Below, piece after piece: positions 1 to 64,000 of a DNA stretch of 64,000 nucleotides. Every line of letters begins with the position of its first letter. Within the stretch, counting starts at the first letter, position 1. Origin of the DNA: an uncultured Planktomarina sp. Its GTDB lineage: Bacteria > Pseudomonadota > Alphaproteobacteria > Rhodobacterales > Rhodobacteraceae. A program made the position numbers and the translations under genes. Location: the NCBI GenBank assembly GCA_943788425.1, contig CALSQF010000006.1, positions 434,001-498,000 of the forward strand, read 5' to 3'. The notes beneath the pieces are model-generated. The model ran no database searches and had not been told where the DNA came from. It worked only from the letters and a program-made list of their open reading frames with translations.

Positions 1-953
1 TGTTCATACAGAAGCCCCTCTCGAATTCCATAGCTTGAGACAGCGATGTCATGCGGCTTAAACCGTTTGAGGAGGCCTTTGAGAATTTCTGCGGCGATTG
101 GTAACAGCGCCATTCGGCTTTGTGTGACACGGATAGTCTTGCCCAGCGCTTTGAGATCACAGTCCTCAATATAGCGCACAGTGGCCTTCACATCGCGGGC
201 AGTCATTTGATATTCGTGCATCACATGAAGCGGGTATCCGCGTCTGTGCATATCAATTCGTGCCAGGGCCCGCCAAGATCCTCCAACCAAAAAGAGCCGA
301 TCAGGTTGCGGGCCCATTTGGTCGCGTAAGCGATCCAATGTTTCTGCGATGACTGCATAAAGTCCCTTTTTGCCACCTGGGACATTGATCAGCTTCAAAG
401 GTCCCAGCGGAGAGGTTACGCGCTGGCCCACTTGGCCATTAGAAATCTCGGCCAATTCCATAGAACCGCCACCGATATCGCAGACGAGCCCATAAGAGCC
501 GGGCCAGCCAAGCAAGACACCCTGCGCCGCGAGACGGGCTTCTTCTGACCCATCTATAACATGGATTTTCAACCCCGTTTCGCTTTGAACCTGCGCTATG
601 AAGTCAGGACCATCGCTGGCCTCACGCACCGCGGCGGTGGCGACAGTGGTGAGTGTGGGTAGGCCAATGCCTTTGGCGATGGTACAAAACCGCCGTAAAG
701 CGGAGAGGGCGCGTAAGCGCCCATCAGGATTGAGCGCGCCAGTTTCGGCCAAGCCTGCGCCAAGTGCGCACATGACTTTTTCATTGAAAAAATAGGCTGG
801 AGACCGGGCGGCGCCGTCAAAGACCACCAAGCGTACGGAGTTTGAGCCAATATCAACCACCCCAACGCGCGACAGATCGCGGGCCTTGGGGTTATCGAAC
901 AAGGGCCGCTCAAAAGGTTCCCATTTTGCAGAGGATGTTACCAAGTCGTCCAT
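1..953 (-). CDS. ppx: Ppx/GppA family exopolyphosphatase, 3' end cut off by window edge
   Basis: Hydrolase of the Ppx/GppA family, which releases phosphate from polyphosphate or acts on guanosine pentaphosphate; cytoplasmic. About 317 residues are visible. The actin-like ATPase fold phosphate-1 motif DIGSNSVRLV starts at residue 34, and the second phosphate motif DIGGGSMEL follows in the middle of the protein. The ATG at 953 is preceded by AGGAG with a 5-base gap. It lies 73 bases downstream of ppk in the same direction, so polyphosphate synthesis and breakdown are probably co-transcribed. The C-terminus lies outside the window. Family assignment is firm; whether it prefers polyphosphate or pppGpp cannot be decided from sequence alone. 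Confidence 0.93.
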   Translation of the reverse strand, partial: MDDLVTSSAKWEPFERPLFDNPKARDLSRVGVVDIGSNSVRLVVFDGAARSPAYFFNEKVMCALGAGLAETGALNPDGRLRALSALRRFCTIAKGIGLPTLTTVATAAVREASDGPDFIAQVQSETGLKIHVIDGSEEARLAAQGVLLGWPGSYGLVCDIGGGSMELAEISNGQVGQRVTSPLGPLKLINVPGGKKGLYAVIAETLDRLRDQMGPQPDRLFLVGGSWRALARIDMHRRGYPLHVMHEYQMTARDVKATVRYIEDCDLKALGKTIRVTQSRMALLPIAAEILKGLLKRFKPHDIAVSSYGIREGLLYE

Positions 954-1026
954 CTGGGCTCCTGCGGGTTTCCGAAAGTGTTTGTGACTTCAGCCTAGGC
1001 GATTCGACCGAGACTTCAAAGAGTGG

Positions 1027-3195
1027 TTAGGAATCATCGGTATGGGTCAGCTGCGGCACGTCCTGCGCCCCGGCACTGCCACGTCCAGAGAGCGAGGGGT
1101 TCTCCATGAAAAACCGGTGGCAATTAAAGGCAAAACTGCCTTTTGGCCAGGTGGCTCTTTCATAGCTGCCATCGGGTTGCATCACCCAGGATTGGGCAAC
1201 ATCGGCCAGATTGGCCGCCATGATCTGGCTCACAATCTGCGCCTTGACAGTTTCATTGTGAATTTCAACCAATGTTTCAACCCGGCGGTGTAAATTGCGG
1301 TCCATCCAATCGGCAGAAGAGATATAAACGCGCGCATTAGGGCTGTTCAGATTGTGGCCATTGGCAAAGCAAACGATGCGGGAATGCTCTAAGAACCGCC
1401 CAATCACGGATTTCACGCGAATATTTTCAGAAAGCCCTGCCACCCCAGGTCGCAAGCCACAAACCCCGCGAACGACAAGGCTGATTTTTACCCCTGCCTG
1501 CCCCGCGGCGTAGAGCGCATCGATCACATCGGCATCAATTAGGGCATTTAACTTGACCCAAATGACCGCAGGCTTGCCAGCCCTGGCGTGTTCGGCCTCC
1601 GCAGCGATGCCTTGCAGAAGGGTAGTTTTCAAGGTCAGTGGTGAAATGGAGATATTCTCAAGCGTTTCAGGCTGCGCATATCCCGATAGATAGTTGAACA
1701 CTTTTGTGGCATCTCGCCCCAATGCCGCATCACAGGTGAACAGGCTCACATCGGTGTAAATCCGTGCGGTAATCGGATGATAATTGCCGGTGCCATAATG
1801 GGTATAGGTGACCAACCGATTGCCTTCCCGCCGCACGATGGTGCTTATTTTTGCATGGGTTTTAAGGTTCATAAAGCCATAGACCACATGCGCCCCGGCA
1901 CGTTCTAAACGGCGGGATTGACGGATATTGGCCGCCTCATCAAAGCGGGCTTTCAGCTCGACCAATGCGGTCACAGATTTGCCATCTTCGGCCGCTTCGC
2001 ACAAAGCCTCAACAATGGGTGAACGTTTTGAAGTGCGGTAAAGCGTTTGTTTAATGGCCAAGACGTTGGGATCTCGCGCGGCTTGTTGCAACAAACGCAC
2101 GACCATATCAAACGTCTCATAGGGATGCTGTAGCAGCATATCTTTGTTGCGAATTGCGGCAAACATATCGCCGTCATGATCGGTGACCCGCTCTGGCACG
2201 CGCGGGGTAAAGTTTGGCCAAAGGAGGTTGGGCCGGTCTTCAATGACCAATTCTTTCAGATCCGGTAGACCCAACATGCCATCCACTTCGATCACCTCGG
2301 TATTGGTGACGGAAAACTCGACCATAATGTCATCGCGCAACGCTTGGGGGGCATTGGCACTAATTTTCAGGCGAATGACTTCGCCACGCCGCCGGCGTTT
2401 GAGCGCAACCTCAAATTCGCGTACCAAATCTTCGGCCTCGTCTTCGACTTCCAAGTCGCTGTCGCGCAGTACAGAAAAACTGCAATGGCCTTTGAGCGCA
2501 TAGCCTGGGAACAACTGTTCCAATTGCATCAAGATCAGCTCTTCTAGCGGAAGGTACCGATACCCTTTCCCGGGAAGCACCACAAAGCGGTTAATTTGCT
2601 GCGGCACGGGCACCAAGGCGCGCAGGCTGCGCTTGTCTGTCTGACGCTCTAGCTGCAGCGCAAGTGCAAAGCCAGCATTGGGGATAAACGGGAAGGGATG
2701 AGCCGGATCAATCGCCAGTGGAGAGACCACGGGAAAGACATGGGACAGGAAATATTTTAGCAGATAGGCATGATCTTCTTTCGCCTCTGCTGTGGTCAAA
2801 ATATGAATATCCTGCGCCGCCATTTCTTTGCGAAGATTGGCAAGAACTGACTGCTGTCTGCGCATCAAGTCGCGTGCTTCGCTGTCGATAAACTCCAATT
2901 GTTTGGGGATGCTGCGCCCGTCGATACCTGGCGTTATGCTGCCCGCGCGGGCTAATTCGCGCAGACCGGCGACGCGCACTGAATAAAATTCGTCCAAATT
3001 GGTTGCGGAAATCGACAAGAATCGTAGGCGTTCTAGCAAAGGCACATTGAGGTTATCCACTTCCTCTAAAACGCGCCAGTTAAACGCAAGCCATGACAGC
3101 TCTCGGTTCAAAAACCGATCTGGCCCGGTGATATCCTGCCCACAAACTTGCGCTGAGGGGAAATCACTGTGCAGAAAGTCAGCGGAGTTTATCAT
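1027..3195 (-). CDS. ppk: polyphosphate kinase 1
   Basis: Makes long-chain polyphosphate from ATP, reversibly, through a phosphohistidine. The 722-residue length is normal for PPK1. The N-terminal domain (NRELSWLAFNWRVLEE near residue 31), the head domain and both phospholipase-D-like C-terminal halves are present. The histidine in MNLKTHAKIS (about residue 446) is the expected autophosphorylation site, and EHSRIV (about residue 603) holds the second conserved histidine. The ATG at 3195 has AGGA about 7 bases upstream. It lies between hdaA and ppx, all on the minus strand, which suggests one transcript. Confidence 0.97.
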   Translation of the reverse strand: MINSADFLHSDFPSAQVCGQDITGPDRFLNRELSWLAFNWRVLEEVDNLNVPLLERLRFLSISATNLDEFYSVRVAGLRELARAGSITPGIDGRSIPKQLEFIDSEARDLMRRQQSVLANLRKEMAAQDIHILTTAEAKEDHAYLLKYFLSHVFPVVSPLAIDPAHPFPFIPNAGFALALQLERQTDKRSLRALVPVPQQINRFVVLPGKGYRYLPLEELILMQLEQLFPGYALKGHCSFSVLRDSDLEVEDEAEDLVREFEVALKRRRRGEVIRLKISANAPQALRDDIMVEFSVTNTEVIEVDGMLGLPDLKELVIEDRPNLLWPNFTPRVPERVTDHDGDMFAAIRNKDMLLQHPYETFDMVVRLLQQAARDPNVLAIKQTLYRTSKRSPIVEALCEAAEDGKSVTALVELKARFDEAANIRQSRRLERAGAHVVYGFMNLKTHAKISTIVRREGNRLVTYTHYGTGNYHPITARIYTDVSLFTCDAALGRDATKVFNYLSGYAQPETLENISISPLTLKTTLLQGIAAEAEHARAGKPAVIWVKLNALIDADVIDALYAAGQAGVKISLVVRGVCGLRPGVAGLSENIRVKSVIGRFLEHSRIVCFANGHNLNSPNARVYISSADWMDRNLHRRVETLVEIHNETVKAQIVSQIMAANLADVAQSWVMQPDGSYERATWPKGSFAFNCHRFFMENPSLSGRGSAGAQDVPQLTHTDDS

Positions 3196-3258
3196 GGTTT
3201 ATCCTATATCCAAGGTGGTAATTTATACCTCTTGAACGCAAATTGTAAGGGGGACGCC

Positions 3259-3912
3259 CTAGGCCATAACCGTCGCGGCCATCGCGCGGGTGATCGGGCG
3301 CTTGGTGGACATGCTCTGACGGTCCAATTCAGCGACAATATCACTGGCCGCATCAAAACTGCGATCCATGTTCTTTAGGATATAGGCCAAGACGGCTGGC
3401 GTTGGGGAAAGCTGGCGGTCCATGAAGGATTTGAGCAACACCGCGTGCAGCAAGGCGTCATCGGGGCGGTCGATCTTGGCGCAGCTTGTGCCTTGCAGCC
3501 GACTGAGGAGGTCCGCCAGCTGGAACCCGGCTTGCCGCATGGCAATACTGGAGGCCATAAGCAGCAGCCCATCGCTGGATTGTAGCTGGTTGTGCAGATG
3601 AAACAGACGAGTCTCCGCCGGCAAGATACCTGCCACCTGCTCAAGGTTGTCTACCACAACCCGCGCGCCGGCCTCTGGCGAGATAAATTCCTGTAGGGGA
3701 TCAATTTTTTGGGCGTTTTGTTCGGTGGCCCAAATCTCAAGAAGATGTGTTTTGCCGCAGGCTTTCGGGCCCAAAAGGATCAACTTGCCTTGCGGCCAAT
3801 TGGCAGCATTCTCGAGAAGCGCCACCGCCTGTTGGTTGGCTTCAGACACGAAAAACGAATCGCGTTCTCGAGCCACTTTAATTGGAAGTCTGAAGCTCAG
3901 TTGCTCACTCAT
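3259..3912 (-). CDS. hdaA: HdaA-like DnaA regulatory inactivator (DnaA AAA+ homolog)
   Basis: 217 residues resembling the AAA+ core of DnaA without the C-terminal DNA-binding domain IV, as in Hda/HdaA, which with the beta clamp stimulates ATP hydrolysis on DnaA and prevents re-initiation. The N-terminus (MSEQLSFRLP) carries a QLSFRL clamp-binding-like motif at residues 4-9. A Walker-A-like GPKACGKTH is at 48-56, and RVVVDNLEQV near 84 fits Walker B with a weak acidic pair. The start overlaps the perM stop by 8 bases and has no clear ribosome site, so translation is probably coupled to perM. The overall call is confident; nucleotide-binding competence is less sure. Confidence 0.85.
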   Translation of the reverse strand: MSEQLSFRLPIKVARERDSFFVSEANQQAVALLENAANWPQGKLILLGPKACGKTHLLEIWATEQNAQKIDPLQEFISPEAGARVVVDNLEQVAGILPAETRLFHLHNQLQSSDGLLLMASSIAMRQAGFQLADLLSRLQGTSCAKIDRPDDALLHAVLLKSFMDRQLSPTPAVLAYILKNMDRSFDAASDIVAELDRQSMSTKRPITRAMAATVMA

Positions 3913-4978
3913 CTTTGGGTTCCGAGTGGCTCAAGCCGCGGTACAATAGCCCGGCTTTATACTGCCGCATCAAAAACCGCGCGACAACGCCCATCATAGC
4001 GGCCACAGGCACGGCCACTAACATGCCGACAAAGCCAAATAGACCGCCGAAAACCGAAAGGGCGAAAATCAGCCAGACCGGGTGCAATCCTACGGAATTT
4101 CCGACAAGTTTTGGGGTCAGAACATTTCCTTCTAAAACCTGTCCGAGCATGAAAATAACGCCAATTACTCCAATGGACATCCAATCTCCCCAGAATTGGA
4201 ACAGCGCCAAACCCAGCGCCAGTCCACCGCCCACCAAGGCGCCAACATAGGGAATAAAGGAGATCAAGCCAGCCACAAATCCGACGACAATGCCATAGTT
4301 CAGCCCGGCGAGCATTAACGCAAGTCCGTAGTAGAGCCCTTGAATAAAGCAGACCGTTCCTTGTCCGCGGATGAAAGAGGCGAGGGTGGCGTCTATCTCG
4401 TGGCCCAATTTGCGCACATTTTCGAGGTGCTCGCGCGGGATCAATTCATCAATTTGTGCCACCAAATTATCCCAATCGAGCAATAAATAGAAGGCAACAA
4501 CGGGCACAACCACGATCAACACCATAATATTGACGATGGAATTGAGTGAGGCTGCCAGGCCATTGACCAAAGCGCCCCCGCGCGCCTGAATGGTGTCGCC
4601 GAGCCCTGTTAGAGATTGCCTAATCGTGCTGTTGTCATCGAGAAGATCCGGGAAGCGGGTGGTCAGAAATGTCCAGAGGTCAGCGGCGATCTGAGGCGCT
4701 GTGTTAAATAAAGAAATTGCTTGCTCCACGAGCAAAGGCACGATCAGCAGCACAGCTAAGACAAAAACGAAAATCGCCCCTAGGGTAATAACGCTTGTGG
4801 CCAGCAGGCGCGACATCCCCCAACGCTCGATCCGATCGGCAATCGGGTCGAGCAGGTAAGCTATGGCCCCGCCCAAAATGAAGGGCAGCAACGTGTCGTC
4901 CAAAAGCCAAAGCACCAGGCCCAAAACGACGGCAGCAACTCCCCAATAGCGTAGCTGTAAAGACACCGGTAAGGCCAT
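3905..4978 (-). CDS. AI-2E/PerM family membrane transporter
   Basis: 357 residues with hydrophobic helices in the typical AI-2E (formerly UPF0118) pattern: two at the N-terminus (WGVAAVVLGLVLWLL, then FILGGAIAYLLDPI), one near residue 65, and a C-terminal group of long segments including FVAGLISFIPYVGALVGG. I chose the ATG at 4978 rather than upstream starts because AAAGGAG lies just ahead of it and family members begin this way. Family members have been linked to autoinducer-2 export or Na+/H+ antiport, and the substrate here is unknown. It leads the perM-hdaA-ppk-ppx group. Confidence 0.88.
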   Translation of the reverse strand: MALPVSLQLRYWGVAAVVLGLVLWLLDDTLLPFILGGAIAYLLDPIADRIERWGMSRLLATSVITLGAIFVFVLAVLLIVPLLVEQAISLFNTAPQIAADLWTFLTTRFPDLLDDNSTIRQSLTGLGDTIQARGGALVNGLAASLNSIVNIMVLIVVVPVVAFYLLLDWDNLVAQIDELIPREHLENVRKLGHEIDATLASFIRGQGTVCFIQGLYYGLALMLAGLNYGIVVGFVAGLISFIPYVGALVGGGLALGLALFQFWGDWMSIGVIGVIFMLGQVLEGNVLTPKLVGNSVGLHPVWLIFALSVFGGLFGFVGMLVAVPVAAMMGVVARFLMRQYKAGLLYRGLSHSEPKDE

Positions 4979-5135
4979 ATTCAAACTCCTTTTGCTGTTC
5001 AATTTGCGTATTGTACCCCAGCTTGCAAGAGGGGGAAGGGAAATATAGTGACCTATGACGCAGTTTCGACCGCTTTCGCTTGTGACACTCACGGGGGAGC
5101 ATTAAACTGATCTGTGAAATCAATTGGAGTGTTCG

Positions 5136-6467
5136 ATGCGCCTAAGTCGCTACTTTTTGCCCGTCCTTAAAGAAAATCCCGCTGAGGCGCAGATTGTGTC
5201 GCATCGTTTGATGCTGCGTGCTGGAATGATCAAGCAATCTGCCGCGGGCATATATTCTTGGTTGCCGCTTGGTTTGAAGGTGCTCAAAAATATTGAAACC
5301 ATTGTGCATGAAGAGCAGGCGAAAGCCGGTCATTGGGCGATGTTAATGCCAACCATTCAATCGGCAGATCTTTGGCGAGAATCAGGACGCTACGACGATT
5401 ATGGCGAGGAGATGCTGCGCATCAAAGACCGTCACGGGCGCGATATGCTTTTTACGCCCACGGCAGAAGAGCTGATCACAGATATTTTTCGCGGTCATGT
5501 CACGTCTTACAAGGATATGCCTCTAACCATGTATCAAATTCAATGGAAGTTCCGCGATGAACGGCGTCCACGGTTTGGTGTCATGCGGGGCCGCGAATTC
5601 TATATGAAAGATGGTTACAATTTTGACCTGACCAAAGAAGATGCGATGCACGCTTATAATCGCCATTTGGTCAGCTATCTGCGCACTTATGAGCGCATGG
5701 GCCTGCAAGCCATTCCCATGCGTGCGGACAGCGGTCCGATCGGTGGCGATGATACGCATGAGTTTTTGGTTTTGGCCGAGACCGGTGAGAGCGAAGTGTT
5801 CTATGACAGCGCAGTGACGGATCTGACCTTTGGGGATCGTGACATCAATTATGATGATAAAGCGCAATGTCAGTCGATCATGGAAGAATTTACGACCAAA
5901 TATGCCCGCACCGATGAGACCCACGATGAGGCGCTTTTCGCCGAGGTGCCGCAAGAGCGCCGCAAAGTGGCACGCGGGATTGAAGTGGGGCAGATCTTTT
6001 ATTTTGGTACAAAATATTCGGACGCTATGGGCGCAACGGTTCAAGACGCCGACGGCAAACAGGTGCCGGTGCATATGGGCAGCCATGGTATTGGCGTCAG
6101 CCGGCTTGTTGGGGCCATTATTGAGGCCAGCCATGACGATAAAGGCATCATTTGGCCTGAAGGTGTCACCCCGTTTCATTGCGGGATTGTGAATCTCAAG
6201 CAAGGCGATGCGGAGGCAGACGCGGCTTGTGAGGATCTTTACAATCACCTGACCAAAGCGGGGCTTGAGCCGCTTTACGATGACCGCAACGAGCGCGCCG
6301 GTGGTAAATTTGCCACGATGGATCTGATCGGTTTGCCTTGGCGCTTAACCGTTGGCCCAAGGGGTTTGAAAAATGGTGTGGTGGAATTGACCTGCCGTAA
6401 AACTGGGGAGAGTGAAGAATTGACCCCAGAGGCCGCAATTGCCAAAGTTATCGCGCAATATACTTGA
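5136..6467 (+). CDS. proS: prolyl-tRNA synthetase, short alphaproteobacterial type
   Basis: Charges tRNA-Pro with proline. The 443 residues contain the class II catalytic core and anticodon-binding domain but not the editing insertion found in long bacterial ProS, which is the usual form in alphaproteobacteria. Visible class II motifs are the TAEE proline-binding loop near residue 112, [21 protein letters not shown] (motif 2 region) and [13 protein letters not shown] (motif 3) near residue 318. The ATG at 5136 is preceded by GGAG with a 6-base gap; a TTG twelve bases upstream is a poorer choice. lolC starts 89 bases downstream. Confidence 0.97.
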
Positions 6468-6556
6468 ATCCAAGCGCAAAAGGCGCAGAAAGCGGCAAAG
6501 CCGATGAGGCAAGAGGTATGGATGAAGGCTCAAAGGCCAGACACCGCGAGGCGCCG

Positions 6557-7840
6557 ATGACGCGCGCTGCGCCCTTCGCCGCTTTCGAATTCCTGATTGC
6601 TTGGCGCTATCTTCGCGCCAAACGCTCTGAAGGTGGCGTCAGCGCAATGACCTGGATCAGCTTGATCGGCATTGCCCTGGCTGTGGCCGCTTTGATTATC
6701 GTGCTGGCCGTACGCAGCGGCTTCCGAACGGAATTTGTCGATGCAATTTTGGGCGCCAATGCCCATGTGACGGTGTATGAGCAGCGTTTCGACGGCCCAA
6801 GTGGCAATTTTGATTATCGCATTGAGAAGTTCGAGGCATTAGCAGACCGGGTGCAGGCGTTTCCAGGTGTCACGCGTGCGGCGCCGCTGATACGCGGGCA
6901 GGCCATGGGCACGGCAAACGATCAAAACCATGGGGTCATGGTTTTTGGCATCACGCTTGAGAATCTAAAAACCATCCCCAACGTGGCGCTCTCTGAGCGC
7001 AGCCAGGGAGGTATTGATGATTTTGCTCAAGGGGTGGCGATTGGCTCTGGTGTGGCCAAGTCGCTGCGCCTATTGATTGGGGATCGGATCAAATTGATCT
7101 CGCCCAATGGTGTGCGGACCGCATTTGGCACAAGCCCGCGAGTTAAATCTTATACGGTCACTTATATCTTCACCGCTGGGCATTATAACATTGACCAGAC
7201 CCGTCTCTATATGCCGTTTGAGGAGGCGCAAAGTTTTTTCAACAAAGAAGGTTTTGCAGATCAAATTGAAGTTTTTGTAGACACGCCAGAGCAAGCGGAA
7301 ATTATGGCGCGCCAGCTGCGCGATGCGGTGGGCGACTCGGCTGTGGTGGAAACCTGGCGGGATTACGCTGGTGGATTTCTGCGGGCGCTGGCGATTGAAG
7401 ACAATGTGATGTTGGTCATCATGATTGTGCTGATCTTGCTGTCCACCATGAATATCATCTCTGGCCTCATCATGCTGGTGAAAAACAAGGGCCGCGATAT
7501 CGGTATTTTGCGAACCATTGGACTGAGCGAAGGCACGGTGTTGCGGGTGTTTTTCCTGTGTGGTGCTGGGATTGGTTTGGTGGGTACGCTTCTGGGTGTG
7601 ATTTTTGGCGTGATGTTTGTGTTAAACATTGATGCGATTTTTAGTCTGGTGAATTACCTGTCAGGCGGACAAGTCTGGGATCCATCAATCCGCGGCATCT
7701 ACCATTTGCCCGCAGAGCTGCGCGGCATGGATGTGCTCAAAGCCGTGGGGATTTCGCTGTTTTTGTCCTTCTTCATTACTATTTTCCCGGCACGGCGGGC
7801 CGCAAGGATGAATCCAGTGGAGGCCCTGCGCCATGAGTGA
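6557..7840 (+). CDS. lolC: lipoprotein-releasing ABC transporter permease LolC/LolE
   Basis: Membrane part of the Lol complex, which extracts lipoproteins from the inner membrane and passes them to LolA. The 427 residues show the LolCE layout: one N-terminal membrane helix (WISLIGIALAVAALIIVLAV), a large periplasmic domain, then three helices (near residues 278, 327 and 380). FEFLIAWRYLRAKR before helix 1 and [17 protein letters not shown] at the end are family signatures. I prefer the ATG at 6557 (GAGG 5 bases before) over the ATG at 6518. The gene overlaps lolD by 8 bases. As in most alphaproteobacteria a single LolC/E-type permease is present here, presumably acting as a homodimer. Confidence 0.92.
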   Translation: MTRAAPFAAFEFLIAWRYLRAKRSEGGVSAMTWISLIGIALAVAALIIVLAVRSGFRTEFVDAILGANAHVTVYEQRFDGPSGNFDYRIEKFEALADRVQAFPGVTRAAPLIRGQAMGTANDQNHGVMVFGITLENLKTIPNVALSERSQGGIDDFAQGVAIGSGVAKSLRLLIGDRIKLISPNGVRTAFGTSPRVKSYTVTYIFTAGHYNIDQTRLYMPFEEAQSFFNKEGFADQIEVFVDTPEQAEIMARQLRDAVGDSAVVETWRDYAGGFLRALAIEDNVMLVIMIVLILLSTMNIISGLIMLVKNKGRDIGILRTIGLSEGTVLRVFFLCGAGIGLVGTLLGVIFGVMFVLNIDAIFSLVNYLSGGQVWDPSIRGIYHLPAELRGMDVLKAVGISLFLSFFITIFPARRAARMNPVEALRHE

Positions 7841-8510
7841 GCCGGTGTTGACTCTGACGGGGATCTGTAAATCCTACAATCCGGGCCAGGCCAATGAGGT
7901 GAGGGTACTGCAGTCTTGTGATTTGACACTTATGCCGTGGCAAGTGACCTCGCTGGTGGCGCCATCTGGTTCGGGAAAGTCCACGCTGCTGCATATTGCC
8001 GGCCTGCTGGACAGTACCGACAGTGGTCAGTTGCAGATTTCTGGGCGGGACATGACACGCGCTGATGATCGGTTGCGCACGGATTTTCGGCGGATGGAAA
8101 TTGGTTTCATCTACCAATTTCATCATTTGCTTCCAGAGTTCACAGCGGCTGAAAACATCATGCTGCCGCAGCAGGCGGCAGGCAAAGCGGCCGGTCCTGC
8201 CCGCAAGCGTGCGTTAGAGCTCTTGGATCAAACAGGTTTGGCAGAGCGTGCGGATCACAGACCAAGCGAATTGTCCGGGGGAGAGCAGCAAAGGGTCGCC
8301 TTTTGCCGTGCGCTTGCCAACGAACCCAAACTTTTGCTGGCGGATGAGCCGACTGGGAATCTGGACCCTGAAACCTCTAATCATGTGTTCGAAGTCTTGA
8401 TGGATCTTGTGCGCAGCACCGGTATGGCGGCGTTGATTGCCACGCATAATATGGAGTTGGCGGCCCGAATGGATCGCCAGGTCCGGTTGAGCAAAGGTCA
8501 AATTGTCTGA
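7833..8510 (+). CDS. lolD: lipoprotein-releasing ABC transporter ATPase LolD
   Basis: ATPase partner of the LolC permease. In its 225 residues the Walker [10 protein letters not shown] is at 43-51, the Q-loop ([11 protein letters not shown]) near 95, the ABC signature LSGGEQQRV near 148 and Walker [13 protein letters not shown] near 168. It overlaps the end of lolC by 8 bases (ATGAGTGA), which points to translational coupling and equal production of the two subunits. Length and motifs match the LolD/MacB-type ATPase group, and the neighbouring permease fixes the role. Confidence 0.95.
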
Positions 8511-8611
8511 ATCCAGGGTCAGACTGTCTGAATATTGTGTTGCTTAACGCTGCAAACCCTGATTCTTTCTCCCAAACCACTACCCTTAGACCTGTTTGAA
8601 TTGGAATTGCT

Positions 8612-9601
8612 ATGCCGCGCTGCTCTGTCTTGGAAATTGAAGCTGCCAGTAAATTGGCGCTCGAAGCCTTTGGTGCGAAAGAATGGATTGCTGCTTCGGT
8701 GGCGCGTGCTGTCGCTGATGCGGAGGCTCATGGCAATGTGATTTGCGGGCTCTATTACCTCGAGAGTTATTGCCGCCAATTGGCCACGGGCCGGGTGAGC
8801 GGGTCGGTGGATCCAAAAGTGACGGCCGCCCGACCTGGCGCTATTCTGTCGGACGCGGGCTATGGCTTTGCGCAGCCGGCTTTTGAGGCAGCTTTACCCA
8901 TGGCTGTGGCCGCAGCGCGCGAGAATGGCACGGCTTCGCTCGCGGTGGCTCATGCGCATACATGCACCTCTTTGGGATATTTCACCGCGCAATTGGCTGG
9001 CGAAGGTTTGATGGCGATTGGTTTTACCAACGCCAGTCCGGTTGTGGCCCCGCCGGGTGGCAATCAAAAGGTGATCGGCACCAATCCCATTGCCATGTCG
9101 GTGCCAGATGGCGCCGGTGGCCTTGAGGTGCATTTTGACTTTTCCACCTCTGCTGTGGCTTTGGGCAAGATCACGATGGCCAAGGCTGCTGGGGAGGACA
9201 TTCCTTTGGGTTGGGCTGTGGATGCGCAGGGCGTGGCCACAACGAATCCGGACGCAGCGCTGGGCGGCGCTTTGGTCTCAGCAGGCGGCTATAAAGGCTG
9301 GGGGTTTGGCATATTGGCCGAGCTCCTCGCAGCTGGGATGACAGGGTCGGTCAACTCCTTGGATGTGGGTGGTTTGAAACTGCCCGACGGTCCGCCGCAT
9401 GGATTGGGGCAGTTCTATCTCATTTTGGATCCAAGCACGTATCATGACGGATTTGCCGATCGTCTGGCGCGGCTTGCAGATGCCGTGGCTTTGCAGGAGG
9501 GCGCAAGGCTTCCTGGCAGTGCCCGCAGCCCTATGGCGGAAATTGATGTGCCCGATGCGCTCTGGGACTCGGTGGTTCAGTTGGCGCATGGTCCGCTTTA
9601 G
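8612..9601 (+). CDS. Ldh family (malate/L-lactate type) NAD(P)-dependent dehydrogenase
   Basis: 329 residues of the Ldh_2 (YiaK/malate dehydrogenase-like) superfamily, which reduces 2-oxo acids or cyclic imines with NAD(P)H. Supporting segments are the N-terminal helix HGNVICGLYYLESYC, AHAHTCTSLGYFTAQLAGEG, the PPGGNQKVIGTNPIAMSVP stretch that shapes the cofactor pocket, and GGYKGWGFGILAELLAAGMTGS near residue 228. Known members reduce malate, lactate, sulfolactate, ureidoglycolate or delta-1-piperideine-2-carboxylate; sequence alone does not choose among them. It starts 101 bases after lolD with a weak ribosome site (GGAA), so separate expression is possible. Confidence 0.85.
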   Translation: MPRCSVLEIEAASKLALEAFGAKEWIAASVARAVADAEAHGNVICGLYYLESYCRQLATGRVSGSVDPKVTAARPGAILSDAGYGFAQPAFEAALPMAVAAARENGTASLAVAHAHTCTSLGYFTAQLAGEGLMAIGFTNASPVVAPPGGNQKVIGTNPIAMSVPDGAGGLEVHFDFSTSAVALGKITMAKAAGEDIPLGWAVDAQGVATTNPDAALGGALVSAGGYKGWGFGILAELLAAGMTGSVNSLDVGGLKLPDGPPHGLGQFYLILDPSTYHDGFADRLARLADAVALQEGARLPGSARSPMAEIDVPDALWDSVVQLAHGPL

Positions 9602-9609
9602 CATGTGAT

Positions 9610-10044
9610 TTAGGCTTTTTGTGTCAGCAAGACGCCTGCGGCCATGAGAAATAATCCGCTGAGACGGGTCCAGGTGAGTGTGATTTGCTGCGCCCCAAAA
9701 AGTCCGAAATGATCGATTGCTGCCGCTGAAATCAATTGGCCAATGAGCACAAAGAAAATAGCATTTCCAACGCCAAACTTGGGCGCAATCGCGGTTATAG
9801 ACAGCACATAAAACGCCAGTAAGACCCCGGCAAAGAAAAGATGTTTTGGTGCTGTTGTGAGTTTGACCAGAGCACCGGGCCCTTGGGTGATGGCCACCAG
9901 GCTGGCGGTTAACAGGCCCACAGCGATCAATACCACTCCGGCGAGCATGGGCGCGCCAAGAGTTCGGCCGAGGGCTGCATTCATCGCCGCCAAGACTGGT
10001 ATACCGATCCCCGCCGCAAGCATTGTAATCGCATAAAGTGGCAT
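9610..10044 (-). CDS. small DMT-superfamily membrane protein (YdcZ/DUF606 type)
   Basis: 144 residues, almost entirely hydrophobic, with about five membrane helices, beginning MPLYAITMLAAGIGIPVLAA and ending in LSGLFLMAAGVLLTQKA. This is the size and pattern of the DUF606/YdcZ half-size members of the drug/metabolite transporter superfamily, which usually act as dimers. FGVGNAIFFVLIGQLISAAAIDHFGLFG is the typical fourth-helix region. The ATG at 10044 has AGGA about 9 bases upstream. The function is not known; no partner half-transporter gene is adjacent. Confidence 0.8.
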   Translation of the reverse strand: MPLYAITMLAAGIGIPVLAAMNAALGRTLGAPMLAGVVLIAVGLLTASLVAITQGPGALVKLTTAPKHLFFAGVLLAFYVLSITAIAPKFGVGNAIFFVLIGQLISAAAIDHFGLFGAQQITLTWTRLSGLFLMAAGVLLTQKA

Positions 10045-10068
10045 AATCGGAGGTCCTTTTTCTAGGGT

Positions 10069-12027
10069 CTATAGATCAAGCTCTTCAACGAATTTTGCGT
10101 TGGCTTGTATGTATTCAAACCGTTTTTCTGGCTTTTTGCCCATCAACCGCTCAATGAGATCTCCGGTCTCGCCGGGCGTGTCTTCATCCACGGTGACGCG
10201 GATCAATTTGCGTGTCGTCGGATCCATTGTGGTCTCTTTGAGATCCTTGGCGTCCATTTCTCCCAGACCTTTGAAGCGGCTGACGTCAATCTTGCCCTTG
10301 CCACCCAATCCCTTGGCCAGCCAGAGGTCTTTTTCTGCCTCATCCAGGCAATACACCCGTTTTGCCCCCTGCGTCAGGCGAAACAGCGGGGGGCAGGCGA
10401 GATAAAGATGGCCGGCATCGATCAGCGGCCGCATTTGTGAGAAAAAGAACGTCATCAAAAGGCTGGCGATATGGGCGCCATCGACATCTGCATCGGTCAT
10501 AATGATGACCTTTTCATAGCGTAGATCGTCAATATTGAACTTTGTACCAATCCCGACGCCGAGCGCTTCGCAAAGGTCACCGATCTCAGCATTAGAGCCG
10601 AGTTTATTCGAGGCGGCGCCTAGGACGTTGAGGATTTTTCCCTTGAGCGGCAAAAGTGCTTGGTTGACGCGATTGCGCGCGCCTTTGCCTGATCCGCCGG
10701 CGCTGTCGCCCTCCACGATGAATAATTCCGTGCCCTCGCGGTTTTTTGAGGTGCAATCTGTGAGTTTGCCCGGCAGGCGCAATTTTTTGGTGGCAGATTT
10801 GCGCTGGGTTTCTTTTTCCTGCCGGCGGCGCAAGCGCTCTTCTGCGCGCAGGACTAAGAAATCAAGAATGGCTCCGGCCGATTTCGTATCGGCAGCGAGC
10901 CAATTGTCAAACCGGTCACGGACAGAGTTTTCGACCAAGCGCTGGGCTTCGACAGTGGCCAAACGGTCTTTGGTTTGGCCAACAAATTCGGGCTCGCTGA
11001 TGAAACAAGAGACCAGCGCGCAACCGCCTGTTGTGAGGTCATCACGGGTGATATTGCTGGCTTTTCGGTTATTGACCAATTCACCATAGGCTTTAATGCC
11101 TTTTAAGATTGCGGCCCAGAACCCGCTTTCATGGGTGCCGCCTTCTGGAGTGGGAACGGTGTTACAATAGGATTGGATAAAGCCATCACGTGACGGTGTC
11201 CAATTGACCGCCCATTCGATCTTACCGGGCACATTGAAGCGCTCTTGAAATTCCACGGCACCGGCGAAAGGGGCCGCGGCATAAGTGCTGGCTTTGCCCA
11301 GGGTCTCCACGAGATAGTCCGACAGGCCACCGGGGAAATGGAAGGTTGCTTCGCGCGGTGTATCGCCATCATCAATCTCGGTTTTCCACCGAATTTCGAC
11401 ACCCGAAAATAAGTAGGCCTTGGAACGAATAGAGGCAAAGAGGCGCGCAGGTTTGAAACGGTGTTTGCCAAATATTTGTTCATCGGCATGAAATGTGACC
11501 GAGGTGCCACGGCGATTGGGAGCGGCGCCAATCTTGGCAATTGGACCCAGCGGGATGCCGCGGGCGAAGCGCTGTTCGTAGAGTTCGCGATTGCGGGCGA
11601 CTTCGACAACCATAGAATCGGAGAGCGCATTGACCACAGAGGCACCCACCCCATGCAGGCCCCCGGAGGTTTGATAGGCCTTACCAGAAAATTTACCACC
11701 CGCATGTAAGGTGCATAGGATCACCTCAAGAGCGGATTTATCGGGAAACTTCGGATGGGGGTCAACAGGAATACCGCGGCCATTGTCGCGGATGGTGACG
11801 GAGTAATCTGCGTGCAGCTCAACTTCGATGCGATTGGCGTGGCCCGCCACCGCCTCATCCATCGAGTTGTCTAAAACCTCGGCCACCAGATGGTGCAAGG
11901 CCCGTTCATCGGTGCCGCCGATATACATGCCCGGCCGTTTGCGCACCGGCTCTAGACCCTCCAACACCTCAATGGAGGCGGCGTCATAATCCGTATTTGC
12001 GGCCGAAGATAATAGGTCACTTGCCAT
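10069..12027 (-). CDS. parE: DNA topoisomerase IV subunit B
   Basis: ATPase and TOPRIM subunit of topoisomerase IV, which unlinks daughter chromosomes. 652 residues from the ATG at 12027. The GHKL ATPase fold shows EVLDNSMDEAVAG (N-box), DNGRGIPVDPHP and the GGLHGVGASVVNALS loop. The TOPRIM domain contains LFIVEGDSAGGS near residue 435 and IIMTDADVDGAHI near 505. The absence of the extra C-terminal insert and the ending KKPEKRFEYIQANAKFVEELDL fit alphaproteobacterial ParE rather than GyrB. Longer upstream starts lack a ribosome site and add residues not expected for the family. It is divergent from the MATE gene across 137 bases. Confidence 0.96.
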   Translation of the reverse strand: MASDLLSSAANTDYDAASIEVLEGLEPVRKRPGMYIGGTDERALHHLVAEVLDNSMDEAVAGHANRIEVELHADYSVTIRDNGRGIPVDPHPKFPDKSALEVILCTLHAGGKFSGKAYQTSGGLHGVGASVVNALSDSMVVEVARNRELYEQRFARGIPLGPIAKIGAAPNRRGTSVTFHADEQIFGKHRFKPARLFASIRSKAYLFSGVEIRWKTEIDDGDTPREATFHFPGGLSDYLVETLGKASTYAAAPFAGAVEFQERFNVPGKIEWAVNWTPSRDGFIQSYCNTVPTPEGGTHESGFWAAILKGIKAYGELVNNRKASNITRDDLTTGGCALVSCFISEPEFVGQTKDRLATVEAQRLVENSVRDRFDNWLAADTKSAGAILDFLVLRAEERLRRRQEKETQRKSATKKLRLPGKLTDCTSKNREGTELFIVEGDSAGGSGKGARNRVNQALLPLKGKILNVLGAASNKLGSNAEIGDLCEALGVGIGTKFNIDDLRYEKVIIMTDADVDGAHIASLLMTFFFSQMRPLIDAGHLYLACPPLFRLTQGAKRVYCLDEAEKDLWLAKGLGGKGKIDVSRFKGLGEMDAKDLKETTMDPTTRKLIRVTVDEDTPGETGDLIERLMGKKPEKRFEYIQANAKFVEELDL

Positions 12028-12164
12028 GGGGCTGCTCTTTCTTTGATTGACGTTATTCATGGCAGAAGTTGTAGGGCAAGAAAAGACCTGGCACACCGGG
12101 TGATCCATATTCCTTGCTGATTTTACCACTGGCCAGGCCGCCGGCTTCTGCGTAAGAGAACGAG

Positions 12165-13514
12165 ATGAAAAAAGCCTCTGCGATCACATTTGAAGCACGA
12201 TCTTTATTGATCCTGGGACTGCCCTTGGTGGGCAGCCAAGTGGCGCAATTTGCCGTGCATACAACCGACACACTAATGCTGGGCTGGTATTCGGTTCTGG
12301 CACTGGCGCAGGTGACTTTGGGTGCTCAGGTTTGTTTTATCGCCTTTATTGCAACGTCCGGTTTTGCTTTTGCAATTTTGCCGATGGTGGCCAAATCTGT
12401 GGCGGAAGACGATTGGCAATCGGCCAGGCGCGCTACGCGCATGGGGCTTTGGGTTTCCACCTTGGCGGCGGCTTTGTTATTTTTACCGATGTGGTATGCC
12501 CGGCCTCTGCTCGAGGCAATGGGGCAAGATCCAGTAGTGGCGCAGGGCGCGCAGGATTATCTTCGCATCGCCGGGTTTGGCCTATGGCCCGCATTGTGGG
12601 GACTGGTGCTGCGCAGCTATCTTTCGGCGCTGGAACATGCAGGGATCGTGCTTTGGGTGTCGCTCTTTGTTTTAGTGGCCAATGCGCTGATCAACTACGC
12701 GTTAATATTTGGGAATTGGGGCTTGCCGGAGTTGGGGCTGCAAGGCGCGGCGATTGCTTCTGTCATATCCCAAATGCTCGCGCTGCTTGGATTCGTGATC
12801 TACATTCAACGCAATTTTCCCGAACAACAGATGTTCGCTCGCTTCTGGCGCTTTGATGGCAGTGCGGCACTTGCGGTCACCCGGCTTGCGGTGCCCATCT
12901 CAGCTACGGCCTTAGCCGAAAGTGGATTGTTTGCGGCATCCGCTTTTATGATGGGCTGGCTTGGACATTTGGAGCTGGCGGCTCATGGCATTGTGTTGCA
13001 GCTGGCGGCGCTCAGTTTCATGGTGCATATGGGGTTGTCGCAAGCTGGCACAGTGCGTGCGGGCAAGGCCTTTGCTCGGCAAGATTGGCCGTCGGTCAGG
13101 CGCACAGCTTGGGTGACAATGGGCTTGTCGAGCGTTGCCGCTGTTGTGGCCATATTCTTTTTCTTGACGACCCCACAGTTTTTGATCCGTGCATTTTTGG
13201 ACCCGCAGGACCCTTTGACCCCCGAAATTTTACGCATCGGCACGCTCTTGTTGATGCTCGCGGCACTGTTTCAATTTGTTGATGCCGCGCAGGTGGTGGC
13301 GCTGAGCCTCCTGCGCGGGTTGCAAGATACCAAAGTGCCCATGTGGATCGCCACGATATCCTATTGGTTGATCGGTCTGCCGATCAGCTATGTTTTAGGC
13401 TTCTGGTTCGCGTTTCAAGAAGCGGGCATATGGATGGGCCTGGTCTTTGGGCTTGGATGTGCCGCGCTCTTGCTTTGGCGGCGGTTTTTTCGATTGGCCC
13501 GGCGGTCTGCCTAG
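12165..13514 (+). CDS. MATE family multidrug/Na+ antiporter
   Basis: 449 residues with twelve predicted membrane helices in two MATE repeats. The opening FEARSLLILGLPLVGSQVAQFAVHTTDTLMLG is the MATE signature, including the conserved asparagine/aspartate region of helix 1-2, and the second repeat starts at ALAVTRLAVPISATALAESGL. Members export drugs or metabolites using Na+ or H+ gradients. The substrate cannot be predicted. The ATG at 12165 follows AGAGAACGAG. It is divergent from parE and convergent with the aspartate aminotransferase gene. Confidence 0.92.
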   Translation: MKKASAITFEARSLLILGLPLVGSQVAQFAVHTTDTLMLGWYSVLALAQVTLGAQVCFIAFIATSGFAFAILPMVAKSVAEDDWQSARRATRMGLWVSTLAAALLFLPMWYARPLLEAMGQDPVVAQGAQDYLRIAGFGLWPALWGLVLRSYLSALEHAGIVLWVSLFVLVANALINYALIFGNWGLPELGLQGAAIASVISQMLALLGFVIYIQRNFPEQQMFARFWRFDGSAALAVTRLAVPISATALAESGLFAASAFMMGWLGHLELAAHGIVLQLAALSFMVHMGLSQAGTVRAGKAFARQDWPSVRRTAWVTMGLSSVAAVVAIFFFLTTPQFLIRAFLDPQDPLTPEILRIGTLLLMLAALFQFVDAAQVVALSLLRGLQDTKVPMWIATISYWLIGLPISYVLGFWFAFQEAGIWMGLVFGLGCAALLLWRRFFRLARRSA

Positions 13515-13619
13515 GCGCGGCCTTTAACGGCTGATCTGTGGCCCGTTGGCTTTTGATCACGCCATTTTTGCGGGTTCAAAAATACCTTGGTCGGAAGATC
13601 GTCACGGTCATAGCTCAGA

Positions 13620-14846
<1,227 letters not shown>

Positions 14847-14907
14847 CTAGAATCTTAGATTGAGGTGCACAGCGCTGCAAGGCGAAGTGATTGGAAAGAG
14901 CGAAATT

Positions 14908-15300
14908 ATGGAAAATGAATCTGATACGAAACTTGATTGGTATGGCCCCGACGCAGCCACGTTTGGTGATCGCGTTCTTGGAGCGCGGGAAAAGGCTGGT
15001 ATGACCCAAGCGCAACTGGCGCGCCGTCTTGGCATCAAACTGGCCACTTTACAGGCCTGGGAGGAGGATCGTTCTGAGCCGCGGGCCAACAAATTGCAAA
15101 TGTTGACTGGAATGCTCAATGTCTCCTTGCCCTGGCTGTTGAGCGGTGAAGGGATCGGACCGGAAGCGCCGACCACGGCGCCGTTGTCCGACGATATCCA
15201 AACAATTTTAATTGAAATGCGTGCAATAAAAACGGATATGAATCGCACGGCCGATCGGCTGAGCAAATTGGAGAAACAATTAAGATTGGCCATAAAATGA
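14908..15300 (+). CDS. XRE-type helix-turn-helix regulator
   Basis: 130 residues. Residues 18-75 form a lambda-repressor-like HTH: FGDRVLGAREKAGMTQAQLARRLGIKLATLQAWEE, then RSEPRANKLQMLTGMLNVSLPWLLSG. The C-terminal 40 residues look like a short coiled coil (EMRAIKTDMNRTADRLSKLEKQ), suggesting dimerisation. No sensor domain is visible. The ATG at 14908 has GGAAAGAG about 7 bases upstream. Its stop overlaps the sdhE start by 4 bases (ATGA), so the two proteins are made together. Target genes are unknown; autoregulation or control of the aspC divergent promoter is possible but not shown. Confidence 0.85.
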   Translation: MENESDTKLDWYGPDAATFGDRVLGAREKAGMTQAQLARRLGIKLATLQAWEEDRSEPRANKLQMLTGMLNVSLPWLLSGEGIGPEAPTTAPLSDDIQTILIEMRAIKTDMNRTADRLSKLEKQLRLAIK

Positions 15301-15563
15301 TTGAGCTGCATGATCATAAGATCAAACGCCTGAAAATGCGTTCAATGCGTCGTGGAATAAAAGAAATGGACCTTATTTTAAGCCATTTTGCTCAAGGCGC
15401 CTTGGACCAGATGACTGACGAAGAGCTGGTGAAATATGATCTATTGCTGGCTGAAAACGATCACGATCTTTACTCTTGGGTGACCGGAACTGCCGCAGCT
15501 CCCGCAGAATGTGCGCCGCTGATCGCCCAAATTGTCGCGGGTTTGCAGAGTCCACGTGATTAA
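15297..15563 (+). CDS. sdhE: succinate dehydrogenase assembly factor (SdhE/Sdh5, DUF339)
   Basis: 88-residue helical protein of the SdhE family, which promotes covalent attachment of FAD to the flavoprotein subunit SdhA. The RGxxE-type motif is visible as RRGIKEMDLIL near residue 18, followed by LVKYDLLLAENDHDLYSWVTG, both family hallmarks. The start overlaps the HTH gene by ATGA, so it appears to be the second gene of a two-gene unit. In many bacteria sdhE lies near sdh genes, but none are seen here. Confidence 0.9.
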   Translation: MIELHDHKIKRLKMRSMRRGIKEMDLILSHFAQGALDQMTDEELVKYDLLLAENDHDLYSWVTGTAAAPAECAPLIAQIVAGLQSPRD

Positions 15564-15634
15564 ATTCATCTCGTTTAGATAATATTCGCGAATTTCCTCG
15601 ATACTGCTGAACGAAGCAGCGTGAGAGGCGATCA

Positions 15635-16120
15635 ATGAGTGACGATCCCAAAACCAGCAAGAGTTTTATGACCCATTACTTGGAGAGTTTGGCTCTGGTC
15701 GAGCGGCTCCATCGTTTGTTGTTGGATTTTATCAAAGATGAATTTGAGCGGGTTGGGGTGATCGAGATTAACCCCGTGCAAGCTTTGCTAATATTCAACA
15801 TCGCAGACAATAAGGTCACCGTGGGCGAGTTGAAGAGCCGCGGATATTACCAGGGTTCAAATATCAGTTATAATTTGAAAAAATTGGTGGGTATGGGTTA
15901 CATGCACCATGAACGGTGTAGGGCGGACCGGAGGTCGGTCCGCGTGACATTAACTGATAAAGGGCAACATGTGTGAGAGCTTGTGCATGAATTGTTCGAG
16001 GGTCACGCCGATGCGTTGCAATCGGAGGGCGTTTTGCACGGCATCGGGGTCGAGGATATAAATGAGGCGCTGCGGCGCATGGAACAGTATTGGGGCAAGC
16101 AGATTCGATTTATTTATTGA
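15635..16120 (+). pseudogene. MarR/LdtR-like winged-helix regulator interrupted by in-frame TGA
   Basis: Reading starts at the ATG 15635 and yields 113 residues of a MarR-type winged helix resembling LdtR: LVERLHRLLLDFIKDEFERV, INPVQALLIFNIADNKVTVGEL, GSNISYNLKKLVGMGYMHHE and RADRRSVRVTLTDKGQHV. A TGA at 15974-15976 then stops it. The same frame continues for 47 codons (starting ELVHELFEGHADALQ, ending MEQYWGKQIRFIY) to a TGA at 16118-16120, matching the normal C-terminal dimerisation helices. From memory of the family, arginine is expected at the stop position, so a single CGA to TGA change would explain it. The product is either a truncated regulator with an intact DNA-binding domain or non-functional; sequencing error or read-through remain possible. 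Confidence 0.85.
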
Positions 16121-16851
16121 TCTAGTTGGCTCATGCTCAAAAATTCCAATTCACGCAGTAATTTTCGGCTCATGGCGCGCTCATAATCTTTAAAACCGAT
16201 GGCAACTTCGGAAAACGCGCCTGGCCCAGCCAGCACGCGATGCGCAAAATAGGCGGTTAATTCGGCAATGGACAGCTCCGCATGCGACAGCCGGGAGGTG
16301 GCATCAACACCAATGATCAATGCGTTGATGACGATATCTCCAATCTTCTCGGGGCTGTTGACGTGATGGGGTTCTGGGCCTGTGTTGTTTTTCCCATCAC
16401 CGGAAATATCCAAAGTGCGCTTCCAGCAGTCCGGCTGTTGGTTTAAAAACCCGGCTCCGACCTGGATCGCCTGACCCAAAGCGGTGGTTGGTGGGGCGGT
16501 GCGCCGCGTGGTGGATTGCAGCTTTTCAGACACAGCCTCGAGGCGTGACGGGCTTGTGATGTCTGTCCACTCAATAAGAACGCGCTGATAGTCTTGACCG
16601 CTCCATTCAAAAACTAAAATCCGGACGGGTGCATCCGGCAAGCGCATCAGACTGGCGCGGACATCATCACTGACCAAGGCTGCGGCCAGACCCCGCAGTT
16701 GCAGTTGATATTCACCCTCATCGACAGATCCCGACACATCCAGGCCCAAAGCCAGGGCCTGGCGGCAGGCGGTATCAGCGCCCGCGGCACCCGTGACCCA
16801 AAGCGTAAAAGAGAGGGCGGCGAGGGCTTTGCACAGACGACGACTCACCAA
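16114..16851 (-). CDS. secreted von Willebrand factor A-like protein (DUF1194)
   Basis: 245 residues with an N-terminal signal peptide (about 25 residues, ending near GAAGADT). The mature part is a vWA fold: LALGLDVSGSVDEGEYQLQLRGLAAAL contains the MIDAS DxSxS metal site at residues 38-42, TTALGQAIQVGAGFL supplies the middle threonine and TLDISGDGKNN the later aspartate. This is the DUF1194 family, common in Rhodobacterales, with no established function; it presumably binds a protein partner in the periplasm via a divalent metal. Its start overlaps the end of the glyoxalase gene by 7 bases, and its end overlaps the broken regulator gene convergently. Confidence 0.87.
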   Translation of the reverse strand: MVSRRLCKALAALSFTLWVTGAAGADTACRQALALGLDVSGSVDEGEYQLQLRGLAAALVSDDVRASLMRLPDAPVRILVFEWSGQDYQRVLIEWTDITSPSRLEAVSEKLQSTTRRTAPPTTALGQAIQVGAGFLNQQPDCWKRTLDISGDGKNNTGPEPHHVNSPEKIGDIVINALIIGVDATSRLSHAELSIAELTAYFAHRVLAGPGAFSEVAIGFKDYERAMSRKLLRELEFLSMSQLDQ

Positions 16852-17267
16852 TGTCCGATATTTTCCATACTCGCCCAGGGTTCGGCCACAGGCAGATTGT
16901 CACCCTCTTGCAAGAGCTCAATTGAGATATTGTCTGGGCTGCGGACAAAAGCCATGCGGCCTTCGCGCGGTGGACGATTGATTGTGATGCCATTGTCCAT
17001 CAGATGCTGGCATGTGGCATAAACATCCTTCACCTCATAGGCCAAATGTCCGAAATGTCGGCTGTCTGACGGCAGGCCCTCATCACCATCCCAGTTGTAG
17101 GTCAGTTCCACAGGACATTCGGGTTGGCCAGGAGGCGCCATGAAAACCAGGGTAAAACGTCCAGCTTCATTGTCCCAACGGCGCGTTTCTTCGAGACCCA
17201 GGAGGGCAAAAAAAGCGATAGAGGCGTCTAAATCGGCCACCCGGACCATTGTATGTAGATATTTCAT
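16845..17267 (-). CDS. gloA: lactoylglutathione lyase (glyoxalase I)
   Basis: Converts the hemithioacetal of methylglyoxal and glutathione to lactoylglutathione. 140 residues forming two beta-alpha-beta-beta-beta modules. Expected metal ligands are visible: H6 (KYLHTMVRV), E54 (CPVELTYNW), H74 (FGHLAYEV) and E117 (ISIELLQ). The ATG at 17267 is preferred over a GTG two codons upstream because the spacing to AAGG fits better. It overlaps the DUF1194 gene by 7 bases and is divergent from thyX. Confidence 0.92.
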
Positions 17268-17363
17268 TTGCACTTGCCTTTATATAGTAGGTTCATCCTT
17301 CAGGTTACTCCATATATAGTGCTAAGGGAATCGCTCCAGAAGGGGTTAACTAAGGGAATAGTG

Positions 17364-18272
17364 ATGCTGCTGACACCAGAACAACAAGAAGAAATTGACC
17401 AGCTGCGATCAAATCCTCAGCTTACCCTGCGGGCTGTGGCTCCAGGTATGGAAGATCATCTTTACCGCGCAAAGCCCGTTTTGGATCATGGGTTTGTGCG
17501 GGTTATCGACTACATGGGTGATGATGCCGCCATCTGCCAAGCTGCGCGGGTCAGCTACGGTAAGGGGACAAAATCCGTGCAAAATGATGCGGGCCTTATC
17601 CGTTATTTGATGCGCCATTGGCATTCTACACCTTTCGAGATGTGTGAAATCAAACTGCATGTGAAATTGCCGGTTTTCGTGGCGCGCCAATGGATTCGGC
17701 ATCGCACCGCCAATGTAAATGAGTATTCAGCGCGCTATTCGATTCTCGACCGAGAGTTTTACATCCCAGAACCGGACTCTTTGGCGGCGCAATCAGTGGT
17801 GAATAACCAGGGCCGCGGGCAGGTTTTGCAAGGGGCGGAAGCGGCGCGGGTTTTGGAGATTTTGAAATCAGACAGCAACCGCGCCTATGACAATTACGAG
17901 GCGATGATCTCGGATGAGGGGCAGGATGGTTTGGCCCGTGAATTGGCTCGAATGAACCTGCCGGCCAATATTTACACGCAATGGTACTGGAAAGTTGATC
18001 TGCACAACCTGTTTCACTTCTTGCGTCTTCGGGCCGATTCACATGCGCAATATGAAATAAGGGTCTATGCTGAGGCAATTTGTGAGATGGTGCGCGACTG
18101 GGTTCCTGCGGCCTATGGCGCTTTTGAGGATTATCGTTTAGGCGGCGCGGTATTCTCTGCCAAATCGGTGGAATGTCTGAAACGCATGCTTGCTGGTGAG
18201 CCTGTCACGCAAGAAGATTCAGGTATGAGCAAGGGTGAATGGAGAGAGTTTGAAGCCGCGATTGGGCGTTAA
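17364..18272 (+). CDS. thyX: FAD-dependent thymidylate synthase
   Basis: Makes dTMP from dUMP using methylene-tetrahydrofolate, NAD(P)H and FAD; unrelated in fold to ThyA. 302 residues from the ATG at 17364 (AAGGGA 6 bases before). The ThyX motif appears as [14 protein letters not shown] near residue 112, where the family consensus is RHRxxSxNxxSxR; the first serine of the consensus is alanine here. [29 protein letters not shown] carries the flavin- and substrate-binding helix. Longer upstream starts were rejected because they overlap the divergent gloA promoter region. Confidence 0.95.
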
Positions 18273-18302
18273 CGCCCAAGCGCATGGCACAAAAGTAAAC
18301 GG

Positions 18303-18340
18303 GTTGGGCGCGGCCCAACGTTTAGCGGATCACTGTCCGC
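18303..18340 (+). terminator. tandem hairpins between thyX and cspA (candidate terminator)
   Basis: Two hairpins: GTTGGGC-GCG-GCCCAAC at 18303-18319 (7-bp stem) followed by GCGGA-TCACTG-TCCGC at about 18325-18340. Only a short T run (TTT) follows the first. The site sits between convergent thyX and the cold-shock gene, where a terminator is expected. The stems are seen directly; the termination role is inferred. Confidence 0.45.
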
Positions 18341-18361
18341 TCTGGCTGCAGCTTTGCGCGC

Positions 18362-18571
18362 TTATTCGGCGTTGCTCAATTCACCAGCCATTTGACGCCC
18401 GTCGCGTCCTTCGACCAGCTCATAGTTTATTTTTTGGTTGTCAGCCAAGCTTGTCATTCCAGCGCGCTCGACGGCCGAAATGTGGACAAACACGTCACTT
18501 CCTCCACCTTCTGGTTCAATGAACCCGAAACCTTTTGTGGTGTTGAACCATTTTACTGTGCCCAAAGGCAT
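18362..18571 (-). CDS. cold-shock domain protein
   Basis: 69-residue single cold-shock domain that binds single-stranded RNA or DNA. RNP1 (KGFGFIEPE) is at residues 13-21 and RNP2 (DVFVHIS) at 26-32; W8 and the aromatic residues F16 and F18 of the binding face are present. The ATG at 18571 follows GGGAGA with an 8-base gap; an in-frame upstream ATG adds residues foreign to the family. The region between it and the divergent arsC-like gene (148 bases) may hold a long 5' leader, as is usual for cold-shock genes, but I see no clear motif. Confidence 0.95.
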   Translation of the reverse strand: MPLGTVKWFNTTKGFGFIEPEGGGSDVFVHISAVERAGMTSLADNQKINYELVEGRDGRQMAGELSNAE

Positions 18572-18719
18572 ATCATATTCTCCCAAGTCATAAGTACACG
18601 CCCGTAGAGTTGCGGACGGCATCCCGCGGCTGAATGGCAAAAATTCTCACGAAAATCCTGTTATTCAGATGCGATACCTATACAATTATGCGATTAAAAA
18701 TAAAATCAAGGGAAATTTT

Positions 18720-19055
18720 ATGCAACTATATGGATTAAAAGCCTGCGACACCTGTCGTAAAGCTAGAAAAGCGCTGCAAAATCAGCAGGTCGATTATATC
18801 GATGTGCGGGACGGGTCGGTGCCGTATGCAGTTCTTGCGGCGGCTCTTGCGAAGTTTGGAGATGCTCTGCTGAACCGTGCTTCGACCACCTGGCGCGGCT
18901 TGGACGCGGTGGCTCGGGCCGGTGATCCACTGGCCCTCCTCAAGGCGCATCCTGCGCTGATGAAACGTCCGTTGATTGTTCACGATGACGGAGAAATGAC
19001 GCTCGGCTGGAAGCCTGATGTGGCGGCTTACTATGCGGCCCTGCCGGGCGCATAG
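18720..19055 (+). CDS. ArsC/Spx family thioredoxin-fold reductase-like protein
   Basis: 111-residue thioredoxin-fold protein. The N-terminal CDTC at residues 9-12 (GLKACDTCRKARKAL) is the ArsC/Spx/YffB redox motif, and MKRPLIVHDDGEMTLGW near residue 80 is the conserved cis-proline-region segment. The protein is closest in pattern to the YffB/ArsC-like group rather than true arsenate reductase; no ars genes are nearby. The ATG at 18720 has AGGGA about 7 bases upstream. Biochemical function is uncertain; glutathione-dependent thiol reduction is likely. Confidence 0.82.
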   Translation: MQLYGLKACDTCRKARKALQNQQVDYIDVRDGSVPYAVLAAALAKFGDALLNRASTTWRGLDAVARAGDPLALLKAHPALMKRPLIVHDDGEMTLGWKPDVAAYYAALPGA

Positions 19056-19083
19056 CTGCCCAATGCGATGATCGGGCAGTTTT
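19056..19083 (+). terminator. candidate terminator after the ArsC-like gene
   Basis: CTGCCC at 19056-19061 pairs with GGGCAG at 19074-19079 (6-bp stem, 12-base loop) and is followed directly by TTTT. It lies right after the ArsC-like stop codon and before the convergent thrS. The loop is long, so this is a modest candidate. Confidence 0.5.
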
Positions 19084-19106
19084 CTGGTATAAAGTGGCTT
19101 TGGATT

Positions 19107-21053
19107 TTACAGCAAATCCGGTGGTGTGGATTCGGTTTTGAGCGCCGCCACAAGTTGATCAAGTGCCACAACTTCACTATTTTTGCTGCCCAAGCGGCGC
19201 ATTGATAGGGTCCGGTCTGCAACCTCTTTCATCCCCACCGCGAGGATCACAGGTACTTTAGCTACGGAATGTTCGCGCACTTTGTAATTGATTTTTTCGT
19301 TGCGGGTGTCCGCTTCGGCCCGGACGCCTACAGCGCGCAAAGCCGCAACGGCCTCATACACAAATTCATCGGCGTCTGATACAATGGAAGCCACAACCAC
19401 CTGCCGCGGTGCCAGCCAAAGGGGCAAGCGCCCGGCATGTTCTTCGATCAATATCCCGATGAAACGCTCAAAAGACCCCAGGCAGGCGCGATGCAGCATG
19501 ACCGGCCTGTGCTTGTTGCCATCTTCGCCGATATAGCTGGCGTCTAAGCGCTCGGGCAGAACGAAATCCACCTGATGGGTGCCGCATTGCCAATCACGGC
19601 CAATGGCATCGGTCAAAACAAACTCCAATTTTGGACCGTAGAATGCACCTTCTCCGGGGTTCATTTCGGGTTCAATACCTGCCTTGCGGGTTGCGGCCAG
19701 AAGAGCGGTTTCCGCCCGATCCCAGACCTCATCAGAGCCGGAGCGCTTTTCTGGCCGATCACTGAATTTCACGCGGAAGGATTCAAAGCCAAGATCTTTA
19801 TATACAGAGGTTAGATAGGCGATATAGAGAGCGGTTTCTTCTTCGATTTGGTCTTCACGGCAGAAAATATGCCCGTCGTCTTGCGTAAAGCCGCGCACCC
19901 GCATGATGCCATGAAGTGCCCCTGACGGCTCGTAGCGCGCGCAGCTGCCAAATTCAGCCATGCGCAGCGGCAGATCTCGGTAGGATTTTAAGCCTTGGTT
20001 GAAAATCTGCACATGACAGGGGCAGTTCATCGGCTTGAGCGCATTAACGGCCTTTTCGCGGGCATGCTCCTCATCCACTTCGACGATGAACATATTCTCT
20101 TGATACTTGTCCCAATGGCCCGAGGCCACCCAGAGCTTGCGGTCCACTACCTGCGGGGTGTTGACCTCAACATAGCCGCCTGCGCGTTGTTTGCGGCGCA
20201 TGTAATCTTGGAGTTCGGTGTAGATGGCCCAGCCGTTTGGATGCCAAAAGACCTGTCCGGGTGCCTCTTCTTGCATATGGTACAAATCCATTTCGCGGCC
20301 CAGCTTGCGGTGGTCGCGTTTGGCGGCTTCTTCGAGCATATGCAGGTGAGCTTTGAGCTTTTCTTTGTTGGAAAATGCAACCCCATAGATCCGTTGCAAC
20401 ATCGCCCTATCGCTGTCGCCGCGCCAATAGGCGCCGGCCACATTCATCAATTTAAACCCATCTGCGGGCACTTGCCCTGTGTGTTGCAAATGTGGTCCAC
20501 GGCACAGATCTTGCCAGTCACCGTGCCAATACATTCGCAGCGGTTCGTCGCCAGGGATGGCGTCAATCAGCTCCACCTTATAGGGCTCTCCGGCGTCAGT
20601 ATAATGTTGCACCGCGCGCGCGCGATCCCAAACTTCGGTGCGGACTGCATCGCGCTTATTGATGATTTCCTTCATCTTTTTCTCAATCACGCCCAAGTCT
20701 TCTGGGGTGAAAGCCTCTTTGCGATCAAAGTCATAATACCAGCCGTCTTTGATCACCGGACCGATCGTCACCTGCACATCAGGCCAAATTTCCTGAACCG
20801 CACGGGCCATGATATGGGCCAAATCATGCCGGATCAGCTCATTGGCCTGAACCTCATCTTTCATGGTATGAATCGCGATCGTGGCGTCGGTCTCAATTGG
20901 CCAAGTCAGATCAAAATGGGCACCATTCACCGTTGCGGAAATGGCCTTCTTCGCTAAAGAACTGGCGATATCAGCAGCCACTTCGGCGGCGGTGATGCCG
21001 GCCTCATAATGGCGGATAGAATTGTCGGGAAGGGTGAGTGAGATTTGGGCCAT
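19107..21053 (-). CDS. thrS: threonyl-tRNA synthetase
   Basis: Charges tRNA-Thr and edits mischarged serine. 648 residues with the full domain order: TGS domain ([12 protein letters not shown] to about residue 65), editing domain with the [11 protein letters not shown] zinc-site histidines near residue 75 and YYDFD, the class II core with MNCPCHV (zinc cysteine) near residue 335, and the C-terminal anticodon-binding domain ([20 protein letters not shown]). The ATG at 21053 has AGGAG 8 bases upstream; a GTG three codons earlier is also possible. It is transcribed alone, divergently from the alpha/beta hydrolase gene. Confidence 0.97.
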
Positions 21054-21275
21054 CACGGGCACTCCTCGTCAGTTTGGCGCCCACGGAACGCCCGGTTGCG
21101 GGTATTTGGTTCGGCTGCTGTTTGGCGTTTTTGCATTTGGCTGTCAACCACCCAAACACTGGGGCGCGTTGCGGCCAATATGACACAGGCCCAGCCGTTG
21201 GCACCGCAGGGGCGCGAAATTCCATTGTCAGGACCCATTGTGCAGATAAAATCTGGCTCAAACTTGGGGGTGCGC

Positions 21276-22025
21276 ATGAAATTTTTGACAACGGATTCAG
21301 GTCGAAGAATTGCCTATGCGCAGAGCAAAGGCATCGGGCCCGGTGTGGTGTTTTTGGGCGGGTTTATGTCCGATATGACAGGCACCAAAGCGCTGCATTT
21401 GGAGGCTTGGTGCAAGGCAGAAGGTCGCGGGTTTTTGCGGTTTGACTATTCTGGGCACGGCGCGTCTTCGGAGGCCTTCACAGATGGGTGCATTGGCGAT
21501 TGGGCGGAGGATGCGCAGTCGGCGATTTGTGAACTGACCGAAGGGGCACAAATTTTGGTTGGCTCATCTATGGGCGGATGGATTTCCCTTTTAATGGTGA
21601 AACGGATTCCAGAGCGAATTGCAGGGCTCGTGACCATCGCCGCGGCTCCGGATTTTACGGAGGATGGGTTTTGGGCAAATTTCAACGCTGACACTCGCAA
21701 ATTTTTGACGCAAGAGGGGCTGGTTAATATTCCTTCGGATTATGGCGATCCCTATCCGATCACCAAGCGCCTGATTGAGGATGGTCGGTTACATCTTGTT
21801 CTGCGCAGCCCGTTGAATTTGCCTTTTCCAACGCGATTTTTGCAGGGTGATGAGGATGAAGAGGTGTCTGTTGAACTGGCGCAACGTCTTTTTGCGCTTG
21901 CGGCTGGCGACGACATTCAACTGCGCTTGCTCAAAGGCGGTGATCACCGATTTTCATCTCCCAGGGCTCTGGCCTTGACCCAAGAGGCGATAACGGATGT
22001 GATTGGGGCTATTAAGGCAGAATGA
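21276..22025 (+). CDS. alpha/beta hydrolase
   Basis: 249-residue alpha/beta hydrolase with nucleophile elbow VGSSMGGW near residue 93, oxyanion-side segment VVFLGGFMSDMTGTKA near 24, acid residue region QGDEDEEVS and catalytic histidine in GGDHRFSSP near residue 223. The pattern resembles the ABHD10-like carboxylesterase/thioesterase group. The ATG at 21276 follows GGGGG with a 5-base gap. The reading frame stays open upstream to near thrS, but that part has no ribosome site and I take the shorter form. The substrate is unknown. Confidence 0.85.
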   Translation: MKFLTTDSGRRIAYAQSKGIGPGVVFLGGFMSDMTGTKALHLEAWCKAEGRGFLRFDYSGHGASSEAFTDGCIGDWAEDAQSAICELTEGAQILVGSSMGGWISLLMVKRIPERIAGLVTIAAAPDFTEDGFWANFNADTRKFLTQEGLVNIPSDYGDPYPITKRLIEDGRLHLVLRSPLNLPFPTRFLQGDEDEEVSVELAQRLFALAAGDDIQLRLLKGGDHRFSSPRALALTQEAITDVIGAIKAE

Positions 22026-22043
22026 ATTTTAGGAGACGGGCCC

Positions 22044-22352
22044 ATGGCGCAATTTTTATTAACCTATTTAGAGCAACCTCAGATGAGTTCTCCAGAAGAC
22101 GGCAAGGCACATATGGGAAAATGGATGGACTGGTTGGCCGGCCTGGGGGAGGCTGTGGTCTATCCCGCTTCTCCGGTGAAACGCTCCAAGGTGGTTGGCC
22201 CGGATGGGCTTAGTGATGAGCCTGTAGCCATTACCGGATTTTTGATCGTTGAGGCAGAGGATATGGAAGCAGCGGTGAAAATCGCGCAGGCTGATCCGTT
22301 TTCAGATCATGCCAAAATGGCGGTTTCCGAATTGATGGTTATGGGCGGCTGA
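22044..22352 (+). CDS. YCII-related domain protein
   Basis: 102-residue protein of the YCII/DGPF superfamily, a small ferredoxin-like alpha/beta fold. The conserved pattern includes KWMDWLAGLGEAVVYPASPV, VVGPDGLSDEPVAITGFLIVEAEDMEAAVKIAQADPF in which the (D)GP and ADPF segments are typical. It follows the hydrolase gene by 18 bases with AGGAG 8 bases before the ATG, so the two are probably one operon. The biochemical role of this family is largely unknown. Confidence 0.85.
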   Translation: MAQFLLTYLEQPQMSSPEDGKAHMGKWMDWLAGLGEAVVYPASPVKRSKVVGPDGLSDEPVAITGFLIVEAEDMEAAVKIAQADPFSDHAKMAVSELMVMGG

Positions 22353-22424
22353 GCGGGAGACGCAGATTGTTGCGGCGCGCATGGGGCAGATGTATCGCTG
22401 CGCTATCGGCTGAATGGACAGGCG

Positions 22425-23438
22425 CTATTTCTTTGCGCTGTGCTTTGAAACAGATTTTTCAGGTTTGTTTTTTGCCCGGTCACGCCGTTTTCGATCTGCC
22501 AAGAATTTGGTGTTTTCGGCATCTTCCGCCACAAGTTTGAGCCATCGTTGCAGGCGTGGTACGTCAACGTCCCCAGAGGCAATGGCCGCTTGCACAGCAC
22601 AGCCCGGTTCGGTGTTATGGGCGCAATCATTGAAGCGGCAGTTTTGTTGGAGCGCGTGCAAATCCGCGAAGGTTTCTTCTAAGCCACTGGAAACATCAGT
22701 CAGCTGAATTTCACGCATCCCAGGCGTATCCAGAACGGCGCATCCGCTCCGCAGAATATACAGTTGTCGTCCGGTGGTGGTGTGGCGGCCCTTGTCGTCG
22801 CTGGCGCGGATATCTTGGGTGGCGATGGCCTCATTGCCGGCGAGGGAATTGGTCAAGGTGGATTTACCCACCCCAGATGAGCCAAGAAACGCGACGGTTT
22901 GCCCGGCTTGGCACCAAGGGCGCAGAAGGCCACTGGCCTCGAGACTGCGGGCATCAAGGGAGACCACGGAGATCTGTGGTGAAATACTTTGGGCCTGCTC
23001 GACAAAGGCGCTGGGGTCGGTGGTCAAATCAATTTTGCTTAAAATGATGACTGGTGTGACACCGGCATCATGGGCCATGGCAACGTAACGTTCCAACCGC
23101 GCCAGGCTGAAGTCATTGTTGCAAGAGGTCACAACAAATGCCGTATCGAGATTGGCAGCGATCAGCTGTTCTTTGCGATCATGGCCCGGTGCGCGCCTTT
23201 TTATCAGGCTCTTTCGGTTCAACAATTGACTGTTGTGCGGCGCCTCTTTGTCAAAGAGGAGCCAGTCTCCAACGGTGACCCCTTGCAGGCTTGGAATGAT
23301 CGTATCGAGATCAACACCCTGGATATGCAGCGTGTTTCGATGCACCTGGGTGATGCGCACGGGCGGGGTTTGCGCCAGGGCGGCTGAGGTGGCTTGATCG
23401 GCAAAATGCTCTGACCAGCCCAGCGCGCGCAGGCTCAA
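22425..23438 (-). CDS. rsgA: ribosome small-subunit-dependent GTPase A
   Basis: Circularly permuted GTPase that helps mature the 30S ribosomal subunit. 337 residues. An OB-fold N-terminus is followed by G4 (ILSKIDL near residue 134), G1 (GSSGVGKSTL near 188) and G3 (DTPGMRE near 238), the permuted order diagnostic of RsgA. A zinc site CRFNDCAHNTEPGC lies near residue 268. The C-terminus is lysine-rich. The likely start is TTG at 23438, overlapping the phaZ stop as TTGA; the segment just after it matches the family beginning and no ATG is available upstream without running into phaZ. It is translationally coupled to phaZ, an unrelated function. Confidence 0.93.
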   Translation of the reverse strand: MSLRALGWSEHFADQATSAALAQTPPVRITQVHRNTLHIQGVDLDTIIPSLQGVTVGDWLLFDKEAPHNSQLLNRKSLIKRRAPGHDRKEQLIAANLDTAFVVTSCNNDFSLARLERYVAMAHDAGVTPVIILSKIDLTTDPSAFVEQAQSISPQISVVSLDARSLEASGLLRPWCQAGQTVAFLGSSGVGKSTLTNSLAGNEAIATQDIRASDDKGRHTTTGRQLYILRSGCAVLDTPGMREIQLTDVSSGLEETFADLHALQQNCRFNDCAHNTEPGCAVQAAIASGDVDVPRLQRWLKLVAEDAENTKFLADRKRRDRAKNKPEKSVSKHSAKK

Positions 23439-24694
23439 GCTTTCGATGGTTTTGGCTTTCTGTGCTGCTTCGCGCCGGCGATAAATTCAAGAACCAAGGG
23501 GCGGATATTATTGCGCCAGCTTTTTCCCGCAAAAATTCCATAGTGGCCAGCGCCCGGTTCGAGATGTGCGGCTTTTAGGGATTGCGGCAGCCCGGTGAGC
23601 AGATCCAGCGCGGCCAAACATTGTCCCGGCGCGGAGATGTCATCATTCTCCCCTTCTACCACAATGACCGGAACAGATGTGATTTTCGAGATATCTGCAT
23701 GAATCCCTTGCACATAAAATGCGTTGCGCGCCACTTCACGTTGCTTGAATATCTGGTGCACGGTTGAGAGGTAAAATTCCGCTGTCATATCCATCACGGC
23801 GAGGTATTCGTCGTAAAAGCGGTTGTGCTTATCATTGTCGCGCGCTTCGCCTTGAGCTGTACGGATGATTTGATCCGTGAAAGCCTTGCTATGGGTGTCG
23901 CTGTTCATGGCCATGAAGCTCATCAATTGCAGCAGCCCCGGATAGACTTTCCGACCGACACCAGCATATTGGAACCCAACTTGTTGGATCATTGTTTCTT
24001 CCAACTGCCCCATTTGGACGCGATTACCAAAGTCGGTGACGTCGCTTGGATTGGCATCTGGATCAATCGGGCCGCCAATCAAAGTGAGGCTCGCGGGCTG
24101 CGCCTCGGGGGTTGTGGCGGCCAGATAGGCTGTTGCGACAAGCGCAATGGGTCCGGGCTGGCACACAGCGATGACATGAGTGTCCGCTCCAAGTTCCCTT
24201 ATGAATTCTGCCAGATAGAGTGTGTAGTCTTCCACGTCGAACTTGCCGGCGCTGACGGGAATATCGCGGGCATTATGCCAATCTGTGATATAGACTTCAC
24301 AATCGGGCAGTAAGCTGCGCACCGTAGAGCGCAGGAGCGTGGCGTAATGTCCACTCATGGGAGCCACCAGTAGGACTTTGCGGTCCCGTGGTGTGCGGCC
24401 AGGTACCGCGAAATGGATCAAGTCGCCAAAAGGTTTGGCCAATACGGTTCCAACTTCAACCAAATGATCTTTGCCATCTTCGGTTGAGACAAAATCTAAA
24501 AGCCAGCCGGGCTTGATCACCATGCGCGCATAGGCCCGTTCGGTGACTTCCCCCCAAGCCGACATCCATTGAAAAGCTGGATTTGGAACCATGGAAAACA
24601 TAGGATAAGAGGCCATCGCTTTTGCTGTTGCACCCATCCATTGATTGGTGTTCCGCAGTGTTTCCATCACATCATAAGTGGACATATAGCGCAT
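23435..24694 (-). CDS. phaZ: intracellular polyhydroxybutyrate depolymerase
   Basis: Degrades stored polyhydroxyalkanoate granules. 419 residues of the PHB_depo_C / alpha-beta hydrolase type related to class I intracellular depolymerases. Supporting segments: VLLVAPMSGHYATLLRSTV near residue 109, YITDWHNARDIPVSAGKFDVEDY, the nucleophile-like HVIAVCQPGPIALVATA with cysteine in the elbow position, VVVEGENDDISAPGQC and the histidine in LEPGAGHYGIFAGKSWRN. The ATG at 24694 is preceded by AGGAGAG. It is divergent from phaC across a 100-base promoter region and overlaps rsgA. Confidence 0.94.
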   Translation of the reverse strand: MRYMSTYDVMETLRNTNQWMGATAKAMASYPMFSMVPNPAFQWMSAWGEVTERAYARMVIKPGWLLDFVSTEDGKDHLVEVGTVLAKPFGDLIHFAVPGRTPRDRKVLLVAPMSGHYATLLRSTVRSLLPDCEVYITDWHNARDIPVSAGKFDVEDYTLYLAEFIRELGADTHVIAVCQPGPIALVATAYLAATTPEAQPASLTLIGGPIDPDANPSDVTDFGNRVQMGQLEETMIQQVGFQYAGVGRKVYPGLLQLMSFMAMNSDTHSKAFTDQIIRTAQGEARDNDKHNRFYDEYLAVMDMTAEFYLSTVHQIFKQREVARNAFYVQGIHADISKITSVPVIVVEGENDDISAPGQCLAALDLLTGLPQSLKAAHLEPGAGHYGIFAGKSWRNNIRPLVLEFIAGAKQHRKPKPSKA

Positions 24695-24736
24695 CGACGT
24701 TTCTCTCCTAGCATGGCGGCTATGCAACTTTATATT

Positions 24737-24773
24737 TTGATAATTCTAAAGTTTCATTTATGCTGCAACTGCA
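24737..24773 (+). promoter_or_regulatory. candidate phaC promoter with PhaR-like site
   Basis: TTGATA (24737-24742) and TATGCT (24759-24764) are 16 bases apart and fit a sigma-70-like promoter ahead of phaC. CTGCAACTGCA at 24763-24773 overlaps the expected start site; it shares the TGC-rich character of the CTGC-N3-GCAG PhaR site but is not a perfect match. The promoter call is pattern-based. Confidence 0.4.
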
Positions 24774-24794
24774 AACTAGGGGGCTTTTGCCGAC

Positions 24795-26537
24795 ATGACA
24801 ACTGATAACGGCAGCACTGAGCTTGGATTAGAGCGATTGACCGAAAATTTACAACGTGTCGAAGCGTTGACCCAGCGGCTTTTGGCAGCAGTTTCTCATA
24901 AAAAGCCCGTAAGACCAGCGCTTCAGGGGCCGGGTCACGATCTGTTTACCAAGGCCGCAACGGCCTATGTCACTGAGATGATGAGCAATCCATCCCGTAT
25001 GATAGAGCAGCAAATTGCTTATTGGGGGCAATCTTTGCAGCATTTCGTCGACAGTCAAAGCGCACCCGCAGATCGCAGATTTTCAGATCCGATGTGGAAT
25101 GAGCACCCCTATTTTAACTTTATTAAACAGCAATATTTGCTTAATACGAAGGCTATGGAAACAGCCGTTGCGCAGATGGATAATCTCGACACGCGCGAGC
25201 GGCAAAAGCTTGATTTCTTTAGTCGACAGATCATGGATATGTTCAGCCCAAGCAATTTTCTTGGCACCAACCCGCAGGCCTTAGCCCGGGCGGTTGAGAC
25301 CGATGGGGAGAGCCTCGTGCGCGGGCTGGAAAATCTTGTGCGAGATATTGAGGCCAATAATGGCGATCTTATGGTAACTCTGGCCGATCAAGGCGCTTTT
25401 GATGTTGGCAGCAATATCGCGACGACGCCGGGTAAAGTTGTATTTCGCAATGACCTGTTCGAATTGATTCAATATAGCCCAACCACGCAAACAGTGCAGG
25501 AGGTGCCTTTGGTCATCTTCCCGCCTTGGATCAACAAATTTTACATTATGGATCTACGGCCAGAGAACAGTTTGGTGAAATGGATCGTCGAGCAAGGCTT
25601 CACGCTTTTTGTGGTCAGCTGGATCAATCCAGATGCTGCTATGCGTGATACGGGTGTAGATACCTATATTGAAGATGGTTTTATAGCTGCCATTGAGCAG
25701 GTCAAAAAGATTTGCGACGTGCCGCAGGTCAATGCCACGGGCTATTGTATAGGGGGCACAACCCTGTCTCTGACCTTGGCGCTTTTGGCGCAGCGCGGCG
25801 ACACATCGGTGAAATCCGCCACCCTTTTCACCACTCTGACGGACTTCTCCGAACAGGGAGAGATGTCCGTGTTTTTGGACGATGATTTTGTGGATGGAAT
25901 CGCGGCTGAAGTGGAAGAGAATGGTGTCTTAGACAAATTGTTTATGTCGCGAACTTTTTCCTTTTTACGCTCAAATGATTTGATTTATGGTCCCGCCATT
26001 CGTCATTATATGATGGGGGAGACGCCTCCAGCCTTTGACCTTTTGTATTGGAATGGCGATGGCACCAATCTGCCGGGACGTATGGCGGTTGAGTATCTGC
26101 GCGGCCTTTGTCAAAAGAATCAATTTGCCGATGGCGGGTTTGAGGGCTGCGGCGCGCGGCTGCAATTGAGCGATATTGTTGTGCCAGTCTGCGCTGTAGC
26201 CTGTGAGACAGATCATATTGCCGCCTGGGCACAATCCTACCTGGGCGTCCAGCAAATGACTGGCGCCGATCGCCACTTCATCTTGGCTGAATCTGGACAT
26301 GTCGCGGGCATTATCAATCCACCGCAGCGCAATAAATATGGCTATTATACTCAAAAATCTTTGGTCGAGAGCCCAGAAGATTGGCAATCTTCAGCTGCCT
26401 ACACCGCAGGAAGTTGGTGGCCTGCCTGGAAGGAATGGTTAATGCTGCATAGCGGCAAGAGCATTGAGCCGCGCAAGCCAAAATTTCCTAAAGGACTGAA
26501 ATTAGGTAATGCCCCTGGGCAGTATGTGTTGAAATAA
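24795..26537 (+). CDS. phaC: class I poly(3-hydroxyalkanoate) synthase
   Basis: Polymerises 3-hydroxyacyl-CoA into polyhydroxyalkanoate at the granule surface. 580 residues, class I size. The N-terminal domain carries the conserved SQMWNEHPYF-like stretch (here SDPMWNEHPYFNFIKQQYLL), and the catalytic core has the lipase-like box GYCIGGT with catalytic cysteine at about residue 318, the aspartate in ETDHIAAW near 473 and the histidine in ESGHVAGIINPP near 502. No strong ribosome site is visible (GGGGG about 12 bases upstream). It is followed by phaP and phaR on the same strand, completing the pha cluster. Confidence 0.97.
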   Translation: MTTDNGSTELGLERLTENLQRVEALTQRLLAAVSHKKPVRPALQGPGHDLFTKAATAYVTEMMSNPSRMIEQQIAYWGQSLQHFVDSQSAPADRRFSDPMWNEHPYFNFIKQQYLLNTKAMETAVAQMDNLDTRERQKLDFFSRQIMDMFSPSNFLGTNPQALARAVETDGESLVRGLENLVRDIEANNGDLMVTLADQGAFDVGSNIATTPGKVVFRNDLFELIQYSPTTQTVQEVPLVIFPPWINKFYIMDLRPENSLVKWIVEQGFTLFVVSWINPDAAMRDTGVDTYIEDGFIAAIEQVKKICDVPQVNATGYCIGGTTLSLTLALLAQRGDTSVKSATLFTTLTDFSEQGEMSVFLDDDFVDGIAAEVEENGVLDKLFMSRTFSFLRSNDLIYGPAIRHYMMGETPPAFDLLYWNGDGTNLPGRMAVEYLRGLCQKNQFADGGFEGCGARLQLSDIVVPVCAVACETDHIAAWAQSYLGVQQMTGADRHFILAESGHVAGIINPPQRNKYGYYTQKSLVESPEDWQSSAAYTAGSWWPAWKEWLMLHSGKSIEPRKPKFPKGLKLGNAPGQYVLK

Positions 26538-26543
26538 ATTATG

Positions 26544-26590
26544 CCGCAATGCAGAAAAAACTTGCAATGCTGCGACGCAGCATTTATACA
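26544..26590 (+). promoter_or_regulatory. phaP promoter with embedded PhaR-type palindrome
   Basis: TTGCAA (26562-26567) and TATACA (26585-26590) stand exactly 17 bases apart, a good sigma-70-like promoter. The spacer holds most of the 17-base palindrome at 26567-26583, whose core CTGC-GAC-GCAG (26570-26580) exactly matches the CTGC-N3-GCAG site reported for Rhodobacter sphaeroides PhaR. A second site one base off, CCGC-AAT-GCAG, lies at 26544-26554. Binding here would block RNA polymerase, consistent with repression of phasin until granules titrate PhaR. The sequence match is direct; the regulation is inferred from the family. Confidence 0.75.
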
Positions 26591-26626
26591 GGACTCAGAG
26601 AGACAACACACTTGAGGATTAAGCAC

Positions 26627-27049
26627 ATGACAAAGACACCTGATTACACTGCAATGTTCAAAGACATGATGGGTAAATTCCCAGTAGACATGTCTGCTTT
26701 TGAAGATGCCTATAAAGCGCAAGTGACTTTTGGCGAGAAAATGTCTGCCGTGGCTTTGGAAGCTGCGATGAAATCGGCTGAGATTTCTTCCGCTTGGACA
26801 AAGGCTTCTTTGGAAAAAGTTGCGGACTTGTCAAAAGGTACTGCAGATCCAGCCGCTGCCGCTCAGACATTGACAGATTTTGCATCTTCGTCCGCTGAAA
26901 TGGCTGCTGAAAATATGGCTGCGATGGCCGGTGTTGCGAAAAAAGTGCAACTCGACTCTGCTGAGTTGATGATGGCTGCTGGTAAAGAAGTCAGCGCTGA
27001 AGCAGCTGCTGCTGTGAAAAAAGCCGGCAAAGCTGCAAAAGCTGCCTAA
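26627..27049 (+). CDS. phaP: phasin
   Basis: Granule-coating protein, 140 residues, alanine-rich and helical, ending in a lysine/alanine tail (AVKKAGKAAKAA). FKDMMGKFPVDMSAFEDAYKAQVTFGEKMS is the usual phasin opening, followed by long amphipathic helices. The ATG at 26627 has GAGGA 8 bases upstream; a longer in-frame start at 26549 lies inside the promoter region and is rejected. It lies between phaC and phaR, with its own promoter and a strong terminator, so it is probably the most abundantly transcribed gene of the cluster. Confidence 0.93.
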   Translation: MTKTPDYTAMFKDMMGKFPVDMSAFEDAYKAQVTFGEKMSAVALEAAMKSAEISSAWTKASLEKVADLSKGTADPAAAAQTLTDFASSSAEMAAENMAAMAGVAKKVQLDSAELMMAAGKEVSAEAAAAVKKAGKAAKAA

Positions 27050-27105
27050 TTGACGACGAAAATTCAGGGTTATCAGTCCTCCCAAAGTTAGGTGAACCGG
27101 TATTG

Positions 27106-27139
27106 AAGGGTGCAGCACTTGCTGCGCCCTTTCTTTTTG
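27106..27139 (+). terminator. rho-independent terminator after phaP
   Basis: AAGGGTGCAGCA (27106-27117) pairs with TGCTGCGCCCTT with one G-U pair, giving an 11-12 bp stem with a very short loop, and is followed by TCTTTTT. It separates phaP from phaR and explains how phaP can be expressed on its own. Confidence 0.9.
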
Positions 27140-27206
27140 TGCTGCGTTTGCATAGCATTGCCGCAGTGCCGCGCAAAGGCGGTGAGTCGCTGCAAAGGGC
27201 TGGGAT

Positions 27207-27755
27207 ATGAACAAAAAAACACAACCGCTTCTGATTAAGCGTTATGCGAGCCGGCGTTTATACAACACCGAATCTAGCGATTATGTGACTTTGGATGATA
27301 TCGCCGGGTTCATTCGCGGCGGGCGCGAGGTACAAATTATTGATCTCAAGTCGGGCGATGATCTGACGCGGCAATATTTGCTGCAAATCATTGCCGAGCA
27401 CGAAAGCCGTGGTGAAAATGTTTTGCCGGTGGATGTGCTCACCGATTTGGTGCGTTCCTATGCATCACAAGCCACATCTGTTGTACCGCAATTTCTTGCA
27501 GCCAGCTTTGAGATGTTGCGCGACGGACAATCTAAAGCTATGGAAAATCTCACAGCGGTCAATCCAATGGCGGCCATGCCAGGCATTGAGATGATGAAGG
27601 CGCAGCAAGAGGCATTTATGAAGGCCATGACTGGCGGTCTGTCGGCCTCAACCCCGGTCAGCCATGCAGAGCCGACCGCCAGTGCGAGCGCCGATGAACT
27701 GAATGACATCAAGTCACAATTGGCCGAGCTGCAAGAGAAATTGTCGAAATTATAA
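27207..27755 (+). CDS. phaR: polyhydroxyalkanoate synthesis repressor PhaR
   Basis: 182-residue regulator that binds both DNA and PHA granules and represses phaP and itself. The N-terminal PHA accumulation regulator DNA-binding domain is clear: LIKRYASRRLYNTESSDYVTLDDIAGFIRGGREVQIIDLKSGDDLTRQYL split across residues 9-58, followed by a PHB-binding region (QFLAASFEMLRDGQSKAMENL) and a C-terminal coiled coil (DIKSQLAELQEKLSKL). The ATG at 27207 follows AAAGGG. TGC-rich sequence upstream (CTGCGTTTGCA near 27140) may serve autoregulation. Confidence 0.95.
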   Translation: MNKKTQPLLIKRYASRRLYNTESSDYVTLDDIAGFIRGGREVQIIDLKSGDDLTRQYLLQIIAEHESRGENVLPVDVLTDLVRSYASQATSVVPQFLAASFEMLRDGQSKAMENLTAVNPMAAMPGIEMMKAQQEAFMKAMTGGLSASTPVSHAEPTASASADELNDIKSQLAELQEKLSKL

Positions 27756-27792
27756 AGCTATATCGAGCGGAAGAGTCCGCCCGACGCCGGCA

Positions 27793-29160
27793 CTAGGCCA
27801 CTTCACCGAACACTTTTTTCAAAGAAGCTTCCAACTTTTCAAACATCTCATCGATATGGCTCTCGGTAAAGATGAACGACGGACACAGCACGATAGATTG
27901 CCCCAAAGGCCGACAGATTAATCCGTGATCGGTACAGGTATTCGCTATTCGCTCACTGACAGACAACTCGGCGGCGAAGGGAGTTTTGCTGTCTTTATCC
28001 TGCACTGCCTCCAAAGCCCCCATCAAGCCCTTGCCTCTTGCCTCACCGATATTTGGGTTTTCAAGGAGCCTTTGCATATGCGCTTCGAAATAGGGGGTTA
28101 GGTGGCGCACATTCTCAGCCAGCCCTTCATTCATGATGACATCAATGGCTTTCAACGCAATTGCGGAGCCAACCGGATGGCCGGATGCGGTGAACCCATG
28201 TGGGAATTCCTCAATCGCCTCTGAGGCTGCTTGCAAACGCTGGGTCAATTGCGGATCAAGAATGACCGCCCCCATGGGGAAATATCCTGCCGTGAGGTTT
28301 TTGGAGCTGATGATGGCATCCGGTACAAACCCATAGGCCTCGCATCCCCAAGTATGCCCGGTGCGCCCAAAACCGCAAATCACCTCATCGGAAATCAATG
28401 GGATACCATATTTTTGCAAAATGGGTTGGAGCGCCTGAAAATAGCCTTCCGGCGGTGGAATGACCCCGCCTGCGCCCAGCACAGGCTCTGCAAAGAAGCC
28501 GGCAATGGTGTCTGCGCCCTCGCGGACGATCATGTCTTCCAATTCCGCCGCGAGCCGGGCGGTGAATTGAGCCTCTGTCTCGCCTGGCCGGCCTTCTCGC
28601 CAATAATGCGGACAGGTCAGATGCAAAAAGCCCTGCAATGGGAGGCCGAAGACAGAGTTGTAGGGCTTGCCGGTCATCGAGGCTGAAACCGCCGTGACCC
28701 CGTGGTAGGCATTTTTGCGCGTAATAATTTTGCGCCTGTGATCATGGCCCTCGGATCCATGTAAAAACCAGAGCATTTTGACCATCGTGTCATTGGCTTC
28801 GGAGCCAGAGTTGGTGTAAAACACCTTGCCGCTCTCAAAGGGTGAGACTTCAACGAGCTTTTCGGACAGCATCACAGTTTGATCCGACATTCGGCCAAAA
28901 AAGGCGTGATAGCCGGGAAAGCGGTCATATTGATCCTTGGCAGCCTGCGCGAGACCGGCGTGATCAAATCCGGCCACCATATTCCAAAGGCCCGAGTTGG
29001 CATCCAAAAATTGTCGGCCATGCACGTCGAAAACATAGGGACCGCTGCCGTGGGTGAGGACCGTTGCGCCGCGATTTTCAATTGTTGGCAGATCGGTGAA
29101 GCCGTAGAAGGAATGGGCGTCTGCTCGTGCTTCCCAGCTGTTGGGGGATTGGTCTTTCAT
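27793..29160 (-). CDS. class III omega-aminotransferase (polyamine/beta-alanine:pyruvate type)
   Basis: 455-residue PLP enzyme. Motifs: YTNSGSEANDTMVKMLW near residue 117, NAYHGVTAVSASMTGK near 150, the carboxylate-side DEVICGFGRTGHTWGCE near 255 and the Schiff-base lysine in AIISSKNLTAGYFPMGAV near residue 289. It closes the polyamine-type operon. In related clusters such an enzyme acts on putrescine, GABA or an intermediate with pyruvate as acceptor; it is annotated variously as SpuC-like or beta-alanine:pyruvate aminotransferase, and the exact substrate is not decidable here. AAGG lies 7 bases before the ATG. Confidence 0.88.
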   Translation of the reverse strand: MKDQSPNSWEARADAHSFYGFTDLPTIENRGATVLTHGSGPYVFDVHGRQFLDANSGLWNMVAGFDHAGLAQAAKDQYDRFPGYHAFFGRMSDQTVMLSEKLVEVSPFESGKVFYTNSGSEANDTMVKMLWFLHGSEGHDHRRKIITRKNAYHGVTAVSASMTGKPYNSVFGLPLQGFLHLTCPHYWREGRPGETEAQFTARLAAELEDMIVREGADTIAGFFAEPVLGAGGVIPPPEGYFQALQPILQKYGIPLISDEVICGFGRTGHTWGCEAYGFVPDAIISSKNLTAGYFPMGAVILDPQLTQRLQAASEAIEEFPHGFTASGHPVGSAIALKAIDVIMNEGLAENVRHLTPYFEAHMQRLLENPNIGEARGKGLMGALEAVQDKDSKTPFAAELSVSERIANTCTDHGLICRPLGQSIVLCPSFIFTESHIDEMFEKLEASLKKVFGEVA

Positions 29161-29226
29161 AGGGGGACCTTCGTCTGGAGGGGCCGGGGCTTGGGCGCCG
29201 GCTCGAAAACATGAGGCCTCAAAAAT

Positions 29227-29361
29227 TTAGGGCCGGATGAGAACAGTGCCGCGATTTTTGGGCGGCGCTCCCGCCCAAGCCCATGTGCCATTGGCCACGC
29301 CAAACCAGCCGGTGGCGGGCACGGATCTTGTGGTGAAATTGCAAGGGGCAACCTGTGTCAT
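29227..29361 (-). CDS. possible 44-residue small protein overlapping the amine oxidase stop
   Basis: An ATG at 29361 overlaps the stop of the FAD oxidoreductase gene as ATGA and opens 44 codons (MTQVAPCNFTTRSVPATG ... GTVLIRP) ending with TAA at 29227-29229. The arrangement resembles the 4-base overlaps elsewhere in this operon. I do not recognise the protein; it has no membrane segment and is rich in Gly, Ala, Thr and Trp. The 197-base gap it occupies would otherwise be empty. It could be chance: no codon statistics or homology could be run. Confidence 0.3.
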   Translation of the reverse strand: MTQVAPCNFTTRSVPATGWFGVANGTWAWAGAPPKNRGTVLIRP

Positions 29362-30662
29362 AGGCCCAGCCTATCGCGCAAAGCGAACCATGTCATTGCC
29401 AAAGTCATGATTGGGCTGCGCAGGCTTTGCCCACCCGGAAAGGAGGGGGTCGGAAGCTGAGACAAAAGGTCAAAGCGCTCTGCATCTCCTGCAATGGTTT
29501 CTGCCAAGACCTGCCCGGCGAATCCAGCCAGCGCCACCCCATGCCCGGAATATCCCGAGGCGGTGAGCTGTTGCGGCCCGACACGGGCAAAAAGTGGCAG
29601 ACGTCGTGTGGTGATCCCAAGGGTTCCGCCCCAAGCATGGGTCAGTGGCACATTGGCCAATTGCGGGAAAATTTCGCGCAGCGGCTTGCGGACATTGGCA
29701 AAAATATCCTTTGGGAACCGGGCGCCATAGCTTTCGCCACCACCAAAAATCAGTCGATTGTCATGGCTGAGGCGATAGTAATTGAGCACGAAACGGTTAT
29801 CGGCAACAGCGATAGGCTTGCTCAAAACCTCTTGCGGCCGGTCCAGCGGCGCGGTTGCCACGAGAAAGTTATTGATCGGCATGACCTTGGCGGCTTGGCT
29901 CGGATTGAGGCTGCTATGATAGCCATTGGTGGCATGGATAACATAGTCGGCGCGCAGTTGACCCTGAGCGGTACGCACGAGGTTTGGCGGGCCGTCTTGC
30001 ACAGAAACTGCGGCGCTATTTTCAAAAATACGCGCGTCGGCCGCCTCAGCGGCATTGGCCAGACCCAACGCGTATCGCAGCGGATGAAGATGCCCCGCGC
30101 CCCAATCAACGACCCCGCCTGCATAGCGCGGGGATTTGATGAGATCTGCGATATCCATTTCGCTGAGGCATTCAATGTCTTCATAGCCATAATTCTGGGC
30201 CAGATAATCCGCCTTTGCGTGGCTGCTGGCCCGGTCCTTTGTGCTGAAGTCTGCTTCGGCGACCCCGGGTTGATAGCCAGCCTCGGGCGCGTGGCGGGCC
30301 ACCAGGTCTCGCGTCAAAGACTTGGCGGCCTGTGTCATATCCCAAAGCTGATGCGCCGCATCATGGCTCAGCATCTTCTCAAGCGTCTGTTGACTTTGGT
30401 TGTACCCCGAGCCGACCTGCCCACCGTTGCGACCAGAGGCGCCAAAGCCAACCCGATGGGCATCCAACACGATGACACGATAGCCCTTTTGCGCCAAATG
30501 CAGCGCGCACGACAATCCGGTGAAGCCCGCACCAATGACGCAGACATCGCAGGATATCACATCGTTCAGTGCCGGGCGTGCCGGCTGCTCCGGAATGCTT
30601 TGAGCATACCAGCTGGCGGGATAGCGGCCCGGTTGATCATTGGTGTAGAGAAAATCAGACAT
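29358..30662 (-). CDS. puuB: FAD-dependent amine oxidase, gamma-glutamylputrescine oxidase type
   Basis: 434-residue DAO-family flavoprotein. The dinucleotide-binding fold VCVIGAGFTGLSCALHLAQKGYRVIVLDA starts near residue 40, FGASGRNGGQVGSGYNQS near 73 is typical of PuuB/OrdL oxidases, and GYSGHGVALAGFAGQVLAE near residue 368 is the C-terminal FAD contact. PuuB oxidises gamma-glutamylputrescine to the aldehyde with release of ammonia and peroxide. It overlaps the upstream ligase gene by 8 bases and lies in the operon with two glutamine-synthetase-like ligases. Activity on a different gamma-glutamylated amine is possible. Confidence 0.88.
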   Translation of the reverse strand: MSDFLYTNDQPGRYPASWYAQSIPEQPARPALNDVISCDVCVIGAGFTGLSCALHLAQKGYRVIVLDAHRVGFGASGRNGGQVGSGYNQSQQTLEKMLSHDAAHQLWDMTQAAKSLTRDLVARHAPEAGYQPGVAEADFSTKDRASSHAKADYLAQNYGYEDIECLSEMDIADLIKSPRYAGGVVDWGAGHLHPLRYALGLANAAEAADARIFENSAAVSVQDGPPNLVRTAQGQLRADYVIHATNGYHSSLNPSQAAKVMPINNFLVATAPLDRPQEVLSKPIAVADNRFVLNYYRLSHDNRLIFGGGESYGARFPKDIFANVRKPLREIFPQLANVPLTHAWGGTLGITTRRLPLFARVGPQQLTASGYSGHGVALAGFAGQVLAETIAGDAERFDLLSQLPTPSFPGGQSLRSPIMTLAMTWFALRDRLGL

Positions 30663-32007
30663 TCAGTAACAGATGCTCGCGCTCCCAAGTGGAAATGACC
30701 TGCAAAAATTCGCTATATTCCGTGCGCTTGACGATCGAATAGACCCGGGCAAATTCGGGATCAAGCACATCATGCAGGCGCTTGGCCTCATCAAAAATAT
30801 CCATGGCGGTAAAGAGGTCATAAGGGATCGCCTCTTCGCTGTCATAGGCGTCACCTCGATATTGTTTGTCGGGGCGCTCCTGATCTTCAAGCCCAAGATA
30901 GCAACAGGCTAGGGAGGCGGCGATGCCAAGATAGGGATTGCAATCCATTCCCGCGAGACGGTTTTCAATCCTGCGTGACTTCGGTGAAGACAGGGGGATG
31001 CGAATTCCTGTGGTGCGATTGTCGCGGGCCCATTCGAGGTTGATTGGGGCTGCGTGATCTTTGACGTAGCGCCGATAGCTGTTCACATAGGGCGCCAGCA
31101 TGGCAATGACCGATGGCAGATGATTTTGCAGCCCGGCGATCATATGGTAAAACACATCAGTCTCACCGCCCTGTGGGCCGACAAAAATATTGTCGCCATT
31201 TGCGTCCAAAAATGAGTGGTGAATGTGCATGGCGGAGCCAGGCTCATCGGCGATGGGTTTGGCCATAAATGTTGCAAAACAATCGTGTTTCAAGGCGGCT
31301 TCGCGGATCAGGCGTTTGAAAAAGAACACCTCATCGGCGAGTTTCACCGGATCACCGTGGCGTAGATTTATCTCAACCTGACCCGCGCCGCCCTCTTGGG
31401 TAATGCCATCAATTTCAAAACCTTGGGCCTCCGCAAAGTCATAAATATCGTCGATCACTGGGCCATATTCATCAACAGCGGAAAGCGAGTAGGCTTGATG
31501 CGCCGCCGCTGGCCGGCCTGAGCGCCCCATCATTGGCACAATCGGTTGCGCCGGATCTGTGTTGCGCGCGACAAGAAAAAATTCCATCTCTGGCGCTACC
31601 ACAGGCTCAAGCCCCTTGTCGCGGAACAATTGAACCACGCGCTTGAGGACATTGCGCGGCGCGGTTGGTATCGGCGCACCATCGCGATCATAGGCGTCAT
31701 GAATGACCTGCAAGGTGGCATCGGTCGCCCAAGGTGCTGCGGTGGCGGTGTCGAGGTCGGGACGCAGTGTCATATCAGGCTCCACCCAGCCCTCCTCGCC
31801 TGCTGCTTCCGCCCATTCGCCAGTGAGCGTTTGCAGGAAAATTGAGTTGGGCAGGTAGAAATGCTCTTGTTTGGCAAATTTTGAGGCCGGAACCGCTTTG
31901 CCGCGCGCCACGCCCGGAAAATCAGAAATGATGCACTCGACCTCATCTAACTGCCGCTCGCCAATATAGGCTTTGGCACTGGCCGGTAGGCTGTCTTTCC
32001 AACTCAT
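30655..32007 (-). CDS. puuA: glutamine synthetase family ligase, gamma-glutamylpolyamine synthetase type (copy 1)
   Basis: 450 residues with the GS catalytic barrel: VVAPEMEFFLVAR (metal glutamates) near residue 134, GAGQVEINLRHGDPVKLAD near 204, KPIADEPGSAMHIHHSFLD with the metal histidine near 250, RDNRTTGIRIPLSS near 336 and RIENRLAGMDCNPYL near 353. The short N-terminal domain and operon partners place it in the PuuA/GlnT group, which joins glutamate to the amino group of a polyamine, rather than true GlnA. It overlaps the amidotransferase gene by 4 bases and the oxidase gene by 8. Confidence 0.87.
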   Translation of the reverse strand: MSWKDSLPASAKAYIGERQLDEVECIISDFPGVARGKAVPASKFAKQEHFYLPNSIFLQTLTGEWAEAAGEEGWVEPDMTLRPDLDTATAAPWATDATLQVIHDAYDRDGAPIPTAPRNVLKRVVQLFRDKGLEPVVAPEMEFFLVARNTDPAQPIVPMMGRSGRPAAAHQAYSLSAVDEYGPVIDDIYDFAEAQGFEIDGITQEGGAGQVEINLRHGDPVKLADEVFFFKRLIREAALKHDCFATFMAKPIADEPGSAMHIHHSFLDANGDNIFVGPQGGETDVFYHMIAGLQNHLPSVIAMLAPYVNSYRRYVKDHAAPINLEWARDNRTTGIRIPLSSPKSRRIENRLAGMDCNPYLGIAASLACCYLGLEDQERPDKQYRGDAYDSEEAIPYDLFTAMDIFDEAKRLHDVLDPEFARVYSIVKRTEYSEFLQVISTWEREHLLLNV

Positions 32008-32705
32008 GAGCGTATCTCCGGTATATACTTTCCTTTGAGGAAGGCGGCCATATCCTGCGCGATTGCGGAATTCTGGATCGGTACATTGCGCAATTGATCC
32101 GCGCGTTCCATGAGGGCCAGCGGATAGACTGGGCTTGAGCGTCGCGATTTCACATAATCATCAAAGACTGAATTGCTAAACTCGGGGTGCGGCTGAACAG
32201 TAAAAGCTTTTTGCCCATAAATCAGCGCGGCGAATTGGCAAAACGGGCTGCTTGCGATGACCTGCGCTTCGGGAGGTAGGGTCGCGACCTGATCTTGATG
32301 CCAAGCATTTAACGTCACCGAGCCATGGCCATTAAAGCTGTAGTCATGTCGGCCAATAGCCCAACCCCCTTCAAATTTCTCCACGCGCGCGCCCAGCGCT
32401 TGCGCAATGATCTGGTGGCCAAAGCATATGCCCACCATGGGGCGCGCGCTGGCATAGATCTCGCGGATTAATTCACTCAAAGGGGGGATAAAAGCGTGAT
32501 CCTCATAGGCGCCATATTTGGAGCCGGAGATCAACCATCCGTCTGCCGCGTTAATGGCGGCGGGAAAATCTCCATCCACCACGTTCCAGGTTTGGAAGGT
32601 GAAGTCATAGCTTTGAAACAAAGTGGCAAACATAGCGTCGAAATCGCCGTGCTTGGCACGGACCTCGTCCGGCGCATGGCCACATTGTAAAATGCCGATC
32701 AGCAT
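32004..32705 (-). CDS. class I glutamine amidotransferase-like protein (GMP synthase-like)
   Basis: 233-residue GATase1 domain with no synthetase partner domain. Catalytic cysteine C94 sits in GICFGHQ, and H173 and E175 in QPHPEF complete the triad. In polyamine operons such stand-alone GATases probably remove the gamma-glutamyl group, the step performed by PuuD in Escherichia coli; PuuD is a different subtype, so this is an inference from context. The gene begins after a 60-base gap from the second ligase and overlaps puuA by ATGA. Confidence 0.85.
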   Translation of the reverse strand: MLIGILQCGHAPDEVRAKHGDFDAMFATLFQSYDFTFQTWNVVDGDFPAAINAADGWLISGSKYGAYEDHAFIPPLSELIREIYASARPMVGICFGHQIIAQALGARVEKFEGGWAIGRHDYSFNGHGSVTLNAWHQDQVATLPPEAQVIASSPFCQFAALIYGQKAFTVQPHPEFSNSVFDDYVKSRRSSPVYPLALMERADQLRNVPIQNSAIAQDMAAFLKGKYIPEIRS

Positions 32706-32765
32706 TGGAACCTCTTGTAGATTGCGCGGATCTTATGCGGGTTCCGCTGGTTTGAAAAGACGTGT

Positions 32766-34043
32766 TTAGGCAGTGTCGATCAAAGCCATGAGGGCGTCAT
32801 GATCCGAAAGCTTATCAAAAAGATCGCGTTCTTGTGATTTTGTGGCCGCGAGATTTTCCAAAATGAGAGGGGGCATGAACTGCTCAAGCAGTGGCGCCTC
32901 CAGCCCTTCAATCGCCGCAGAAAGATCAGGCAGCAGTCCAGGCGGCTGTGCGGGGTGCTCATAGGCGTTGCCCTCAATGGGTGCGGGCGGCACGGCTTTG
33001 CGTTCTATACCCTCGAGAGCGGCGCCGAAAATAGCGGCAAACAGCAAATAAGGGTTGGCGTCGCCGCCGGCCACGCGATGTTCAATCCGTGTCGCGGCTT
33101 TTGGACCACTGGGAATACGCATTGCGACGGTGCGGTTTTCATAGCCCCAGGTGGCGGAGGTTGGCGCATGGGCGCCCGCTACGAAACGTTGAAAACTATT
33201 GATATAGGGGGCAAAAAACAATGTGCTGGCCTCGAAGGCTTCAAGACAGCCTGCAATTGCGGATTGTAACTTGTCCTGGCTGCAGAAGATGTTTTCATCC
33301 GCCTTATTGATGACCGAGAAATGCGTATGCAGCCCGTTGCCGCTCTCATCGGAAAAAGGTTTGGCCATGAAGGTTGCGGCCATGCCGTGGTTGCGTGCGG
33401 TGCCTTTAATCAGTTCTTTGAGCAAAATGACATTATCTGCAATGTGAAGTGCCGGGCCATGGGTCATCGTGACCTCAAACTGCCCAACGCCGGCTTCTGT
33501 GGTGATGGTCAAATCACCTATGCCCATCAGCTTTGCCCCTTCGGACACATCGTTGAAGAAGTGATCAAACCCATCCAATTCCCGCAGGGACAAAATTTCG
33601 GTTCCACTCAACCGGCGGCCGGTTTTGGGATTCACCGGTGGCGCAAGATTGCCGCCATCTTCGAGCAAGAAAAATTCCAGTTCACAGGCGGCAATCACCC
33701 GCCAGCCATGATCGGCATAACGCTTTAAAACATCGCTCAAGGCAATGCGCGGGTCGCCTTCAAAGGGGGAGCCGTCTTCATTGTGCATCACCCTTAGGTC
33801 CAATTCCGCCTCACCGGCCACCCAAGGCAGAGGGACAGGATCACGGCCCGCTGGCTCCATAATGCCATCTTGATCGCCGGTTTCAAACACAAGCGGCGAC
33901 CCTTGGATGTCTGCCCCGAATACATCAATATTGAGGACGGACAGCGGCATGCGCATTTGCTTGCCGCTCATGCCTTTGGGGACGCGTTTGCCACGTAATT
34001 GACCATTGAGATCAACAGCTGCGACACGAAGGGATTTACTCAT
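32766..34043 (-). CDS. glutamine synthetase family ligase (copy 2)
   Basis: 425 residues, GS fold, clearly different from the puuA copy. ACELEFFLLEDGG near residue 118, GVGQFEVTMTHG near 195, KPFSDESGNGLHTHFSV near 238 (metal histidine), YENRTVAMRIPSGP near 312 and RIEHRVAGGDANPYL near 330 form the active site. It starts with VAAVDLNGQLRGKRVP, typical of the second GS-like protein of Rhodobacterales polyamine clusters. It overlaps the upstream permease gene by 4 bases. Two GS-like ligases in one operon suggest two amine substrates or two successive glutamylations. Confidence 0.85.
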   Translation of the reverse strand: MSKSLRVAAVDLNGQLRGKRVPKGMSGKQMRMPLSVLNIDVFGADIQGSPLVFETGDQDGIMEPAGRDPVPLPWVAGEAELDLRVMHNEDGSPFEGDPRIALSDVLKRYADHGWRVIAACELEFFLLEDGGNLAPPVNPKTGRRLSGTEILSLRELDGFDHFFNDVSEGAKLMGIGDLTITTEAGVGQFEVTMTHGPALHIADNVILLKELIKGTARNHGMAATFMAKPFSDESGNGLHTHFSVINKADENIFCSQDKLQSAIAGCLEAFEASTLFFAPYINSFQRFVAGAHAPTSATWGYENRTVAMRIPSGPKAATRIEHRVAGGDANPYLLFAAIFGAALEGIERKAVPPAPIEGNAYEHPAQPPGLLPDLSAAIEGLEAPLLEQFMPPLILENLAATKSQERDLFDKLSDHDALMALIDTA

Positions 34044-34843
34044 CTTATGACCTGTGGCCTATAGCGCAGCTTCGGGCGCGCTTGGCTTGGAAGATGTCGA
34101 TTGAGACGCGCGTTGACAAGGCCAAAAAAGCCGATGATCACAAAAGTGAGCAGGATGAAATAAAAGGCCAAAATAGGATAGGCGATGAAGGGGTTGAAGG
34201 TCTTATCGGCGAAATAGCTGGCGTAATAGAGGGCATCGCCGCGCTGTTGCCAGGCTGGGAAGCCTGAAAAAAACACCAAGGTGGTCGCATGAAACAGAAA
34301 AATTGCCTCATTGGTATAGGCTGGCCAAGCCAGGCGTAGGCTGGTGGGCCAGATCACGCGGCGGAAGCGCGACCAGCCCGAAAGGCCATAGGCATCGGCA
34401 GCCTCAACCTCTCCTTTTGGCACGGAACGCAACGCGCCGTAGAAAATTTCGGCAGAATAGGCGGCGGTGTTGAGGATCAGCACCAAGAGCGCTCCAAATT
34501 GTGCCGCGGTGAGCCAAGGCAGAAGACCTTGCTGTTTGAGGCGAAGAAAGATGAAATAGGCCAAGAAAAATTGGATAAACAGCGGGGATCCGCGGAAAAT
34601 CAAAATAAACCATTCTGCCGGTTGGCGCAGGACAGCGTGGGTGCTGGCCTTGGCGAGCGCCATCGCATTGGCAATGAAAAATCCGATCAACAGCGCCAAG
34701 GTTCCGAAATAGATATTCCAAATCAGGCCCGAGCCAATCAGCGTGAAATGCTGGCAGAGGGTGAAATCCGACTTGGGCAGCAGGCGTTCTCCATAGCCCA
34801 AAGCGCGCAGGCCATAGTCTAAAATGGTTTGCTGGCAGCTCAT
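34040..34843 (-). CDS. polar amino acid type ABC transporter permease (HisM/ArtM-like)
   Basis: 267-residue inner-membrane permease of the HisMQ/GltJK family. About five membrane helices are visible (first at IYFGTLALLIGFFIANAMALA). The EAA loop, which contacts the ATPase, is at EVEAADAYGLSGWSRFRRVIWP near residue 146. Helices FILIFRGSPLFIQFFLAYFIF and AYPILAFYFILLTFVIIGFFG follow the family pattern. It overlaps its partner permease by 4 bases and the second ligase by 4 bases, so transport and catabolism are tied into one transcript. Confidence 0.9.
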   Translation of the reverse strand: MSCQQTILDYGLRALGYGERLLPKSDFTLCQHFTLIGSGLIWNIYFGTLALLIGFFIANAMALAKASTHAVLRQPAEWFILIFRGSPLFIQFFLAYFIFLRLKQQGLLPWLTAAQFGALLVLILNTAAYSAEIFYGALRSVPKGEVEAADAYGLSGWSRFRRVIWPTSLRLAWPAYTNEAIFLFHATTLVFFSGFPAWQQRGDALYYASYFADKTFNPFIAYPILAFYFILLTFVIIGFFGLVNARLNRHLPSQARPKLRYRPQVIR

Positions 34844-35706
34844 GACGGTGCTCCCAATGTGCCCTGCCCATGGGTGAGGCGTTTCATCACGCGTTCAAGC
34901 ACCACTTCTGAGAGTTTGGTGAAGGCGAGGTAAAAGACCAGCAGAAACAAAAAATACTGCATCCGCCAGTCACCATGGGGGTAGTTGGAGAATTTTGCCT
35001 GTTTCGTGCCGCCCAATTCGCGGGCCCAGTAGACAACGTCTTCGACGCCAAGCAAAAACAGCAGTGGTGTGGCTTTAATCAAGACCATCCAAAGATTAGA
35101 CAGCCCCGGCAGGGCATAGACCCACATTTGCGGCACCAAAATGCGCCAAAACACCTGCGCTGGGTGCATTCCATAGGCCTGCGCCGTTTCTATCTGGGCT
35201 TGGGGTACGGCGCGCATGGCGCCATATAGAACATTTGCAGCAAAGGCTCCAAAGACGATAGCGAACGTCAGAACCGCTGTGAAAAAACCGTAAATTTCAT
35301 GCACATATTGTGGGGCAGTACCCAGGGGCAGCTTGGCAGCTGCGCAGACGACAAAATCATTGCCCTGGCGAATAGGTTCGTCCCAATCAGGGCAAAGCGC
35401 TTGATGGCGCAGCCATTCGAAACCCTGATCGAGCGCGATGACGAAAAATAGGAAAAAAGCGATATCGGGCACGCCGCGCACAGCGGAGATATAGGTTTTA
35501 CCGACAAGGCGTAATGGCAAGAGCCGGGCGCGGGCCAGAATGGCGCCGCCAAAGCCAAATACAAGCGCCGTTGGGGCAGTGACACCCAAGAGGATCAGCA
35601 CAGTTGCGAAGGATTGATAAAACAACAGGTGTTTGCCCGTGGTCAGATAGCAGCTGAGCCAGGGCAGGCTGGTAAGGAGGCTTGGATCTGAACAAAAGCT
35701 AAAAAT
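34840..35706 (-). CDS. polar amino acid type ABC transporter permease with non-canonical start
   Basis: Partner permease of the same transporter. EAA loop at AQIETAQAYGMHPAQVFWRILVP, helices ILLGVTAPTALVFGFGGAIL, DIAFFLFFVIALDQ and a final YFLFLLVFYLAFTKLSEVVL. The first ordinary start is TTG at 35625, but the frame stays open 135 bases further and encodes SFCSDPSLLTSLPWL followed by SCYLTTGKHLLF, which looks like the normal N-terminus of this permease group. That stretch has no ATG, GTG or TTG. I place the start at ATT 35706, ten bases after AAGG, giving 288 residues; the start is uncertain. A 97-base untranslated gap with a hairpin separates it from the binding-protein gene. Confidence 0.8.
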   Translation of the reverse strand: MFSFCSDPSLLTSLPWLSCYLTTGKHLLFYQSFATVLILLGVTAPTALVFGFGGAILARARLLPLRLVGKTYISAVRGVPDIAFFLFFVIALDQGFEWLRHQALCPDWDEPIRQGNDFVVCAAAKLPLGTAPQYVHEIYGFFTAVLTFAIVFGAFAANVLYGAMRAVPQAQIETAQAYGMHPAQVFWRILVPQMWVYALPGLSNLWMVLIKATPLLFLLGVEDVVYWARELGGTKQAKFSNYPHGDWRMQYFLFLLVFYLAFTKLSEVVLERVMKRLTHGQGTLGAPS

Positions 35707-35804
35707 CGGACTGGCACCTTCGGTGTGGCGTCTGCTGGCCTGTTTCGGTGATTGTTTGGTTTAAAGTTATAAATGCGCCCAATGCGGCGGAATTATGGGA
35801 AAAT

Positions 35805-35829
35805 GGGGGCGCGGGCGAACCTCGCCCCC
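35805..35829 (-). terminator. hairpin after the binding-protein gene (attenuator-like)
   Basis: GGGGGCG and CGCCCCC form a 7-bp GC stem (35805-35811 with 35823-35829) just after the stop of the binding-protein gene; on the minus strand it is followed by ATTTTCCC. Such hairpins after a binding-protein gene typically protect or partly terminate the message so that more binding protein than permease is made. The stem is seen directly; its role is inferred. Confidence 0.6.
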
Positions 35830-35842
35830 AAAGGTTTGTTAT

Positions 35843-36556
35843 TTAGAACTGTTCACCAACTTCCCATTTGGCGATCAAGGCGTTCAATGACCCATCTGCT
35901 TTCATAGAGGCGATCGCTGCGTCAAATTTGCCGCGCAGCTTTGCATCGGATTCGCGGAGACCCATGCCAACGCCGCCACCGATCAACTCTTGTTGCGCGA
36001 GGAGCACCAAATCGGCATCGCCCTCTGCCACGGGGTTGAGATAGGATTTATCCGCCAACACCGCATCAGCTTCGCCATTTTTCACGGCAGCAACGGTTTC
36101 CTCCGGCGTTGCAAATTCTACAAGTGTGGCGCCAGAGGCGGCAATAAAGCTGGCTTGAATGGTATTGGTTTGCGCAGCAATCACAGCACCTGAGAGATCC
36201 ACATCAGCCGAGAGAGCCATATAAGCAGACGGATCAGGTTGGGTATAGTTTTGCGTGAAGTCGATCACCTCATCACGCTCGGCTGTGATCGACATGCCGG
36301 CGATGATGGTGTCGTAGTTGCCGGACACCAAGTTTGGAATTATGCTGTCCCAGTCGTTGACAACCCATTCGCAGGTCAACTCGGCACGCGCGCAGAGCTC
36401 ATCGCCCAATTCACGCTCGAAACCGTCAACTTCGCCAGCATCGTTGATGAAGTTATAGGGGGGGTAGGCACCTTCGGTGCCCATTCGGATTGTATCGGCA
36501 AAGGACATGCCAGCGGTCAGTGCCAAAGCGGCGGTGGTCAAGATCAGCTTGTTCAT
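35843..36556 (-). CDS. periplasmic amino acid/amine-binding protein (SBP family 3)
   Basis: 237-residue type II binding protein with a signal peptide (MNKLILTTAALALTAGMSFA, cleavage likely after residue 20). The family opening IRMGTEGAYPPYNFINDAGEVDGFERELGDELC is followed by CEWVVNDWDSIIPNLVSGNYDTIIAGMSIT, where the arginine/aspartate that would hold an amino acid carboxylate and amine can be found (TAERDEVIDF). Two cysteines near residues 55 and 62 may form a disulfide. AGGGAG precedes the ATG by 7 bases. It gives the transporter its specificity; family 3 proteins bind polar amino acids and opines rather than free polyamines. Confidence 0.92.
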   Translation of the reverse strand: MNKLILTTAALALTAGMSFADTIRMGTEGAYPPYNFINDAGEVDGFERELGDELCARAELTCEWVVNDWDSIIPNLVSGNYDTIIAGMSITAERDEVIDFTQNYTQPDPSAYMALSADVDLSGAVIAAQTNTIQASFIAASGATLVEFATPEETVAAVKNGEADAVLADKSYLNPVAEGDADLVLLAQQELIGGGVGMGLRESDAKLRGKFDAAIASMKADGSLNALIAKWEVGEQF

Positions 36557-36589
36557 ATTTATCTCCCTAAGATATGTGGCTGAGTTTGT

Positions 36590-37375
36590 TTAAGCGACGG
36601 CAGAAAGAAACTGCTGAAGCCGTTGTGATTTCGGTGCACCAAAGAGGGTCTCGGGGGGACCTTGTTCCTCAATCAGCCCTTGGTGCAAGAAAATAACGTG
36701 ATTGGCCACATCGCGTGCCATGGCCATATCATGGGTGACGATGAGCATGGTGCGCCCTTCCGCGGCCAGATCCTTGATGACGCCGATCACCTCCTGCTCC
36801 AATTCTGGATCGAGAGCGGAGGTCGGCTCATCAAATAAAAGTGCTTCCGGCTCCATAGCCAAGGCGCGGGCGATGGCAGCCCTTTGTTGTTGCCCGCCAG
36901 ACAGCTGGGCAGGGTAGACATCACATTTTTCGCCAATACCCACTTTGTCCAAAAGCTTGCGGGCGCGGGCCTCTACTTCGGATTTATCCTGCTTGAGTAC
37001 GGTTACCGGAGCTTCCATGACATTTTGTAAGATGGTCATATGCGCCCAAAGGTTGAATTGCTGAAAGACCATCGACAGGTTGGTGCGCAGCCGGGTGACT
37101 TGAGCGGCATCTGCGGGACGTCGGTTGTGGCCCTCAGAGCTCCAGCGGACGGCCTCACCTTGGAACAAAATCGCGCCTTCTTGGCTGATCTCCAGCATAT
37201 TGCAGCAGCGCAGCAGAGTGGATTTTCCCGATCCAGACGAGCCAATCAGCGCCACCACATCGCCACGTTTGGCGGTGATGTTGATGCCCTTCAGAACTTC
37301 AAGATCACCATAGGCTTTATGGAGGTCTCTTATTTCAATCACCGGTATATTTTGGTCACTCACGACAGCCCCCAT
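36590..37375 (-). CDS. polar amino acid type ABC transporter ATPase
   Basis: 261 residues (from ATG 37375; a GTG at 37363 is equally possible). Walker [13 protein letters not shown], signature LSGGQQQRAAIARALAMEP and Walker B LLFDEPTSALDPELEQEV are intact, and the protein has the HisP/GlnQ features such as WSSEGHNRRPADAAQV and SMVFQQFNLWAHMTILQNV. An ATG 57 bases upstream has no ribosome site. First gene of the transporter-catabolism operon; a likely promoter would sit in the 66-base gap before it, but I see no strong boxes. Confidence 0.92.
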   Translation of the reverse strand: MGAVVSDQNIPVIEIRDLHKAYGDLEVLKGINITAKRGDVVALIGSSGSGKSTLLRCCNMLEISQEGAILFQGEAVRWSSEGHNRRPADAAQVTRLRTNLSMVFQQFNLWAHMTILQNVMEAPVTVLKQDKSEVEARARKLLDKVGIGEKCDVYPAQLSGGQQQRAAIARALAMEPEALLFDEPTSALDPELEQEVIGVIKDLAAEGRTMLIVTHDMAMARDVANHVIFLHQGLIEEQGPPETLFGAPKSQRLQQFLSAVA

Positions 37376-37441
37376 CTTACCAGAGAAGATATTAGGCGAG
37401 GAAGGGTGCGGCTCGCAATCTAAAAGCGGCATCCGATGAAA

Positions 37442-38158
37442 TTAAGGGGCTGGAGGCAGCGGAAATTGCAGATATGTCTCTGCGCTGATCTCGATGAGGT
37501 CAAATATTTGGAGTGTTTGCCGGTCTTTTGGACCAATTGAGAGAATCGCTTGCCGTAGAGCGTCACGCAGGGCGGCTGCGTTTTGTCCTAATGCGGTAAT
37601 ATAGGGCAGAGTTGGCGTGGCAGGAGTGGTGGCGCAGATCTCTAACCCAGAAGCTTTATCCCAATCGCGCGTCAGAAAATGCCAGGTCAACGCATCCACG
37701 GAAGCCAGATCAGCCTGTCCTTGCAAAACAGCGCGGGCTGAGGCTGCGTGCCCGCCCGTTTGCAGCCGTTTGGCGCCGGTGAGGCCGATAGACTGCGGTG
37801 CGGCCCAGCCCGATTGTGACAGCGGTTCATTGTAGGCCAAGGTAAAGTCATTGGCGGCAAGGTTTGGAGTGGCGCCTTTGCGGGCCAGGAGCACCGAGCA
37901 GTAGTAGCCCGGCGGACAATTTGAAATTTGGTTGTCTGGCGTGGCGATCAGCTGCACCTGGCCATGCAGCGCCGCGCGATAGGGCAGGCCGCAGGTTTGG
38001 GACAGATAGAGCTCTGGGCTGAGCCAATCGACCATAAGATTTTCGCTCGGTGGTGTGAGGTCCGGCGCATCTGGTAAGTGGTCTTGCACGGCCTGCCATA
38101 GGCGCCGGTGTGCGGCGCGATTGGCTGGAACATCATACATGGGCAGATGCGCGATCAT
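37442..38158 (-). CDS. PhnD-like periplasmic-binding-fold protein without signal peptide
   Basis: 238 residues. The pattern LPMYDVPANRAAHRRLWQAVQDHL, YLSQTCGLPYRAALHGQVQLIATPDNQ, YYCSVLLARKGA, AYNEPLSQSGWAA and QADLASVDALTWHFL is that of the PhnD/phosphonate-binding-like superfamily. Unlike a transport protein it has no signal peptide; an ATG 42 bases upstream adds only MIATAPWHANRPRP, which is not one either. Roseobacter genomes carry such genes with no known role. It follows the TerB gene by 4 bases. Confidence 0.75.
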   Translation of the reverse strand: MIAHLPMYDVPANRAAHRRLWQAVQDHLPDAPDLTPPSENLMVDWLSPELYLSQTCGLPYRAALHGQVQLIATPDNQISNCPPGYYCSVLLARKGATPNLAANDFTLAYNEPLSQSGWAAPQSIGLTGAKRLQTGGHAASARAVLQGQADLASVDALTWHFLTRDWDKASGLEICATTPATPTLPYITALGQNAAALRDALRQAILSIGPKDRQTLQIFDLIEISAETYLQFPLPPAP

Positions 38159-38162
38159 GGGC

Positions 38163-38582
38163 CTAGGCCTGTTTGCGTGCCAGGGCGCTGTCGCGATCAT
38201 TGACGCCGAGCAGGCTTGCCAAAAGGCGCATCAGCGCATCTTCTTCTGAATCGCGGGCCCCGTCGGCCAAAACAACTTGCCACAGCGCGCGCACGACATC
38301 AAAGCGCTCTTCATAGGGCACCTCTTCCTTAATCGCACGGGTGAATCGCACAGTGTCGGGCGCTTCAGCCTCAAGCGCCTCAGCAGTCTGGCGCAGCTTG
38401 GCGGCTTGATCGGCGGATAATTGATACAGCAAGCCAAGCACGGCATCGATCCTTGCTATTTCCGTTGCGGAATAGTCATCGTCAGATTTGGCGATCCGCA
38501 CCATGAGGGCAGCCATGGCTTCAGAGGCGCTGATATCTCGCTCACTGCCTGGGGATTTGGACGAAAACAATGATGCAAACAT
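38163..38582 (-). CDS. TerB family protein
   Basis: 139-residue helical TerB-domain protein. ALMVRIAKSDDDYSATEIARIDAVLGLLY carries the acidic metal-binding-like loop of the family, repeated at VVLADGARDSEEDALMRLLASLLG. TerB domains were found in tellurite resistance loci but occur widely, often near membranes, with unknown function. GGAGG lies 7 bases before the ATG. No other ter genes are nearby, so tellurite resistance should not be assumed. Confidence 0.85.
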   Translation of the reverse strand: MFASLFSSKSPGSERDISASEAMAALMVRIAKSDDDYSATEIARIDAVLGLLYQLSADQAAKLRQTAEALEAEAPDTVRFTRAIKEEVPYEERFDVVRALWQVVLADGARDSEEDALMRLLASLLGVNDRDSALARKQA

Positions 38583-38615
38583 GAGGAGCCTCCAGGGTTG
38601 GGGTTGCGGCGATGA

Positions 38616-38909
38616 TTAGCCGTCATATCCTTCGACAATCACCATATCCCCAATCGAAACTGGAGTGCGTAGGGCTTTTGCGGCTTGATAAGTCGCGCTG
38701 TTATAGCAATCTTGCGCCGCTTGCAGGTTTGGAAATTCGATCACAATGGTTCGGGTGCGCAGCTGACCTTCGGGGAATTCGGCCGCTCCCGCCCGTACAA
38801 GAAATTTACCTTCGTAGTCGCGCAGGGCTGGCGCAGCGGCGATTTTGTAAGCCTCATAGGCGTCAACATCACTGATTTGATTGTGGGCGATCCAATATCC
38901 TTTGGCCAT
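38616..38909 (-). CDS. DUF1330 protein
   Basis: 97-residue ferredoxin-like fold protein of the DUF1330 family: KGYWIAHNQISDVDAYEAYKIAAAPALRDYEGKFLVR split over residues 3-39, then RTIVIEFPNLQAAQDCYNSATYQAA, the family core, and GDMVIVEGYDG at the end. AAGGAGG precedes the ATG by 6 bases. Function is unknown; related dimeric alpha-beta barrel proteins include monooxygenases. It follows pyrG by 18 bases on the same strand. Confidence 0.88.
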   Translation of the reverse strand: MAKGYWIAHNQISDVDAYEAYKIAAAPALRDYEGKFLVRAGAAEFPEGQLRTRTIVIEFPNLQAAQDCYNSATYQAAKALRTPVSIGDMVIVEGYDG

Positions 38910-38927
38910 AGTGCCCTCCTTTGTGTG

Positions 38928-40571
38928 TTAAACTAAACGGCTCATTTCCTTGGCGGCGCGGACAAAATCGCGGAACAAAGGATGTGGCGCGAATGGTTTC
39001 GACTTCAACTCTGGATGAAATTGAACACCAATGAACCAGGGGTGATCTTTAACTTCAACAATTTCTGGCAAGCGACCGTCAGGAGACATGCCGGAGAAGA
39101 TCAGCCCTTTTTCTTCGAGCTGCTTTCGAAATTGGATATCGACTTCATAGCGGTGGCGATGACGCTCTTCGATGGCAGTGCCGCCATAGATTTTAGCCAC
39201 CAAAGAATCTGGGTTTAGCGTGGCATTATAGGCGCCAAGGCGCATAGTGCCGCCCTTATCGTCGTCTTCGTTGCGCCGGACCCGGTGATTGCCCTGAACC
39301 CATTCTTTCAGGTGGTAGACGACCGGGGTGAAACGCTTTTCGCCAGCTTCATGGTCAAATTCCTCCGAGCCAGCATCTGCGACGTTTGACAGGTTGCGGG
39401 CGGCCTCGATCACCGCCATTTGCATGCCCAGGCAGATGCCGAGGTAGGGCACTTTGCGCTCACGCGCGAATTGCGCCGCTTTGATTTTTCCTTCCGTGCC
39501 GCGCTCGCCAAACCCGCCGGGGACCAATATGGCATGAAATCCCTCGAGATGTGGCGCGGCGTCTTCATGGTCAAAAATTTCGGCAGCAACCCATTCGACA
39601 TTGACCTTCACCCGGTTTGACATGCCGCCATGGGTGAGGGCCTCTTTGATTGACTTATAGGCGTCTTCTAACTGCGTGTATTTGCCAACGATGCCCACAT
39701 TCACCACGCCCTCGGGATTGTTCACACGATCTTGCACGTCCTCCCATTTACTTAGGTCCGGCTGCGGCGCAGGGGAGATGTTGAAGGCATCCAAAACGGC
39801 TTGGTCGAGCCCCTGGGCGTGATAGGCCAAGGGGGCTTCATAGATGGAATTAAGATCATAGGCGGCCACCACCGCATCCGGGCGCACATTGCAAAATAGG
39901 GCGATTTTCTCACGCTCTTTGTCGGGAATTGGATGCTCGGATCGGCAAACCAAAATATCTGGCGCAATGCCAATGGATTGTAATTCTTTCACGCTGTGCT
40001 GCGTGGGTTTGGTTTTCAGCTCGCCGCTCGCCGCGAGATAGGGCAGCAGCGTGAGATGCATGAAAATGCATTCCCCGCGTGGCTTATCATGGGAGAATTG
40101 GCGAATGGCTTCGAAAAATGGCAGGCCTTCAATATCGCCTACGGTGCCGCCAATTTCACAGAGCATGAAATCGACCTCATCATCGCCGACTTTCAAAAAA
40201 TCTTTAATTTCGTTGGTAACATGGGGCACCACTTGGATGGTTTTGCCCAAATAATCGCCGCGGCGTTCTTTTTCCAGCACCGTTGAATAGATGCGCCCCG
40301 ACGAGACAGAATCAGTCATCCGCGCGGCGACGCCTGTGAAGCGTTCATAATGGCCCAAATCCAGATCTGTTTCTGCGCCATCATCGGTGACGAAGACCTC
40401 TCCATGCTCGAAGGGCGACATCGTGCCAGGATCAACGTTGAGATAGGGATCGAGTTTTCGCAGTCTCACGGAAAATCCACGGGCCTGCAGCAGGGCGCCT
40501 AGGGCTGCAGAGGCCAAGCCTTTGCCAAGAGAAGACACAACACCACCGGTGATAAATACATAACGCGCCAT
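38928..40571 (-). CDS. pyrG: CTP synthase
   Basis: Makes CTP from UTP, ATP and glutamine. 547 residues. Synthetase domain: [28 protein letters not shown] at the start with the P-loop, [38 protein letters not shown] and [20 protein letters not shown]. Glutaminase domain: [10 protein letters not shown] (catalytic cysteine near residue 383) and [15 protein letters not shown] with histidine and glutamate near 520. Length and all active-site elements are normal. secG lies 151 bases upstream on the same strand, separated by a hairpin. Confidence 0.98.
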
Positions 40572-40682
40572 AAATACTGAGATCCCCGTAGTTTCGAATT
40601 TTCGGCAAGAAAAATGATCCTCACCACGGGATTAAAGCAGTAACAGCTCCGTGATGATTCTGCAATCTGATGATCAAGATAA

Positions 40683-40707
40683 GGCGGCTAAATTTGCCAC
40701 AGCCGCC
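40683..40707 (-). terminator. hairpin between secG and pyrG
   Basis: On the minus strand GGCGGCT (40707-40701) pairs with AGCCGCC (40689-40683), a 7-bp stem with an 11-base loop, followed by TTATCTT. It lies just after the secG stop, so it may terminate secG transcription before pyrG. The U-tract is imperfect. Confidence 0.6.
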
Positions 40708-40722
40708 ATATTTAGGTGTGGA

Positions 40723-41076
40723 TCACTCAGCGACCGGCAAGAGCGGCGCGGAATTTTCTTCCGTAGGCGGCAAGAGCGCATCCGCATCAATCGGTGTTTC
40801 TTGCTGCGCGGCGGGCATTAACTGATCCAGAACCGAGCTGCCAGAGGATTTTTGAACCTGAAGAATCGTTAGGGCAAGAGAGGTGCAGATAAAGGCAATC
40901 GCCAGACCCCAAGTCAGCTTGGTCAAAGCCGAGGCTGCCGCGCGACCAGACATCGCTCCACCGCCAGCGCCGCCGCCGCCCATGCCAAGGCCGCCACCTT
41001 CAGAGCGTTGCAACAGAACCAAGCCGATCAAAGAGATGGCGAGAAGAAGGTGGATGATCAAGACGACATTTTGCAT
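40723..41076 (-). CDS. secG: protein translocase subunit SecG
   Basis: 117-residue SecG. Two membrane helices: VVLIIHLLLAISLIGLVLLQRSEGGGLGMGGG at the start and LTKLTWGLAIAFICTSLALTIL near residue 52, joined by the glycine-rich loop typical of the family. The C-terminal tail is a longer, acidic, proline-containing extension (SGSSVLDQLMPA..., PPTEENSAPLLPVAE). GGGAAA precedes the ATG. It assists SecYE in protein export; divergent from purA across 241 bases. Confidence 0.93.
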   Translation of the reverse strand: MQNVVLIIHLLLAISLIGLVLLQRSEGGGLGMGGGGAGGGAMSGRAAASALTKLTWGLAIAFICTSLALTILQVQKSSGSSVLDQLMPAAQQETPIDADALLPPTEENSAPLLPVAE

Positions 41077-41317
41077 ACGAATTTCCCAGTTCAGGTCAGG
41101 GGCTATCTAAGCAAGGATAAGCCATTTGCCAAGTCAAAACTGGGACACTGGCCCCGATAGGTGGCTGTAGGGGGCTTGGGTTGGGCCGGTGGCGTAATTT
41201 GCGCTCTGGATTGTTCCAAAATGCAGCTTTGTCCTCCCGCGGCAAGTTAGCAGTTTCCCTTGCCCTTGATCCCCGCTATACGGCCCACGTTTTGATCCGA
41301 CCGAAAGAGGACATGTT

Positions 41318-42610
41318 ATGGCCAATGTTGTTGTGGTAGGCACCCAATGGGGTGACGAGGGCAAAGGCAAGATTGTGGATTGGCTTTCCGAACGTGCCGA
41401 TGTGATCGCGCGTTTTCAGGGCGGCCACAATGCCGGTCATACGCTCGTGATTGGGGAGGCGGTCTATAAGTTGCATGCTTTGCCCTCTGGTGTCGTGCGC
41501 GGTGGAAAACTTTCGGTCATTGGCAATGGCGTGGTTCTTGATCCATGGCATCTAATCAAAGAGATTGAGGGCATTCGCAACCAAGGCGTGGACATCACGC
41601 CAGAAAACCTAATGATTGCGGAAAACACGCCTTTGATTATGCCCTATCATGGTGAGCTGGATCGGGCGCGCGAAGGGCAGGTGTCGGTCGCGAAGATTGG
41701 CACCACGGGTCGCGGCATTGGTCCGTGTTACGAAGATAAGGTCGGTCGCCGGGTGATCCGCGTGGCAGATTTGGCGGATACGGCTACTCTGGAACTGCGC
41801 GTCGATCGCGCTTTGCTGCATCACAACCCGCTGCGCAAAGGTCTTGGCCTTGAGCCTGTAGACCGGGCGGACTTGCTGGTGCAGTTGCGTGAAATCGCCG
41901 TGAAGATATTGCCCTACGCAGCGCCGGTCTGGAAAGTGTTGAATGAAAAACGTAAGGCTGGGAAGCGGATCTTGTTCGAAGGTGCGCAGGGTGCATTGCT
42001 TGATATAGATTTTGGCACCTATCCTTTCGTGACCTCCTCAAATGTGATTGCTGGCCAAGCGGCCACAGGTACGGGCATTGGTCCGGGTGCGATTGATTAT
42101 GTCTTGGGCATCACCAAAGCCTATACAACCCGGGTCGGGGAAGGCCCTTTTCCCACGGAGCTGGAGGATGCTGATGGTCAGCAACTGGGCGAAAGAGGGC
42201 ATGAATTTGGCACCACCACCGGACGTAAGCGCCGCTGCGGTTGGTTCGACGCCTGCCTGGTGCGGCAAACCTGTGCCACCTCTGGCGTTAATGGCATTTC
42301 ACTGACCAAATTGGATGTTTTGGACGGGTTTGAAGAGCTCAGAATTTGTGTGGCCTATGATTTGGATGGCGAGCGGTTGGATTACCTGCCCACTGCCGCC
42401 GATGCGCAAGCGCGCGTGACACCGATCTATGAAACCATCGAAGGGTGGTCCGGCAGTACAGCCGGCGCGCGCTCTTGGGCCGAGCTGCCTGCGCAGGCGA
42501 TTAAATATGTTCGGCGCATTGAGGAGCTGATTGATTGCCCGGTGGCGTTGGTCTCGACGTCGCCTGAGCGCGAAGATACCATCCTCGTTACAGATCCGTT
42601 TGCAGACTGA
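41318..42610 (+). CDS. purA: adenylosuccinate synthetase
   Basis: Joins aspartate to IMP with GTP, first step from IMP to AMP. 430 residues. P-loop-like GDEGKGK at residues 12-18, catalytic histidine in GGHNAGHT near 41, [15 protein letters not shown] near 127, and [12 protein letters not shown] and [12 protein letters not shown] near the C-terminus. AGAGGA precedes the ATG by 7 bases. The stop shares one base with the start of the DUF2842 gene. Confidence 0.98.
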
Positions 42611-42837
42611 TGGCCCTGAGTTACAAAGCCCGCCGCCGTTGGTCGCTGTTGATTTTGGTTATTGGCTTGCCGGTCTACGCCGTTCTGGCGGTAAATTTCG
42701 TGGCTCTGCTGCCGGTGTTGCCAAAGGTCTTGGAATTTATCCTTTATGTGGTGCTCGGCACCGCTTGGGCGTTCCCCTTGAAATTTGTTTTTAAAGGCAT
42801 CGGTCAAGTGGATCCGGATGCGGATGAAGATTCCTAA
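42610..42837 (+). CDS. DUF2842 small membrane protein
   Basis: 75 residues with two membrane helices (WSLLILVIGLPVYAVLAVNFV and FILYVVLGTAWAFPLKFVFKGI) and an acidic tail (VDPDADEDS). This matches DUF2842, a short alphaproteobacterial family of unknown function. Its ATG overlaps the purA stop (TGATG), so it is translated together with purA. Confidence 0.87.
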   Translation: MALSYKARRRWSLLILVIGLPVYAVLAVNFVALLPVLPKVLEFILYVVLGTAWAFPLKFVFKGIGQVDPDADEDS

Positions 42838-43240
42838 GCCGCTCAAAGCCGTCTACCGTGAGAGGTAAATGCGGCGCTCCCTGACGAGAACCATGCTCAT
42901 GGACCTGCCGCCTCACCTGCCAAGGCGTGTTTGCGGGTGGCTCTGCGTTGGTCACGCTTCGCGACTGTGCCGCCTCGGCCTCCATGCGCTGGGGGGATGG
43001 AGACGGCGCCGGTGTGGGTGCGGCTGGTGGTGGGTTGAATTGCGCAAATTTCGGCATTTTCCCGGTTATTTTGAGCAACTGATCTATCAGCTCAGCATCT
43101 TCCGGCAAGGAGAGTGTAATTTTCGGATCTGGTTTGCGCAGCAGCCCTTCGAGCCCGTGCAATTCGGCGGAGGCCGTAGGGAGCGCCCCCGGGGGCTGCG
43201 GGAGGAGGCGCTTCGGCCTTGACGTCTGGACCTGTGCCAT
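42791..43240 (-). CDS. hypothetical proline-rich reading frame
   Basis: 149 codons in the 600-base interval between DUF2842 and the thiamine diphosphokinase gene, overlapping the end of DUF2842. It has a plausible globular front part (LHGLEGLLRKPDPKITLSLP, then EDAELIDQLLKITGKMPKF) and a Pro/Ala/Ser linker (PPPAAPTPAPSPSPQ). I do not recognise it. No ribosome site precedes the ATG at 43240, and the C-terminal part is less convincing, so it may be a decayed gene or chance. The protein-like front segment is why I keep it. Confidence 0.3.
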   Translation of the reverse strand: MAQVQTSRPKRLLPQPPGALPTASAELHGLEGLLRKPDPKITLSLPEDAELIDQLLKITGKMPKFAQFNPPPAAPTPAPSPSPQRMEAEAAQSRSVTNAEPPANTPWQVRRQVHEHGSRQGAPHLPLTVDGFERLRNLHPHPDPLDRCL

Positions 43241-43439
43241 TCAGCTATAATGCGTCGACGCGGTACCGCAGCGTGAGGAGAAATGAGGTAGGCCGCTTGG
43301 TGAGCATGAAAAAATCCAATGAAAATCTGTTCGAGACCATGTTACGATAGTTGAACTTCAAAAATATTAATACTCCCACATTTGTCTTTTGCACGCGTTG
43401 CCCTTAAACTGAGCTGCTCAAAAGAAGTAAGGTGACGAA
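43241..43439. other. intergenic stretch before thiN
   Basis: Together with the doubtful frame before it, this makes about 600 bases without a certain gene. A plus-strand TATAAT at 43246-43251 and a GAGGAG followed by a three-codon ATG AGG TAG frame are seen, then a 14-codon frame (43306-43350) and AT-rich sequence up to the thiN ribosome site AAGGTGA. I cannot assign a function to these. Confidence 0.4.
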
Positions 43440-44114
43440 ATGGTTCATAAAAAATACCTATGTCGCGCACCAAAAATTTTACTGATTGGTGCGGGCCCTT
43501 TAACCCCAGAGTTGATCGCAGAACTTTCGTTAAATTTTGACGCGATTGTGGCTGCAGATGGGGGATTCGATTCTGCGCAACAAGCCAAGCTTGAAGTGGC
43601 TTTGGTGGTGGGCGATATGGATTCGCAACTAGATCTGCCGGCCAGTCAGGCTGCGGCGCATATCACAGATCAGGAGACCACGGATTTCCAAAAATGCCTC
43701 TCAGTTTGTGATGCTCACATTTTTTTGGGTGTGGGGTTTCTCGGCGGACGTTTGGATCATCAGTTGGCAGCTTTCTCTGCCCTCTTAAATGAACCGCGAC
43801 CGGTGATCTTGATGGATGAGGCACAGTTGGTTTTTGTTGTACCGCAAAAATTTTCCATAGATCTGGAAGCCGAAACACCCGTGGGGTTTTATCCCATGGT
43901 TCCTGTTGAAGCGAGTTTGCGCGGGGTGCGCTGGCCGCTTTCAAATGCGGTTATGAGCCCGATGGGGCAAATTGCGACTTCAAACGTCGCCTTAGGTGGC
44001 GCGCTGGAAATTACGGTGGATCGGCCAGGCTTGCTGGCGATTCTGCCGCGCCGTGACCTTGAAGCTGTTTTCGCAGCATTAGACAGAGGTTTTGGTAAAG
44101 CGCACGACCAATAG
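43440..44114 (+). CDS. thiN: thiamine diphosphokinase
   Basis: Transfers pyrophosphate from ATP to thiamine to give thiamine diphosphate. 224 residues. ILLIGAGPLTPELIAEL near residue 13, DAIVAADGGFDSAQQA near 34, VVGDMDS near 57 and DQETTDFQKCLSVC near 77 are the substrate- and metal-binding segments of the family, and FLGGRLDHQLAAF near 99 is the characteristic G-x-D-H motif. AAGGTGA precedes the ATG. The last 36 bases overlap the convergent EamA gene. No thiamine riboswitch is seen upstream. Confidence 0.9.
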   Translation: MVHKKYLCRAPKILLIGAGPLTPELIAELSLNFDAIVAADGGFDSAQQAKLEVALVVGDMDSQLDLPASQAAAHITDQETTDFQKCLSVCDAHIFLGVGFLGGRLDHQLAAFSALLNEPRPVILMDEAQLVFVVPQKFSIDLEAETPVGFYPMVPVEASLRGVRWPLSNAVMSPMGQIATSNVALGGALEITVDRPGLLAILPRRDLEAVFAALDRGFGKAHDQ

Positions 44115-44963
44115 CCCCGCAGTCACAGTCACGATGATCCCAACCGCAGCAATGCCATTGGGCAGCTCGCTGAAGAGCACCAGGCCATAGAGTGCTCCAA
44201 ACGGAATTTCGAGATATTGCACTGGGGCCACTGTGGGCGCCGAGGCATAGCGCAGCGCCCAAGTCATGCTCAAATGCGCTAAGGTGCCCAAGATCCCAAG
44301 GCCGAGCAATGCAGAAAATTCAAATCCGGTGACTGGGACCATTGTCAAAATTGGTAGGTCCAACGCCGAGCCGAAAGCGGCAATGGGCAAGAGGATCACC
44401 ATAGCGCAGACGCCATTCGCTGCTTGTAAATCAATGGGGTCGATATGTTTTGAAATTTTGCGGGTGATGAACATAAAGCCAGTGAATAAAACGGCCACGA
44501 CCAGCGGCAAAAGCGCAGGCCAACCGACCTTGGCAAAACTGGGTTGAACCACCATCAAAGTGCCGATGAAACCAAGCAGGCAGAGTCCAAGGCTCAAAGG
44601 GCTTGCTCGATCTCCGGTCATCCATCCAACGCCCAAGATCAGGAAGGGCAGGACATAGGCAATGGCAATGGCATCGGCGAGGGGCAGGTAGCGGAGCGAC
44701 AGAAAGAAAAAAGAAATTGCCACCAGATGGAGAACCGAGCGCAGAATGACGTAGCCAATCCGATCTGCCCGCATCCAAGTGTCGTGGCGACTTGTCCAAA
44801 GGTTGCGGCGCACCAAAAGAAGCTGGGTGATGAACCGAGCAATGACCACCTGTAGCAAAGGAATTCCATCGCCTAAAATTTTGACCAAAGCATCACTTGC
44901 CGGCGCTAGAACACAAAAGCCAATCATCAAAAATAGGCCTAAACGGTTGTTATCCTGAGCCAT
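44079..44963 (-). CDS. EamA/DMT family transporter
   Basis: 294 residues with ten membrane helices in two EamA repeats; the first begins LGLFLMIGFCVLAPASDALVKILG and the second near PALLPLVVAVLFTGFMFITRKIS. APTVAPVQYLEIPFGALYGLVLFSELPN is the typical helix 8-9 region. Substrate unknown; relatives export metabolites or amino acids, some are annotated as S-adenosylmethionine uptake proteins. Convergent with thiN and overlapping its end. Confidence 0.88.
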   Translation of the reverse strand: MAQDNNRLGLFLMIGFCVLAPASDALVKILGDGIPLLQVVIARFITQLLLVRRNLWTSRHDTWMRADRIGYVILRSVLHLVAISFFFLSLRYLPLADAIAIAYVLPFLILGVGWMTGDRASPLSLGLCLLGFIGTLMVVQPSFAKVGWPALLPLVVAVLFTGFMFITRKISKHIDPIDLQAANGVCAMVILLPIAAFGSALDLPILTMVPVTGFEFSALLGLGILGTLAHLSMTWALRYASAPTVAPVQYLEIPFGALYGLVLFSELPNGIAAVGIIVTVTAGLLVVRFTKTSV

Positions 44964-44993
44964 AGTGCACTTTCATATCAAGGTTTGGAATGG

Positions 44994-46367
44994 TCAACAG
45001 TTCGGCACATTTACCGCCAACCCACCGAGTGAAGTCTCTTTGTATTTTTCATGCATGTCCAGACCGGTTTGTCGCATTGTTTCGACGCAGGCATCCAATG
45101 ATACCAAATGCGTGCCATCGCCGCGCATAGACAGGCTGGCGGCGGAGACTGCTTTGATGCAGCCTAGCCCATTGCGCTCGATACAAGGGACTTGCACGAG
45201 GCCTTTGACCGGATCGCAGGTCATGCCCAAGTGATGCTCTAATGCTATTTCTGCGGCGTTTTCCACCTGCGCCGGACTGCCGCCCAAGACGGCGCAGAGA
45301 CCGGCGGCGGCCATGGCAGAGGCACTGCCCACTTCCGCCTGGCAACCGCATTCCGCGCCGGAGATGCTGGCGTTGAATTTGATCAGCCCGCCGATGGCGG
45401 CGGCGGTGAGTAAAAATTCCGAGATGCGCTTTGGCGTGGCGCCTGGCACATGATCAAGCCAATAGCGCAGAGTGGCAGGGACCACACCGGCCGCGCCATT
45501 GGTCGGTGCGGTCACGACCTGCCCACCGGCGGCATTCTCTTCATTGACCGCCATGGCGTAAACGCTCATCCAATCATTGATCGTATGTGGGGCGGGCATA
45601 TTCAGTCCCCGTTCGGCCATCAAAGCCTCGTGAATGGGTTTGGCTCTGCGTTTCACATTCAGACCGCCGGGCAATATGCCGCCCCGCTCCAGCCCACGAT
45701 TGATGCAATCGTTCATTACGTCCCAGATTTTGGTCAAGCCGCGGTCGAGCTCTGCGGCGCTGCGGCGGCTCAATTCATTTTCACGTTTTATCTGTGCGAT
45801 GGATTTTCCCTGGGCGGCGCATAGGGCCAGCAATTCATTGGCCGTATTAAACTCATGCGGGTAGGGGGCTATGTCGCCGATGGACACGCCACTGGCCAAT
45901 TCTTCGGCTGTCACCACAAAGCCGCCACCGATCGAATAATAAGTTTGCTGCAAGATCACATCGTCCTGTGCATCTGTCGCCATTAGGACCATGCCATTGG
46001 CATGACCCTCAAGAGAGGGGCCGAAGTCAAATACGATGTCACTGGCTGGATCGAGTTTAAGTGTTCCGAGCCCATCCGGGTCGACCGTTTTGTTGCGTGT
46101 AATGGTCTCTAGCGCAGCTTCAGCCTTGATGGCGTCATAGGTTTCGGGGGAAAACCCGGCCAATCCAAGAAGTGTGGCACGATCTGTCGCATGCCCCACA
46201 CCGGTGAAGGCTAAGGAGCCATGCAACCGCGCTTTTAGGCCTGCGGCCTCAAATGGGCTGGCGCGCAGCAGATCCAAAAACATGCCCGCCGCAACCATTG
46301 GTCCCATCGTATGCGATGAGCTTGGCCCAATGCCGACTTTAAACATATCAAAAACAGATAGAAACAT
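44994..46367 (-). CDS. sdaA: L-serine dehydratase, single-chain iron-sulfur type
   Basis: Deaminates L-serine to pyruvate. About 457 residues. The beta domain begins [25 protein letters not shown] (residue 3 on), and the alpha domain carries [44 protein letters not shown], with cysteines that bind the 4Fe-4S cluster. The C-terminus ends AVNVPNC, the cysteine tail known to act as an inhibitory ligand in this family. AAGAGG lies 7 bases before the ATG at 46367; an upstream start adds unrelated residues. Confidence 0.95.
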
Positions 46368-46603
46368 TGAAGACCTCTTAGAAGTGCATGGCTTGGGTTG
46401 ATCATGGTTTGACAGGCCGTGTCGGTGGAAATACGACGCTTTCATCTAGGTCTACGTCTGCGTCTCTCGCACAGCAAGAGAATATGCGGCGCAGTGCCCA
46501 TGCGAAGCCCGGCCGATGCTGGGCTTGAAAGATGAAATCGGGCCTCGCGCATTGGGGGGACTTCGGTCTATATAGGGGCGCAAATCATCAGGAGCCACGT
46601 TAC

Positions 46604-47323
46604 ATGTTTGCCGATTTATCCCTCGCCGATCAGGCAAAATACGTCGCGGCCAAACGGGCCGTCGAATTGGTTGAAGATGGTATGAAGCTCGGGCTTGGAA
46701 CCGGCTCAACGGCGGCTTGGATGGTGCTGTGTTTGGCGGAGCGGGTGAAGACTGAAGGGCTGCGCATTCAAGGCGTGCCCACTTCGACCCGCACAGCAGA
46801 TCTGGCCCGTGAGCTGGGCTTGGAAGTGGTGACCCTGGATCAAACTGGGCATTTGGACATCACCATTGATGGTACGGATGAATTCGATTCCGCTTTGTCT
46901 CTCATCAAAGGTGGGGGTGGGGCGCTTTTGCAAGAGAAGATCGTCGCCTCCGCCTCGGATCAGATGATTGTGATTGCTGATTTTGATAAACATGTCCCTC
47001 AGCTCGGTAAATTCCCTTTGCCTGTGGAGGTTTTGGGATTTGGTTTGGCTTCGTCGCGCGACCATATTGCCCGCCTTTTAGCCGATCACGGATTGGCTGG
47101 GCGCGATATCACAATGCGCATGCAGGGCGACACTCCCTTTGTGACCGACGAAGGCAACTTCATTCTTGATTTGCATTTGGAACACATCCCGGATGCGCCC
47201 GCCCTGGCCATTGTGCTCAATCAAGTGCCGGGCGTGGTTGAAAATGGCCTGTTTATAAATATTTGTGATCGCGTGATTTTGGGTGCTAGCGATGGGCGCA
47301 TCGAGGAGCACCTTCGGCCGTAA
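46604..47323 (+). CDS. rpiA: ribose-5-phosphate isomerase A
   Basis: Interconverts ribose-5-phosphate and ribulose-5-phosphate. 239 residues. GLGTGSTAAWMV near residue 29, GVPTSTRTADLAREL near 60, TIDGTDEFD near 89 (catalytic aspartates) and IKGGGGALLQEKIVA near 102 are the family motifs; the VPGVVENGLFINICD segment near the end is also diagnostic. AGGAG lies 9 bases before the ATG at 46604. Somewhat shorter at the C-terminus than some relatives. Followed by gor after 42 bases. Confidence 0.96.
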   Translation: MFADLSLADQAKYVAAKRAVELVEDGMKLGLGTGSTAAWMVLCLAERVKTEGLRIQGVPTSTRTADLARELGLEVVTLDQTGHLDITIDGTDEFDSALSLIKGGGGALLQEKIVASASDQMIVIADFDKHVPQLGKFPLPVEVLGFGLASSRDHIARLLADHGLAGRDITMRMQGDTPFVTDEGNFILDLHLEHIPDAPALAIVLNQVPGVVENGLFINICDRVILGASDGRIEEHLRP

Positions 47324-47365
47324 CACGCCAGGCGGTTGGGCTTCTGACTTCAATAGGGGACGAAT

Positions 47366-48724
47366 ATGTCTTATGATTATGATCTTTTTGTAATTGGCGG
47401 TGGTTCGGGTGGTGTACGCGCGGCGCGCGTTGCAGCTTCGGACACCGGGGCCAAAGTCGGATTGGCTGAAGAAAGCCGCTATGGCGGCACCTGCGTCATC
47501 CGGGGTTGCGTTCCGAAAAAGTTGATGGTGTTTGCTTCAACCTATGCGCCTGCTATGAAGCAGGCTGCCGCCTATGGCTGGGACGTGCGGATGGGCGGTT
47601 TCAACTGGTCGGGATTTCGGAGCAATCTGGAAGGTGAGCTCGATCGGCTGGAAGGCATTTATCGCCGCCTGTTGCACAACTCGGGAGTTGAGACCTTCGA
47701 CATGCGCGCGACAGTCGACAGTCCGCATGCGGTGCGTTTGGCCGATGGCCAGGTCGTCACGGCCAAGGTGATTTTGCTGGCCACGGGCGGCTGGCCCTCG
47801 GTGCCCGATGTTCCCGGAGCCGAATATGCCATCACCTCTAATGAGGTTTTTCATCTGGAAACTTTGCCCAAGCGGATATTGATCGTGGGAGGCGGTTATA
47901 TTGCGTGTGAATTTGCCGGAATTCTCAATGGACTTGGGGTGCAAACCCATCTTTGGTATCGGGGCGAGGCGGTATTGCGCGGCTTTGATAAAGAGGCTCG
48001 CGATGTGATTGTGCAGGGCATGCAAGAGCGTGGTGTCCAAATGCAGATGCACACCAATGTGGCCCGAATCGACCGGCAAGGCGCCGGCTACAGCGTGACA
48101 GATGCCCAAGGTGCGCGCCATGACTTTGATGTTGTGATGTATGCCACAGGCCGCAAGCCTAAAAGCACCGGCTTGGGACTTGAGGCGCTGGGCATTGGTC
48201 TGGATGACGCGGGCGCGGTTCAGGTCGATGAGTTTTCTCAGACTTCATTGCCGTCGATCTATGCGGTCGGAGATGTGACCAACCGTGTCAATCTGACGCC
48301 CGTGGCGATCCGCGAAGGCATGGCGTTTGTTGAGACCGCCCTGAAAGGCAATCCGACCCCTGTGGATCACGCATTGATCCCAACGGCCGTATTCACCCAA
48401 CCGGAATTTGGCACAATTGGCCTCAGCGAAGAGCAAGCTCGTGTACAAGAGCCGATCGAAGTTTATGCAACTGCCTTTCGCCCAATGAATATTTCCTTTA
48501 TTGATGCGCCGAACAAAGTGCTAATGAAATTGGTTGTGAGCCAAAAGACCCGCAAAATTTTGGGCTGTCACATCGTCGCAGATGGTGCCGGTGAAATGAT
48601 CCAAATGGTAGGGATAGCGGCGAAAATGGGGGCAACAAAAGAAGATTTTGACCGTGTGTGTGCCGTGCATCCCACGGTTTCAGAGGAACTTGTTACAATG
48701 AAAACTCCGGTGCGGAGTGCTTGA
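47366..48724 (+). CDS. gor: glutathione-disulfide reductase
   Basis: Reduces oxidised glutathione with NADPH. 452 residues. FAD motif DLFVIGGGSGGVRAARVAA at the start, redox-active pair C43/C48 in GGTCVIRGCVPKK, NAD(P) motif ILIVGGGYIACEFAGILNGLG near residue 172, and the active-site histidine in CAVHPTVSEE near the C-terminus. The CVIRGC spacing is typical of glutathione reductase rather than lipoamide dehydrogenase. AGGGGA precedes the ATG. Likely co-transcribed with hflKC and degP, a redox and envelope-stress grouping. Confidence 0.95.
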   Translation: MSYDYDLFVIGGGSGGVRAARVAASDTGAKVGLAEESRYGGTCVIRGCVPKKLMVFASTYAPAMKQAAAYGWDVRMGGFNWSGFRSNLEGELDRLEGIYRRLLHNSGVETFDMRATVDSPHAVRLADGQVVTAKVILLATGGWPSVPDVPGAEYAITSNEVFHLETLPKRILIVGGGYIACEFAGILNGLGVQTHLWYRGEAVLRGFDKEARDVIVQGMQERGVQMQMHTNVARIDRQGAGYSVTDAQGARHDFDVVMYATGRKPKSTGLGLEALGIGLDDAGAVQVDEFSQTSLPSIYAVGDVTNRVNLTPVAIREGMAFVETALKGNPTPVDHALIPTAVFTQPEFGTIGLSEEQARVQEPIEVYATAFRPMNISFIDAPNKVLMKLVVSQKTRKILGCHIVADGAGEMIQMVGIAAKMGATKEDFDRVCAVHPTVSEELVTMKTPVRSA

Positions 48725-48787
48725 AATATACAAAGCAGAGCACAAATAGAACAGAGACTCAGAATGACTGTGAAGGGAAACAGCTGA

Positions 48788-49969
48788 ATGTCGGATAATA
48801 ACGGTGGACCTTGGGGCGGCGGCGGAAGCGGCGGCAATCGAGGCAACAAAGGCAATGGCGGTGGGAATGATCGGGGTCCAGACGGACCGCAAATCCCAGA
48901 AATTGACGAGTTGATGCGCAAAGGCCAAGAGCAATTGCGCGTGTTGATGGGAGGTAAAGGCAGCGGTGGCACCGGTGGTGGCAGTGGAGCTGGCGGTGGA
49001 GACGCAGGCATTCCGCGCAGCACTTTCGTGCTGGCTGGGCTTGCTGCTGTTGGCATGTGGCTGTTCGCGTCCTTTTATACCGTCAAGCCAGAGGAGCAAT
49101 CTGTTGAGCTCTTCCTCGGCGAATTCAATGAAATTGGCACCAACGGTCTCAATTTCGCGCCTTGGCCTTTTGTGACCTATGAGAAGTTCAATGTCACCAC
49201 CAACAGAACCGAATCCCTTGGGCTCAATGATAGCCGTGACAGTGGTTTGGGCTTGATGCTAACCACGGATGAAAACATCGTGGACATTGACTTTCAGGTG
49301 GTTTGGAACATTAAAAACTCGGCGGATTTTTTGTTTAGTCTGAAAGCACCTGAGCAATCTATCCGGGCTATTTCGGAAGCTGCGATGCGCGAAGTGATTG
49401 CGCAATCGGAATTGGCGCCAATTTTGAACCGAGATCGTGCTGCGATTGAGGCGAATGTGCGGCAATTGATCCAAAAAACTTTGGATGAGCGCAAAACTGG
49501 TATTTCTGTTGTCCGGGTCAACTTTAACAAAGTGGATCCGCCCAGCCGTCAGGTGATCGTGACCGCTGCTGATGGGTCGCAAAAACGCGTTTCGGTGATT
49601 GACGCCTTCCGCGATGTGCAAGCCGCAGAGCAAGAGCGCGATCAGCGCGAGCGCCAAGCGGATGCCTATGCCAACCAACGTCTTGCTGAAGCGCGGGGTG
49701 CTGCGGCGCAGTTGTTAGAGGCAGCAGAAGGCTACCGTGCCTCTGTCGTAAATGCCGCTTTGGGGGAGGCCAGCCAATTCTCAGCTGTTTTGACCGAATA
49801 TAAAGAAGCGCCAGAGGTGACGCGTCGTCGCCTATATATCGAGACTTTGGAAAAAGTGTTGAGCAATGTGGATAAGATTATCATGGACAATGGCGAAGGC
49901 GGCCAGGGTGTTGTACCTTACTTGCCATTGAATGAATTGCGTAAATCTTCACAAGGAGGGTCAAACTAA
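48788..49969 (+). CDS. hflK: FtsH protease modulator HflK
   Basis: 393-residue SPFH/band-7 protein that, with HflC, encloses the membrane protease FtsH. A long glycine-rich, cytoplasmic N-terminus (residues 5-75) precedes one membrane helix (STFVLAGLAAVGMWLFASFYTV), then the band-7 domain (FNVTTNRTESL, MLTTDENIVDIDFQVVWNIK) and a coiled-coil tail (QERDQRERQADAYANQRLAEARGAA split). AAGGGAAA precedes the ATG. Its stop overlaps the hflC start as TAATG. Confidence 0.95.
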   Translation: MSDNNGGPWGGGGSGGNRGNKGNGGGNDRGPDGPQIPEIDELMRKGQEQLRVLMGGKGSGGTGGGSGAGGGDAGIPRSTFVLAGLAAVGMWLFASFYTVKPEEQSVELFLGEFNEIGTNGLNFAPWPFVTYEKFNVTTNRTESLGLNDSRDSGLGLMLTTDENIVDIDFQVVWNIKNSADFLFSLKAPEQSIRAISEAAMREVIAQSELAPILNRDRAAIEANVRQLIQKTLDERKTGISVVRVNFNKVDPPSRQVIVTAADGSQKRVSVIDAFRDVQAAEQERDQRERQADAYANQRLAEARGAAAQLLEAAEGYRASVVNAALGEASQFSAVLTEYKEAPEVTRRRLYIETLEKVLSNVDKIIMDNGEGGQGVVPYLPLNELRKSSQGGSN

Positions 49970-50856
49970 TGTCTATGAGATCTCGTATTGCAGTGATCAT
50001 AGCCGCCGTGATTGCGGTTGGTGGGTTGATGTCCTTGTTCATCGTGGATGAGCGCGAAAAAGTGCTAGTGCTGCGGTTTGGTCAAATCAAACAGGTCAAA
50101 ACAGACCCTGGTTTGGGCTTTAAGATCCCTTGGCTGGATCAAGTTGTACGCTTTGATGACCGAATTTTGTCTTTGGAAACCCCGGTGATCGAGGTGACGC
50201 CAGCTGATGACCGTCGCCTCGAGGTGGATGCCTTTGTTATGTACCGCATCGCAGATATTGTGAAATTCCGTCAGGCTTTGGGCGCGGGCGGTGAGCGCGA
50301 AGCCAGTATTCAGCTCAATGATATTCTCGACGGTCAGATCCGGGCGGTTCTTGGAGCTGATGGGGTGACGTCAAATGCCATTCTGTCGCCGGAACGGTCC
50401 CGTTTGATGGAGCTGATCCGTGCTGAGGCTCAAACCCGTGCTAAGGATTTGGGGTTGGATGTAGTTGATGTGCGTCTGCGTCAAACCAACTTGCCAGAGC
50501 AAAACTTCGATGCAACTTTGCAGCGTATGATCGCAGAGCGGGAACGCGAAGCGACCGATGAACGCGCCCGGGGCCGTGAGGCGGCGCAGCGAGTCACAGC
50601 TGTTGCGGATCGGACCCATGAGGAAACGCTCTCCGCTGCGAAGCGGGATGCTTTGATCATCGAAGGGGAAGCGGATGCGGAACGGACCCGTATTTTGGCC
50701 GATGCCTTCGGCGCGGATCCTGAATTTTTCGACTTCTATCGGTCGCTTGCGGCCTATGAATCTTCCATACTTGGTGAAAATTCAACTTTGGTGATTCCAC
50801 CAGATCATGAATTTTTAACCTATATGAAATCCGCAACGCCGCGTGTTGCTGAGTGA
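49969..50856 (+). CDS. hflC: FtsH protease modulator HflC
   Basis: 295-residue partner of HflK. One N-terminal membrane helix (IAVIIAAVIAVGGLMSLFIV), the SPFH segment KVLVLRFGQIKQVKTDPGLGFKIPW and EVDAFVMYRIADIVKFRQALG, then a helical tail rich in Arg/Glu/Ala. AGGAGG lies just ahead of the ATG within the end of hflK. Its TGA overlaps the next gene as GTGA. Confidence 0.95.
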   Translation: MSMRSRIAVIIAAVIAVGGLMSLFIVDEREKVLVLRFGQIKQVKTDPGLGFKIPWLDQVVRFDDRILSLETPVIEVTPADDRRLEVDAFVMYRIADIVKFRQALGAGGEREASIQLNDILDGQIRAVLGADGVTSNAILSPERSRLMELIRAEAQTRAKDLGLDVVDVRLRQTNLPEQNFDATLQRMIAEREREATDERARGREAAQRVTAVADRTHEETLSAAKRDALIIEGEADAERTRILADAFGADPEFFDFYRSLAAYESSILGENSTLVIPPDHEFLTYMKSATPRVAE

Positions 50857-51038
50857 TTGACAAGATCTTATTCGGCTTTGCGGCTGTTATGATTTCTGAG
50901 GGGCTGGTTTATCTACTAGCCCCTCATGCCCTTGAGACCCTGCTGAAAACTCTTAAAACCCTGTCGATCTCTGCGCGCCGGCAGATGGGGGCTCTGCTTT
51001 GTATGGCTGGGTGCATTCTATTGGCGTTAAGCCTATAG
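50853..51038 (+). CDS. DUF2065 small membrane protein
   Basis: 61 residues from a GTG that overlaps the hflC stop. Two membrane helices: ILFGFAAVMISEGLVYLLAPHA and QMGALLCMAGCILLALSL. DUF2065 proteins occur next to hflKC in many proteobacteria, and their function is unknown, possibly a small accessory subunit of the HflKC-FtsH assembly. The coupled start supports a connection. Confidence 0.85.
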   Translation: MIDKILFGFAAVMISEGLVYLLAPHALETLLKTLKTLSISARRQMGALLCMAGCILLALSL

Positions 51039-51205
51039 GCGGCCCGGCGTTCGAAATAAGTGTTTTTCCGCCGAAATTGGCCGTCACGAGATGGTGACTG
51101 AGCCTGGCAGGTCATTGCGTTGAAAACTTGCCGAACTACATTAAGTTAATAAAGACAACAGGCGCCCAATCTACGTGATGTAGATGGGCATGAATGGAGA
51201 TAAAG

Positions 51206-52681
51206 ATGAATTCGATTGCCTTATCTAAGCGCAAGGATTTTGCAGTTTACCGTGCCACTTGGGTTTTTGCGGCGGCGCTTTGTCTGCTGATCTTACAAGC
51301 TCTACAGGCCGCAGCTCAAATGCTGCCAAATACATTTGCCGATCTTGCCGATGAGATCAGCCCCTCCGTGGTGAATATCACCACAACAACCGTGATTGCC
51401 GGTCGCGCCGATCAAATGCCGCGTGGTATTGTGCCCAAGGGCTCGCCTTTTGAAGAGTTCTTTCGGGAGTTCGAAGATCGTCGCCGTGGCGGCAATGGTG
51501 GGGCCAGCCGCTCCTCTGCATTGGGATCGGGGTTTGTGATCTCTGCTGATGGATTCATCGTCACCAACAATCACGTGATCGAAGGGGCCGATGAGATTGA
51601 AGTAGAATTTTTCTCCGGTGAAAGACTGGCCGCTAAGGTCATCGGCACCGATAAGAATACGGATATCGCAGTGCTGAAGGTCACGTCGGATGCACCGCTG
51701 CCTTTCGTCAGTTTCGGCGACAGTGACACAGCGCGCGTGGGCGATTGGGTGGTGGCGATGGGCAATCCTTTGGGACAGGGGTTCTCGGTCTCTGCGGGAA
51801 TCGTTTCGGCCCGAAACCGGGCATTGTCTGGGATTTATGACGACTATATTCAAACGGATGCCGCAATTAACCGGGGCAATTCTGGCGGGCCTTTGTTCAA
51901 TCTGGATGGAGAAGTTGTCGGTGTGAACACCGCGATTTTGTCGCCCAATGGCGGCTCTATCGGCATTGGCTTTTCTATGGCCTCTAATGTGGTCAGCCGG
52001 GTCGTTGATCAATTGACGGAATACGGCGAAATTCGCCGGGGCTGGCTGGGCGTGCGGATCCAAGATGTTGATGAAGACATTGCCGAAAGCATTGACGGTT
52101 TGGACCGGGCCGCCGGGGCCGTTGTGACAGGCGTGCCAGAAGGCCCCTCGAAAGATGCCGGAATATTACAGGGCGATGTGATCGTGATCTTTGATGGTCA
52201 TGAGGTCGAGGACGTGCGCGATTTGGTGCAAACTGTCGGCAACACAGAAGTTGGCAAAGCGGTTGATGTGGTTGTGGTGCGCGATGGTGCGCAGGTGACA
52301 TTGAGCGTCACCCTTGGCCTGCGCGACGACGAAAAACTGGCCCGCGCAGATGAGCCAGCGGTCAATGAAGATGCGCCAAAAGACTATGAGGACCTTGGGA
52401 TCACCCTGTCCAACCTGACCGATGAAATTCGTGAGGGTTTGGACCTTGCGGCTGGATTGGAAGGCGTTGTCGTTGTGGATGTTGTGGAAACCTCCGAGGC
52501 CTTTGAAAAAGGTTTGAAATCAGGGGATGTGATTGTGGAGGCCGGCCAAGAGAAGGTCACCTCACTTGCTGAGTTTGAAGAGCAAGTGAGCGCGACCATT
52601 GAGAGCGGCCGTAAAACGATGCTTTTGCTCGTGCGCCGCGGCGGCGATCCCCGGTTTTTGGCCCTCACTGTACAGCAATAA
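51206..52681 (+). CDS. degP: Do-family periplasmic serine protease (DegP/MucD type)
   Basis: Envelope protein quality-control protease. 491 residues from ATG 51206 (GGAG 7 bases before). N-terminal signal segment (TWVFAAALCLLILQALQAAAQ), trypsin-like domain with catalytic H123 (TNNHVIEGADE), D153 (NTDIAVLKV) and S226 (RGNSGGPLF), then two PDZ domains (from about residues 270 and 395). Follows hflKC-DUF2065 after 167 bases. The intervening sequence contains TTGAAA-type boxes, so it may have its own promoter. Family proteins are often heat- or envelope-stress induced. Confidence 0.96.
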   Translation: MNSIALSKRKDFAVYRATWVFAAALCLLILQALQAAAQMLPNTFADLADEISPSVVNITTTTVIAGRADQMPRGIVPKGSPFEEFFREFEDRRRGGNGGASRSSALGSGFVISADGFIVTNNHVIEGADEIEVEFFSGERLAAKVIGTDKNTDIAVLKVTSDAPLPFVSFGDSDTARVGDWVVAMGNPLGQGFSVSAGIVSARNRALSGIYDDYIQTDAAINRGNSGGPLFNLDGEVVGVNTAILSPNGGSIGIGFSMASNVVSRVVDQLTEYGEIRRGWLGVRIQDVDEDIAESIDGLDRAAGAVVTGVPEGPSKDAGILQGDVIVIFDGHEVEDVRDLVQTVGNTEVGKAVDVVVVRDGAQVTLSVTLGLRDDEKLARADEPAVNEDAPKDYEDLGITLSNLTDEIREGLDLAAGLEGVVVVDVVETSEAFEKGLKSGDVIVEAGQEKVTSLAEFEEQVSATIESGRKTMLLLVRRGGDPRFLALTVQQ

Positions 52682-52701
52682 ATGCAGCGGTACGGTGGTG
52701 A

Positions 52702-52729
52702 AAGGGGCGGCTCTAGGGCCGCCCTTTTT
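52702..52729 (+). terminator. rho-independent terminator after degP
   Basis: GGGCGGC (52705-52711) pairs with GCCGCCC (52718-52724) with a 6-base loop; A-rich sequence precedes and TTTTT follows. It sits 23 bases after the degP stop and is a textbook intrinsic terminator, ending the gor-hflKC-degP group. Confidence 0.92.
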
Positions 52730-52742
52730 GGGTTCAGCGCGG

Positions 52743-53117
52743 TTATGGCTGCTCGGTGGCGCGGCTGGCCTCTGGCAGCAAGAGATCATCCAGCATGAAA
52801 GATATATCTTCCACATGCTCAGCGATCACATGGCACACAGCGCCTTCGCGTTGAATGCGCCCTGTGATTCGCAACATACGCCCCGCGATTACGGCGCGGC
52901 GGTACTGCTCATAGAGTTTGCGCCAGACGATCACATTGCAAACTCCGGTCTCATCCTCCAGCGTGATGAAAATGACTCCATTGGCCGTGCCGGGTCTTTG
53001 GCGCACCAGGACCAGACCCGCCACAGTAACCCTTGCACCATTTGGTGGCAGCTCCAGCATAGCATGGGGCAGGGCGGCGGGGGGCTTGGGCCAAGTGTTG
53101 GGAGAGTCGAATGACAT
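52743..53117 (-). pseudogene. DnaE2 C-terminal OB-fold remnant behind a LexA box
   Basis: About 124 codons. From [16 protein letters not shown] onward (near residue 28) it reads as the C-terminal OB-fold of the error-prone polymerase DnaE2: [19 protein letters not shown], then [20 protein letters not shown] and [11 protein letters not shown]. The roughly 900 residues that carry polymerase, PHP and thumb domains are absent, and no imuA or imuB is adjacent. The ATG at 53117 lies two bases from a GTTC-N7-GTTC LexA box; an ATG at 53135 overlaps the box. Most likely a deletion joined the SOS promoter of an imuA-imuB-dnaE2 cassette to the end of dnaE2. A functional stand-alone OB protein is the alternative. 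Confidence 0.82.
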
Positions 53118-53118
53118 A

Positions 53119-53133
53119 GAACAAAAATAGAAC
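53119..53133 (-). promoter_or_regulatory. LexA (SOS) box, alphaproteobacterial type
   Basis: On the minus strand GTTC-TATTTTT-GTTC, an exact GTTC-N7-GTTC, the consensus established for LexA of Rhodobacter and other alphaproteobacteria. It sits directly before the DnaE2 remnant, and about 105 bases before the divergent ferredoxin gene. An exact match in this place is strong evidence, since imuA-imuB-dnaE2 cassettes are classic LexA targets. Whether it still controls transcription is unknown. Confidence 0.82.
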
Positions 53134-53181
53134 ATTTGAGCAATATCGCAAGTGGCATTATTCCACCCTCATGGGGGGTAG

Positions 53182-53562
<381 letters not shown>

Positions 53563-53580
53563 ACTCCTGTCGACACTGAA

Positions 53581-53609
53581 GTGGCCGCAATGTTCTGAAC
53601 TGCGGCCAC
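53581..53609. terminator. strong hairpin between ferredoxin and purD
   Basis: GTGGCCGCA (53581-53589) and TGCGGCCAC (53601-53609) form a 9-bp perfect stem with an 11-base loop between two convergent genes. A second small palindrome (GCGCTT-TTA-AAGCGC) follows at about 53612-53626. There is no clear U-tract right after the first stem, so the terminator role, in either direction, is an inference from position. Confidence 0.5.
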
Positions 53610-53617
53610 AGGCGCTT

Positions 53618-54880
53618 TTAAAGCGCGCGCCAACCGATATCGCGGCGGCAAAACCCTTCGGGCCAGTCGATTTGATCGACCATGTCATAGGCCATGGTCC
53701 GTGCCTCGCTCAGGCTTGCAGCGCGCGCCGTGACATTCAAAACCCGCCCGCCCTGTGCGGTGAGATTTGCGCCAATTTGCGCGGTTCCGGCATGAAAACA
53801 GGTGGCCGAAGAGCTGTCTGGCAAGGCGTTCACCCCGGAAATCACTGTGCCCTTTTTATAAGCGCCGGGATAGCCCTTGGCGGCCATGACAACCGTCAAA
53901 GCATGGTCTGCGGCCCAATTGACCTGAACCTCTGACAGCCGTTCTTCAGCACAGGCCAGCAGCAGATCCAACGCCTGTGCACCGAGCCGCATCATCAGCA
54001 CTTGGCATTCTGGATCGCCAAAGCGAGCATTATATTCCACCAAGCGGGCCTTGCCGTCTTTAATCATCAAACCGGCATAAAGCACCCCTTGGTAAGGCGT
54101 GCCCCGCCGGGCCATTTCCGCCATCGTGGGTTTGATAATTTCGCGCATAGCCTGCTCTGCAATCTCATCTGTCAAAACCGGCGCGGGGCTATAGGCGCCC
54201 ATGCCGCCGGTGTTGGGGCCGGTGTCTCCCTCGCCCACGCGCTTGTGATCCTGTGCGGTGCCAATGGCCAAAACATCACGGCCATCACAGAGGATGAAAT
54301 ATGAGGCCTCTTCGCCCTCCATAAACTCTTCAATCACCACTTCTGCGCCTGCACTGCCAAATTCGCCGCTGAACATATCATCCAAAGCCTCAAGAGCTTC
54401 TTGCTCGCTCATGGCGACAATGACGCCTTTGCCCGCCGCCAGCCCATCGGCTTTGACCACAATCGGCGCGCCCATTTTGCGCACATAGTCCGCGGCGCTT
54501 GGCTGGTCGGTAAAATGGCCATATCCGGCAGTGGGCGCACCTGCGGCATCGCAGATCGATTTGGTAAAGAATTTTGAGGCTTCCAGCTGCGCCGCCGCCT
54601 GACTGGGGCCAAAGCAGAGCACATCTGCGGCCCGCAAGACGTCGGCGACACCGGCAGCCAAAGGGGCTTCTGGACCAATGATCACAAAATCAATTGCCTG
54701 ACTGCGGACAAAGGCGAGAACAGCGGCGCCGTCCAAAATATTCAGATCCACACAATCAGCAATTTTAGCGATGCCGGCATTGCCTGGGGCAACCATCAAC
54801 CGATCGCATTTTGGGTTTTGCGCGACGGCCCAGGCCAATGAATGCTCGCGGCCTCCACTGCCTAAAATTAAGATATTCAT
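53618..54880 (-). CDS. purD: phosphoribosylamine-glycine ligase
   Basis: ATP-grasp enzyme forming glycinamide ribonucleotide in purine synthesis. 420 residues. MNILILGSGGREHSLAWAVAQ at the start, GPEAPLAAGVADVL near 75, the ATP-grasp elements PIVVKADGLAAGKGVIVA near 138 and EEASYFILCDG near 190, PNTGGMGAYSPAPV near 222 and the metal-binding VEYNARFGDPECQ near 287. GGGGAG precedes the ATG. Divergent from xseA by 70 bases. Confidence 0.97.
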   Translation of the reverse strand: MNILILGSGGREHSLAWAVAQNPKCDRLMVAPGNAGIAKIADCVDLNILDGAAVLAFVRSQAIDFVIIGPEAPLAAGVADVLRAADVLCFGPSQAAAQLEASKFFTKSICDAAGAPTAGYGHFTDQPSAADYVRKMGAPIVVKADGLAAGKGVIVAMSEQEALEALDDMFSGEFGSAGAEVVIEEFMEGEEASYFILCDGRDVLAIGTAQDHKRVGEGDTGPNTGGMGAYSPAPVLTDEIAEQAMREIIKPTMAEMARRGTPYQGVLYAGLMIKDGKARLVEYNARFGDPECQVLMMRLGAQALDLLLACAEERLSEVQVNWAADHALTVVMAAKGYPGAYKKGTVISGVNALPDSSSATCFHAGTAQIGANLTAQGGRVLNVTARAASLSEARTMAYDMVDQIDWPEGFCRRDIGWRAL

Positions 54881-54950
54881 GACACGCGCTCCCCTTGGCC
54901 TTTGCTTGCCCGCGTTCTAAGCTGCATCAACTCTGGTCACAAGGTGCACT

Positions 54951-56504
54951 ATGTCTGATCTTATTGACGATCCCCGTCTTGGCGAGAATGCCCCAGAATT
55001 TACGGTTTCAGAAATCTCTGGTGCCGTGAAACGTACTCTGGAGGCGGAATTTGGCCGCATAAGGGTGAAGGGCGAAGTGGGGCGTGTGGTTCAGGCCCGT
55101 TCGGGGCATATGTATTTCGATGTAAAAGATGAACGCAACGCCCTGGCCTGCACCACTTGGAAAGGTCAGGTGTCAAAACTCTCTGTCCTCCCCGAGGAGG
55201 GGATGGAGGTGGTTGTCAGTGGCAAAATGACCTCCTTCGGCGGGCAGTCCAAATACAACTTGAATGTCGATGATGTGGCTGTTGCCGGGGTGGGGGCATT
55301 GATGGCCATGTTGGAAAAGCGAAAGACCGCTTTGGCCGCCGAAGGGTTGTTTGATCCGGCACGCAAACAGGCTTTGCCCTTTTTGCCCGACGTGATTGGG
55401 GTCGTCACCTCTCCCACTGGCGCTGTGATTCGCGATATTTTGCACCGCCTGCGCGACCGTTTCCCGCGGAAAGTCTTGGTTTGGCCGGTTGCGGTGCAAG
55501 GGGCCAATTGCGCCGCCGAAGTGGCGCGCGCGATTGCTGGGTTCAATGCCATGACCCCGGGTGGGGCTCTGCCGAGGCCAGATTTGCTGATCGTGGCGCG
55601 CGGCGGGGGCTCCATTGAGGATCTTTGGGGGTTCAACGAAGAAATTGTTGCACGCGCCGCGGCGGCCTCTGAGATTCCCCTAATTTCCGCTGTGGGCCAT
55701 GAGACCGATACCACATTGATTGATTTCGTCTCTGACATGCGCGCGCCCACCCCCAGCGCCGCCGCTGAATTGGCGGTGCCGGTACGCTTGGACCTTTTGG
55801 CCGAAACCCGTGCTAAGGGCGCCCGGGCGGCGCAGGGCTTGGCCAATATCATGGCGCGGCGCAAACAAAGATTGGCCGATGTATCCCGCGCTTTGCCGCG
55901 TCCAGACAGCCTGACGCAGACGGCGCAGCAGCGTTTGGACCATTGGGAGGGGCGTTTGCCACTGGCGCTGCGCAGCTTGGTGCAAAAACAACAGCTGCGC
56001 CTGACCGCTTCTGCGGGGCAGATTAAGCCCTCTGCATTAGGGCGGATATTGGTGCAGGAGGCGCGGCAATTGCAGGCCTTGGGGCAGCGCCTACCGGCAG
56101 GCTTGGACCGGGCCGCGCTCTCGGCCCGGCAGATGCTACGGGTCTGCGCATCGCGTCTGCGTCCGGCACCCCTGGCGGAGCGGGTTGCGCGGTTGCGCAA
56201 AGATCTCGATGATCTTGAAACGCGGTTGGAGCAAACGTTTGAACGGCAATTGCAAAGACGCCGCGAGCAGCTGGTGGCCTGTGATCGGTTGCGCGAAACA
56301 CTGGGGTACCGCGAGACTCTGCGCCGCGGCTATGCGGTGGTGCGGTCTGGGCAGGCTTTGATCACCAATGTGGCGAAGGCTGAGGCAGCGAAATCTCTGG
56401 AGATCGAGTTTGCCGATGGACGCTTTGCGGTGGGGCAAAGCGCCGCCGCCCGTCCCGCAGGCCGCGCCAAGCCGACCCCACCTGAGCAGGGACAATTGTT
56501 CTGA
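54951..56504 (+). CDS. xseA: exodeoxyribonuclease VII large subunit
   Basis: Large subunit of the single-strand exonuclease that trims DNA in repair and recombination. 517 residues. N-terminal OB-fold (RIRVKGEVGRVVQARSGHMYFDVKDE split), the catalytic GVVTSPTGAVIRDILHRL near residue 148, RGGGSIEDLWGFNEE near 217 and GHETDTTLIDFVSDMRAPTPSAAAEL near 245, followed by a long coiled coil and the C-terminal RGYAVVRS. AAGGTG precedes the ATG. No xseB is adjacent. Confidence 0.96.
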   Translation: MSDLIDDPRLGENAPEFTVSEISGAVKRTLEAEFGRIRVKGEVGRVVQARSGHMYFDVKDERNALACTTWKGQVSKLSVLPEEGMEVVVSGKMTSFGGQSKYNLNVDDVAVAGVGALMAMLEKRKTALAAEGLFDPARKQALPFLPDVIGVVTSPTGAVIRDILHRLRDRFPRKVLVWPVAVQGANCAAEVARAIAGFNAMTPGGALPRPDLLIVARGGGSIEDLWGFNEEIVARAAAASEIPLISAVGHETDTTLIDFVSDMRAPTPSAAAELAVPVRLDLLAETRAKGARAAQGLANIMARRKQRLADVSRALPRPDSLTQTAQQRLDHWEGRLPLALRSLVQKQQLRLTASAGQIKPSALGRILVQEARQLQALGQRLPAGLDRAALSARQMLRVCASRLRPAPLAERVARLRKDLDDLETRLEQTFERQLQRRREQLVACDRLRETLGYRETLRRGYAVVRSGQALITNVAKAEAAKSLEIEFADGRFAVGQSAAARPAGRAKPTPPEQGQLF

Positions 56505-56628
56505 TTGTGGTCAGGTGATGTCTATTGAGGCATGAGAAAACGCATCTGTTGCAAGTGGTGTCGTATTTCGACCTATGTCAGGGCCGCGTTGCGGGTTAAA
56601 TCAGCCACAATGAATTGAGGAACAGATC

Positions 56629-58314
56629 ATGTCTATCGAATCGTCAAAAGGTGTTTGGAAATCTGGACCGGGCAGAGGCCGGGTGCGACCAAAAGGGCGT
56701 CAGCTCGACGATTTGGCATGGTCACAGGTGCAAGACTTGCTCGGGCAACGGCCGCGTCGGCGCGATCTTCTGATCGAATTTTTACACCTTATTCAAGATG
56801 CTGATGGCCATCTCTCGGCGGCGCATTTGCGCGCTTTGGCCGAAGAAATGCGTTTGAGCCAGGCTGAGGTTTATGAGGTTGCGACGTTCTATGCGCATTT
56901 TGATGTGGTCAAAGAGGGGGAAACCCCACCGCCGGCCTTGACCGTGCGGGTCTGCGATAGCTTGTCGTGCGAATTGGCCGGCGCGGCTCAATTGCAAGAG
57001 GCTTTGCAGCAGGGGTTAGATCCCAAATCTGTGCGGGTTGTCCGCGCGCCCTGCATGGGGCGCTGTGATACCGCCCCGGTGCTTGAGTTGGGCCACCATC
57101 ACATTGATCATGCAACGCCCGAAAAGGTTTTGGCAGCAATTTCCGCCGGCCATACCCATGCTGAGATTCCCGATTATGAAGACCTCGCGACCTATCGTTC
57201 TGCCGGTGGCTATGCGCGGCTTGAAGAGCTGCGCGCCGGTGGTGATTGGCAAGAGGTCCAGGCGCAGATAAAGCAAAGCGGTCTGCGCGGCTTGGGTGGT
57301 GCGGGGTTTCCATCCGGCACAAAATGGGGCTTCGTGCGCAGCAATGCGGGGCCGCGCTATTTGGCGGTGAATGGAGACGAGGGCGAGCCTGGAACGTTCA
57401 AGGATCGCTACTATCTCGAGCGCACACCGAATCTGTTTCTCGAAGGCATGTTGATTGCCGCTTGGGCAGTCGAGGCGGAAACCTGTTTTATCTACATGCG
57501 CGACGAATACCCGGCGGTTCTGCACATTCTGGCCCAAGAGATTGCTGCCTTGGAAGCGGCGGGGCTCGTGCCTGCGGGCTATATTGATCTGCGGCGCGGG
57601 GCTGGGGCCTATATCTGCGGTGAAGAAAGCGCGATGATCGAAAGCATTGAAGGCAAGCGCGGCTTGCCGCGCCATCGCCCTCCCTTTGTGGCGGCGGTGG
57701 GGATCCACAATCGCCCCACTTTGGTGCATAATGTTGAAACTTTGCTCTGGGTTGCGCGCGTGGTGCGCGAAGGGCCGGAGTGCCTGAACGCGGTGGAACA
57801 CAAAGGCCGGACGGGTCTGCGCAGTTACTCGGTTTCTGGTCGCGTGAAAAACCCCGGTGTGCATCTGTTGCCTGCGGGATCCACGATTACCGATATCATT
57901 GCCGCCTGTGGCGGGATGTTGGAGGGCCATATCTTTTCAGCTTACCAACCTGGTGGCCCGTCTTCAGGGCTTCTGCCGGCATCCATCCATGACGTGCCCT
58001 TAGATTTTGACACATTGCAGCCGCTTGGAACCTTCATTGGTTCGGCCGCTGTGGTGGTTCTGTCGGATCAGGACAGCCCTCGGGCTGCTGCCTTGAATAT
58101 GTTGCGATTCTTTGAGGACGAAAGCTGTGGTCAGTGCACCCCTTGCAGGGTTGGCTGTGAAAAGGCGGTAAAATTGATGCAGGCAGAGACCTGGGATCAG
58201 CCGCTTTTAGAGGATTTGACCACGGCGATGGTGGAGGCTTCGATCTGCGGGCTTGGGCAAGCGGCGCCCAATCCGATCAAATCGGTCATCAAATATTTCC
58301 CAAGCGAAATTTAG
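56629..58314 (+). CDS. NuoE-NuoF fusion protein, formate dehydrogenase beta-like, without neighbours
   Basis: 561 residues in two parts. Residues 25-170 are NuoE/FdsG-like with a thioredoxin-fold 2Fe-2S site: C109, C114, C142 and C146. Residues 200-560 are NuoF/FdsB-like: GLRGLGGAGFPSGTKWGF, VNGDEGEPGTFKDRYYLE and GAGAYICGEESAMIESIEGK bind FMN and NADH, and ESCGQCTPCRVGC near 505 holds the N3-type 4Fe-4S cluster. This is the diaphorase module of NAD-dependent formate dehydrogenases or soluble NADH oxidoreductases. Usually the molybdenum subunit gene is next door; here xseA and ftsY flank it. It may team with a subunit encoded elsewhere. GAGGA precedes the ATG. Confidence 0.9.
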   Translation: MSIESSKGVWKSGPGRGRVRPKGRQLDDLAWSQVQDLLGQRPRRRDLLIEFLHLIQDADGHLSAAHLRALAEEMRLSQAEVYEVATFYAHFDVVKEGETPPPALTVRVCDSLSCELAGAAQLQEALQQGLDPKSVRVVRAPCMGRCDTAPVLELGHHHIDHATPEKVLAAISAGHTHAEIPDYEDLATYRSAGGYARLEELRAGGDWQEVQAQIKQSGLRGLGGAGFPSGTKWGFVRSNAGPRYLAVNGDEGEPGTFKDRYYLERTPNLFLEGMLIAAWAVEAETCFIYMRDEYPAVLHILAQEIAALEAAGLVPAGYIDLRRGAGAYICGEESAMIESIEGKRGLPRHRPPFVAAVGIHNRPTLVHNVETLLWVARVVREGPECLNAVEHKGRTGLRSYSVSGRVKNPGVHLLPAGSTITDIIAACGGMLEGHIFSAYQPGGPSSGLLPASIHDVPLDFDTLQPLGTFIGSAAVVVLSDQDSPRAAALNMLRFFEDESCGQCTPCRVGCEKAVKLMQAETWDQPLLEDLTTAMVEASICGLGQAAPNPIKSVIKYFPSEI

Positions 58315-58410
58315 CGCGCGGCTGCCATTGGCATTGCCGGGGGCTAGGATTACATTCGCGTCACCGTTTGCGGCGACTTTGAAGCCCGCGGCGAACAATG
58401 GAGCGTGTTG

Positions 58411-59586
58411 ATGTCCTTTTTTGGTAAGTTGAAATCCAAACTTTTTAAATCCTCTGCCAAGCTTGAAGAGGGTCTGGAGGCGATCGTCCAAGAAGATATT
58501 GCGCCCGAGGAGGAGCCTTCAGATCTGGTCATCACGGATGTGGCCGCGCAGGTGGCGCAGCCCGAGGTTTTGCGCGCGCCCGACCCTGTAGGAGACAGCC
58601 CGCTAGAGCAAAAGCGCGCGCAGGTGGCGCCGCCAGAAGCAGAGGCAGAGCCAGGCGTCAGCGCGCCAAAGGTTGCGATTGACCCTTTGGAGGTGGACAC
58701 AAAGCCGGTGGATCCCTTGCCCCAGAAAACTGGGGTTTTCGGGCGTGCGCCACGCCGCGTGCTGGATGATGATATGCTTGAACAGCTCGAAGAGCTGTTG
58801 ATCTCCTCGGATATGGGGGTGGATACGGCTGTGCGTATCACTGCGAATTTGGCCGAAGGGCGTTTTGGTCGGAAACTCTCCACGGCGGAAATCAAATCAG
58901 CCTTGGCCGAAGAAATTGCCCGCGTGATGGAACCTGTGGCCCGGCCCTTGCCGATTTACAATAAGAAACCACAGGTGATTTTGGTGGTGGGTGTGAACGG
59001 TTCGGGGAAAACCACCACGATCGGCAAGCTCGCTAGCCAGTTTAAGAAGGCTGGGAAATCTGTTGTAATCGCGGCTGGCGATACGTTCCGCGCCGCCGCG
59101 GTGGGGCAATTGCAAGTTTGGGGGGAGCGGGCCGGGGTGCCGGTGATGACAGCAGCTGAGGGGTCCGATCCGGCAAGCCTGGCCTTTGACGCCATGACGC
59201 AGGCGGAAAAAGATGGCGCTGACCTCTTGATGATTGATACGGCGGGACGGTTGCAAAACCGGGCAGATTTGATGGAGGAATTGTCCAAAATCATTCGTGT
59301 TATCCGCAAGAAAGATCCTGATGCACCGCACAACACGGTCTTGGTCCTCGATGCGACAACCGGGCAAAATGCGGTCAACCAAGTGGACGTGTTTTGCAAA
59401 ATGGCGGATGTTACTGGTCTGGTGATGACCAAATTGGATGGCACCGCCAAAGGCGGGGTGTTGGTCTCTCTCGCGGATAAATTTGCTTTGCCTATTCACG
59501 CCATTGGCGTGGGTGAACGGATAGACGATCTTGACGCTTTTGATCCAGAGGAATTTGCTGCGGCCTTGACTGGGGTCTCTGCGTGA
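58411..59586 (+). CDS. ftsY: signal recognition particle receptor FtsY
   Basis: Membrane-targeting GTPase that receives SRP-ribosome complexes. 391 residues. An acidic, proline-rich N-terminal A domain (about residues 15-105), then the N domain (LDDDMLEQLEELLISSDMG) and G domain: VGVNGSGKTTTIGKLA (G1), DTFRAAAVGQLQVW, LMIDTAGRLQNRADL (G3) and TKLDGTAKGG (G4 and closing loop). ATG 58411 follows GGAG by 7 bases. Its stop overlaps the next gene as GTGA. Confidence 0.97.
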   Translation: MSFFGKLKSKLFKSSAKLEEGLEAIVQEDIAPEEEPSDLVITDVAAQVAQPEVLRAPDPVGDSPLEQKRAQVAPPEAEAEPGVSAPKVAIDPLEVDTKPVDPLPQKTGVFGRAPRRVLDDDMLEQLEELLISSDMGVDTAVRITANLAEGRFGRKLSTAEIKSALAEEIARVMEPVARPLPIYNKKPQVILVVGVNGSGKTTTIGKLASQFKKAGKSVVIAAGDTFRAAAVGQLQVWGERAGVPVMTAAEGSDPASLAFDAMTQAEKDGADLLMIDTAGRLQNRADLMEELSKIIRVIRKKDPDAPHNTVLVLDATTGQNAVNQVDVFCKMADVTGLVMTKLDGTAKGGVLVSLADKFALPIHAIGVGERIDDLDAFDPEEFAAALTGVSA

Positions 59587-60485
59587 CCGAGTGGATCCTT
59601 GCGATTGAAGGCAGTCACACGGGCCGATTGGTCGCTATGCTTTTGGCGCTCTTGGCCGCTGTGTTGCACGCGGTTTTTGCCGCGATGCAAAAGGGGAGAA
59701 TTGACCCCTGGGTGATGCGCGGGGCTATGGATGCCAGCTACGGTTTGATGGCCTTGCCTTTTGCTCTGTTCGTGGTGCCCTGGCCAGAGGCGCATTTATG
59801 GCCAATTTTGGCAGGGGCATGGGCGATCCATACTGTTTATAAAATCTTGCAGGCCATGGCCTTCACCCGTGGCGCCTATACGGTTGTTTATCCCGTGGTG
59901 CGCGGGTCGGGGCCGTTTTTCACGGTGATTGGGGCATACTTATTGTTTGGCGAAGTGTTCACTGTTGGGCAATGGCTGGGGGTGGCTGTGCTTCTGTGCG
60001 GGATTTTTGGCCTGGCTGTGTATAATATGCGCACGGTGAAACTGGAGCGCGAGACATTGGGTCTGGCCTTGGTGCTGGCGCTCTTCACAGGATTTTTTGT
60101 GGCGTTTTATACGACCTATGACGCCTATGGCATCCGAGCTGCGGCGGATCCTTTTACTTTTCTGGCCTGGTTCTTTGTGATTGATTCTTGGAGCATGCCG
60201 ATTGTGGCACTGGCCCATGCACGGCGCAAAGGCATTGCCTTGGTGCGGCAGGGCCTTATGTGGCGCGCGCCGATTGGGGGATTGGTGGCGATGGCCTCCT
60301 TTGGCGCGATCTTATTGGCCACGCGATTGGATAAGGTTGGAGAAGCGGCTGTGCTGCGCGAGACCTCGACTATTTTTGCCGCTCTCATTGGCTGGTTGTT
60401 TTTGAAAGAGACCGTCGGGCCGCGCCGTTTGGCTTTAATGGCTTTGATTGCGCTGGGGGCTGTGATAGTTGAATTTGCGGGATAA
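59583..60485 (+). CDS. EamA/DMT family transporter
   Basis: 300 residues with about ten membrane helices in two repeats. It starts with GTG overlapping the ftsY stop. LLALLAAVLHAVFAAMQKG opens the first repeat, GAYTVVYPVVRGSGPFFTVIGAYLLFGE is the usual EamA helix 3-4 region, and RETSTIFAALIGWLFLKETVG marks the second. The ftsY-EamA-yciB order is common in Rhodobacterales. Substrate unknown. Confidence 0.9.
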   Translation: MTEWILAIEGSHTGRLVAMLLALLAAVLHAVFAAMQKGRIDPWVMRGAMDASYGLMALPFALFVVPWPEAHLWPILAGAWAIHTVYKILQAMAFTRGAYTVVYPVVRGSGPFFTVIGAYLLFGEVFTVGQWLGVAVLLCGIFGLAVYNMRTVKLERETLGLALVLALFTGFFVAFYTTYDAYGIRAAADPFTFLAWFFVIDSWSMPIVALAHARRKGIALVRQGLMWRAPIGGLVAMASFGAILLATRLDKVGEAAVLRETSTIFAALIGWLFLKETVGPRRLALMALIALGAVIVEFAG

Positions 60486-60500
60486 AAGGAAGGCCTAATT

Positions 60501-61100
60501 ATGTCTGACGAAAATTTACCAAAATGGGTGAAGCCGCTTTTAGAGTTTGGGCCAGTACTGGCCTTTTTTGTCGCCTATCTGAAGATGAAGGGCACGAGCT
60601 ATACCCTCGGCGGGTCTGATTATGATGGGTTCATCTTGGTTACGGCGCTGTTTGTCCCGTTGCTTCTGCTGTGCACGGCGATTTTGTGGAAGCTGACGGG
60701 GAAAATCTCTCCTATGCAGATCATGACGGCGCTTTTGGTGACCGTCTTTGGCGGGTTAACGGTTTGGCTGAATGACCCGCAATTTATAAAAATGAAACCG
60801 ACGCTGATCTATCTTATTTTTGCAGGGCTTTTGGGGTTTGGATTGCTGCGCGGGCAGTCTTATCTCCGGTTGGTGATGCAGGACGCGTTGCCGATGCAGG
60901 CTGAGGGCTGGATGATTTTGACACGCCGGTTCACGGCGGTGTTTTTTGGATTGGCTCTGCTCAATGAGGTGATTTGGAGGTTCTTTTCGACGGAGACTTG
61001 GGTGTATTTTAAAACCTTTGGCCTAACGGCGGTGTTATTTGGCTTTTTTATGAGTCAAGCGGCGCTATTGGCAAAATATGCGCTGGAAAAAGATGACTGA
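60501..61100 (+). CDS. yciB: inner-membrane protein YciB/IspZ (septation protein A family)
   Basis: 199 residues with five or six membrane helices. KWVKPLLEFGPVLAFFVAYLK at the start, TALLVTVFGGLTVWLNDPQFIKMKPTLIYLIFAG in the centre and WMILTRRFTAVFFGLALLNEVIWRF are the YciB/IspZ signatures. The family is needed for normal septation in Shigella and affects envelope synthesis in Escherichia coli. AAGGAAGG precedes the ATG. Last gene of the ftsY group. Confidence 0.93.
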   Translation: MSDENLPKWVKPLLEFGPVLAFFVAYLKMKGTSYTLGGSDYDGFILVTALFVPLLLLCTAILWKLTGKISPMQIMTALLVTVFGGLTVWLNDPQFIKMKPTLIYLIFAGLLGFGLLRGQSYLRLVMQDALPMQAEGWMILTRRFTAVFFGLALLNEVIWRFFSTETWVYFKTFGLTAVLFGFFMSQAALLAKYALEKDD

Positions 61101-61117
61101 CCGGGCGTGACCGCGCG

Positions 61118-61143
61118 GTGCGGCTGCGCCGCATGACCTTTTT
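61118..61143 (+). terminator. candidate terminator after yciB
   Basis: TGCGGC-TGC-GCCGCA (61119-61133) is a 6-bp GC stem with a three-base loop; TGACC and then TTTTT follow, so the U-tract is offset by five bases. A second hairpin GCCTGCC-TCC-GGCAGGC lies at 61150-61166. Position after the last gene of the operon supports a stop signal. Confidence 0.5.
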
Positions 61144-61188
61144 CCTCTCGCCTGCCTCCGGCAGGCTCAAGGCGCTGGGCCAGAGTGG

Positions 61189-61878
61189 CTATGTCGCTTT
61201 GAAGAGGTGATTAAAGCTGTCTTTGTCACTGGATTGCGGGGTTGCGCGCAGATCTAAATGTATCCCATGGCCCGCGGAAACGCCGCGGCGCGCGGCGCAG
61301 GCTTGCAGCCAGCGGGCCATATGCGGTTTATCCTCGAGTGTCTGTTTTGGCCCTCCCATAGGGACGCCCGGGGCCAGATCGCCATGTCGGCGATAGAAAA
61401 AAGCACCTGCCACATAGTCGTTCTGCTCCAGCTGGGTGTTGAGCACCCGATACAGCTGGGCGGTTTCTTGGGTGTATCAGTCTTGGGGGTAGGTCAAATC
61501 CTCACCCATAAGCGGGGCGTATTTGTTGAAGTGGTTATTTTGCCCTGCCATGGGGCCAAGCCCACCCATTTGCCACATTGGCCATTGATCGACGGCCAGC
61601 TGGTCGCGATAGGTTGTGCCATAGAATGTCCCTGTCTTGCGCGCCAGATATTGCAAGATGGCGCCGCTTTCAAAGAGGGCGAGCGGCGCGCCGTCGGGGC
61701 CGTCATGATCGACAATAGCAGACATGCGGTTGTTGGGCTAAATTTTCAAGAAATTGGGATTGAATTGCTCACCTTTGCCGATGTTCACCAGCTGCGCGGT
61801 GTAGGGAAGGTTCATTTCCTCAAGCGCAATTGCGATTTTCCATCCATTCGGTGTGGGCCAGTAGTAAAAATCGATCAT
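61189..61878 (-). pseudogene. broken glutathione S-transferase gene (YghU/YfcG type)
   Basis: From the ATG at 61878 the frame encodes an N-terminal GST thioredoxin fold (MIDFYYWPTPNGWKIAIALE), then TAG at 61740-61738, where the family has serine before PNNR. The same frame continues with FESGAILQYLARKTG and WQMGGLGPMAG, then TGA at 61479-61477 before YTQETAQLYRVLN. Further on, SIADMAIWP and SLWEGQ appear only in the +1 frame, and QTLEDKPHMARWL again in the first frame: one T gained in a T run near 61400 and one A lost in an A run near 61340. Two stops and two frameshifts make a functional product unlikely. No fold-disrupting insertion element is seen. Confidence 0.9.
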
Positions 61879-61992
61879 CGCACCTGTCCTATTGCCGCTT
61901 TGGGCCAGTATTCGGGCTATCGCTTTGAGCGCAAGGGGCAAATGGGCGATTTTGACTGTTGACCCTCTTGGGCTGGGTCATTATTCGTGACG

Positions 61993-62046
61993 CGTGGCGA
62001 TTTGTTACCGGATTGCGGGCCACGTTAAATAAGCTGCTAAAAGGGT
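61993..62046 (+). promoter_or_regulatory. SAM-II riboswitch
   Basis: The stem GTGGC (61995-61999) / GCCAC (62020-62024) encloses GATTTGTTACCGGATTGCGG, with the characteristic GATTTG and GGATTGC, and is followed by GTTAAATAAGCTGCTAAAAGGG, which holds the pseudoknot strand and the AAAGGG end. This matches the SAM-II (metA RNA) consensus of alphaproteobacteria as I know it. It lies upstream of metZ, a classic SAM-II target. High SAM should reduce metZ expression. Call rests on pattern recognition; a covariance-model search would confirm. Confidence 0.88.
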
Positions 62047-62063
62047 TTGGGATATGACAGAGA

Positions 62064-62091
62064 CCCCGCCTTTCACCGGTGGGTTTTTTTG
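62064..62091 (+). terminator. intrinsic terminator between SAM-II riboswitch and metZ
   Basis: ACCC-C-GCC (62064-62071) pairs with GGTGGGT (62079-62085), one bulge and one G-U pair, followed by seven T (62085-62091). It sits between the riboswitch and the metZ ribosome site and could be the transcription-attenuation platform. An alternative translational mode cannot be excluded. Confidence 0.65.
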
Positions 62092-62110
62092 TGCCTTTAA
62101 GGAGGGTCAA

Positions 62111-63295
62111 ATGACACGCGATAAACGTACACTCGCGGTGCATGCCGGCACCCGGCGCTCGCAGTTTTCTGAAATGTCTGAAGCAATTTATATGACACAG
62201 GGCTTTGCCTATGCCTCTGCCGAGGCGGCGGAGGCGCGGTTTGAGCAGGCCGGGACGGATGAATTTATTTATGCCAGATATGGCAATCCCACTGTGCGGA
62301 TGTTTGAGGAGCGGATCGCCGCTTTGGAGGGTACCGAAGATGGGTTTGCCACGGCCAGTGGTATGGCGGCGGTGCATGGGGCTTTGGTCGCAATGACGAA
62401 AGCCTGTGATCATGTGGTGGCGGCGCGGGCGCTGTTTGGCTCTTGTCTTTACGTTTTAGAAGATGTTTTGGCGCGCTTTGGCGTACGGGTAACTTTGGTG
62501 GATGGTTTGGATATGCAAGCTTGGGCTGAGGCGATTACCCCGCAGACAAGGCTGGTATTCTTTGAGAGTATTTCCAACCCGACCCTGGAGGTGATTGATA
62601 TCGCGCAGGTCTCTGCGCTCGCCCATGCGGTGGGCGCTTATGTGGTGGTGGACAATGTGTTTTCAACACCCGTTTACTCAAAGGCAATCGAATTGGGCGT
62701 TGATGTGGTGATCTATTCTGCCACCAAACACATCGACGGGCAGGGACGTGGCTTGGGCGGGGTGGTTCTGGGAACGAAAGATGTCATTCGTGGCATCATA
62801 GAGCCATTTATGAAGCATACGGGCGGCGCGATGAGCCCCTTTAACGCTTGGATGATGGTGAAAAGTTTGGAAACTCTGGAACTGCGTGTGCGTGCACAGG
62901 TTGAGACGGCCAATGTATTGGCAGAGTCTTTGCTGTACCGGAAAGATCTCGCGCGCGTGATTTATCCTGGCTTGAAAACCCATCCGCAGTTTGCTCTGAC
63001 GCAGGCGCAAATGGGCGCGGGCGGGACAGTGATGGCTTTGGATGTTGGCAGCAAGGAACGCGCGTTTCGGTTTATGAATGCTTTGGAGATCATTCTTATT
63101 TCCAACAACCTAGGGGATTCGAAGTCAATTATCACCCATCCCGCGACCACAACACATCAGCGCTTGCCGCAGGCGCAAAAAGACCTGCTGGGCATCACGC
63201 CGGGATTGTTGCGGTTTTCGGTGGGGCTTGAGAGTGCTCGAGATCTTGAGGCTGACCTAATGGCGGCGCTGGATGCGGCGGGTACAGCGGTATAA
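62111..63295 (+). CDS. metZ: O-succinylhomoserine sulfhydrylase
   Basis: PLP enzyme of methionine synthesis that exchanges succinate for sulfide to give homocysteine. 394 residues of the Cys/Met metabolism PLP family. YARYGNPTVRMFEERIAALEG near residue 54, FATASGMAAVHGAL near 78, and the Schiff-base lysine K206 in YSATKHIDGQGR. RVIYPGL and RFSVGLESARDLEADL near the end also fit. ATG 62111 has AGGAGG 5 bases before. An in-frame ATG at 62054 is rejected because it lies between riboswitch and terminator. Sulfhydrylase rather than cystathionine synthase is likely from subgroup features (DGQGRGLGG). Confidence 0.93.
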   Translation: MTRDKRTLAVHAGTRRSQFSEMSEAIYMTQGFAYASAEAAEARFEQAGTDEFIYARYGNPTVRMFEERIAALEGTEDGFATASGMAAVHGALVAMTKACDHVVAARALFGSCLYVLEDVLARFGVRVTLVDGLDMQAWAEAITPQTRLVFFESISNPTLEVIDIAQVSALAHAVGAYVVVDNVFSTPVYSKAIELGVDVVIYSATKHIDGQGRGLGGVVLGTKDVIRGIIEPFMKHTGGAMSPFNAWMMVKSLETLELRVRAQVETANVLAESLLYRKDLARVIYPGLKTHPQFALTQAQMGAGGTVMALDVGSKERAFRFMNALEIILISNNLGDSKSIITHPATTTHQRLPQAQKDLLGITPGLLRFSVGLESARDLEADLMAALDAAGTAV

Positions 63296-63418
63296 TCGGT
63301 TAAAGGCGCTTGAAATTCTTCTATGCAAACTAACTCGAGTAGAAAAAAGTTGAAATCCTGCCCGACGATCCCCAAAATAACTGGGATTAGGCCCGCACCT
63401 TTGAAAGGGGAAATTGCC

Positions 63419-64000
63419 GTGAATATTCACCTTCCATCCATGGATGACGCCGCATCGAATGTGGGCTGTTCAGATGAAACGCAAGACCTGAGCCGTGATT
63501 ATGCGCAGGATTTTGTGGCGGATGCCGACTACATCCGCACCCTGCCTGATCTACAAAACGGCCCGACCTCGTTGATCCGCGGTGCGCAAAAATTCATCCA
63601 ACATGTGGGGATTTCCAATTTCCGTTTACCGATCCGGTTTCAAACGCGGGACTCTGATCCTTTGGTATTGGAGGCCTCAGTCACTGGTTCGGTTTCTTTG
63701 GATGCAGAGAAAAAGGGTATTAATATGTCGCGCATTATGCGCACATTTTATCGCCAGGCGGAGGAGACCTTTAGCTTCGATGTGATGGCGCGCACGCTGG
63801 ATGATTACAAAACTGACTTAGAGAGTTTTGATGCACGGCTGCAAATGCGCCTGTCTTTTCCGATGCAGGTGCAAAGCCTGCGCAGCGGGTTGAGTGGCTT
63901 TCAATATTACAACATTGCTTTGGAAGTTGTGGAGCGCGCGGGGGCGCGTCACAAGATTGTGCATCTCGATTATGTCTATTCGTCTACCTGCCCGTGTTCG
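63419..64000 (+). CDS. folE2: GTP cyclohydrolase type IB, 3' end cut off by window edge
   Basis: Zinc-independent alternative to FolE for the first step of folate (and queuosine) synthesis. 194 residues are visible. LPDLQNGPTSLIRGAQKFIQHVGISNFRLPI near residue 42, VTGSVSLDAEKKGINMSRIMRTFY near 90, SGLSGFQYYNIALEVV near 158 and YVYSSTCPCS at the edge, with the catalytic/metal cysteine region, are unmistakable FolE2 (DUF198). The start is GTG at 63419, eight bases after AAAGGGG. No zinc-uptake-regulator (Zur) palindrome is visible upstream. Confidence 0.96.
   Translation, partial: MNIHLPSMDDAASNVGCSDETQDLSRDYAQDFVADADYIRTLPDLQNGPTSLIRGAQKFIQHVGISNFRLPIRFQTRDSDPLVLEASVTGSVSLDAEKKGINMSRIMRTFYRQAEETFSFDVMARTLDDYKTDLESFDARLQMRLSFPMQVQSLRSGLSGFQYYNIALEVVERAGARHKIVHLDYVYSSTCPCS

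Follow-up and report, generated by a model that had tools for sequence, protein, structure and literature searches.

In over a hundred related bacteria, the OB domain of the error-prone DNA polymerase DnaE2 is encoded by a gene of its own, usually far off in the genome from the polymerase core. The window analysed here, a 64-kb stretch of DNA, holds one such gene on its reverse strand (positions 52743–53117, stop codon included), which encodes a standalone DnaE2 OB-domain protein of 124 amino acids identified by the PRK05672 and PF01336 models, its orthologues in the family and an AlphaFold2 model. We consider it likely, from comparison of the sequences, that DnaE2 has undergone fission and that its OB domain has become a separate SOS-regulated subunit, which would act in trans with the separately encoded core.

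A standalone OB-domain protein

The start codon that follows the operator, ATG 53117, opens a frame of 124 codons that ends at 52743, in agreement with the length originally predicted; the same reverse-strand frame is already open from ATG 53135. Homology to the C-terminal end of DnaE2, which had been claimed from the letters alone, is borne out by the model searches. The NCBIfam model PRK05672 (error-prone DNA polymerase) matches the 124-aa protein over its positions 948–1039 of 1047 (E 1.2e-30; the best DnaE1-type model reaches E 6.4e-9), so that the best family is the DnaE2 C-terminal end, with homology confined to the last ~92 positions, the OB fold. The score falls below the model's whole-protein cut-off because the protein is a fragment of the model length; the Pfam OB-fold model PF01336 is matched above its gathering score (E 7.1e-12). 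The AlphaFold2 model displays an OB fold (mean pLDDT 87.6) whose nearest folds in the PDB are the OB domains of AspRS, CST and RPA. A sequence search with the OB profile for relatives of solved structure returned none at E 0.01.

Alignment of standalone and fused forms reveals invariant OB core residues common to both. About 20–55 residues precede the OB domain in the standalone proteins, and an N-terminal W-P-x-P-P segment is present in standalone forms and absent from fused ones: of 46 standalone rows, 41 have W9, all have P12 and 44 have P13, and all 10 fused rows lack W9. W9 is also absent from the linker of the fused protein of genome G276, and the proteins of G237 and of four small genomes (G033, G090, G172 and G281) lack the whole segment. 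The standalone OB protein of locus L159 (G083:C42) carries a long low-complexity stretch between its W-P-R-P-P segment and the OB core, and the 300 nt that precede its matched OB stretch contain no exact LexA box.

The gene lies between a divergent 2Fe-2S ferredoxin gene (53239–53562, forward strand; PF00111, E 2.2e-12) and a convergent gene for a DegP/Do-type serine protease (51194–52681, forward strand). Upstream of degP are two genes that we take to be hflK (48788–49969) and hflC (49969–50856). These neighbours are context, the ferredoxin gene lying outside the system. At 50 of the 62 named standalone loci the divergent ferredoxin gene lies no more than 1 kb from the OB gene, and degP and hflC are found within 6.5 kb at 39 and 35 of them, respectively; ferredoxin or degP is nearby at 57 of the 62, several loci stopping at contig ends.

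A LexA box directly before the gene

An exact LexA box of the form GTTC-N7-GTTC, GTTCTATTTTTGTTC, occupies positions 53119–53133 of the reverse strand and ends 1 nt before ATG 53117, directly before the gene as the original prediction stated. It is the conservation of this position at orthologues, not the count in the window, that places the box beyond chance. Indeed, the 64-kb window holds two exact boxes against 1.59 expected from shuffles, and the second (19659–19673), inside a 651-codon open reading frame (ORF) that is presumably a threonyl-tRNA synthetase gene, is probably a chance occurrence. Among the 30 best-scoring loci, which are the window's own (L001) and L004–L032, chosen by score and not drawn at random, 28 have an exact box upstream of the orthologous ORF. 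The 80 named loci, likewise the best-scoring and no random draw, come from Planktomarina, Silicimonas, Palleronia, Rhodovulum, Gemmobacter, Ruegeria, Roseovarius, Marivita and others. The exact box is kept at 58 of the 62 standalone loci among them and is missing at L081, L085, L094 and L097; this count omits the fused loci, the fused fragment at L099 and L093, which stands at a contig end, and takes in L094, which has a long frame, as standalone. In 51 of the 58 boxed loci the gap from the box to the next in-frame start is 1–3 nt, and a box still stands upstream of the OB gene in the four AT-rich streamlined genomes G033, G090, G172 and G281.

At most standalone loci the operator spacer reads T-A-(T/C)-N-T-T-T, and this conservation suggests a possible −10 element, TATTTT, inside the operator of the window's gene (53124–53129, reverse strand). 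The operator could thus hold the −10 element, in which case the mRNA would be nearly leaderless. A scan of positions 52600–53300 with the sigma-70 consensus found no promoter.

The 2.54 Mb of the window's genome (G000) contain 44 exact boxes, the reversed pattern giving 105 matches. Four of these boxes lie 16 nt before the start of an imuA-like ORF, 13 nt before that of imuB, 30 nt before that of the dnaE2 core (taken as the MSCSD methionine) and 1 nt before that of the OB gene; at this density, the chance that any one start has a box no more than 60 nt away is ~0.001. The OB gene is probably induced by DNA damage, presumably through LexA.

The remainder of DnaE2 and its partners

The original prediction supposed that imuA, imuB and most of dnaE2 had been lost, which is contradicted by the rest of the genome. 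With the plasmid-borne DnaE2 of D. shibae as query (1116 aa, fused, from a cassette of the imuA-imuB-dnaE2 type), G000 and the complete genome of the same genus, G045, each yield an open OB-less core that matches query residues 3–977 (58–59%), in addition to a DnaE1-type polymerase (33–34% to the same query). The standalone ORF in both genomes covers query residues 972 to 1081–1082. Pfam detects polymerase, finger and HHH domains and no OB domain in the core, compared with PHP, polymerase, finger, HHH and OB domains in fused DnaE2; the PDIDVDF motif is retained in the core. At the core loci inspected, the protein ends soon after a conserved stretch of the HPxALLRxxLTP type, with a variable tail of 0 to about 80 residues beyond it, and the OB protein begins inside the former linker of the fused DnaE2.

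ImuB of G000 is a 551-aa Y-family ORF with PF00817 that matches, at 40% and over the full length, the ImuB encoded at the imuA-imuB-dnaE2 locus in G092, where dnaE2 is fused. Its gene (C18, L116:5697–7352) is solitary, has its own LexA box and adjoins what we assume to be a phosphoglycerate-mutase-like ORF. The imuA-like ORF encodes 208 aa and matches NF033429 at E 6.5e-9, with 36.4 bits against a cut-off of 150, and the model also matches RecA. Hits of NF033429 extend to each of the 80 genomes tested, for which RecA is evidently responsible, and to 10 of 14 control genomes; none of them exceeds the cut-off. A second match is found in 72 of the 80; the eight with a single match comprise six genomes without DnaE2, G196 (64% complete) and G237. 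No contiguous cassette with an OB-containing DnaE2 is found in G000: the imuA-like ORF lies on contig C3, imuB on C18, and the core and OB genes on C6, 372 kb apart. A full imuA-imuB-dnaE2 elsewhere in the genome had been named as a finding that would weaken the loss scenario, and this holds in part: the dnaE2 core, imuB and the imuA-like ORF are present and boxed, but they are scattered over several loci and dnaE2 is without exactly the OB domain.

Selection and co-divergence

In the closest pairs, the pattern of substitutions shows the OB gene to be under purifying selection. The genes of the window and G045 differ by five synonymous and no non-synonymous changes, their proteins being identical; the L088–L089 pair differs by 26 synonymous and three non-synonymous changes, and the pair of the window and L033 has a dN/dS of 0.07. 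Many deeper pairs saturate or scatter, and several GC-rich pairs give dN/dS values of 0.2–0.6 for which dS is unreliable.

Pairwise divergences were compared over 20–32 split genomes, selected by the presence of the neighbour gene (DegP or ferredoxin). Controlled for this neighbour of the OB gene, OB divergence correlates with that of the unlinked core (partial r 0.46–0.65, permutation p 0.001 in 12 of 12 settings, which include runs without the fast-evolving G136), and the correlation of OB with neighbour, given the core, ranges from −0.03 to 0.20. That of core with neighbour, given OB, is 0.29–0.67, so that the co-divergence may in part reflect the core being a longer and better-measured gene. 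HflC as control gene gave a partial r of 0.88 over 16 genomes with partial alignments, and was omitted from the robustness runs. On these comparisons, the divergence of the OB gene appears to follow that of the core better than that of its own neighbours.

Distribution of split and fused DnaE2

An OB-query match at E 1e-6 is present in 256 of 295 genomes of the same family. Among the rows listed, standalone ORFs are 62–80% identical to the window protein (that of G045 being identical), compared with about 44–66% for the C-termini of full-length DnaE2 and 39–46% for the four AT-rich small genomes G033, G090, G172 and G281. The 295 genomes fall into 124 split (an OB-less core and a standalone OB, no fused OB found), 127 fused only, three with both forms, one with OB alone, six with an OB-less core alone and 34 with neither, counts that are not independent because the genomes, nearly all from different genera, share common ancestry. 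The split class takes in G158, G068, G061 and G118, whose core lies in contig-end pieces, as well as G194 and the four divergent small genomes. Frames, contig ends and tails placed G021, G091, G095, G273, G233 and G178 as fused or fused-type fragments (G021, G091, G095 and G273 being fragments within the fused-only class), and frame length alone placed G022, G078, G119, G155 and G227 (frames of 379–876) as fused; G211, with a 49-residue remnant match, was counted as neither.

Both forms occur in G035 (D. shibae), G292 and G237. D. shibae has the cassette of plasmid pDSHI03 (L115) plus a split pair on its chromosome; on the plasmid, a gene for an SOS response-associated peptidase (SRAP) directly precedes imuA-imuB-dnaE2. 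The OB-less cores without any OB match are those of G180, G162, G044, G064, G098 and G142. The contig stops just past degP in G180 and within degP in G162, so the OB gene may fall in the gap; nothing OB-like is found beside degP in G044 and G064, and G098 and G142 are 84% complete. The one genome with OB alone, G051, is rated 100% complete. It keeps a LexA-boxed OB gene at the degP locus (L163, C4:2079500–2088000) and has an ImuA-like match; the only polymerase found in this genome by the search is of the DnaE1 type, with no DnaE2. G237 (L164, L165) keeps a boxed standalone OB gene and pieces of a split-type core, along with another, full-length DnaE2. These two genomes indicate that the OB gene can outlast the core, which calls for caution on action in trans.

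In an even draw across the class, a match is present in 129 of 289 genomes; of these, 125 lie outside the family, nearly all with the match in a frame of at least 1000 codons. Shorter OB-matching frames outside the family occur in G476, G364, G488, G521, G353, G452, G392, G338 and G538, several near contig starts. The frame of G338 (G338:C114:3734–4027), from another family of the class, has 129 codons and is possibly an independent split or a broken gene. A newly created SOS-inducible single OB-fold protein had been put forward as one of two alternatives for the gene; SOS control and the single OB fold agree with this description, but the protein is neither new nor local, being spread through the family.

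Origin of the split

Genome G276 has a full-length fused dnaE2 beside hflKC, convergent with degP. Its linker and OB domain resemble the standalone type, and its DnaE2 tail is slightly altered, HPRAQARRLFPAREFR versus HPREQAKxLFPSRDFH; tails of the HPREQAKxLFPSRDFH type are absent from the aligned standalone proteins. A fused gene at hflKC–degP is consistent with an ancestral one at this site whose 3′ end was left behind, and the G276 gene would fit the ancestral state, or could have been fused anew. Because of this gene, it is plausible that a 5′ deletion, such as the original prediction invoked, brought an SOS promoter up to the 3′ end of dnaE2, but the cassette is not lost. In G194 (L155, C12:3500–12500), the core is followed by an inverted unrelated ORF and then by an OB gene with the old tail, the two genes lying 1.2 kb apart with one LexA box each; this arrangement is possibly an intermediate or a separate fission.

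A single origin of all OB-less cores was rejected (p-AU 0.0002, 20 split versus 17 fused rows), G194 being the misfit, in a 37-row core tree run from which the fused copy of G292 was excluded. When G194 is removed, the best tree has the other 19 split rows all on one side, but support for this is negligible (1.3); removal of G083 and G162 as well leaves 17, which come together with a support of 100. A larger core tree (57 of 70 core rows) brings nearly all split cores together, with starred branches that force at least three changes and the fused copy of G292 on a long branch inside the split clade. The OB tree (89 columns) is little resolved. With G194 excluded from a single split group, either fission of DnaE2 would have happened more than once or genes would have been exchanged.

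Discussion

According to the reading that we prefer, fission of DnaE2 into a core and an OB subunit acting in trans, an ancestral full-length dnaE2 would have lain beside hflKC–degP; its 3′ end would have stayed there under a LexA promoter, and its body would have come to be encoded elsewhere. DNA damage would, through RecA and the cleavage of LexA, induce the ImuA-like protein, ImuB, the core and the OB protein together. The latter would bind the template single strand and would dock in trans with the polymerase body, or else with ImuB, and this docking would restore the full DnaE2 architecture for error-prone synthesis in SOS mutagenesis. Two open, boxed frames that co-occur and co-diverge are what is read directly from the genomes, and from them we infer the induction and the assembly in trans. 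We incline slightly to the further view that DnaE2 in much of the family is a two-subunit enzyme whose LexA-controlled, template-binding OB protein is supplied in trans. Against fission with action in trans stand the OB gene of G051 without DnaE2, the cores of G044 and G064 without OB and a core tree without one clean origin. The published M. tuberculosis model, as far as the available text of its source describes it, places the ImuB contacts in PHP and (HhH)2 and not in OB (PMC12926913), which also counts against this reading.

An alternative is a different role, in which the OB protein, induced by SOS, would bind single strands on its own or would work with ImuB, DnaE1 or RecA, and the DnaE2 body would work OB-less. 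G051 has the OB gene, its box and an ImuA-like match without DnaE2, the W-P-x-P-P segment occurs only in standalone forms, and C-family polymerases without OB are on record in the accessible part of a 2014 survey (PMC3919608). An independent role nevertheless appears rather unlikely to us: with the exception of G051, all genomes with a standalone OB among the 295 have a DnaE2 core, its contig-end pieces or a remnant, and OB divergence follows the core. The protein corresponds to the end of a larger one, which would also be true of a decaying relic of a mutagenesis cassette since lost, one of the two outcomes that the original prediction offered. Such decay is highly improbable given a frame, start and operator kept across the family, five synonymous and no non-synonymous differences from G045, and the presence of core, ImuB and ImuA-like ORF in the same genome. 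Cyanobacterial DnaE, a split-intein protein, is likewise a C-family polymerase made from two genes; here, in contrast, inspection reveals no sign of an intein, the break point is another and the enzyme is an SOS polymerase, not a replicase. Usual intein halves are longer than both the core tail (0 to ~80 residues) and the OB leader (~20–55), leaving no room for them. Splicing of core and OB halves after translation by a split intein, for which the cyanobacterial enzyme is the precedent in the survey text available (PMC3919608), can be virtually dismissed, both termini being too short by inspection.

Fission with an OB subunit acting in trans, the reading that we prefer, may be set beside the systems known. 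The available text of one report describes a plasmid imuA-imuB-dnaE2 cassette in D. shibae (PMC9426580). The G000 genes share with this fused mutasome of pDSHI03 the DnaE2 polymerase, ImuB, a candidate ImuA-like ORF and LexA boxes, and the OB domains are homologous and alignable, with the invariant core residues intact; unlike the cassette, they are spread over at least four loci, with OB as a separate gene under its own LexA box. The 2014 survey of C-family polymerases, in its accessible part, records an OB domain in at least 97% of them and several DnaE2s without one (PMC3919608). The latter probably have the same kind of polymerase body as the cores described here, but a separate OB gene is not mentioned in that part of the survey. 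In the available portion of a 2026 survey, a standalone ImuB-C with inactive PolY is described as split ImuB (PMC12926913). There, too, a mutasome component is divided into separate proteins, but the component is ImuB rather than DnaE2 and the lineages are others; the same portion does not remark on a split DnaE2. The literature searched, as far as its text was accessible, yielded no separate DnaE2 OB gene in print.

The OB piece missing from OB-less DnaE2s is found as a LexA-boxed separate gene in 124 of 295 genomes of the family. This would be an example of a DNA polymerase gene divided by fission, and in one relative, G276, a fused gene persists next to the same neighbours. Owing to this natural separation, what the OB domain contributes to error-prone synthesis can be addressed through one small gene. 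If the proposed fission and action in trans are true, DnaE2 in these bacteria would be a bacterial C-family polymerase that is split by nature and needs no intein to work, and the level of SOS mutagenesis could depend on how much of the small OB subunit is supplied.
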